The notes beneath the pieces were generated by a model that ran no database searches, was not told the origin of the DNA, and worked only from the letters and a program-made list of their open reading frames with translations. DNA of 35,775 bases from Planctomycetales bacterium (GTDB lineage: Bacteria; Planctomycetota; Planctomycetia; Pirellulales; S012-138), in NCBI GenBank assembly GCA_015488215.1, contig WFOE01000076.1:1-35775 (forward strand), given 5' to 3'. Shown one piece after another: positions 1 through 35,775 of this stretch. The translations under genes and the position numbers were made by a program. The stretch's first letter is position 1, and every line of letters begins with the position of its first letter.

Positions 1-28
1 CTCCAAGCCCCCACGCCTCCACGCCTTC
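1..28 (-). repeat. Fragment of the intergenic repeat tract (reverse orientation)
   Basis: Read on the minus strand, this segment contains the words GGCGTGGAGGCGTGG and GGCTTGGAG. The same words occur in the repeat clusters near 18919-18950 and 25966-26000. It therefore looks like the edge of another copy of that composite repeat, cut by the window boundary. No complete palindrome of the family is visible here. Confidence 0.4.
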
Positions 29-398
29 CCCCTAAGGCTTTGCGCTCTTCTCGGCCTCCGCGGGGCCGGCTGTCGGAAGTGGGGGTTGGGGCGCCCTTGC
101 CGGGAGTGAAAATCCCGCCCACCGGCCCAATCACACTCGCCTTGCTCGGCAAAATCGCAATAATGAAAAAAGACACTTCCTGACACCGCCTCGGGAAGGG
201 TCTGGACGCGGGCTTGCTCCAAGCGTACCCACGGCTCCCCAGGGGGCGTGCCCTGGAAGCCCGGCAGCGAGTACAAAGCGGTTTGCCTCGCCGCGGCGGG
301 AAACCGCCACCGCAGACGCAAGTTGCCTAGCGGCCTGGTCTTAGGAACGTGGCCGCGGCCCCTGTTGTTTTGTGCACCCAGCAAGGATTCGTGCCCCT
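29..398. other. Intergenic region upstream of secA
   Basis: I see no gene here. The stretch holds GC-rich inverted segments, for example around 280-310 where GCCGCGGCGGG meets CCGCC. A short A-rich patch lies at about 148-172, but I find no convincing sigma70-type promoter with correct spacing. AAGGA at 383-387 is the likely ribosome binding site of secA. Confidence 0.5.
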
Positions 399-4114
<3,716 letters not shown>

Positions 4115-4118
<4 letters not shown>

Positions 4119-5116
4119 ACACACTGGCGGCCAGGTTGGAATCCTTGCTGTGGCACGATCCGGCTCGGCGCGGCCCTGCCGCGGCCGCCGCCGTGGGCAA
4201 GCTGCCGGCGGCCGGGCACCTAGCCCGTGCGGCCGCTTCGCTACTTCAGGCCCGAACCGCGCTGCTTTTTACCGGGTTCCCGGTCTGTCGGGAGCCCGGA
4301 GCCCCCGTGCCCGAAACCGACGGCCCGCCCGGTACGCTGTTGCTGGCCTGGGCTTTGCAGCACTTGGGCGCGCGGCCCCGAATCGTTACGGACCCTTGGG
4401 CCTGCCCTTTGCTCCAACTGGGGCTGGAGCTGTTGGGGCTGGCCGCGGATTGCCTGCACCCGGTGCCTTCGCCCTCCTCGCAATCGGCTGCGGCAACGTC
4501 CCCGCCGCCCTGGGCCGGGGCGGAGGTGACGCATCTGGTAGCCATCGAACGGCCCGGCCCCAGCCACCACCGGCAGTCGCTTGCCGACTGGGGATTCTCT
4601 CCCGCGGATCAGCACGCGTGGATTCAGCAGATGGGGCTGGGAGCACAGGACCGCTGCTTCAACATGCGGGGGGAACGCATCGACTGGTACTGCGCCGGTC
4701 CGGCCCGACTGTTTGAACATCTGCAACGCGCCCTGCCGGAAGCAACCACCGTGGGCGTGCTGGACGGGGGGAACGAGCTGGGAGCCGGTGGGTTCCATCC
4801 GCGGGCGCTTGCCGGGGCGCTGGGGAGCGAAGTTGCTCCCAGGATTCTCTGCCGGGTGCCGTGTCGATACGTGCTCGTCTGCGGTACGAGCAACTGGGGG
4901 GGCTACGCCCTGGGGCTGTTGGTGGCGCAGGCAGCCGGCGCGTTGGACCACTGGCCCGGTGAAGAGTTCGTGCACCAGTTTCTCAACCAAGCGGTCCAGC
5001 GGGGGCTTTGTGTCGATGGGGTCACGGGCCGGGCCGAGCCGACGGTGGACGGGCGCCCCTTGGCCGAAGAGCTGCAAATGCTCGGGCGTCTTGGCCGGAC
5101 GGTGCGGAGCGGATAG
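4115..5116 (+). CDS. DUF4392 / D-glutamate cyclase-like protein
   Basis: This 333-residue protein matches the family now linked to D-glutamate cyclase (formerly DUF4392), whose characterised members convert D-glutamate to 5-oxo-D-proline. Seen directly: the N-terminal TGFPV stretch followed by [13 protein letters not shown], a mid-protein [14 protein letters not shown] motif, and a C-terminal SNWGGYAL motif, in the order expected for the family. No signal peptide or membrane segment is evident, so it is probably cytoplasmic. The ATG overlaps the secA stop as ATGA, which fixes the start and implies co-translation. A link between D-glutamate metabolism and secretion is not implied by sequence; the coupling may be only for expression. 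Catalysis in this member is inferred from family. Confidence 0.82.
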
Positions 5117-5149
5117 CGGCGTTCCGCGGGGCGGTGGCGTCGCCGCACC

Positions 5150-5179
5150 TTGACCCTTCGGCGCAGGGGGTCCTATAAT
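5150..5179 (+). promoter_or_regulatory. Sigma70-type promoter for sucCD
   Basis: TTGACC at 5150-5155 and a perfect TATAAT at 5174-5179 are separated by 18 bases. Transcription would begin near 5187, giving a leader of about 40 bases before the sucC ATG at 5228. It lies in the short gap after the DUF4392 stop. Confidence 0.7.
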
Positions 5180-5227
5180 CCCGCCATCGCTTTTTGGTTC
5201 GCCTGCTTCGCCCGGGGATGCCCGCCC

Positions 5228-6418
5228 ATGAAAATCCACGAATACCAAGCCAAAGACCTGTTGCGCAAAGCCGGGGTGGCCGTGCTGCCCGGCCAGGTGG
5301 CCACCACGCCCGAAGAAGCCGCCGCGGCGTTCGAGGCGCTGGAAACCCCGGTGGCCGTGGTCAAAGCCCAGATCCACGCCGGCGGCCGCGGCAAGGGCAC
5401 TTTCAAAGAACACCCGGAACAACGCGGCGTGCAACTGGTCAAAAGCGCCGAGGAAGCCGCCCAGGTGGCCCGACGCATGCTCGGCCACACGCTGGTTACC
5501 ATCCAGACCGGCCCGCAGGGCAAGACCGTCCACCGCGTGCTGGTGGAAGCCGGTTGCGACATCCAGCGGGAGCTCTATCTGGGTATCGTGCTGGATCGGG
5601 CCATTGCCCGCCCGGTGCTGATGGTTTCGGCCGAAGGGGGCGTGGAAATCGAACAAGTGGCCGCCGAACGGCCCGAGGCCATCCTCAAAGAACCGTTCTC
5701 TCCGGACCGGGGGCTGGCTCCCTACCAGGCCCGCAAACTGGCCCGGCAACTGGGGCTTCCCGGTTCCTCGCTCCGCAGCGCCGAGCGGTTCATGACCGCC
5801 CTGAGCCGCGTGTTTCTGGACAACGACTGCTCGCTGGCCGAAATCAACCCGCTGGTCCTCACTGCCCAGGGCGAGCTGGTGGCCCTGGACGCCAAGATTA
5901 ACTTCGACGACAACGCCCTGTTCCGCCACCCGGAACTGGTGGACCTGCGCGACCTGAGCGAAGAAGACCCAATGGAAGTCCGCGCGGCCGAAGCGGGCCT
6001 AAGCTACGTGAAGCTGGATGGCAACATCGGCTGCCTGGTCAACGGGGCCGGACTGGCCATGGCCACCATGGACCTGATTAAACTGCACGGCGGCGAACCG
6101 GCCAACTTTCTCGATGTGGGCGGCGGGGCCAACGTGGAACAAGTAACCGAAGCGTTCCGCATCCTGTTGGCCGACCCGAACGTGAAAGCCGTGCTGGTGA
6201 ATATCTTCGGCGGCATCATGCGCTGCACCACCATCGCCCAGGCGCTGGTGCAGGCCCATAAGACGCTGGGCATCTCGGTCCCGGTGGTCGTCCGCCTGGA
6301 AGGAACCGAGGTGGAAGAAGGTCGCCGCATCCTGGAACAAAGCGAAGTGGACCTGGTGCCAGCCAAAGACTTGACCGACGCGGCCCGAAAAGTAGTGGCC
6401 GCCCTGTCGGCCGTGTAA
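5228..6418 (+). CDS. sucC: Succinate-CoA ligase (ADP-forming) subunit beta
   Basis: SucC carries the ATP-grasp nucleotide site and succinate site of succinyl-CoA synthetase, the citric-acid-cycle enzyme that interconverts succinyl-CoA and succinate with formation of a nucleoside triphosphate. The protein is 396 residues, the usual length, and starts [12 protein letters not shown] as the family does. Visible are the glycine-rich AGGRGKGTF loop in the ATP-grasp N half, LAEINPLVL, the [17 protein letters not shown] segment, FLDVGGGA, and [10 protein letters not shown] near the subunit interface. In-frame codons upstream of 5228 lie within or before the promoter, so the ATG at 5228 is the start. 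sucD follows after 121 bases, and the two subunits should be made from one transcript. Cofactor preference for ATP or GTP cannot be decided here. Confidence 0.97.
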
Positions 6419-6539
6419 GCCGACCGGCCGGGCAGCCCGCTCGGAACGGCGGCGGCCCGCACGCAGAAGCCCCGCCGCGGGCCGGAACGAGCCGAACCGC
6501 GTCACGGAGTGCCAACCGTCCCACAGAAAGAACTCCACC

Positions 6540-7421
6540 ATGAGCATTCTGGTCAACAAAGATACGAAGGTCATCTGCCAGGGAATCACCGGCAGCGCCG
6601 GACGGTTCCACACGCGGCAGTGTCTGGATTACGGCACGCAGGTCGTCGCCGGAGTCACCCCCGGCAAGGGCGGCCAGCAGGTGGAAGGGGTGCCGGTGTT
6701 CGACACGGTGCACGAGGCGGTCCAGGCCACCGGGGCCAACGCCTCGATGATTTTCGTGCCCGCCCCGTTCACCGCCGACGCAATCCTGGAAGCCGTAGAC
6801 GCCCACCTGGACGTGGTGGTGGCCATCACCGAAGGGGTGCCCGCTCTGGACATGGCCCGCATCTACCACCGCGTCCGCTGTAGCTCGACGGTGCTCATCG
6901 GTCCCAACTGCCCGGGCATCATCACTCCGGAAGAATGTAAAATCGGCATCATGCCCGGCTACATCCACAAGCGGGGTTGTGTGGGGATTGTCAGTCGTTC
7001 CGGCACGCTCACTTACGAAGCCGTCTGGCAGACTACGGCCCTGGGCCTGGGCCAGTCCACCTGCATCGGCATCGGCGGCGACCCGATTATCGGCACTTCG
7101 TTCATCGACGTGCTGAAACGCTTCCAGGAAGACCCGCAGACCGAAGCCATCCTCATGATCGGCGAAATCGGCGGCACAGCCGAGGAGGAAGCCGCCGCGT
7201 TCATCAAACAGAACGTGACCAAACCCGTGGCCGCATTCATCGCCGGGCGGACCGCCCCGCCGGGCAAACGGATGGGACACGCCGGGGCAATCATCGCCGG
7301 AGGCAAGGGAACGGCCAGCGAAAAGATAGCCGCTCTGCAATCCGCCGGTGTGGTGGTGGCCGACAGCCCGGCCGACATGGGCGAGGCGGTTCGCCGGGCT
7401 ATGGACCAATCGGGCAAATAG
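6540..7421 (+). CDS. sucD: Succinate-CoA ligase subunit alpha
   Basis: SucD binds CoA and carries the phosphohistidine intermediate of succinyl-CoA synthetase. The 293-residue protein has the N-terminal CoA-binding Rossmann segment ([11 protein letters not shown], then [11 protein letters not shown]), the GPNCPGII motif, [12 protein letters not shown], and the active-site histidine in [17 protein letters not shown] near the C-terminus. All expected motifs are intact. The ribosome binding site is weak (AGAAAGAA 8 or so bases upstream). It follows sucC on the same strand, and the biotin ligase gene starts 40 bases after its stop, so a three-gene transcript is likely. Confidence 0.97.
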
Positions 7422-7461
7422 CGCCGCTGCTTCCGCGGAGCTTTCCGAATCGGGCTGCCCC

Positions 7462-8310
7462 ATGCAGGTTCCCGTCTTCCCACCGACGCTCCCTTCGCTG
7501 GAACACTTTACGGCGGAAGTGGTTCGCCGGGGGTGGGTCCGGCAGGTGGAGTTCTTCCCGCGGCTGGGTTCGACCAACGATTGGGCACTCCAGTGGGCAC
7601 GCCGGTCCGACCGTAACCAGCCGGCTCCAGAAAGCCTGCCCCTGCTGGTTTGGGCGCTGGAGCAGACCGCCGGCCGCGGACGCCGCAGCAACCGGTGGTG
7701 GGCCGCCCCCGGAGCGCTGACTTTCTCGTTGGTGCTGGCCCCGGACCAGGTGGGACTGCCGCAGGCCCTTTGGCCGCGCGTTTCGCTGCTGGCGGCACGG
7801 GCGGGGCTGGATGCCCTGAGCGAGTTCTTCCCCCAGGGGGCCTGGGCCCTCAAATGGCCCAACGATCTTTACCTGGCCGGCCGTAAGCTGGGCGGCGTGC
7901 TGGTCGAATGCACCGGCGGAGTGCGGCCGCTGCTGGTGCTGGGCGTGGGGCTGAACGTGAACAACCCGCTCCGAAACGCCCCGGCCGAATTGCAACACGC
8001 GGCCGCCAGTCTGGTGGACCACACGAAGCAGCCGGTCCCGCTGGCCCTGGTGCTGCAACGATGGCTGGCGGCTTTCGCCCCCCTGTGGCAACAGGCAGCC
8101 AGCCGGGAGCTTTCCTTGCCCGGGCTGTGGGAACCCTGGTGCCTGCTGCGTTCCCGCAACGTGGTGGTAGAGAGCAATCGCACGCGGCACAGCGGCACCT
8201 GTGTGGGCGTGGACGAAGACGGGGCCCTGCTACTGCAAACCGACCAGGGAATCCAGCGGCTGTTGGCCGGAACGGTCGTCCGCTACGACCCTCCAGGCGG
8301 CGCCCCCTAA
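7462..8310 (+). CDS. birA: Biotin--[acetyl-CoA-carboxylase] ligase, monofunctional
   Basis: Biotin-protein ligase activates biotin as biotinyl-AMP and attaches it to a lysine of biotin carboxyl carrier proteins. The 282-residue product shows the catalytic-domain motifs in order: GSTNDWA near residue 36, the biotinyl-AMP loop GRGRRSNRWW, KWPNDLYL with the KLGGVLVE strand, and GVGLNVNN. A small C-terminal barrel-like domain follows (SRNVVVES...). There is no N-terminal winged-helix domain, so it should not act as a biotin-operon repressor. The start is not firm: ATG 7462 has no clear Shine-Dalgarno, and an in-frame GTG lies upstream inside sucD. It probably shares the sucCD transcript. It ends 15 bases before the convergent gmd stop. 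Confidence 0.93.
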   Translation: MQVPVFPPTLPSLEHFTAEVVRRGWVRQVEFFPRLGSTNDWALQWARRSDRNQPAPESLPLLVWALEQTAGRGRRSNRWWAAPGALTFSLVLAPDQVGLPQALWPRVSLLAARAGLDALSEFFPQGAWALKWPNDLYLAGRKLGGVLVECTGGVRPLLVLGVGLNVNNPLRNAPAELQHAAASLVDHTKQPVPLALVLQRWLAAFAPLWQQAASRELSLPGLWEPWCLLRSRNVVVESNRTRHSGTCVGVDEDGALLLQTDQGIQRLLAGTVVRYDPPGGAP

Positions 8311-8325
8311 AGCGGCCGAGTCCGC

Positions 8326-9333
<1,008 letters not shown>

Positions 9334-9393
9334 CTACGAGGCGACGACGGCACGGCAAAACGCAAAGGCGACGAACCTCTGCCACCACTCCCT

Positions 9394-9404
9394 CTTATAG
9401 CATA
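9394..9404 (-). promoter_or_regulatory. Possible -10 element upstream of gmd
   Basis: On the minus strand this reads TATGCTATAAG, which offers two overlapping -10-like hexamers (TATGCT and TATAAG) about 85 bases before the gmd ATG. No good -35 hexamer sits at the right distance, so this is a weak call based on an AT-rich island in GC-rich DNA. Confidence 0.3.
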
Positions 9405-9562
9405 ATCGCCGCCGGGGGCGAGCGACCCGGCCGCCCGAGCAGGGCCTGGCACAAAAACCGCCCCCAAACCTCGCCCGGGTGTCCGGAAGCAGGGCAGAAA
9501 TCGCCGTGGGCTCCGTTTGGTCTGCTTCTTCCTTGGGAGACAAGGGCGACAAAGGCGGAACG

Positions 9563-10420
9563 CTACCGGGAAGATTTCCACCGCCGGAATAGCTCCAGCG
9601 CCCGTTGGGGCGAACCGCGCACCAGCAGAACCATTCCTCGCCGCGTAGCTGATTGGCCCGGGGACAAAGTGCCGAAAGCCGGGTCGCTGTGGATGCAGCG
9701 GTTGGGCCGGTCGCCGTTGTGGAACAGCTCGGCAGCCCGATCCCAAAAGATGCTTACGGTCCATCGGCCCGTAGCGTCGGTCGAAGCGATCCACGGCTGG
9801 ACCGCCACTGGGGAAGCCAATCCGCCACCCCAGAAGCGATACTCACCCCGTTGTGGATTGCTGAAAAAACTGATTGGCTTTTCCCCCTGGACGCGGTAAT
9901 GGCTCCGCAGTCCCACGCCGAACTTCGCCAGGCAACGCAGCCCCTGCCGGGTTACCAGATAAGTGCGGCGGTGTTCCGGATCGCGAAACTCGAAGGGCTG
10001 GCCTTTGCCGCGGTCATGGGAAAGGCAAATATGGGCCACCACGTTGGACAGCCGTTCTTGAGAGATGTTTTTGATGGTCATCTCCAACGCCGCCCCCCAA
10101 CTTGCCGGTTCCACTCGCACCCGAAGATGGACCGGTGCCTTCTCCGTGGGAAAGCTGACTCCCTCGACGGCTCCTCCGGCAACTTGCCGCCAGCGAAGCG
10201 GCACGCCGTGGTGGTCCACCAGCGGCCGCGAAGGATCGGCAAGCACCCGCTCCGGAATGCGCAACCGCCACCGGCACTTTAGCTCCGTGGCCACCAGGAA
10301 CACCGCCCGCTGCTGCGCTTGCTCCACCTGCAACTTGACGGTCCGTCCCTTTTCGGTCCCCGATGCCAACCCGGCAAGCCCTAGCCAGAAGCAAAAGGCC
10401 GCAACCACACGCTTTGTCAT
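9563..10420 (-). CDS. Unknown exported protein downstream of sulfatase
   Basis: I do not recognise this family. The start chosen at 10420 gives 285 residues beginning with a basic n-region (MTKR), a hydrophobic core (VVAAFCFWLGLAGLA) and a likely cleavage near SGT, hence a signal peptide. Upstream in-frame starts would bury that signal behind 14 to 60 residues and run into the sulfatase gene. The mature part looks beta-rich, with many aromatic residues (RFWGGGLASPVAVQPW, WTVSIFWDRAAELF) and no membrane segment. No catalytic motif is recognisable. It follows the sulfatase stop by 58 bases on the same strand, so it is probably the third gene of that operon and acts outside the cytoplasm, perhaps on or near sulfated glycans; that last point is only inference from position. 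Confidence 0.72.
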   Translation of the reverse strand: MTKRVVAAFCFWLGLAGLASGTEKGRTVKLQVEQAQQRAVFLVATELKCRWRLRIPERVLADPSRPLVDHHGVPLRWRQVAGGAVEGVSFPTEKAPVHLRVRVEPASWGAALEMTIKNISQERLSNVVAHICLSHDRGKGQPFEFRDPEHRRTYLVTRQGLRCLAKFGVGLRSHYRVQGEKPISFFSNPQRGEYRFWGGGLASPVAVQPWIASTDATGRWTVSIFWDRAAELFHNGDRPNRCIHSDPAFGTLSPGQSATRRGMVLLVRGSPQRALELFRRWKSSR

Positions 10421-10478
10421 GGCCGAGTTTCTGCTCCGGTTCCCACAAACGTGAACCCACATACTCGACAAACCGCGT

Positions 10479-12119
10479 TTATTTTCCTGCCTGGAGGGTA
10501 ACCGGGGGACTATCGTAATAGCCCAGGCGGCAGGCTTTGAGCTGCACCCGGTCCCCGGCCGGGACGACCAGGGGGGTGGTGTAGAGCGCCCAGCGGTCAC
10601 CCGTGTGCCGTCGGCTTCGCCAGACGATGGAGCTTCCCGGGGTGGGGCACTGGGCCGTAATCTGCACCCGGCCGTCCGGCAACCGTTTCTGCTGCACCGT
10701 CGGCTGGGCCGTGGTGGGCACCTTGCCCAGCGGTTTCATGCGGTGCATCAGAACCGGCTCAGGGATCATGCCCAGGTCGCCCACTTCCACTTGCCACCTC
10801 TCGAGGGCCTGGCGCATTTCCTGCAACACGTGGCGATAGCGGGGATCACCGGCCAGGTTGTGCAGATTGTGGGGATCGGCCTGGGTGTCGTAGAGTTCTT
10901 CGACCGGCTTGTGCGGGACGAACCACAGCCCTTGCCAGGCGTTGAGCTTGTCGGCCGCGGCCAGGCGACGCCACTGCTGCATGGCCGGCATCAGGTCCAT
11001 GTACTGGATCGTTTGCGAATAGGGGCGCTGGGGCTCGAAGTTGCGAATGTAAAGGAACCGCCTCCCTCGCACGCAGCGGAACAGGTCGTAGGTTTCGTCC
11101 ATCCGGTCGCGATGGGCGAAGACGTACTTCGGTTCCGGCTGGGTCTTGGGGCCTAGAAACACCCGCCCCTGCATGTAATCCGGAACCGGTACGCCGGCCA
11201 GGGCGAGCATCGTCGGGGCCAAGTCGATGAGGCTGACCAGGTCTTCGCGCACGGTGCCCGGGGCGATTTTACCCGGCCAGCGCACAATCAGCGGCACGTG
11301 GATTCCCGAGTCGTACAGCCAGCGTTTGCCCCGGGGAAGCCCCTGCCCGTGGTCGCTCCAGAAGACGACAATCGTTTCGTCGGCCAGTCCGTCTTCTTCC
11401 AGGCGGCGCAGAATCTCGCCCACCTGGCGGTCCATTTCGGAGATGTTGTCGTAGTACCAGGCCCAGTTGCGGCGAGCCTCGGGCGTGTTGGGAATGTAAG
11501 GGGGGAGATACCGGCCCGCGTCCTCCTCGCGGTGAATCTGCTCCGGGCGCAGACGCCGCCGCAGTTGTTCGTGAAAGCGGGGGTCGTGCCGGGCCTGGCT
11601 CTCGTGGCTGATCGTCAGGTTGATGACACAGAAGAACGGCTGCCCGGGCTGGCGACCCCGCCAGTCGTCGTGCTGCCGGCCGTTGCGATCCCAGGCCGAA
11701 GGGGGGGGTTCGAACTGGTAGTCGGTCTTCCAGCGGTTGGTGCACCAGTAGCCGGCCCGGCGGAGGTACTCAGGAAAGCACTTGATATGCGGCGGAGGGA
11801 TAATCCGACTGCGCATGTGCTGCCCGCCGATGGAGCAGGAATACACGCCGGTGATGACTCCGCAACGCATCACCGCGCAGACCGGGGCGGGTACGAACGC
11901 CCGCGTGAACCGGGCCCCTTGAGCGGCCAGGCGATCCAGGTTGGGTGTGCTGGCCCAAGGGTCGCCGTAGCAGCCCAGGTTCGGGCTGATGTCCTCGCAA
12001 CTAATCCACAGGATGTTGGGCCGTTTCGGCTCGGCGGCCTGGCTGGAACCGACCAGCCACCAGCCCAGGACCAACAGGGCCAAAACGCCCGCGAGTAAGC
12101 GATTCCCCCGGGTGAACAT
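10479..12119 (-). CDS. Secreted sulfatase, heparan N-sulfatase-like, with C-terminal beta domain
   Basis: A 546-residue alkaline-phosphatase-superfamily sulfatase. AAGGAG lies 9 bases before the ATG and a signal peptide follows (residues 1 to about 28, ending SSQAA). The metal-binding N-terminal strand is RPNILWISCEDISPNLGCYG, with Glu42 and Asp43 where many sulfatases have Asp-Asp. The second metal site is FWSDHGQGLPRGKRWLYDSG. The expected formylglycine site is Cys81-Ala-Val-Met-Arg85, so the proline of the CxPxR consensus is replaced by Val. After about residue 460 comes an extra domain with GSSIVWR...YTTPLVVPAG, resembling the chitobiase/hexosaminidase C-terminal (CHB_HEX_C_1) type. Such enzymes hydrolyse sulfate esters or sulfamates of polysaccharides in the periplasm or outside the cell. 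Its start overlaps the HEAT gene stop (TGATG), implying coupling. Substrate is not determinable. Confidence 0.9.
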   Translation of the reverse strand: MFTRGNRLLAGVLALLVLGWWLVGSSQAAEPKRPNILWISCEDISPNLGCYGDPWASTPNLDRLAAQGARFTRAFVPAPVCAVMRCGVITGVYSCSIGGQHMRSRIIPPPHIKCFPEYLRRAGYWCTNRWKTDYQFEPPPSAWDRNGRQHDDWRGRQPGQPFFCVINLTISHESQARHDPRFHEQLRRRLRPEQIHREEDAGRYLPPYIPNTPEARRNWAWYYDNISEMDRQVGEILRRLEEDGLADETIVVFWSDHGQGLPRGKRWLYDSGIHVPLIVRWPGKIAPGTVREDLVSLIDLAPTMLALAGVPVPDYMQGRVFLGPKTQPEPKYVFAHRDRMDETYDLFRCVRGRRFLYIRNFEPQRPYSQTIQYMDLMPAMQQWRRLAAADKLNAWQGLWFVPHKPVEELYDTQADPHNLHNLAGDPRYRHVLQEMRQALERWQVEVGDLGMIPEPVLMHRMKPLGKVPTTAQPTVQQKRLPDGRVQITAQCPTPGSSIVWRSRRHTGDRWALYTTPLVVPAGDRVQLKACRLGYYDSPPVTLQAGK

Positions 12120-12811
12120 CAGCGTTTGCTCCTTGGCTTGCGGGGACGGTTGCGCCGCTGGCGCGGGTCGGGCCAACTGCGTTTCCAGTTCGGATCAATC
12201 TGCCGCAGGGCGTTTTCCGCCGCGCGATCCACGTGATAGACCCGATGGATGTGGCGGCGCACTTTGTCGTGAAACGTCCGGGCCGTGCGTTCCAGGGCCG
12301 GGATGGCCGAACGGGCCAGCGGGCCCAAGCGGCCCAGAAAATCGCAGGCCGAAGTCGCCATACCCGGCTCGCCGTGATCCAGGCGTCGAATCAGCAGCCC
12401 GATGTGTTCCTGCGGGCCTTCGATCCGGCACAGGGCATAGGCCGCGGCCATGGCGCAGGCTGGATGCTCCGGGTCGTTTTTCAGTTGTTTCAAGCGTTCC
12501 ACGAGCTGCTGGTCCCCTCGGGGAGCCAAGTCGCCCAAGCTACTGCAGGCCCAGTAGCGAACCGCCTCGCTCGGATGGTTCAGGCACTGCTTCAGCGTGG
12601 GCACGGCCTGGGGGCCGAAAAGTCCCAGCATCTTGGCCGCCCGGGCCTGGACGATCTCGTTGTCCGCCGCCAGGTCCTGGGCCCATCGTTGTAGCGTGCG
12701 TCCGGCAATCCGCCGGGGGGGCTGTTGCTGGGCCGAAACGCCTGAGCCCAGAACGAGCACCACAAGCCATGCCGCACAGGCCGAGCGTGCCAGGTGGGGT
12801 TTGACGGTCAT
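12119..12811 (-). CDS. Secreted HEAT-repeat protein coupled to sulfatase
   Basis: The 230-residue product begins with a signal peptide (basic start MTVKPHLAR, hydrophobic core, cleavage near VSAQ). The body, about residues 40-190, consists of paired helices with HEAT-type signatures: ARAAKMLGLFGPQAVPTLKQCL, AVRYWACSSLGDLAP, CAMAAAYALCRI and TSACDFLGRLGPLARSAIPALE (quoted pieces are spaced along the chain). The tail is strongly basic (RRNRPRKPRSKR). HEAT proteins are scaffolds rather than enzymes, so a partner or binding role outside the cytoplasm is likely. GGAGGAG sits about 11 bases before the ATG. The stop codon overlaps the sulfatase start, so the two proteins are probably made in linked amounts. 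A divergent gene begins 89 bases upstream. Confidence 0.85.
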   Translation of the reverse strand: MTVKPHLARSACAAWLVVLVLGSGVSAQQQPPRRIAGRTLQRWAQDLAADNEIVQARAAKMLGLFGPQAVPTLKQCLNHPSEAVRYWACSSLGDLAPRGDQQLVERLKQLKNDPEHPACAMAAAYALCRIEGPQEHIGLLIRRLDHGEPGMATSACDFLGRLGPLARSAIPALERTARTFHDKVRRHIHRVYHVDRAAENALRQIDPNWKRSWPDPRQRRNRPRKPRSKR

Positions 12812-12900
12812 TTTCGGTTCTGCTCCTCCGGGACAGCAATTAGCATGAACAAGGCGTTCCCATTGTAAAACCCGAACGCCGCCGATGCACGGAGCCTGCC

Positions 12901-13698
12901 ATGCGATTTTTCGGCGTTGTTTTTGTACTGCTGGGGAGTTTGCCGGCAGCGACTGTCCTGGGGGCCGAGCCCAACGGCTCCTCAGCGTCCTCGCCGCGCT
13001 GGCGTTTGCTTGTGCCGGCTTACTTTTATCCGGCAGGAGAAGGGCTGCGCCACTGGCGGCAAGTGGAACAGGCAGCCGAGCAAGTGCCGCTTGCCGTGGT
13101 GGTCAATCCGGCCAGCGGCCCGGGGAACAAACCCGATGCCAACTACCGCCGCGTGGTCCGGCAACTGCGCCGCCGGGCGGTGCTGTTGGGCTACGTGGCC
13201 ACCGGCTACGGCCGGCGCGACGCGGAAGAAGTACGCCGGGACATCGACCGCTGGCTGGCGTTTTACCCGGGGCTGCGCGGCTTTTTCTTCGACGAACAGA
13301 GCCGCCGGAAAGAACACCTGCCCTTTTACGCCCAGGTGGCCAACTACGCCCGGGCGCGTCTGCCCGGGGCGGCGCTGGTGGCCAATCCCGGTACGACGTT
13401 CGCTCCCGAATATGCCCACTGGCGCACAGCCGACGTGTATTGCATCTACGAAGGGAGCGAGTTTCCCTCCTATTTGACCCAGCCGCGCTGGACCCACTTG
13501 CCCGGTGGGGCAATACCGCTGGTGTTGTGGCATGGGGTAGGCTCGGCGGCGGAGGCCAAGGCGCTGCTAGGTCGGGTCGCACTTCCCCGGGGTAGTTATG
13601 TGTTTGTGACCGACGGCGGCCCCCCGAACCCTTGGAACCGGCTCCCCCGGTACTGGGACGAGCTGGTGCGGCTTCTGGCCACCGAGGGCAAGCGGTAA
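12901..13698 (+). CDS. Secreted spherulin-4-like (spherulation-specific family 4) protein
   Basis: The 265-residue protein carries a signal peptide (MRFFGVVFVLLG... cleaved near VLGAE). The mature part matches the spherulation-specific family 4 fold, a TIM-barrel-like domain: LVPAYFYPAGE at the first strand, VVNPASGPG, DANYRRVV, LLGYVATGYGRR, and GFFFDEQ with adjacent Asp-Glu that could be catalytic. The family is found in slime moulds, fungi and bacteria and is suspected to contain glycoside hydrolases; no activity is established that I can assign here. GGAG 6 bases before the ATG supports the start. It is divergent from the HEAT-sulfatase operon across 89 bases, so shared regulation is possible. 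Confidence 0.83.
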   Translation: MRFFGVVFVLLGSLPAATVLGAEPNGSSASSPRWRLLVPAYFYPAGEGLRHWRQVEQAAEQVPLAVVVNPASGPGNKPDANYRRVVRQLRRRAVLLGYVATGYGRRDAEEVRRDIDRWLAFYPGLRGFFFDEQSRRKEHLPFYAQVANYARARLPGAALVANPGTTFAPEYAHWRTADVYCIYEGSEFPSYLTQPRWTHLPGGAIPLVLWHGVGSAAEAKALLGRVALPRGSYVFVTDGGPPNPWNRLPRYWDELVRLLATEGKR

Positions 13699-13929
13699 TT
13701 TCGCCCCAAGCGTGATAAACCGCCCCCGTTCTCGCCAGGGACTCCAAACCGAGGAGCGGCACCGCTCTGCCCCTGGCGGAGCTTCCGCGGTAAGCTTTTA
13801 TTAAGGAGCTGTTGCAAAGAGGAACTGTAGTCAGTCCGGCACGGAAACCGGGCCGAAGATGGCCTTCCCCCGGCGCGGGGGAGTCCTTGTTTTGCAGTTG
13901 GTGGGGCACCCAGTGGCCCGAGACACTCC

Positions 13930-15477
13930 ATGAAACTCTACAAGCGATTCCTGGTCCACGTCCGCCGGGCGTTTCGGCGCCCGATCGACGAGCTTTCGCA
14001 GTTGGAACGGTTAATCCGCTACCTGATCGACCTGTTCCGCTACGGGGCTCGCCAGTTGCAGAAAGACCGCGCCGGCGACATGGCCGCCTCGCTCACCTAC
14101 CGCACCATCTTCAGCCTGGTGCCAGTGGCCGTAATCAGCATGTTAATTGTGCGGGCGTTTGTGGATCAGGAGGACGCCCGGCGCTGGCTGCGCGAAAGCG
14201 TGTACGACTTTTTGGGCTGGAGTGCCCTGGCCTACCAGGTGCCCGCCCAGGAAGAAGAAACTTCGGCCCAGTTGCCGCTGCTGGCCCCGGACCCGGGCAA
14301 GAACGCCGCCGGGGAACAAGACCAGGAGGCCGAAGACCCATCAAGCCCGCCGGTGGAAATCCAGGCCCGCTTGGACCAGCGACTCGACGAGCTTATTGAA
14401 CACACCTGGAACGCCAGCTTGGGCAAGCTGGGGCTGTTAGGCGGGGCGCTTTTCATCTGGGCCGCACTGGCCTTGCTGGTAAACCTGGAGGACGCGTTCA
14501 ACACCATCTGCAATGCTCCCAGCGGCCGCCGCTGGAGCACCCGGCTGGCCAACTACTGGGCGGTGCTCACGCTGGGCCCGGCCACCATGGCCGGTATTCT
14601 GTTCGGCTTGCAGCGGTTCATTGCCTGGGGCGTGGAAGCCGAACCGCTGGGCTGGTTGGGACACATGGTCTTCGGCCTGCTGGATCGCAGTTCCGGGCTG
14701 CTGGCCAGTTGGGCGCTGCTGTTTACCATGTACACGTTGGTGCCCAACACGCGAATGGCCTGGCGACCGGTGCTGGTCGGCTCACTGGCCGCGGCGGTGG
14801 CCTGGCAAGCGGCCAAGGGGGCGTTCCAGCTCTATGTGGTCACGGCCCGCCCGTACTCGGAACTTTACGGATCGTTGGGCTTGATTGCCCTGTTTCTGTT
14901 CTGGCTGTACTTGACCTGGTTGATTGTGCTCTATGGGCTGGAGCTTTCCTACGTCATCCAGACGGTCAGCCGCCGCCAGATGGCCGGTCAGTTGCTCGAA
15001 GAAAAGGGGATGGAAATCTACGACCCCCTGTGGCTCGTGCCCACGCTGGTAGCCTTCGGCCAGGCTTTCCAGAAGGGAAAGCCGCTTGCGCTGGAACAGT
15101 TGGTCCATGCTCTTCAGTTGCCCATTCGCGTCGTAACCCGAATGGCCACCCAGTTGGAACAGCGCGGGTACATTCATCGCGTGGAGTCCCGGGGCGACGG
15201 CACACCGCAGTACGCCCTGGCCCGGCCCGCTGAAACCATCCGCATCGACGAGATTCTGCTGTTGGGCCGCCAGTGGTTTCTGGCCGACCGGCTCCGCCGC
15301 CATCGCGACGCGTGGGAAACGGTGGACCGGCTACTCTCGCAGGCAATTGCCCAATTCGAAGGGACCACGCTGGCCGAACTCCTCGGCCACGAAGCCGCCC
15401 AACAGCCCGCTGCCGCCGGTGCCGCCCCGGCCGCTCCCAAACCGGCCGCCCCGGTCCCCACGGCAACAAAAGAATGA
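13930..15477 (+). CDS. YihY/BrkB-family inner-membrane protein with C-terminal winged-helix-like domain
   Basis: The N-terminal half belongs to the YihY/virulence factor BrkB family of integral membrane proteins. The entry motif KDRAGDMAASLTYRTIFSLVP (residues about 45-66) is characteristic, followed by about six membrane segments, including GLLGGALFIWAALALLV, ILFGLQRFIAWG, LASWALLFTMYTLVPN and LIALFLFWLYLTWLIVLYG. A hydrophilic insert with Glu/Gln-rich loops (about 105-150) lies between the first two segments. After residue about 360 comes a soluble part with a winged-helix-like order (ALEQLVHALQLPIRVVTRMATQLEQRGYI) and an Ala/Pro-rich tail. Total 515 residues, longer than the roughly 300 of E. 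coli YihY. Function of the family is not settled; members were once annotated as RNase BN, which is wrong. No strong ribosome binding site is visible. Confidence 0.88.
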   Translation: MKLYKRFLVHVRRAFRRPIDELSQLERLIRYLIDLFRYGARQLQKDRAGDMAASLTYRTIFSLVPVAVISMLIVRAFVDQEDARRWLRESVYDFLGWSALAYQVPAQEEETSAQLPLLAPDPGKNAAGEQDQEAEDPSSPPVEIQARLDQRLDELIEHTWNASLGKLGLLGGALFIWAALALLVNLEDAFNTICNAPSGRRWSTRLANYWAVLTLGPATMAGILFGLQRFIAWGVEAEPLGWLGHMVFGLLDRSSGLLASWALLFTMYTLVPNTRMAWRPVLVGSLAAAVAWQAAKGAFQLYVVTARPYSELYGSLGLIALFLFWLYLTWLIVLYGLELSYVIQTVSRRQMAGQLLEEKGMEIYDPLWLVPTLVAFGQAFQKGKPLALEQLVHALQLPIRVVTRMATQLEQRGYIHRVESRGDGTPQYALARPAETIRIDEILLLGRQWFLADRLRRHRDAWETVDRLLSQAIAQFEGTTLAELLGHEAAQQPAAAGAAPAAPKPAAPVPTATKE

Positions 15478-15501
15478 ACCCGGGCGTTTCTCCGGTGCGG
15501 A

Positions 15502-15537
15502 AGAGCAACCGCCACGGCGGGTTTTGCCCGGTGCTCT
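15502..15537. terminator. Possible bidirectional terminator between convergent genes
   Basis: AGAGCA and TGCTCT form an outer inverted repeat enclosing CCGCC/GGCGG and a GTTTTG run. It lies in the 126-base gap between the convergent stops at 15477 and 15604, where a terminator is expected. Thermodynamic strength was not computed. Confidence 0.3.
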
Positions 15538-15603
15538 GTACCGTGTTTCCTCGACGCAGCCGGTGCGTGTTTTGGGGGAAGGCGTCTGGTAGCGGAAAGG
15601 GGC

Positions 15604-15975
15604 TCAGTCTTCGTAGTAGTATCGCCGCCGCCGATACCACCGCCGCCAACGCCCTCGCCAGCCGTCTTCGGCTTCTACAAAGAACGAGTGGTTCAGAATC
15701 CGGAAGAACAGCAGAATGATGAACGCTCCGCCCGTGCCCACGACGAATCCCAGCGGGCTAATGGGTGTAATCCGCCCTTTTTCCACAAAGAAAAGCAGTA
15801 GCGCGCAACCAATGATGCTGCCGGCAATTCCCATCAGCATGGTGCCCACGGCCCCGCCCGGGTCGCGGCCTGGCATGATGGCCTTGGCCGCCAGCCCGAC
15901 CAGCGTGCCGAAACCGACCCAAACCAGCAGCTCATGAGCCCAGTAGCGCGCCAGTTCCATGATTTGGCCGTCCAT
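15604..15975 (-). CDS. GlsB/YeaQ/YmgE-family stress-response membrane protein
   Basis: A 123-residue small membrane protein of the transglycosylase-associated (GlsB/YeaQ/YmgE) family. GAAGGAG 7 bases before the ATG at 15975 fixes the start. Three membrane segments are visible: LLVWVGFGTLVGLAAKAI, VGTMLMGIAGSIIGCALLLFF and LGFVVGTGGAFIILLFF. The loop PGRDPGGAVGT between the first two is the family hallmark. The C-terminal tail is unusual: after EAEDGW it is packed with Arg, Trp and Tyr (RGRWRRWYRRRRYYYED), which suggests a cytoplasmic, membrane- or nucleic-acid-contacting tail. Family members are associated with general stress, but the mechanism is not established. Confidence 0.9.
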   Translation of the reverse strand: MDGQIMELARYWAHELLVWVGFGTLVGLAAKAIMPGRDPGGAVGTMLMGIAGSIIGCALLLFFVEKGRITPISPLGFVVGTGGAFIILLFFRILNHSFFVEAEDGWRGRWRRWYRRRRYYYED

Positions 15976-16268
15976 CGAGTCGCTCCTTCCCGTTTGGCAG
16001 GCGACGGCAGTTGCGGCACCCTCAGCATCGACCGAATTGGAAAAACGGCTTGAACCGGCACAACCGCCACGCAAGCCTCGGCTCAATCGGCAAAGTCGCT
16101 GCCCCTTTCCCAAAGTAACGCAGAGAAGACTGACAAGGACTGACCTTGAAGAGCCGGAGACTGAGAAAACAGATAAAAGCAAAGAGAGTGAACAGCGGAA
16201 CCTTCTTTCCAGCCAACAGGAATTAAGAGAAATCCCGTAACTGCGGCCACCCCGGGGAAAGTCGAACG

Positions 16269-16808
16269 ATGCAATGGAGCCAAGCGGCGTTGGATCGGGC
16301 CGCCCGAGCGTTGTGGAACGAACTGCAACGGCAGCGGATGCCGTTTGTGTTTGCCGAAAGCTGCACCGGTGGGCTGCTGGCGGCCACCATGACGCGCATT
16401 CCGGGCGTTTCGGAGCTGTTTTGCGGCTCGGCCGTGGTCTATCAGGTGGAAACCAAGCAGCAGTGGCTGGAAGTGCCCCCGCGGATGCTGCAACGGCCGG
16501 GCCCGGTCAGCCACGAAGTGGCCCAAGCCATGGCTCGCGGCGTGCTCCGGCACACGCCGGCTGCCCAATTGGCCGTAACCACTACGGGACACTTGGGCCC
16601 GCAGGCTCCCCCGGAGCTGGATGGCGTGCTTTACGTGGGTCTGGGGCTGCGACTGCCCGGCGGCAAACGTATTCGCACGACGAGCCATCGCGTCGAGCTC
16701 CTGGCTCCGCAACGGGGCGTCGGTCCCCGGCAGTTGCGCCTGCGCCGCCAGCGTCAGGCGGTGCTTCGGGCATTCGAGCTGGCGTCTGCCACCCTTGCGG
16801 CCCGATAA
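16269..16808 (+). CDS. pncC: CinA C-terminal family / nicotinamide-nucleotide amidohydrolase
   Basis: PncC deamidates nicotinamide mononucleotide to nicotinic acid mononucleotide in pyridine-nucleotide recycling. The 179-residue stand-alone CinA-C domain shows the motif AESCTGG at residues 28-34, then PGVSELFCGSAVVYQVETK, the GPVSHEVAQAMA helix and the AVTTTGHLGP strand. In many homologues the last motif reads TGIAGPGG, so the nucleotide or substrate loop differs here. There is no N-terminal MoaB-like COG1058 domain, so it is not a full-length CinA. GGGGAAA precedes the ATG. It stands alone between a divergent GlsB-type gene (293-base gap, AT-rich at 16150-16220) and the pilus locus. Activity is inferred from family. 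Confidence 0.88.
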   Translation: MQWSQAALDRAARALWNELQRQRMPFVFAESCTGGLLAATMTRIPGVSELFCGSAVVYQVETKQQWLEVPPRMLQRPGPVSHEVAQAMARGVLRHTPAAQLAVTTTGHLGPQAPPELDGVLYVGLGLRLPGGKRIRTTSHRVELLAPQRGVGPRQLRLRRQRQAVLRAFELASATLAAR

Positions 16809-16914
16809 AACGGCCCAGGCTCCATCTTTGTTTCGATTCCCTCAAGTATGTTCTTTGCTTGGGGTTACGCACGGATTTTCTGTGGGCGGCCAGGCAAGGT
16901 ATTCGGCAGGGCTG

Positions 16915-16942
16915 TTGACAGGCAGCAGAAAGTCGATACATT
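16915..16942 (+). promoter_or_regulatory. Sigma70-type promoter of the pilus/secretion locus
   Basis: A perfect TTGACA at 16915-16920 and TACATT at 16937-16942 are separated by 16 bases. Transcription would begin near 16949, about 90 bases before the first prepilin ATG at 17038. Confidence 0.65.
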
Positions 16943-16962
16943 GTCGCAAATAAAGTTGCAAC

Positions 16963-16977
16963 TGAGAATCAGTATCA
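16963..16977 (+). promoter_or_regulatory. Fur-box-like operator in the leader of the pilus locus
   Basis: TGAGAATCAGTATCA matches the 7-1-7 Fur consensus TGATAATNATTATCA at 12 of the 14 defined positions, and its centre base C also agrees with the common form of the box. It lies about 14 bases after the predicted transcription start, a place where a repressor could block elongation or polymerase binding. The match is by eye only, and no fur gene is in the window. Metal-dependent control is inference. Confidence 0.4.
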
Positions 16978-17037
16978 ATACAATCAGCGCTGATGCTTTC
17001 CACTGCTTGCCTCCCCTTTTCCACAAGGAGCCCTGCC

Positions 17038-17922
17038 ATGCGTGCCGTCCGACCGCTGCGTTCTGCATTCACCTTGCTTGAGTTGCTGGTGGTGATTGCC
17101 ATTCTGGCCATCATTGCCGGCGGGTTGATCGTCGCCTACGACGGGCTGGATTCCCAGGCCGCCAGAGGCCAGGCGGCGTTCAACATCAAAGGGCTGGACC
17201 AGGCGATTCGCACCTATGCCACGGTGAACCGGCGGCACCCGAACAACTACGACTCGCTCCTGTACACCGCCGCCGGCGACGGGACCGACGCTACGGCACT
17301 GGACATCCTGCCGGAGAAGCTCAAGGGGAAAATCGGTCCCTTTACGCTTACACCGGAGGCCGTGGCCGCCCTGAACGCCGCAGGGATAACCCACCTGCGG
17401 TACGTAACGGGCAGCTATCCCAACGATCTGAGTGCGATCCCCTCGATTCCCAACCGCATCTTCGACGATCCGCCGCGAGGGTTCGGCGTGTCGATTCCTC
17501 TCAGTCCCGGCGTGGTGGTAGCCGCGGTAGAAAGCAGCGATGGCAGCAACGCGATTACGGACTTTTCCGGGGCCGATCCCGGCACTTCTAGCCGCCTGCG
17601 GGACATGGCCGGGTTGGATCCCACGCGGCTGCACCTGGTGGTAGTCGTGGGCGTGGGGAACAACGCTTCCATCGTCAAGAGCAACGACGTGGGCACCTCG
17701 GGAGCCACCAGCACCGCCCTTTCCGAAGCTCCCTATTACGCCGATGTCCCCAAGGAGCGCTACAACCGCTACCTGGCCATCTATCACCTGGCCACCGACG
17801 ACGAGGGGGACGGACTTGATAGCGGCGACTACTTGTCCAAGGCCCGACTCCTCGGCGTACTGGATACCAACGGCGACTGGTACGACGAAGAGTACGCCGA
17901 GTTCACCGGACAAAAGCAGTAA
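17038..17922 (+). CDS. Type IV/type II prepilin-like protein 1 with large acidic C-terminal domain
   Basis: A 294-residue pseudopilin-like protein. AAGGAG 8 bases before ATG 17038 decides the start. The class III signal is short and basic (MRAVRPLRSA) followed by FTLLELLVVIAILAI, so a prepilin peptidase would cut between Ala10 and Phe11; Glu at +5 of the mature chain is present. Alanine rather than glycine precedes the cut. The C-terminal part, over 250 residues, is larger than that of usual major pseudopilins (about 110-150). Near the end there are acidic loops resembling calcium sites (DDEGDGLDSGDY, DTNGDWYDEEY), reminiscent of the calcium site of GspG, though the match is not exact. It is the first gene after the promoter and Fur-like box; a second prepilin starts 34 bases later. 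Which pseudopilin it corresponds to is unclear. Confidence 0.87.
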   Translation: MRAVRPLRSAFTLLELLVVIAILAIIAGGLIVAYDGLDSQAARGQAAFNIKGLDQAIRTYATVNRRHPNNYDSLLYTAAGDGTDATALDILPEKLKGKIGPFTLTPEAVAALNAAGITHLRYVTGSYPNDLSAIPSIPNRIFDDPPRGFGVSIPLSPGVVVAAVESSDGSNAITDFSGADPGTSSRLRDMAGLDPTRLHLVVVVGVGNNASIVKSNDVGTSGATSTALSEAPYYADVPKERYNRYLAIYHLATDDEGDGLDSGDYLSKARLLGVLDTNGDWYDEEYAEFTGQKQ

Positions 17923-17956
17923 GCGGCAAGTCCCTGCGATTGGGTGGATGCGTGAA

Positions 17957-18781
17957 ATGAAAAGGCGAACCGTTCCTGCCAACTCGGCGGCAACACTGCC
18001 CGGGCAGCTCCAGCGGGGTTTTACCTTGCTGGAGCTGCTGGTGGTGGTGAGCATCCTGGCCGTGGTGGCCGGCACGGTGATGCTTTCCTTGGAAGGAACC
18101 GAAGAACAGGCGGCCGCCCAGGTTTCCCAGCACGAACTGGCCCAGTTACGCCAGGCCGTGTTGCGCTTTTACCAGGACACGGGCTGGATGCCCGGCCAGG
18201 GGCCGTTTGCCCTGGTGGGCGAGCATCCGCTGGGGCAACTGGACCCGAACAACCCGTTGCACTGGCCCCCGCATCTGGCCAGCGCCACGCCTGCCCAACG
18301 CGCCGCTTGGGCTCGGCACGGGGCCAACTGGTGGCAACTGCTGCAAAACCCGCTGGTGGACCGCAACGGCACGTTGATTCACCCGTTGGGACGCTGGAAC
18401 CCGACCACGCGACGCGGCTGGCGCGGTCCTTACCTGGGCCGAGACGGCGGCGGGCTGGTGGACGTGAGCAGTACGCTGACTCCCAGCGGCGACGGCGATC
18501 CCGGCAGCGGCACCTTGGCCGACCTGGTGCCCGGCTGCCTGGGCGTGGCCGACCCCTGGCCGCACCCGCCCCAGGGTCCGTTCTACCAGTGGTACGATCC
18601 GGAACAGGGCACACCCCGGGCCCGCTGGGGACGCCCCTACCTGCTGCTGGACGTGCATCATACCGACCCGCTGCTGCTCCGCAGCCGCGCGAGAATCGTG
18701 AGCCTGGGCCCCAACGGCCGTTACGAAAGCAACGCCACAGCCATCGGCGGCGACGACCAGGTGATTTACTTGTTCCGCTGA
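17957..18781 (+). CDS. Prepilin-like protein 2 (GspG/H type)
   Basis: A 274-residue prepilin-like protein from ATG 17957 (GGGTGG about 9 bases upstream); ATG 17948 in the same frame is an alternative that adds three residues. The leader is about 24 residues with Lys-Arg-Arg, then G|FTLLELLVVVSILAVVAG, a canonical prepilin peptidase site with Glu at +5. The helix continues into EGTEEQAAAQVSQHELAQLRQAVLRF, the amphipathic part that packs in the pilus core. The C-terminal domain has Gly/Asp-rich loops (PSGDGDPGSGT) and ends with a strand-rich segment (ARIVSLGPNGRYES), similar to the GspG-type C-terminus where an Asp-rich loop binds calcium. It follows prepilin 1 on the same strand. The first palindrome cluster begins directly after it. 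Confidence 0.87.
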   Translation: MKRRTVPANSAATLPGQLQRGFTLLELLVVVSILAVVAGTVMLSLEGTEEQAAAQVSQHELAQLRQAVLRFYQDTGWMPGQGPFALVGEHPLGQLDPNNPLHWPPHLASATPAQRAAWARHGANWWQLLQNPLVDRNGTLIHPLGRWNPTTRRGWRGPYLGRDGGGLVDVSSTLTPSGDGDPGSGTLADLVPGCLGVADPWPHPPQGPFYQWYDPEQGTPRARWGRPYLLLDVHHTDPLLLRSRARIVSLGPNGRYESNATAIGGDDQVIYLFR

Positions 18782-19301
18782 AACGGCAGAGGTTCCCCCG
18801 ACGAGCAACGTGCCGCCCACGGCGAGCCCCGAGCTTCAGCTCGGGGAGAACAAGAGCCGGGAGCGTCAGCTCCCGGAGGACGGCACGGCCGTCAGCGACT
18901 GGGTGCTGCCGCACCGAGGGCGTGGCGGCTTGGAGGCTTGGGGGGATGGGGGGAGAGCTTCCGCTCCGAGCAAGAATAAACGTTGATTTTCGGAAACGGC
19001 GAGCCGGGAACTTCAGTTCCCGGAGAAAAAGAACCAGCGTTTTTCCTCGGCTCTCCCCGGACTGAAGTCCGGGGCTCGCCGAGGACATGACGCAACACCA
19101 ACATGGCGGCACACCACCGGCAATTTTATACGGTGCCGAACGACTCCTTGGCGTGTGTTCCCGCCCCCTCAGGCCCCAAGCTCCAAGCCCCCTTTGGTCC
19201 GAAGCTTGCCGAAACGCCGACTAAAATCACCTGCCGACATACCCTAACGATTGCTTGGCTGAGTATGCTGAATACTTGGCACAGCAACGAATAGGATAAT
19301 C
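18782..19301. repeat. Palindromic repeat cluster A
   Basis: This 520-base gap between two prepilin genes contains four members of a 28-bp palindrome family. Forward units are at 18821-18848, 18854-18878 and 18998-19025; an inverted unit is at 19053-19080. Each has GGCGAG (or a trimmed form), an 8-base stem arm, a TTCA or GTCA loop, the complementary arm, and AG. Arms differ: CCCCGAGC, CCGGGAGC, CCGGGAAC and CCCCGGAC, each perfectly matched by its partner. Between them at 18879-18902 is a GGACGGCACGGCCG tract also found at 26311-26334, and at 18919-18950 a GGCTTGGAGG / GGGGGGATGGGGGG tract also found in cluster B. The remainder, 19081-19301, holds no gene and only degenerate words (CAACACCAAC; AAGCTCCAAGCC). 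Confidence 0.85.
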
Positions 19302-20477
19302 ATGCGCTTGTTCCGTTTTCGTGTTTTGGTCTTTTCGCAACAGGAACCGGCTCCTGCCGCTGGTTTCCCGTGCCGCCCGGCGATGAGGGCTTTTGCCGTC
19401 GCCGGACCGCCGGGAAGCTGGTGCGATACGGGACGGAACGTCGCGGCGGGCTTTACGCTGCTTGAGCTTTTGCTGGTGGTGGCCCTGCTGGGCATGTTGG
19501 CCCTCAGCGCCGTGGCCCTGACCGACACGGCGGATCAGCAGTCCCGGTTCGAGCAGACCCAAGCCCGGCTGGAAATGGCTCGCCGCGGCGTGCTGTACCT
19601 GGGCCGCACCTCAAGTGGGGAAGTATTGCTTTCCGGCTTTGTGGTCGATTTGGGCCGGCTGCCGCTTTCGCTCTCCGAGATGGTCCAAGGTGTGGACCGC
19701 GCCACCGGCAGCCCGTTCCCTGGCTTTGCCCCGCAGGTGGCTCTTTTCGACCCCGAGCCGGGGCCCGACGGGTTGAACGACGGCGGAGAGATTCCGCTTT
19801 CCGGTCCCGGCCTGACGCTGCTGAAAGGCTATCGCGGTCCTTATCTTCCGCTGGCACCCGGGGAGAAAGCGTTTCGCGACGCCTGGGGCAACTTCTCCCC
19901 GGTGCCGACGGAAGACGAGCTGAACTACGGCTGGGTGCTCCAGTCCGACCTGCGCTCCTGGCAACTGACCAGCTTGGGGTCCGACGGGCTGCCCACCGAC
20001 CCGGCGACCGATCCGGACGTGTATCGCCACGACGTGAGCGTCTCCCTGGCCCAATCGCAATGGATGATTGATCTGGCGGCGGTGGAAGTGCAGGCGGTCA
20101 ACCGGACCGGGCAGGTGTTTTCGATTGCCGGAGGACGGCTGCGGGCGGCGCTGCTGGTGTACGAGGCCGGGCGATGGCGGCGGTTTACGACCGATCCGGC
20201 CAACGCCCAGGCGGCTGTCACTTCGCTGGAAGCGAGCGACCCCGGGGCGACCGCTTCGTTCTTCGGCCTGGCCGATTCCACCGGCCAGAGCTGGGTGCCT
20301 TGCGGCGAACACCTGCTGGTGCTGGTAGAAGACCCGGACCAGAACCCCTTTACGGCCGACGACACCCCGCTGGTGACCAACCAGCAAACCGGTACCGCCA
20401 GAGTGTATGCCACGCGCGTGGTGCTGGTGCCGGGCACGGTGGTTTCCAAGCTGGTGCTGGAGTTGCGAAACCCGTAA
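19302..20477 (+). CDS. Prepilin-like protein 3 with long leader
   Basis: A prepilin-like protein of 391 residues if begun at ATG 19302 (AGGA 5 bases upstream). The prepilin site is G50|FTLLELLLVVALLGMLALS, so the leader would be 50 residues, longer than typical. ATG 19383 would give a 23-residue leader but has no visible ribosome binding site. The mature protein has the +5 Glu and a helix running into QARLEMARRGVLYLG. The large C-terminal region has beta-rich and Gly/Asp-rich segments (DPEPGPDGLNDGGE, DPDQNPFTADDT), suggesting an exposed, possibly calcium-stabilised domain. By size it could be a minor, tip-located pseudopilin (GspK- or GspJ-like), but I cannot assign it. It is followed after 24 bases by the GspL-like gene. 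Confidence 0.85.
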   Translation: MRLFRFRVLVFSQQEPAPAAGFPCRPAMRAFAVAGPPGSWCDTGRNVAAGFTLLELLLVVALLGMLALSAVALTDTADQQSRFEQTQARLEMARRGVLYLGRTSSGEVLLSGFVVDLGRLPLSLSEMVQGVDRATGSPFPGFAPQVALFDPEPGPDGLNDGGEIPLSGPGLTLLKGYRGPYLPLAPGEKAFRDAWGNFSPVPTEDELNYGWVLQSDLRSWQLTSLGSDGLPTDPATDPDVYRHDVSVSLAQSQWMIDLAAVEVQAVNRTGQVFSIAGGRLRAALLVYEAGRWRRFTTDPANAQAAVTSLEASDPGATASFFGLADSTGQSWVPCGEHLLVLVEDPDQNPFTADDTPLVTNQQTGTARVYATRVVLVPGTVVSKLVLELRNP

Positions 20478-20501
20478 GTCAGACCGACAGGCGTTGAACT
20501 G

Positions 20502-22349
20502 ATGAGTTTCCCGCGGCGCGTGCTGGCCCTGCTGTGCGACGGTTTCCAGGTGGAAGCCGCGTTGCTGCTGCGCCGCAAGGGAGCCTGGCACGTGGAAGCC
20601 TCGCTGCGCCTGCCGTGGAACTTTTCGCCCGAGGAACTGCTGGCCCGGGCCGAAGAGCTGGACCCCCGGCACACCGCGGCCGTGGTGGTTGCCGTGCCCG
20701 AAGCCGTGCTGGCCCAGGTGGCCCTGCCCGTCCCACCCGGAGGGGCCGAATCGCCGCTCCCGCAAACCACCTGGCAAAGGCTGCTGCCTCTTGCAGGGAG
20801 AGGTGCCGCCGACGCCTCGCCCGGGCAGGAAGCAGCTCAGAAGCATCTGCTTACCCGAGAGGAAATGGAACAGTTGCTCTCCTGGGAGCTTGGCCCCCTG
20901 GTGGCTCAAGCGAGCCGGGGGCCGACGCTGCCGGAAGCCCTCTGGGGTTTGGGACTACTTGCCGAGGAAGCCCCTTTCGCCCAGTTGGCCGAAGGCTCTC
21001 CTGGAACCAGTTCCGCTTCCCCGGCCGGGGAGGAGCTGCTGCAACACCTGGTGGCCACCGGGCGGCTGGAGCCGGATCGGGCCGAACAGTTGCGGCAGTG
21101 GGTAGCCGGCCATCCCGGCCCTCCGGCCGAAGAAGCACTGGTGTGCCGCTACGTACCCTGGCAGGACGCCTCGGCCCGGGCTGCTTCTTCGGCCGAGGAG
21201 CTTGCTCAGGGGGAAGTTTTCCCCTGGCTTGTAACCGCCGCCCCGGCGGCAATCGTGGACCGCTGGCAGCAAGCCGTGGAAGCCACCGGCCGGGAGTTCC
21301 TGGGACTGGTGCCGCTGTGCTGTTGTGCCTGGGCCGCGGTGCAGGAGGGCCCCTTGGCCGAGCAACCTTCGGCCGAAGTAGAGCTTGCCCTGCCGGGAAG
21401 GACGGTCCGCCTCCACTTCCAAAAGGGGACTCTCCAGCGGGTGGAAAACTTGCCCGGCCGGTTCGCCGAAACCGGCTCGTTTGGGACTGCGCCCGACTCG
21501 GCGGGACCGGCGGCGGAATCCTCTGTGCAAACACCGGCTCGGCTGCGCTTCGGTCCGTTGGCTTTGGCCCGAGGGAGCCACGAGGAACCGGGAGAGCTTT
21601 CCCCCCGGCAGATGCTCCATGGCCTGGTGGCCTGGGCCGCGGGTACTGACCCCGAGGCGCAGACCCTGTCCCCCCTGCGGCGGCCGGTCCCCTGGGTTCC
21701 GCCCTGGCAGCGCCCGCGGTGGATTGCGGCTGCTTGCGTGGGAGCATGGCTGCTGGTGTTGCTGGGGCTGGAGCTGCCGCTTCGGGCCCGGTTGCATCAG
21801 GCGCGGCAGCACGAAGCCGCACTTCGCCATCAGGTCGAACGGCTCGAAGAAGCCAAAGAGCGGGAAGAAGCCCGACTCGCCCGGCTCAAACGCCTGCAAC
21901 AAAAGCGCAACCAGTTGCAAAAGGAGCTGCAGCTTCAACAGCAAACGGTGGCCCGGGTGCAAGCGGTTTTCCACTTGCGGCGGCGCCGCGTGCCCGAGCT
22001 GCTGGAGCGCTTGCGGCAGATTGTTCCTGCGGAACTGGTACTCGACGCCTTGCACTGGGACGCCCGCGACCGGCTCACCTTGCAAGGATGGGCCACGGGC
22101 GCGGAAGTCGTGCGGCAGTTCGAAGCCCGGGTGCTGGAACACCTGAGCGACGCAGCCCCGGCGGTGCTCGACGACGTGCTGGAGCAAGCCCCCGGCCCGG
22201 GCGGCGTGCCCGGGGTGCGGTTTTCGTTTGTGGTGGCGCTAGACCTGGCGCAAATCCCGCCGGAGCCGGTCGCCTCGAACACGGCCAAGCCCCCGGCCGG
22301 GGTTTCCCGGGAACTGGCCACGCACGCCCCAAGGGGGACAGCCCCTTAG
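20502..22349 (+). CDS. GspL-like assembly protein (PilM-PilN fusion)
   Basis: The 615-residue protein has the architecture of GspL: a cytoplasmic actin-like part, one membrane helix, a coiled coil and a small periplasmic fold. Residues 1-330 begin with a strand pattern like PilM (VLALLCDGFQVEAALLL) and are strongly enriched in Ala, Glu and Gly. The membrane helix starts near Trp407 (WIAAACVGAWLLVLLGLEL). Residues about 430-485 form a Glu/Arg/Gln-rich coiled coil. The segment after 490 (RRVPELLERLRQIVPAELVLDALHW) matches the start of the PilN ferredoxin-like domain, ending with a Pro-rich tail. In type IV pili PilM and PilN are separate; in type II secretion GspL combines them and recruits the GspE ATPase. 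Gene order with a PilO/GspM-like gene next supports this. The actin-like ATP-binding motifs are degenerate. Confidence 0.82.
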   Translation: MSFPRRVLALLCDGFQVEAALLLRRKGAWHVEASLRLPWNFSPEELLARAEELDPRHTAAVVVAVPEAVLAQVALPVPPGGAESPLPQTTWQRLLPLAGRGAADASPGQEAAQKHLLTREEMEQLLSWELGPLVAQASRGPTLPEALWGLGLLAEEAPFAQLAEGSPGTSSASPAGEELLQHLVATGRLEPDRAEQLRQWVAGHPGPPAEEALVCRYVPWQDASARAASSAEELAQGEVFPWLVTAAPAAIVDRWQQAVEATGREFLGLVPLCCCAWAAVQEGPLAEQPSAEVELALPGRTVRLHFQKGTLQRVENLPGRFAETGSFGTAPDSAGPAAESSVQTPARLRFGPLALARGSHEEPGELSPRQMLHGLVAWAAGTDPEAQTLSPLRRPVPWVPPWQRPRWIAAACVGAWLLVLLGLELPLRARLHQARQHEAALRHQVERLEEAKEREEARLARLKRLQQKRNQLQKELQLQQQTVARVQAVFHLRRRRVPELLERLRQIVPAELVLDALHWDARDRLTLQGWATGAEVVRQFEARVLEHLSDAAPAVLDDVLEQAPGPGGVPGVRFSFVVALDLAQIPPEPVASNTAKPPAGVSRELATHAPRGTAP

Positions 22350-22365
22350 CGAAGAGACGCTTGCG

Positions 22366-23082
22366 ATGAAACAGCTTACGCTGCGCGAACGGGTGCTGGT
22401 GCTCAATCTGGTCCTGGCCGTGGTTTGGGCCGGATATTTTCTGCTGCGCTATCGCCGCGGCCGGGCCGAAGTGGACCAACGGGAGCGGCAAGCCGCGGCG
22501 CTGGAAAAGCAAAAGACCAAGCTCACCGCCGACCTGGCCGCCCTCCAACGCCAGGATGCCGGAAACCCGGACGCGGCCACCTTGCAGCGGGAGCTACGGC
22601 AACTCGAACAGAAACTGGCCCGGGTCCAAGAAATCCTGGCCCAATGGCACAAGGCCCTGGATGCCTCTGCCCGAGTGGGGCAAGTGCAGCAACTCAAGCT
22701 CCGCTTTGCCCAGGCTGCCCGGGAGGCGGGCTTACAGCTTGTGGGCTGGACCCCGTGGAAACCCAGCCGCACGGCGGCCCGCTCGGCCCCGGGAACGCAG
22801 CCTCGCCAGACCGCTTCTCCGCCGGGCCGCAGCAAGGGGAAGCCTGAGCCGAACCTTCCCGCGGCCGAACCGGAGCCGCTGCCGCAATGGTGCCGGAGCC
22901 AAGGGTGCCACCTATACCGGGTCAAACTGCGCGGCTCTTACGCCGGTGTGGTGCGGTTGCTCCGCCGATTGGAAACTTTCCCGCCTCAGGTGGTGACGTT
23001 GGAAGTTTCCCTGGCCCCACAGCAAAAACAGGCTCGCGCGAGCGTTTCGGCCTTGGAGATCGAGTTGCTAGTCTGTCTGTAG
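22366..23082 (+). CDS. PilO/GspM-like inner-membrane assembly protein
   Basis: A 238-residue bitopic protein: a short cytoplasmic start (MKQLTLRERVLVLN), a membrane helix (LVLAVVWAGYFLLRY), a coiled coil at about 32-105, and a C-terminal segment that ends with a strand-helix pattern (YRVKLRGSYAGVVRLLRRLETFP) typical of the PilO/GspM ferredoxin-like domain. A Pro/Ser-rich linker at about 130-175 separates them. It would pair with the GspL-like protein encoded 16 bases upstream and form the inner-membrane alignment complex. Two cysteines at about 180-186 (WCRSQGCH) could form a disulfide in the periplasm. Assignment rests on size, topology and position as much as on sequence. Confidence 0.75.
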   Translation: MKQLTLRERVLVLNLVLAVVWAGYFLLRYRRGRAEVDQRERQAAALEKQKTKLTADLAALQRQDAGNPDAATLQRELRQLEQKLARVQEILAQWHKALDASARVGQVQQLKLRFAQAAREAGLQLVGWTPWKPSRTAARSAPGTQPRQTASPPGRSKGKPEPNLPAAEPEPLPQWCRSQGCHLYRVKLRGSYAGVVRLLRRLETFPPQVVTLEVSLAPQQKQARASVSALEIELLVCL

Positions 23083-23153
23083 GTTCTCCGCTGTCACCGT
23101 GGAGCGGCTGCCGGTTTCCGGACGATTTCCCGCCAGAAAAGCACCCCCCATTG

Positions 23154-24263
23154 ATGAGCCAACTCCAAGGGCTACCCCTGTTGGAACACCTGCTTGGCCG
23201 GTGCATCGAGCTTGGTGCGTCGGACTTGCACCTGACGCACGACTGCCCTCCCCACGTGCGGATTGACGGCGTGTTGCAGCCGCTTCCGGACGCGGAGCCG
23301 CTTTCGGCCCAGCAGACCGCCAGCGTGGCCCAGGGCCTGATGAATCCCCGGCAGCAGGAAGTGTTCGCCCAACGCCATACGCTCGACCTGGCCCATTCCC
23401 TGGGCGAAGTGCGGTTTCGGATCAACGTGTTCCGCCAACAGGGACAGGTGGCCCTGGCCATCCGGCGGCTGGAAAACGTGTTTCGCACGCTGGAAGAACT
23501 GCTGCTGCCCAAACAACTGGAAGAACTGAGCCGTTTGCGCGACGGGCTGGTGTTGATTACCGGTCCCACCGGCAGCGGCAAGACCACCACGCTGGCCACG
23601 CTCATCCACCAGATCAATCAGCATCGGGCCTGCCATATCATCACGGTGGAAGACCCGTTGGAATACCTGCACCGCAACATCAAATCGCTGGTTCACCAGC
23701 GGGAACTCTACACGGACGTGCCCTCGTTCGCCGAAGCGGTCCGCTCCGCCCTGCGCGAAGACCCAGACGTCATCCTGGTGGGCGAGATGCGCGACCTGGA
23801 AACCATGCGGGCGGCCATCACCGCGGCCGAAACTGGCCATCTGGTCTTTTCCACGCTGCATACCGGCGATGCGGTCGGAGCCCTGGACCGGATTATCGGC
23901 GTGTTTCCGGCCGACGAACAGCAGTCGGTGCGGCAGCAGCTTTCGATGGTGCTGCGGGCCGTGGTGGCCCAACGCCTACTGCCTCGCCGGGATCGGCCCG
24001 GGCGGGTGCCCGTGGTCGAGCTGCTCCGGGTCACTACCGGCGTGGCCCACTTGATCCGCACCGGCAAGCCGCAGCAGATCTACGCGGCCATCGAAACCGG
24101 CGCCGGCCAGGGGATGCAAACGCTGGAAGCGGCCCTGGCCCAGGTAATCCACCAGGGGTTGGTCGAACCGCCCGCGGCAATGGCCCTGGCCCGGGATCCG
24201 CAACTGGTCCAAAGTCGCCTGCGCCTGCTGGCCCAACAGGCAGGCCGGGCAGGAGGGAACTGA
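23154..24263 (+). CDS. pilT: PilT-type retraction ATPase
   Basis: A 369-residue hexameric secretion ATPase of the PilT group, which disassembles type IV pili to retract them. Visible are the N-terminal ASDLHLTHDCPPHVRIDG segment, Walker A GPTGSGKT at 137-144, the Asp box VEDPLEYLH, Walker B DPDVILVGEMRD, and the AETGHLVFSTLHTGDA His box, which is the PilT-specific form. It lacks the N-terminal domain and the zinc cysteines found in PilB/GspE. The start at ATG 23154 has no strong Shine-Dalgarno; the reading frame extends upstream over the PilO-like gene but without family similarity. The stop overlaps the next start (TGATG). A retraction ATPase points to a dynamic pilus rather than a pure type II secretion system. 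Confidence 0.93.
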   Translation: MSQLQGLPLLEHLLGRCIELGASDLHLTHDCPPHVRIDGVLQPLPDAEPLSAQQTASVAQGLMNPRQQEVFAQRHTLDLAHSLGEVRFRINVFRQQGQVALAIRRLENVFRTLEELLLPKQLEELSRLRDGLVLITGPTGSGKTTTLATLIHQINQHRACHIITVEDPLEYLHRNIKSLVHQRELYTDVPSFAEAVRSALREDPDVILVGEMRDLETMRAAITAAETGHLVFSTLHTGDAVGALDRIIGVFPADEQQSVRQQLSMVLRAVVAQRLLPRRDRPGRVPVVELLRVTTGVAHLIRTGKPQQIYAAIETGAGQGMQTLEAALAQVIHQGLVEPPAAMALARDPQLVQSRLRLLAQQAGRAGGN

Positions 24264-25882
24264 TGCCGCTTGCCCCGGAAACGCTGCTCCAGGCCGGCCT
24301 GGCCGCCGGGCTGTTCACCGCCGAGCAGCTCCGGCGCTGGCAACGGCAAGCCCGGCAAAAACGCCAGGCGGTGCTCGACTACGTAACCGCCCAGGGCCGA
24401 TTTCCGCTGGCTGCTTTGTATCGGGCGGTGGCCCAGCAGCGAGGGCTGCCGTTCGTGGACGTGAACACCGCCCGAGTCGATGCCCGGCTCTGGGGGCGGA
24501 TGCCCGCGGCGTTGCGGGCCCGAGGCAGTGTCGTCCCGCTCTACCAGGAAAACGGCACGCTCCACGTGGCCACGACCGATCCGGACGACCAAGCCACGCT
24601 GGATCGGTTGGGTCAACTGTTCGGCTGCCGCCTGCGGGTCCATCTGGCCGACCCGGAAGCGGTCCGCCGCCTGGGCGCCCGGTCGCTTCAGGGAGCGGGC
24701 CAGGTGGAAGCCGGAGCCGCTTCGGCCACCGGGGCGGTCGAGCTGATGGACGAAGTAATCCAGCAGGCGTTCCTCCACCGGGCTTCCGACGTGCACGTGG
24801 AACCCACGGCCCAGGGCTACCAGATTCGCTTCCGCATCGACGGGCATTTGCAGCCGTTTCTGGTGGACCTGGATCGCACGACGGGAGTGAGTCTGACCAC
24901 GCGGGTGAAAGTGCTGGCCGGGTTGGACATCGCCCAGCAACGTGCCCCTCAGGACGGACGCTTCAGCTACCAACCGCCGGGACGCGACGACGTGACGCTG
25001 GACATCCGCGTGGCCACGATTCCCACCCGCTGGGGCGAACGGGCCACGCTGCGGCTGCTCGGCTGCGAAACGGTCCAACTGCGGCTGGAAGCCCTGGGCT
25101 TTGCGGACGAAGACCTGGAGCAGTTCCGCCGGGCGATTCGGGCGCCACACGGCATGGTGCTGCTGACCGGACCGACCGGCAGCGGCAAAACCACCACGCT
25201 CTATGCGGCCATGAGCGAGCTGGACCGCACGCGGCGAAACATCCTCACGGTGGAAGACCCCATCGAATACCTGCTGCCCGGCGTGTCGCAGATCCAGGTG
25301 GATGGACAACTGGTCACGTTCGCTTCGGCCCTGCGGAGCCTGTTGCGGCACGACCCGGACGTCATCATGGTGGGCGAGATTCGCGACCTGGAAACGGCCG
25401 ACGTGGCCATCAAGGCGGCCATGACCGGGCATTTAATCTTTTCCACGCTGCACACCAACTCGGCCCTGGGAGCCGTGACGCGGCTGGTGGATATCGGCTG
25501 TGCTCCGTACCTGGTGGCCAGCACGTTGCAGGTGGTGGTGGCCCAACGGCTGGTCCGTCGGCTTTGTTCCCGTTGCCGCCGCCGGCGTCGCGTTACCCCG
25601 GCCGAAGCCGAGCTGTTGCAGGTGGAACCGGAAACCGAAATCTACGAACCGGCCCCCGGCGGCTGTGCGGCATGCCTGGGCAGCGGCTACTTCGGCCGCC
25701 TGGGACTGTTCGAGCCGCTGTGGATTACCCCCGAGCTGCGCCGTCTGGTGGCCCAGGGAGCCAACCAGACCCAGTTGGAACAACACTTACGCGGCAAATA
25801 CAAGACATTGCGCCAGGACGGACTGGCCAAGGTGCTGCAAGGACTCACCACCGTGGCCGAAGTGGTGCAAGCCACGGTGTGA
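24263..25882 (+). CDS. PilB/GspE-type assembly ATPase
   Basis: A 539-residue ATPase that powers pilus or pseudopilus extension. The N-terminal domain (about 1-145) is of the GspE N-terminal/MshEN type, with LAALYRAVAQQRGLPFVDV. The central part has ASDVHVEPTAQGYQIRFRIDG (two separate pieces), Walker A GPTGSGKT at 303-310, VEDPIEYLLPG, Walker B DPDVIMVGEIRD and TGHLIFSTLHTNSA. The tetracysteine zinc site is complete: Cys435, Cys438, Cys468, Cys471. AGGAGG lies 6 bases before the ATG, which overlaps the pilT stop. The PilC/GspF partner gene follows only after a 643-base repeat-filled gap. PilB and GspE cannot be separated by sequence alone. Confidence 0.94.
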   Translation: MPLAPETLLQAGLAAGLFTAEQLRRWQRQARQKRQAVLDYVTAQGRFPLAALYRAVAQQRGLPFVDVNTARVDARLWGRMPAALRARGSVVPLYQENGTLHVATTDPDDQATLDRLGQLFGCRLRVHLADPEAVRRLGARSLQGAGQVEAGAASATGAVELMDEVIQQAFLHRASDVHVEPTAQGYQIRFRIDGHLQPFLVDLDRTTGVSLTTRVKVLAGLDIAQQRAPQDGRFSYQPPGRDDVTLDIRVATIPTRWGERATLRLLGCETVQLRLEALGFADEDLEQFRRAIRAPHGMVLLTGPTGSGKTTTLYAAMSELDRTRRNILTVEDPIEYLLPGVSQIQVDGQLVTFASALRSLLRHDPDVIMVGEIRDLETADVAIKAAMTGHLIFSTLHTNSALGAVTRLVDIGCAPYLVASTLQVVVAQRLVRRLCSRCRRRRRVTPAEAELLQVEPETEIYEPAPGGCAACLGSGYFGRLGLFEPLWITPELRRLVAQGANQTQLEQHLRGKYKTLRQDGLAKVLQGLTTVAEVVQATV

Positions 25883-25998
25883 AAAACGGCAAGCGGCTTC
25901 CGCCGGTGCTGCCGCACCGGTGGGTCTTGCGTCTTGGGTCTTGAGCAGGGAGCTTCCGCACCAGAGGGCGTGGAGGCTTGGAGGCGTGGGGGGATGGG

Positions 25999-26080
25999 GG
26001 GAGCTTCCGCTCCGGTGCAAGAACAAGCGCCGACTCGTGCAAACGACAAACGGCGAGCCCCGAGCTTTAGCTCGGGGAGG
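25999..26080 (+). repeat. 82-bp composite repeat, copy 1
   Basis: The unit has a small hairpin GGAGC-TTCC-GCTCC, then a spacer of about 38 bases containing AAGAACAAGCGCCGACTCG, then one 28-bp palindrome. It recurs 335 bases downstream with one mismatch (C at 26046 against T). Confidence 0.85.
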
Positions 26081-26333
26081 AAAACACCAGCAAGTGTCTT
26101 CCACCGGTCCTCCCCGGACTGAAGTCCGGGGCTCGCCGAAGAATACGAACACAACCAACAGCGAGCCGGGAGCGTCAGCTCCCGGAGCCCAAAAGAAAAA
26201 GCAATCGTTGGTATACTCGCCACTCCGCGAGTTGACACTCGCGGCTCGCTGGATACACGACAATGTGCCGGATTCTCGCACTCGGCGAGCCGCCGACTTT
26301 AGTCGGCGGAGGACGGCACGGCCGCCAGCGACT

Positions 26334-26415
26334 GGGAGCTTCCGCTCCGGTGCAAGAACAAGCGCCGACTCGTGCAAACGATAAACGGCGAGCCCCGAGC
26401 TTTAGCTCGGGGAGG
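26334..26415 (+). repeat. 82-bp composite repeat, copy 2
   Basis: This is a direct repeat of 25999-26080 with 81 of 82 positions identical. Degenerate relatives with the same order occur at 18954-19025 and 33147-33220. Confidence 0.85.
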
Positions 26416-26525
26416 CAGTTCCAGCCGTCGGCCACTGGGAGCTGACCCAACGCCGCTTTGAAACCAGATGACCAGAGGCAAACGCCGAGCTTCCAAATAC
26501 ACGTTCGACCCCAGGAAACGGTCCC

Positions 26526-27773
26526 ATGCCTGCTTTTCAATACACCGTGCTTGCCCCCGGCCAGGGGCGCCGCCAGGGAACGCTGGAAGCGGCCGACGCC
26601 GCCAGCGCCGCAGCCTCGCTGCGCACGCAAGGGTTGTTCGTCCTACGTCTGGTGCCCCAGCAGCAGGCGCAGGAAGAGCCCGCCCTGCTCCATCGGCCTG
26701 TGGAACCGCTTGCCTGGCTGCGGCACCTGAAGCGGTCGCAGCGCACGCTGCGGACCCAGGAACGCATCTTCCTGCTGGAACAGCTTGCGCTGATGCTCCG
26801 TTCCGGGCTGACGCTGGTGCAGGCGCTGGAAGCGGCCGCTGCCGAAAGCCAACGACCCGCGGTCAAACAGGCCCTGCGGCGCGTGGCCGAACAGTTGCAG
26901 CAAGGGCGGCAGTTTTCCCAGGCGTTGGCTTCCGCGCCGGGCTTGGTGCCCCCGTTTGTGGTCCAACTGGTGCAAAGCGGCGAAGTAACCGGACAGTTGG
27001 AACATGTGCTGGCCCAGTCGGCCGAATACTTGCGCCGCCAGGCGATGCTGCGCGGGCGGTTGGCTTCGGCCCTGGTCTATCCGGCCGTGGTGGTGTTGGT
27101 GGCTGTGGCCGTGGCTGCGTTCCTGGTACTGAAGGTGATTCCCAAGTTCGCCACCTTCTTTGCCCGGCGGGGGGCGGCTCTGCCCTGGGCCACGCAGTTG
27201 CTGGTGGACCTTTCCGGGTGGATTTCCCGCTACGGGCTCGTGCTGTTGGCCGGACTGGTCGTTTTGCTGCTGGGGTTCCTGGTCCTGCGGAGCACCGATT
27301 GGGGGCGGCTGCGGTGGCACCGCTTGCTGTTGCGGTTGCCGGTCCTTGGCCCCGTGCTCACCACGGCCGCCATGAGCCAGTTGACCCAGACGCTAGGCAT
27401 GCTGCTCCACTCGGGAATGAACTTGCTGGAAGCCCTGCGAATCACCGCCGGGGTGATTGGCAACCGGGCGGTGCGACAGCAGGTGGAACAAGCCGCCCAG
27501 GGCGTGCTCGAAGGCGGCTCCCTGGCCCAATCGCTTCGCGGCCGACCGGTCCCGGAACTGGTGCCGCGGATGGTGGCCGTGGGGGAACGGACCGGCTCGT
27601 TGGAAGAAGTGTTGGAAGAACTGGGCCGGTTCTACGACGAACAACTGCAAAACCACGTCCGCCGCCTTAGCGCCATGGTGGAACCGGTGCTCATTCTGGT
27701 GGTAGGCTTGCTGGTAGGGTTCGTTTACTTCGCTTTCTTCCAGGCGGTAATCCAGATGGGAGCCATCCGTTGA
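26526..27773 (+). CDS. PilC/GspF-type platform protein
   Basis: A 415-residue inner-membrane platform protein that couples the ATPase to pilin insertion. The N-terminal segment (MPAFQYTVLAPGQGRRQGTLEA) is typical for the family. Two homologous cytoplasmic GspF domains follow, about 70-190 (ILLEQLALMLRSGLTLVQALE, in two pieces, with GEVTGQLEHVL) and about 275-395 (LTQTLGMLLHSGMNLLEAL with GERTGSLEEVLEELG). Membrane segments: VVVLVAVAVAAFLVL, LVLLAGLVVLLLGFLVL and LILVVGLLVGFVYFAFF. AGGA lies about 9 bases before the ATG. It begins immediately after repeat cluster B, and the PilP-like gene begins near its stop. All expected parts are intact. Confidence 0.94.
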   Translation: MPAFQYTVLAPGQGRRQGTLEAADAASAAASLRTQGLFVLRLVPQQQAQEEPALLHRPVEPLAWLRHLKRSQRTLRTQERIFLLEQLALMLRSGLTLVQALEAAAAESQRPAVKQALRRVAEQLQQGRQFSQALASAPGLVPPFVVQLVQSGEVTGQLEHVLAQSAEYLRRQAMLRGRLASALVYPAVVVLVAVAVAAFLVLKVIPKFATFFARRGAALPWATQLLVDLSGWISRYGLVLLAGLVVLLLGFLVLRSTDWGRLRWHRLLLRLPVLGPVLTTAAMSQLTQTLGMLLHSGMNLLEALRITAGVIGNRAVRQQVEQAAQGVLEGGSLAQSLRGRPVPELVPRMVAVGERTGSLEEVLEELGRFYDEQLQNHVRRLSAMVEPVLILVVGLLVGFVYFAFFQAVIQMGAIR

Positions 27774-27805
27774 AGTCGGTTTCCTCTAGCGCGGGAAGGC
27801 AGCCT

Positions 27806-28321
27806 GTGAATCCGACACAAAACACCCTGGCACGATGGGCCGGCTGGACGATGCTGCTAGCGGCGCTTTCGCCTCCGGTGCTCAAAGCCCAGCAGCCCGA
27901 GACGACCAAGCCGTCTGCAAGCAGCCAGGCGGACCGGGAACAAAAGGCCGGCCCCCTCATGGCGAAAGAGCCTCGAAACGACAAACAATCCTCGCGGCCG
28001 ATCCCCGCCGGGAAAAAACCTTCCGAGCCGCTTGAGCGCGGCCGGGACCCCTTCACTCTGGACCCGGCTCTGGCTGCCGCCGCGGCGCGGCAGGGGAAGT
28101 TGCTGCCTCCCGTGGTGCTTCGCGGCTGGCTGGAATCAGTCCAAGGGGCGCGGATCGCCCTGCTGCAAGTGGGCAACGAGGTGCCGTTGCTTGTGCGTCC
28201 AGGGGACCGGTTCACGCTGCGGCACCAGGGGCGCCGATGGCCGGTGGTCGTGCAGCGGATCGATCCCGGGACGGTGGTCTTGCAATTGCAACCCCAAGGG
28301 CCGGTTTTGACCGTCCGCTAA
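27806..28321 (+). CDS. PilP/GspC-like exported small protein
   Basis: I choose GTG 27806 because GGAAGG stands 6 bases upstream; a TTG at 27770 overlapping the PilC-like stop is an alternative with no such site. The 171-residue product has an N-terminal hydrophobic segment (WAGWTMLLAALSPPVL) that is a signal peptide or anchor. A hydrophilic Pro/Lys/Ser-rich linker follows, then GRDPF and a small beta domain (LRGWLESVQGARIALLQVG, LLVRPGDRFTLRHQG, VVVQRIDPGTVVLQL). This order, with a DPF motif and a domain about 80 residues long, is that of PilP and the homology region of GspC, which connect the inner-membrane complex to the secretin. No secretin gene follows. Similarity is structural rather than strong in residues. 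Confidence 0.72.
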   Translation: MNPTQNTLARWAGWTMLLAALSPPVLKAQQPETTKPSASSQADREQKAGPLMAKEPRNDKQSSRPIPAGKKPSEPLERGRDPFTLDPALAAAAARQGKLLPPVVLRGWLESVQGARIALLQVGNEVPLLVRPGDRFTLRHQGRRWPVVVQRIDPGTVVLQLQPQGPVLTVR

Positions 28322-28709
28322 GGGGTGTGGCCAATCGGCGCAGGAGCAAGTGCCCCAGGCAGGAAGAGAATCGGGAATCTGTTCCCAGGCTGCAACGAAC
28401 CAATGGGCTGATCGGGGTTGTGGCCAGGCTTTTCCGGAAAAAGCAACCAGGTTGCCGAATCGGGCCATTTTGCAGAGATTTTTCCCGGATTGCCCAGTCC
28501 TCTACTTCGACAAGCAAGATTGAAAACAAATTGGCCCCGGGTAAGAAAGCAGCAAAAGAAATTGAACCGATAAATGTCATTTGATACGATGTTAGCAGAT
28601 ATCAGCTCCTGGAGGCTTGTTGAAATGCCTCTGCGGTGCTAGCTTTCCTGCCCTCGGATTGCCTTCCTGCTATTTTCCCGCCTGAACCCAAGAGCAAGGA
28701 GAACGATCC
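28322..28709. other. Intergenic region before DUF1501 gene
   Basis: No gene is supported. The 388 bases become AT-rich after about 28510, where a promoter is found (28562-28590). AAGGAG at 28696-28701 is the ribosome binding site for the next gene. No clear terminator follows the PilP-like stop, though TTTTCCGG-AAAAAGC near 28430 forms a small imperfect hairpin. Confidence 0.5.
28562..28590 (+). promoter_or_regulatory. Sigma70-type promoter for the DUF1501 gene
   Basis: TTGAAC at 28562-28567 and TACGAT at 28585-28590 are 17 bases apart in a locally AT-rich stretch. The leader to the ATG at 28710 would be about 110 bases. Confidence 0.5.
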
Positions 28710-30065
28710 ATGCTGACGATCCTCGGACGCCCGGACCGCAAGCAGGATCGGTTCTGTGATCGCTTGACCCGACGCGGCTTTCTCCGGATTGGCTCGCTGG
28801 CCATGGGCGGTTTGGCCCTGCCGGAGCTGTTGCGGCTGGAAGCCCAGGCGGGAGTGCGGCGTTCGCACAAAGGAATCATCATGGTGTTTCTGCCTGGCGG
28901 GCCGCCGCACCAGGACATGTTCGACATCAAGGTGGAAGCTCCCAGCGAAATCCGCGGCGAGTTCCGGCCCATCAAGACCAACGTGCCGGGCATCGAGATT
29001 TGCGAGCACTTTCCGCGGATGGCTCGCATGGCCGACAAGTTCGCCTTTATTCGCACAATCGTAGGCTCCAACGGGCGTCACGAGGCGTTTACTTGTCTGA
29101 CCGGCCGCAGTTCAGTCGGCCCGGCCCCGGCCGGCGGATGGCCCGCGCTGGGTTCGGTCCTCTCCAAGCTCTACGGTCCGGTGGACCCGGGTGTGCCGCC
29201 GTTCGTGGGACTTTCGCCGCGGACGGGCCATCGCCCCTGGGGCGATCCGGGCCAGCCGGGTTTCCTGGGTCCGGCCCACGCCCCCTTCCGGCCCAACGGC
29301 GAAGGACGCTCCGACATGGTACTCAACGGCATCACGCTGGAGCGGCTGGGGGATCGCAAACAGTTGCTTCGGGCCCTGGACCGCTTCCGCCGCGATGCGG
29401 ACGCCAGCGGCATGATGGAAGGGATGGACGCCTTTACCCAGCAGGCCTTCGGTGTGCTGACCAGCAGCAAGCTGGTCGAGGCGCTGGACCTGAGCAAAGA
29501 AGACCCCCGGGTACGGGAACGATACGGCAAAGGAGACCCCAAACCGGTGGCCGATGGGGCGCCGCGCATCACCGAACACTTCCTCGTTGCCCGGCGGCTC
29601 ATTCAGGCCGGTGTGCGATGTGTTACTTTGGCCTTCAGTCGCTGGGACTGGCACGGCGGCAACTTCAAACGCGGCCGGGAAGATATGCCCATGCTGGACC
29701 AGGCGCTGACGGCCCTGATCGAAGACCTGGACCGGCACGACATGCTGGACGACACTTCGGTGGTAGTCTGGGGCGAGTTCGGCCGCACGCCCAAAATCAA
29801 CAAGAACGCCGGACGCGACCACTGGCCGCAGGTTTCCTGTGCCGTGCTGGCCGGTGGCGGGATGCGGACCGGCCAGGTCATCGGCGCCACCAACCGCCTG
29901 GGCGAATACGCCAAACAGCGTCCGGTCCACTTCCAGGAAGTCTTTGCCACGCTCTACAAATGCCTGGGCATCGACATCGACCACACCACGCTGGTGGATC
30001 GAGCCGGGCGGCCCCAGTACCTGGTGGAACACAACAAATACCGCCCCATGCCCGAGCTGGTCTAA
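28710..30065 (+). CDS. Tat-exported DUF1501 (sulfatase-like) protein
   Basis: A 451-residue DUF1501 protein, a family very abundant in planctomycetes and distantly related to the alkaline phosphatase/sulfatase superfamily. AAGGAG about 8 bases before the ATG supports the start. The N-terminus has a twin-arginine signal ([19 protein letters not shown]). Typical segments follow: [15 protein letters not shown], then [13 protein letters not shown], and near the C-terminus [21 protein letters not shown], whose His and Asp residues could hold a metal. Family function is not established. In many planctomycetes such genes sit beside DUF1549/DUF1553 cytochrome-like genes; none is adjacent here, and the gene appears to have its own promoter. 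Confidence 0.93.
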
Positions 30066-30270
30066 TCCTTGGAGCTTGTTACAAAACCCTCCGGCGTTGC
30101 TTCCAAACCTCAGACATGGTGCTTGCGGCCGGAAGTTTCGGAAAGCCTGTTAAACGGTCAAAGCACATACAGGCGCGTGGGCGTTTTATTGGCACGCAGT
30201 CCAATCGGCTTGCGCTTCCTCGTTGGAGCAAACTTGGCCGTAACGCGCCGGCAAGCCATCGACTTGAATA

Positions 30271-30294
30271 GGGCGTGGAGGCTTGAAAGCGTGG
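30271..30294 (+). repeat. Remnant of the composite repeat tract
   Basis: GGGCGTGGAGGCTTG followed by AAAGCGTGG matches the G-rich tract of clusters A and B, and GGGCTTCCGC comes just after. It lies in the 259-base gap between the convergent DUF1501 and isomerase genes. I see no palindrome and no clear terminator in that gap. Confidence 0.4.
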
Positions 30295-30324
30295 GGCGAT
30301 AACGGGCTTCCGCACTGGCGTTGT

Positions 30325-31158
30325 TCACCCCGGCATTTTCGCTTCGCCCAGCAGGCGGCGAAGCGAGGTGACGCCCACTTCGGCCAACTGGAGCACCGGC
30401 ACCTGCCACAACTGCGGATTCATCAGCTCCAGAGAAACCGCACCCTGGTAGCCTATCTGTTCCAATCGGGCAATCAGCGGGCCGAGCAAGAAATCCCCTT
30501 CGCCGGGCAGGATGCGGTCGGCGTCGCGGGCCATTTCTCGCAGCGGCCCGGCCACGTCGCACAACTGAACGTGGAACAGGTTTTCTGCGTTCAGGTAGCC
30601 CAGGTCTTCGGTTTTGCTCGGGCCGGTGAAGAAGTGCATCGCGTCCAGGCAGATGCCCAGGTGCGAGTGGTCCGCTTCCTGCACCAAAGCGGCGGCCGTT
30701 TGCAGGTTGTTGCCAAAAGGGCTTCGGGCCTGGAACTCCAGGGCCAGCCGCACCCCGTGGTCCGCGGCCGCCCGGGCCGCATCGCGCAGCCGCTGCAAGA
30801 ACACCGCCACCTGCGAGTCGTCCGGCGCCCGCTCCGCGTCGGCCGCCACGACCATCACCTGCACGCCCAGGGCTTGGGCCAGTTGCAGCCGCCGCAAGAA
30901 ATGGGACCAATGCTCCTGGAACGCCCGGGCGTCCTGAGCAAAAAGCCCTCCCTGGTAGCTGGCCACCGGGGCGGCCAGTTCGTGCCGCTTCAAGAGTTCG
31001 GCCAGTTCCGCGACCGGACGGCCTTCCAGGTAGCTTTCCACCTTGCCCCACCACAGTTCCACGGCGGGACAGGCGGCTTGGGCCAACTGCCGCAGTTCTT
31101 CTTCCAGGGGCCAGGGGAGCGTACACGCCTGGCTGATGGCGACTTGCACGGCGGCCAC
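30325..31158 (-). CDS. Sugar phosphate isomerase/epimerase-like TIM-barrel protein
   Basis: A 277-residue member of the xylose isomerase-like TIM-barrel superfamily, which includes hydroxypyruvate isomerase, tagatose epimerase and inosose dehydratase-type enzymes. Candidate metal ligands lie at strand ends: Glu in VRLALEFQAR, Asp in LGICLDAMHFF, the His of FHVQLCDV and Glu in AVSLELMNPQ. No signal peptide is seen. The start is a GTG placed one base after the glyS stop, with GGAG 7-8 bases upstream inside the glyS end. It is therefore probably translated by reinitiation after glyS. The substrate cannot be told from sequence. The link to glycyl-tRNA synthetase is likely only transcriptional. 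Confidence 0.85.
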   Translation of the reverse strand: MAAVQVAISQACTLPWPLEEELRQLAQAACPAVELWWGKVESYLEGRPVAELAELLKRHELAAPVASYQGGLFAQDARAFQEHWSHFLRRLQLAQALGVQVMVVAADAERAPDDSQVAVFLQRLRDAARAAADHGVRLALEFQARSPFGNNLQTAAALVQEADHSHLGICLDAMHFFTGPSKTEDLGYLNAENLFHVQLCDVAGPLREMARDADRILPGEGDFLLGPLIARLEQIGYQGAVSLELMNPQLWQVPVLQLAEVGVTSLRRLLGEAKMPG

Positions 31159-31159
31159 A

Positions 31160-32815
31160 CTATTGCTCCGGAGAACGCAAACGCTGCTGGATTACGTCCC
31201 AGCACTGGTCGATGGGCACCCGTTGCTGCTGTAACGTGTCGCGGTCGCGGATTGTCACCGTGCGGTCGTCCAGCGTCTGGCCGTCCACGGTGATGCAGAA
31301 CGGAGTGCCCACTTCGTCCTGGCGGCGGTAGCGCCGGCCCACGGCTCCTTTCTCATCGTAAAAGCAGGTGGTGTGCTTCTTGAGCTGGGCGTAGATGTCT
31401 CGGGCAATCTCGACCATGCCTTCTTTTTTGACCAGGGGGAAGACGGCCACCTTGATTGGGGCCAGCCGTGGGTGGAACCGCATCACGGTGCGCGATTGCA
31501 TCTTGCCCTTGTCGTCCGGGGCCTGGTCTTCGTCGTAGGCTTCGCACAGGAAGGCCAACGCGGCCCGATCCGCCCCGGCCGAAGGTTCCACCACGTGCGG
31601 CACGTAACGCTCGCCGGTGGTTTCGTCCCGGTAGGAGAGGTCCTTACCGCTGCCCCGCCAGCGGGGCTTGCCGTCCGGGCCAAGCTCCACCTGCAAGGGG
31701 CGCGTGCTCGGGTCGAGCTTCCCTTCCATGTGGCTGCGCAGGTCGAAATCCCCGCGGTGGGCAATCCCTTCCAGCTCGCCGAACTTTCCCGGCGGCAAAA
31801 AAGGAAAGGCGTACTCGATGTCGGCCGTGCCAGTGGAGTAGTGGCTCAGCTCCTCCGGCCCGTGCTCCCGCAGCCGTAACCGATCCGAAGCCAGCCCCAG
31901 CGACACGTACCACGCAAACCGCCGGTTGCGCCAGTACTGGTACCACGCCTGCGACTGTTCCGGGTGGCAGAAGAACTCGATTTCCATCTGCTCGAACTCC
32001 CGGGAACGGAACGTGAAGTGCCGCGGCGTGATCTCGTTGCGGAAGCTCTTGCCCACCTGGGCAATGCCGAAGGGAATCTTCACCCGGGTGGAGTCCAGCA
32101 CGTTTTTGAAGTTGACGAAGATGCCCTGGGCCGTCTCGGGCCGCAGAAACGCGGCGTTTTCCTCTCCGGCCAACGCACCCACGTAGGTTTTGAACATCAG
32201 GTTGAACTCACGCGGCTCGGTCAGCGTGCCCGGCTCCTTGGCGTCCGGGCCGAGCACCAGCGAGCGGTCCTCCACGCTGCTTAGCGGCTGCACCGGGCCG
32301 TCCCAGTGCAACTGGTCGGCCTGCTTGCTGCGGAGGTTGAAGAACTTCAGCGCCCGCTGCAACAGGTCCTGTTCGACGGTGGGCCCTTCGCCATCGACGG
32401 TCACAAACACCCGCCGGCCTTGGTACTCCACCCAGCGGCCCACCACTTGATCGTAACGATAGCGGCGTTTCGTCTCGCGGCAATCGACCATCATGTCGTG
32501 GAACAGGTCGTAGTGGCCGGAGACTTTCCACACCTGCGGGTGCATGATGATGGTGGTGTCCACTCCCACCATCTGATAGGGGGCCGGAGCCCCGGGCGGG
32601 GCGACCAGCTCGTTGTGGCTGGTGACCATGTCGTACCACCAGGCTTCCTTGATGTTGCGCTTCAGCTCCACGCCCATGGGCCCGTAGTCCCAGAAGCCGT
32701 TCAAGCCGCCGTAGATTTCGCTGGACTGGAACAGGAACCCTCGTCGGCGGCAAAGCGAAACAATCTTTTCCATCGACTTGACCGCAGGGGCGCCTTCTCG
32801 GGCCTGGGTGGTCAT
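31160..32815 (-). CDS. glyS: Glycine--tRNA ligase, alpha2 type
   Basis: Class II aminoacyl-tRNA synthetase that charges tRNA-Gly. At 551 residues it is the single-chain homodimeric form rather than the split GlyQ/GlyS form. ATG 32815 has AGGAG 10 bases upstream; earlier in-frame starts add a non-conserved tail. Visible motifs: SSEIYGGLNGFWDYGPMGVE near the start, the RPETAQGIFVNFKN segment, IPFGIAQVGKSFRNEI (motif 2), FRSREFEQMEIEFF, and the C-terminal anticodon-binding domain with GTPFCITVDGQTLDD. An insertion domain with a YRYDQVVGRWVEY stretch sits at about residues 110-200. The isomerase-like gene follows after one base. Repeat cluster C is upstream. Confidence 0.97.
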   Translation of the reverse strand: MTTQAREGAPAVKSMEKIVSLCRRRGFLFQSSEIYGGLNGFWDYGPMGVELKRNIKEAWWYDMVTSHNELVAPPGAPAPYQMVGVDTTIIMHPQVWKVSGHYDLFHDMMVDCRETKRRYRYDQVVGRWVEYQGRRVFVTVDGEGPTVEQDLLQRALKFFNLRSKQADQLHWDGPVQPLSSVEDRSLVLGPDAKEPGTLTEPREFNLMFKTYVGALAGEENAAFLRPETAQGIFVNFKNVLDSTRVKIPFGIAQVGKSFRNEITPRHFTFRSREFEQMEIEFFCHPEQSQAWYQYWRNRRFAWYVSLGLASDRLRLREHGPEELSHYSTGTADIEYAFPFLPPGKFGELEGIAHRGDFDLRSHMEGKLDPSTRPLQVELGPDGKPRWRGSGKDLSYRDETTGERYVPHVVEPSAGADRAALAFLCEAYDEDQAPDDKGKMQSRTVMRFHPRLAPIKVAVFPLVKKEGMVEIARDIYAQLKKHTTCFYDEKGAVGRRYRRQDEVGTPFCITVDGQTLDDRTVTIRDRDTLQQQRVPIDQCWDVIQQRLRSPEQ

Positions 32816-32956
32816 CGGTGGGAAACTCCTGGTTTTGCGAGTGGGTGGGAAAACGTCCATGTCCTTTCGGTCCGGGCGTGCTCGGCTGCCGGACCCAGGC
32901 GGCTATTACCATCTTAGGGTCCAATTCCTTCGGGGGGAGTCAATGGGAGTCGCGTC

Positions 32957-33330
32957 GGGAGGTCTTGCGTCTTGAGTCTTGCGTCTTGGGCAGGAGCTTC
33001 CGCTCCAGCGGAAAAAAACAAGCGTTTGCACTCGTGCTCGTACTCCTACTCGTGCTCGTAATCGGCAGCTCGTTATCGCCGACCGCGAATCGGCAATTGG
33101 CGAACCGCCGACTTCAGTCGGCGGAGGCGGCGGGGCCGCTGCCACTGGGAGCTTTCGCACCGATGCAAGAACAAGCGCCGATTCTCGCAACGGGCGAGCT
33201 CCGAGCTTCAGCTCGGGAAGAATAGCGAGCCGGAAGCGTAAGCTCCCGGAGAAAAAGAACAAGCAAGCGTTTTTCTCTGGTTTCTCCGACTCTCCCCGAA
33301 CTGAAGACCGGGGCTCGCTGTGGCCAACGG
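32957..33330. repeat. Palindromic repeat cluster C (degenerate) upstream of glyS
   Basis: The 582-base gap 32816-33397 between glyS and the oxidoreductase holds this cluster and no gene. Units are at 33099-33126 (arms CCGCCGAC, perfect), 33193-33220, 33225-33251 and, inverted, 33292-33318; the last three have mismatched stems, so this cluster looks older or decaying. A GTCTTG-rich run is at 32962-32990, a CTCGTN-like hexamer run at 33030-33062, and a degenerate 82-bp composite at 33147-33220. The remainder, 32816-32956, is the glyS leader; TTGACT occurs on the minus strand at 32938-32943 but without a well-placed -10. Confidence 0.8.
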
Positions 33331-33397
33331 CAAAAAAACGGGGCCGCTCCCCTTGGGCGGCCCCGGCACCGAACAGCAAACGCTTTGGGCTAGCGCC

Positions 33398-34681
33398 CTA
33401 CAGCTTCCAGCCTGCGCGATACTCCTTGTGCAGCAGCCGGTCGGCTTTGTCGTTGCCGGTGGTGAACTCCTGGTGGTTCCACCGCAGCTTCTGGCCGCTG
33501 CGGAAGGCCACCACGCCCAGCAGCACCGCTTCGGTGAGCGGGCCGGCATAGCCGAAGTGGCAAGTGGTCGAAGCCCCGGTCTTGCAAGCGTGAATCCACT
33601 CCCGGTGATGACCAATCGAACGGGGAATGGTCCGCGGCGGCGGCTCGAACCCACGGAACTTCGCCTCCGGGTACAAGCGATAAGTGCTGTAGTTGGCAAA
33701 CAACTGCCCCTCTTTGCCCACGAACATCACCCCGGCCCCCGGCATCTTGTGCCCGAACAGGGTTTTCGGAATCCGGTTGCCGTCGTACCAGATGAGCTTG
33801 ACCGGGGGCTGGTTTCCGCGGGCCGGATAGTGGTATTCCACCTGGAGTCCCAGCGGGCAGGTTTCCGGATGCAGGGGCGAGCCTTGGGCCTGAATCGTCT
33901 CCGGATGCCGCAGCCCCAAAGCCCAGAACGGCAGGTCCATGTAGTGGCAGGCCATGTCGCCCAGGGTGCCGTTGCCAAAGTCCCACCACCGACGCCAGTT
34001 GAACGGCACGTAAGCCGGGTGATAAGGCCGGTAGGGAGCCGGGCCGAGCCACAAGTCCCATTTGAGCGTCTTGGGCACCGGCGGGGTTTCTTTAGGCCGG
34101 TCGCCGCCTCCCCAGGCTTTGGCCACCCAGACGTGCACTTCATGCACCGGGCCGATGGTACCCGCCTGGATGATTTCCACCACGCGGCGGTAGTTCTCTC
34201 CGGCGTGGATTTGCGTGCCCATCTGCGTAGCTACCTTGGCTTGCTCGGCCAGTTGGGCCACGCGCCGGGCTTCGAACACGGTGTGCGTCAGCGGCTTTTC
34301 GCAATAGACCGGCTTGCCCAACTGCAAGGCCATCGCGGTGGCCGGGGCGTGGGTGTGATCGGGCGTGCTGACCACCACCGCGTCGATGTGCTTGTGTTCT
34401 TTGTCCAACAGGCGGCGGAAGTCGTAGTATTTTTTGGCCTTGGGAAACTGCTCGAACTTTCTGGCCGCCACGCGGTCGTCCACGTCGCACAGGTAGGCAA
34501 TGTTTTCGCTCCGCACCCCGGCCACGTTGGCCGAACCGCGATTCCCCACGCCGATGCAGGCAATGTTCAGCTTTTCGTTGGGACTTTTGTCGGCCCGGGA
34601 AGCGGCGGCTCCAAAGCTCCAGAACCCGACTCCGACGCCCAGAGTCTTGAGCACTTGACGGCGATGCATTTTGGCGGCCAT
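33398..34681 (-). CDS. Tat-exported Gfo/Idh/MocA-family oxidoreductase
   Basis: A 427-residue NAD(P)-dependent dehydrogenase-like protein. The start at 34681 has AGGAG 10 bases upstream; ATG 34669 is an alternative. A twin-arginine signal (HRRQVLKTLGVGVGFWSFG) precedes the Rossmann domain with IACIGVGNRGSANVAG, DAVVVSTPDHTH and CEKPLTH, the family signature with the catalytic-site Lys. The C-terminal domain has WDFGNGTLGDMACHYMD, with His where many members place a catalytic residue. Export with a folded cofactor is typical for planctomycete members of this family. Substrate is probably a sugar or sugar derivative, but cannot be stated. No partner gene is adjacent on its strand. Confidence 0.93.
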   Translation of the reverse strand: MAAKMHRRQVLKTLGVGVGFWSFGAAASRADKSPNEKLNIACIGVGNRGSANVAGVRSENIAYLCDVDDRVAARKFEQFPKAKKYYDFRRLLDKEHKHIDAVVVSTPDHTHAPATAMALQLGKPVYCEKPLTHTVFEARRVAQLAEQAKVATQMGTQIHAGENYRRVVEIIQAGTIGPVHEVHVWVAKAWGGGDRPKETPPVPKTLKWDLWLGPAPYRPYHPAYVPFNWRRWWDFGNGTLGDMACHYMDLPFWALGLRHPETIQAQGSPLHPETCPLGLQVEYHYPARGNQPPVKLIWYDGNRIPKTLFGHKMPGAGVMFVGKEGQLFANYSTYRLYPEAKFRGFEPPPRTIPRSIGHHREWIHACKTGASTTCHFGYAGPLTEAVLLGVVAFRSGQKLRWNHQEFTTGNDKADRLLHKEYRAGWKL

Positions 34682-35353
34682 AGGGTCTTTCTCCTGCAAG
34701 CAAGTCGCGGTCCACAAAGCGGGGCAGCGGCCGGCGCTGCAAACGGCTCTCCCCGGTCAGAATACTCCAATCGCTGGGACTTTTCATCCTGATTGCCTGT
34801 TTTCACCAGCGCAAAAACCGACCACGGCCCCCTCAAACGAATCCTAGCAGCCGCAGACCCTTGCCGACTGCAGCCTGCTGTGGGCGGCTTGTCGACAAGT
34901 GTCGCTGCAAACGGTGGACAATCCGTCCTCCCTTCCAACCACTGGGGAACAAATGCAAGCCGGGCCGAAGAGCGCGGCATCGTCCTCATCAAGCACAAGA
35001 CACCAAGCACAAAACACCGAGCATGACACAACACCAAGCCGCATAAATAACTTAGGATAACCCCCTGCTATTCCCAGCGAGTGCAAGAAGCCGGGACAGC
35101 CCCGGCTCCAAAGGACTTGCCCGGGGGAAGAGTGTCAGCTATGATTTAAGTCCGTGAAGGAGGTGTTTTGCCCGTTGGACCGGTCCGGCGAACCGCTGTT
35201 CGCTCGCCGGGGCTTGCGTTTTCCGGAGGGCTGTTAAACTAGAGTAGAGGGATACGTAACACGAGGGTGTCGCAAAACTTCCGGCCGCAAACGCCCGGCC
35301 CGCGGGTCGGACTAGCGCCGGAAGGCTTTGTGAGACGCACTCAGCAAAGGTGT
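34682..35353. other. Intergenic region between oxidoreductase and tRNA-Asn
   Basis: No gene is supported in these 672 bases. They contain a degenerate run of CACAAGACACCAAGC-like words (34991-35038), a 7-bp hairpin AGCCGGG/CCCGGCT at 35089-35107, a promoter (35117-35145) and a perfect AAGGAGGTG at 35157-35165 that leads only to reading frames of 20-24 codons. A 10-base palindrome GGACCGGTCC is at 35177-35186. Confidence 0.5.
35117..35145 (+). promoter_or_regulatory. Sigma70-type promoter upstream of tRNA-Asn
   Basis: TTGCCC at 35117-35122 and TATGAT at 35140-35145 are 17 bases apart. It would produce a leader of about 200 bases before the tRNA, unless another promoter lies nearer. Confidence 0.45.
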
Positions 35354-35426
35354 TCCCCGGTAGCTCAGTTGGTAGAGCAGCCGGCTGTTAACCGGCGGGT
35401 CCGAGGTTCGAGTCCTCGCCGGGGAG
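35354..35426 (+). tRNA. tRNA-Asn (anticodon GTT)
   Basis: A complete cloverleaf can be folded. The acceptor stem is TCCCCGG (35354-35360) with CCGGGGA (35419-35425), discriminator G at 35426. The D stem is GCTC/GAGC, the anticodon stem GCCGG/CCGGC with loop CTGTTAA, anticodon GTT at 35387-35389, and the T arm carries GTTCGAGTC. CCA is not encoded. The 3' part is a common attachment site for tyrosine recombinases, and an integrase end follows 61 bases downstream. Confidence 0.97.
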
Positions 35427-35473
35427 CTAAACGCTTGGAAATAAAGAGTTACAAGACGAATCCCGTGAAACCG

Positions 35474-35505
35474 AGCCGACTTGCGCCTCAGGGGCCAAGT
35501 CGGCT
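35474..35505. terminator. Inverted repeat between tRNA-Asn and integrase
   Basis: AGCCGACTTG at 35474-35483 pairs perfectly with CAAGTCGGCT at 35496-35505 around a 12-base loop. The integrase stop codon lies in the loop. It may terminate both convergent transcripts; the T-run after it is poor (TGTCTG). It could also be an arm site of the recombinase. Confidence 0.45.
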
Positions 35506-35775
35506 TGTCTGTTGGATTCCCCCCCGGTTCGTGCACACAGCGCACCCAATTGCGCACCCATTTTCCTGCCCCGGTTCTTCCCCCGCTTGGCCTTTGTCGG
35601 AACCAGTCCCGGCCGGGGGTGTTGCCGGTTCCTTGCGGGAGTTTGCTTCGGCGGTGGTGTCCGCTTCCCGGGGCACGCGGCGGAAGCGGCTGGCTTCCTT
35701 GAACATCTCTTGGGGAACGCGCCAGTAGTGCTCCCGGGCCACTTTCTCGCTATGGCCAAGCCACTCGGCTGCTAC
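35488..35775 (-). CDS. Tyrosine recombinase (phage-type integrase), C-terminal end, partial
   Basis: The gene enters from beyond the right edge and ends at 35488, leaving 95 visible residues. The first visible residues read VAAEWLGHSEKVAREHYWRV. The LGHS histidine and the downstream HYW tyrosine (codon 35725-35727) match the end of the catalytic domain, where this Tyr attacks DNA. After the tyrosine comes PQEMFKEAS and then about 70 residues rich in Ala, Glu, Gly, Pro and Thr without recognisable fold. The protein probably catalyses integration and excision of an element that lies to the right, with the tRNA as target. The N-terminal and Arg-containing parts are not in the window, so integrity cannot be judged. 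Confidence 0.8.
   Translation of the reverse strand, partial: VAAEWLGHSEKVAREHYWRVPQEMFKEASRFRRVPREADTTAEANSRKEPATPPAGTGSDKGQAGEEPGQENGCAIGCAVCTNRGGIQQTSRLGP

Follow-up and report, generated by a model that had tools for sequence, protein, structure and literature searches.

The window, by which we mean the whole stretch of DNA that was analysed, is the entire contig C76 (35,775 bases) of a 4.29 Mb assembly in 303 contigs. ARAGORN finds a single tRNA in it, an intact tRNA-Asn(GTT) on the + strand at 35354-35427. Facing this tRNA, the - strand from 35775 to 35491 encodes VAAEWLGHSEKVAREHYWRVPQEMF..., the C-terminus of a tyrosine recombinase, with a TGA stop codon at 35490-35488 that lies 61 nt from the 3' end of the tRNA. 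The original prediction had described this order of tRNA-Asn and integrase end, with the same 61-base spacing, and had noted that the gene runs out of the window; all three points hold, and the gene runs off the assembly contig as well. The features at this end of the window are as follows:

35354-35427, + strand: tRNA-Asn(GTT), the gene targeted for integration, with a 3' end that forms part of attL (ARAGORN)
35405-35428, + strand: att core GGTTCGAGTCCTCGCCGGGGAGCT, beginning in the T-arm and ending just beyond the 3' end of the tRNA (by sequence comparison with the core of the sister element)
35428-35487, - strand: stretch between the tRNA and the integrase stop, where the frame is open in the sister element and in 72 of 78 family members, through to the T-loop
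35472-35507: strong hairpin between the tRNA and the integrase gene, -27 kcal/mol, z -4.4 (fold computation)
35488-35775, - strand: 3' end of the tyrosine recombinase gene, encoding the catalytic C-terminus and linker, cut by the contig end
35519-35525: run of seven C (six in contig C78), a frameshift that ends the integrase frame of the window before the tRNA
35540-35559: GCGCACCC repeats starting at 35540 and 35552, a putative arm-type site

The hairpin lies within the element end, and may serve as a terminator for the tRNA or for the integrase gene.

The sequence from inside the T-arm of the tRNA to the end of the window (35400-35775) recurs in contig C78 of the same genome, with 96% identity (363 of 377 columns; 97% over 372 in another alignment). 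Because the frame of the C78 copy is complete, the integrase end in the window is not a chance reading. The complete integrase is 491 aa long from the chosen ATG, faces a tRNA-Gln(TTG), and matches PF00589 (53.1 bits, cut-off 27.1) and PF22022 (28.6, cut-off 27) above their gathering scores. Its frame continues through the tRNA, and the 61-nt gap in the window is there because of the extra C. C78 also encodes a Prim-Pol primase (PF09250; DNA primase phrogs) and a protein with a regulator-like C-terminus; in this one element, small size goes together with an integrase and a Prim-Pol replication gene, as in satellites and phage-inducible chromosomal islands. The start of C78 overlaps contig C263 by 54 identical nt, and C263 carries the right-hand core, GGTTCGAGTCCTGGCCGGGTAGCT, which lies 7.28 kb from the tRNA-Gln and matches attL exactly over 24 nt. 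The sister element therefore spans 7.3 kb between exact 24-nt attL and attR sequences. Its core, present at both ends, has two mismatches to that of the window, and its two att arms share a direct match of 15/16 nt (GCGCACCCAATTGCGC / GCGCACCCAATAGCGC), the first of which lies at 35540-35555 in the window. The predicted element boundary in the tRNA 3' end is borne out as an attL by this matching attL/attR pair.

With integrase DNA that is ~97% identical at tRNA-Gln and tRNA-Asn, a single genome offers a natural case of target switching. The tRNA-Gln site looks the older of the two, and the tRNA-Asn site a switch, because a relative of the same genus (G001) has a family integrase, 63% identical, at tRNA-Gln, in the same order behind the same Rex gene. 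A search with 1.5 kb of flank found no empty tRNA-Gln site in four relatives (G001-G004).

The original prediction also expected a second copy of the tRNA-Asn 3' segment to the right. None was found for the window copy at up to three mismatches, although in an assembly of 303 contigs the absence of a copy counts for little; the core otherwise matches only at the two ends of the tRNA-Gln element, in its attL and attR. Contig C234 begins with 111 nt that are 98% identical to the window end, but its integrase copy is gapped, lacking ~280 nt, and is followed by other genes, including those for DHODH and a glucuronyl esterase. We infer that C234 continues C76. Six window genes tried as a syntenic link between the two contigs had no match in the DHODH or tRNA-Asn contigs of relatives. 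Because the integrase fragment is frameshifted and C234 carries a gapped copy beside other genes, the window copy is probably the remnant of a decayed element. Alternatively, it could be a complete element whose right part is missing merely because the assembly breaks at repeated integrase sequence. C76 does end within sequence common to C78 and C234, and the assembly is in 303 contigs, but the frameshift, the lack of a second Asn-type core and, to the extent that C234 does continue C76, the gapped copy on the contig with the DHODH and esterase genes make a complete element unlikely.

Relatives of the integrase are present in 48 of the 57 genomes searched, a set made up of the genome of the window and 56 relatives; among the matches listed, we examined those covering most of the query. 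The original prediction had held that an order of tRNA and integrase fixed in all relatives would count against it, and the order is not fixed: such an integrase lies at tRNA-Asn in at least six of the 56, many of whose assemblies are fragmented. Matches also occur in 15 plasmid and 30 phage records, all below 60% identity. Tblastn pieces of at least 150 residues that reach query residue 330 gave a set of 95 rows from 94 loci; the window copy fell outside this filter, and the set does not include C22, C292 or C234. Seventy-eight of the 95 rows face a tRNA or tmRNA, of 15 kinds; the other 17 have no facing tRNA, three of them being cut by a contig end. Some members lie at genes that ARAGORN calls tRNA-SeC (L091, L114) and tmRNA (L042, L147).

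After removal of nine near-identical loci, a FastTree of 138 non-redundant integrases, with 16 kinds of target, required 68 changes of target, as compared to 94.2 (sd 2.4) with shuffled labels. Because 68 is fewer than expected from shuffled labels, tRNA targets appear to be inherited in part; strict fidelity to an isotype is ruled out by the same count, and the sequences indicate that targets switch often. Among pairs of integrases that are at least 70% identical, the isotype is the same in 10 of 25.

As separate observations on these loci, three contig ends in a second integrase subfamily (L029 6306-6456, L030 1-151 and L031 6151-6301) share 151 identical bases that adjoin tRNA-Arg(TCG) and tRNA-Arg(ACG); the assembly thus breaks at repeated integrases.

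The integrase frame of this family typically continues into the tRNA gene, on its antisense strand. Among 78 integrase-tRNA pairs, the frame is open from the catalytic domain to the T-loop in 72. Of the 78 stop codons, 66 fall inside the tRNA, seven beyond it and five before it, such that 73 frames end inside or beyond the tRNA. Similarly, among the named genome loci (the best 80 of 559, 77 of them with planctomycete names), 71 have a facing tRNA, and the stop lies inside or beyond it in 69 of the 71; this set overlaps the 78 pairs, with nine near-identical loci found. The named matches listed include the cultivated planctomycetes Lacipirellula limnantheis I41 and Alienimonas chondri LzC2. This could be an ordinary convergent integrase beside a tRNA, its open frame being an accident of GC-rich, stop-poor sequence. 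The linker is indeed low in complexity, and a fixed phase of the integrase frame relative to the T-loop can be discarded, since all three phases occur (49, 17 and 12 of 78). However, when the same stretches are read in the other two frames, only 13 and 19 of the 78 pairs are free of stops.

What lies on the far side of the element bears on the same question. In a first set of elements, we defined attR as an exact repeat of at least 13 nt, the reversed-sequence control giving at most 12, and found one in 18 of the 56 elements with room for it; the repeats are 13-45 nt long (only 13-15 nt in four of the 18) and 5-13 kb away. When the integrase frame is carried across the tRNA-derived core at attR, it often encodes a conserved helix-hairpin, "LA..v.aWP.LP..iR.aIL" (e.g. 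LARIIAAWPKLPEPIRKAILALI), which we refer to as the WP motif. Searching with a regular expression, we found this motif beyond the core in the integrase frame of 13 of the 18 elements, and in the other two frames of one and none of the 18 (1/36). The single off-frame match is in L127, where the integrase tail is broken; the other four elements without the motif in the integrase frame (L105, L107, L149 and L166) have no match. In a second set, from which the nine near-identical loci had likewise been removed, attR was an exact repeat of at least 14 nt, anything shorter being counted as not found, and the motif was scored with an HMM built on the first set. An attR was found in 6 of 38 elements, and in all six the frame is open for 56-76 codons past the core; four of the six have the WP motif in the integrase frame (E below 1e-6), as compared to 0/12 for the other frames, and the other two have no significant HMM match in the integrase frame. 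With both sets combined, 17 of 24 elements carry the motif in the integrase frame, as compared to 1 of 48 other frames, which argues against the motif being an unrelated small gene near attR. Two pieces of the motif matched no family in Pfam.

The genome of the window has the WP motif at several places: on C263, at the attR of the tRNA-Gln copy; next to a core that differs from tRNA-Arg(ACG) at three positions, in C212 (control 6); and on C120, where there is no recognisable core. In one relative (G012:C21), at what is apparently a tandem junction, an integrase fragment continues through a core into the WP motif. At a locus in another (L096 829-1264; G002:C595), the core beside a WP stretch has 7/24 mismatches to the tRNA-Val at the locus's own integrase and, by eye, matches the end of a tRNA-Leu(GAG) in C14 over ~20 nt, which may point to a past switch of target or to an older element nearby.

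Direct repeats between the two att arms, matching at 14 or more of 16 nt, occur in 15 of the 18 elements of the first set (control mean 11.8, single controls up to 14); no such repeat was found in the other three. These putative arm-type sites, identified from sequence only, would lie on both sides of the core, as in lambda-type systems.

Of 55 virus loci, three without a C-terminus were dropped, leaving 52. In six of these (four distinct: L257, L258 = L260, L267 = L270, and L269), the catalytic domain, the linker and the WP motif are encoded in one natural frame, as compared to none of the 80 named genome loci, which are the best 80 of 559. Three of the 52 face a tRNA, and 42 have neither a tRNA nor a WP motif in or off frame, eight of the 42 being cut within 150 nt by a contig end. 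L287 was rejected as an unsplit integrase, since its WP motif is off frame. When the virus contigs were scanned again with the unsplit form as query, the 34 loci that matched were all on contigs already found in the first scan.

Between the catalytic domain and the WP motif, L257 has a 21-mer identical to the 3' end of a tRNA-Glu(CTC) (control 6 mismatches), and L275 and L282, whose motif is weaker and below threshold, have a 21-mer with one mismatch to a tRNA-Val. L267/L270 have three mismatches to a tRNA-Ser (their own control 7, although the lowest control in that comparison, for L266, is 3), and L258/L260 and L269 have no convincing tRNA-like core (6 mismatches, equal to the control of 6). 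L270 can also be compared with L272, a virus contig whose integrase, 82% identical to that of L270, faces a tRNA-Ser in the integrated form. Their sequences can be aligned as far as GGGATTCGAACC in the T-loop, after which L272 continues into the tRNA and L270 into the WP stretch. The L270 contig has a head-protein gene ~5 kb from the integrase gene. The near-equal length of the L267 and L270 contigs might have indicated a circular phage, but this was ruled out, since the end of the L270 contig is absent from that of L267.

The fusion of integrase and hairpin as one natural frame in six virus loci largely refutes an accident of base composition, which we now regard as very improbable. Rather, because the WP motif lies in frame beyond the core, and because six virus loci but none of the 80 genome loci have natural unsplit frames, we conclude that the integrase gene contains attP within its 3' coding part. 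The core, the arms, the continuity of the frame, and the unsplit genes of viruses and split genes of genomes are all features of the sequences themselves. Very probably, then, the window ends at the attL of an element, itself probably decayed, of a planctomycete family with a lambda-like integrase, whose integration removes the tail of the integrase. Weighing against this reading are the elements without a recognisable motif in frame (5 of 18 and 2 of 6), the four short att repeats, the 17 integrase rows that face no tRNA, the unsplit loci L258/L260 and L269 with their unconvincing cores, the off-frame motif of L287, the 42 virus loci with neither form, the three elements without an arm repeat, and the failure to find an attR for the window copy or an empty site in the four relatives.

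The unsplit L270 integrase was modelled with AF2 from 29 sequences, and the model is consistent with this arrangement. It has a body at residues 1-370 (10-residue pLDDT means of 75-98), a linker at 377-454 with pLDDT below 50, and two predicted helices at 463-474 and 477-489 (10-residue means of 75-92). The best Foldseek matches of the model in the PDB are lambda integrase structures (1z1b and 1z1g, E 8e-12 to 1e-10). Residues R224, K250, R330 and Y361 (L270 numbering) are among the invariant columns of the 29 sequences; by analogy with lambda Int, we take these to be the catalytic R, K, R and Y, the residues characteristic of tyrosine recombinases (PF00589).

We propose that in the circular or phage form a single frame would encode an N-terminal domain (arm-binding, by analogy), the catalytic domain, a long flexible linker, and the C-terminal WP helix hairpin, and that the DNA of the linker would also hold the repeated arm sites and a core matching the tRNA 3' end, from T-loop to acceptor. 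Integration would recombine the core with the tRNA, presumably with crossover in the T-loop, and would leave an intact tRNA at attL. There the catalytic part would remain, its new end residues read from the antisense tRNA, and the piece encoding the hairpin would end up at attR. Targets shift among tRNA isotypes, as they do for the Gln and Asn copies described here.

The hairpin presumably has a role in the circular form. The likeliest role, in our tentative view, is that it makes the enzyme competent for integration. Its loss would then work as a built-in latch, and excision would require an unsplit relative or some other factor. We would rank this role above no role at all, and both above an instability tag. 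A passive tail, whereby the frame crosses attP only because the arm sites and core sit there, and regulation does not change when the hairpin is lost, seems to us possible but rather unlikely. The linker does double as arm-type repeats and is predicted to be disordered, the catalytic domain is whole after integration, and some elements have no recognisable WP motif. However, the motif is recognisable across integrases that are mostly 27-54% identical to that of L270, and it is predicted as a fairly confident helix hairpin, despite its separation from the catalytic part in integrated copies.

The hairpin might instead be an instability or inhibitory tag, such that integration stabilises or activates the integrase. 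There is a precedent in the integration-dependent immunity of mycobacteriophages. There, too, a coding sequence contains attP, the encoded protein loses its C-terminal piece when the phage integrates, and the new stop codon comes from bacterial DNA at or near attL (PMC9934374). In that system, however, the gene encodes a repressor, which is stabilised by loss of the ssrA-like tag that the piece carries (PMC9934374); in the planctomycete family, the gene with attP encodes the integrase rather than a repressor, and the piece is a helix hairpin. The attP tails share no ssrA-like ending, and a degron needs no folded hairpin, so we consider a tag improbable, more so than a passive tail. More broadly, these may be bacterial integrases that truncate themselves, and we raise this as a speculation a little more tentative than the latch itself. 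Each integration would swap the hairpin for an antisense-tRNA tail. Elements that move from one tRNA isotype to another would thereby have a latch that needs no separate directionality factor, and they would be excised through unsplit relatives in the cell or incoming phages.

The planctomycete integrases resemble lambda-type heterobivalent tyrosine integrases in their fold and in the direct repeats on both sides of the core, but they have the linker and hairpin as an extra C-terminal part. The lambda attP is not known to lie inside int, and in some phages the core overlaps the last few codons of the integrase gene. Phages and islands that target tRNA genes with a convergent integrase, such as Ms6 and those with the OC shape of the KplE1 study, likewise have a tRNA 3' end as attB and a core in the T-loop, and small changes of the core redirect Ms6 to other tRNA-Ala genes (PMC1762012, PMC2951348); the sections of this work available to us do not report an integrase frame that crosses the core into a conserved domain.

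The closest parallel is with the archaeal SSV-type 'suicidal' integrases (SSV1, pTN3, pT26-2), in which attP also lies inside the integrase gene and integration splits the gene; a review regards self-disrupting integrases as peculiar to archaea (PMC8371274). The SSV-type split separates an N-terminal piece from the piece with the catalytic domain (PMC8371274). By contrast, in the planctomycete family, which is found in bacterial genomes, attL retains a single frame that spans the N-terminus and the entire catalytic domain, and only the C-terminal tail is lost. The domains also differ: that of the SSV-type is given as PF16795 (Phage_integr_3) (PMC8371274), which is not among the Pfam hits of the C78 integrase at E values up to 0.001, the hits being PF00589 and PF22022. 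Our search of the open-access literature, with most subscription papers outside it, found no bacterial integrase gene that is split by integration. A bacterial family with a C-terminal cut would extend beyond archaea a trick described as their peculiarity, with catalysis spared, and makes it testable whether splitting its own integrase gene controls the direction of a mobile element. It would also explain integrase frames with GLEPTT-like C-termini, as seen here, which would derive from antisense tRNA. Moreover, the signature of a tRNA core inside an integrase frame, followed by a WP hairpin, would tell free from integrated forms in metagenomes.

The window has other repeats as well. A structured palindromic repeat of ~74 nt lies just upstream of the tRNA-Asn, at 35268-35341 (-40.4 kcal/mol, z -2.8); at least 34 other places in the genome match it at 73-89% identity (40 of 138 candidates scored), as in a dispersed REP- or MITE-like family. 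Intergenic repeats at 18815-19080, 25921-26443 and 32953-33318 likewise recur across contigs of the same genome (C234, C125, C22 and others).
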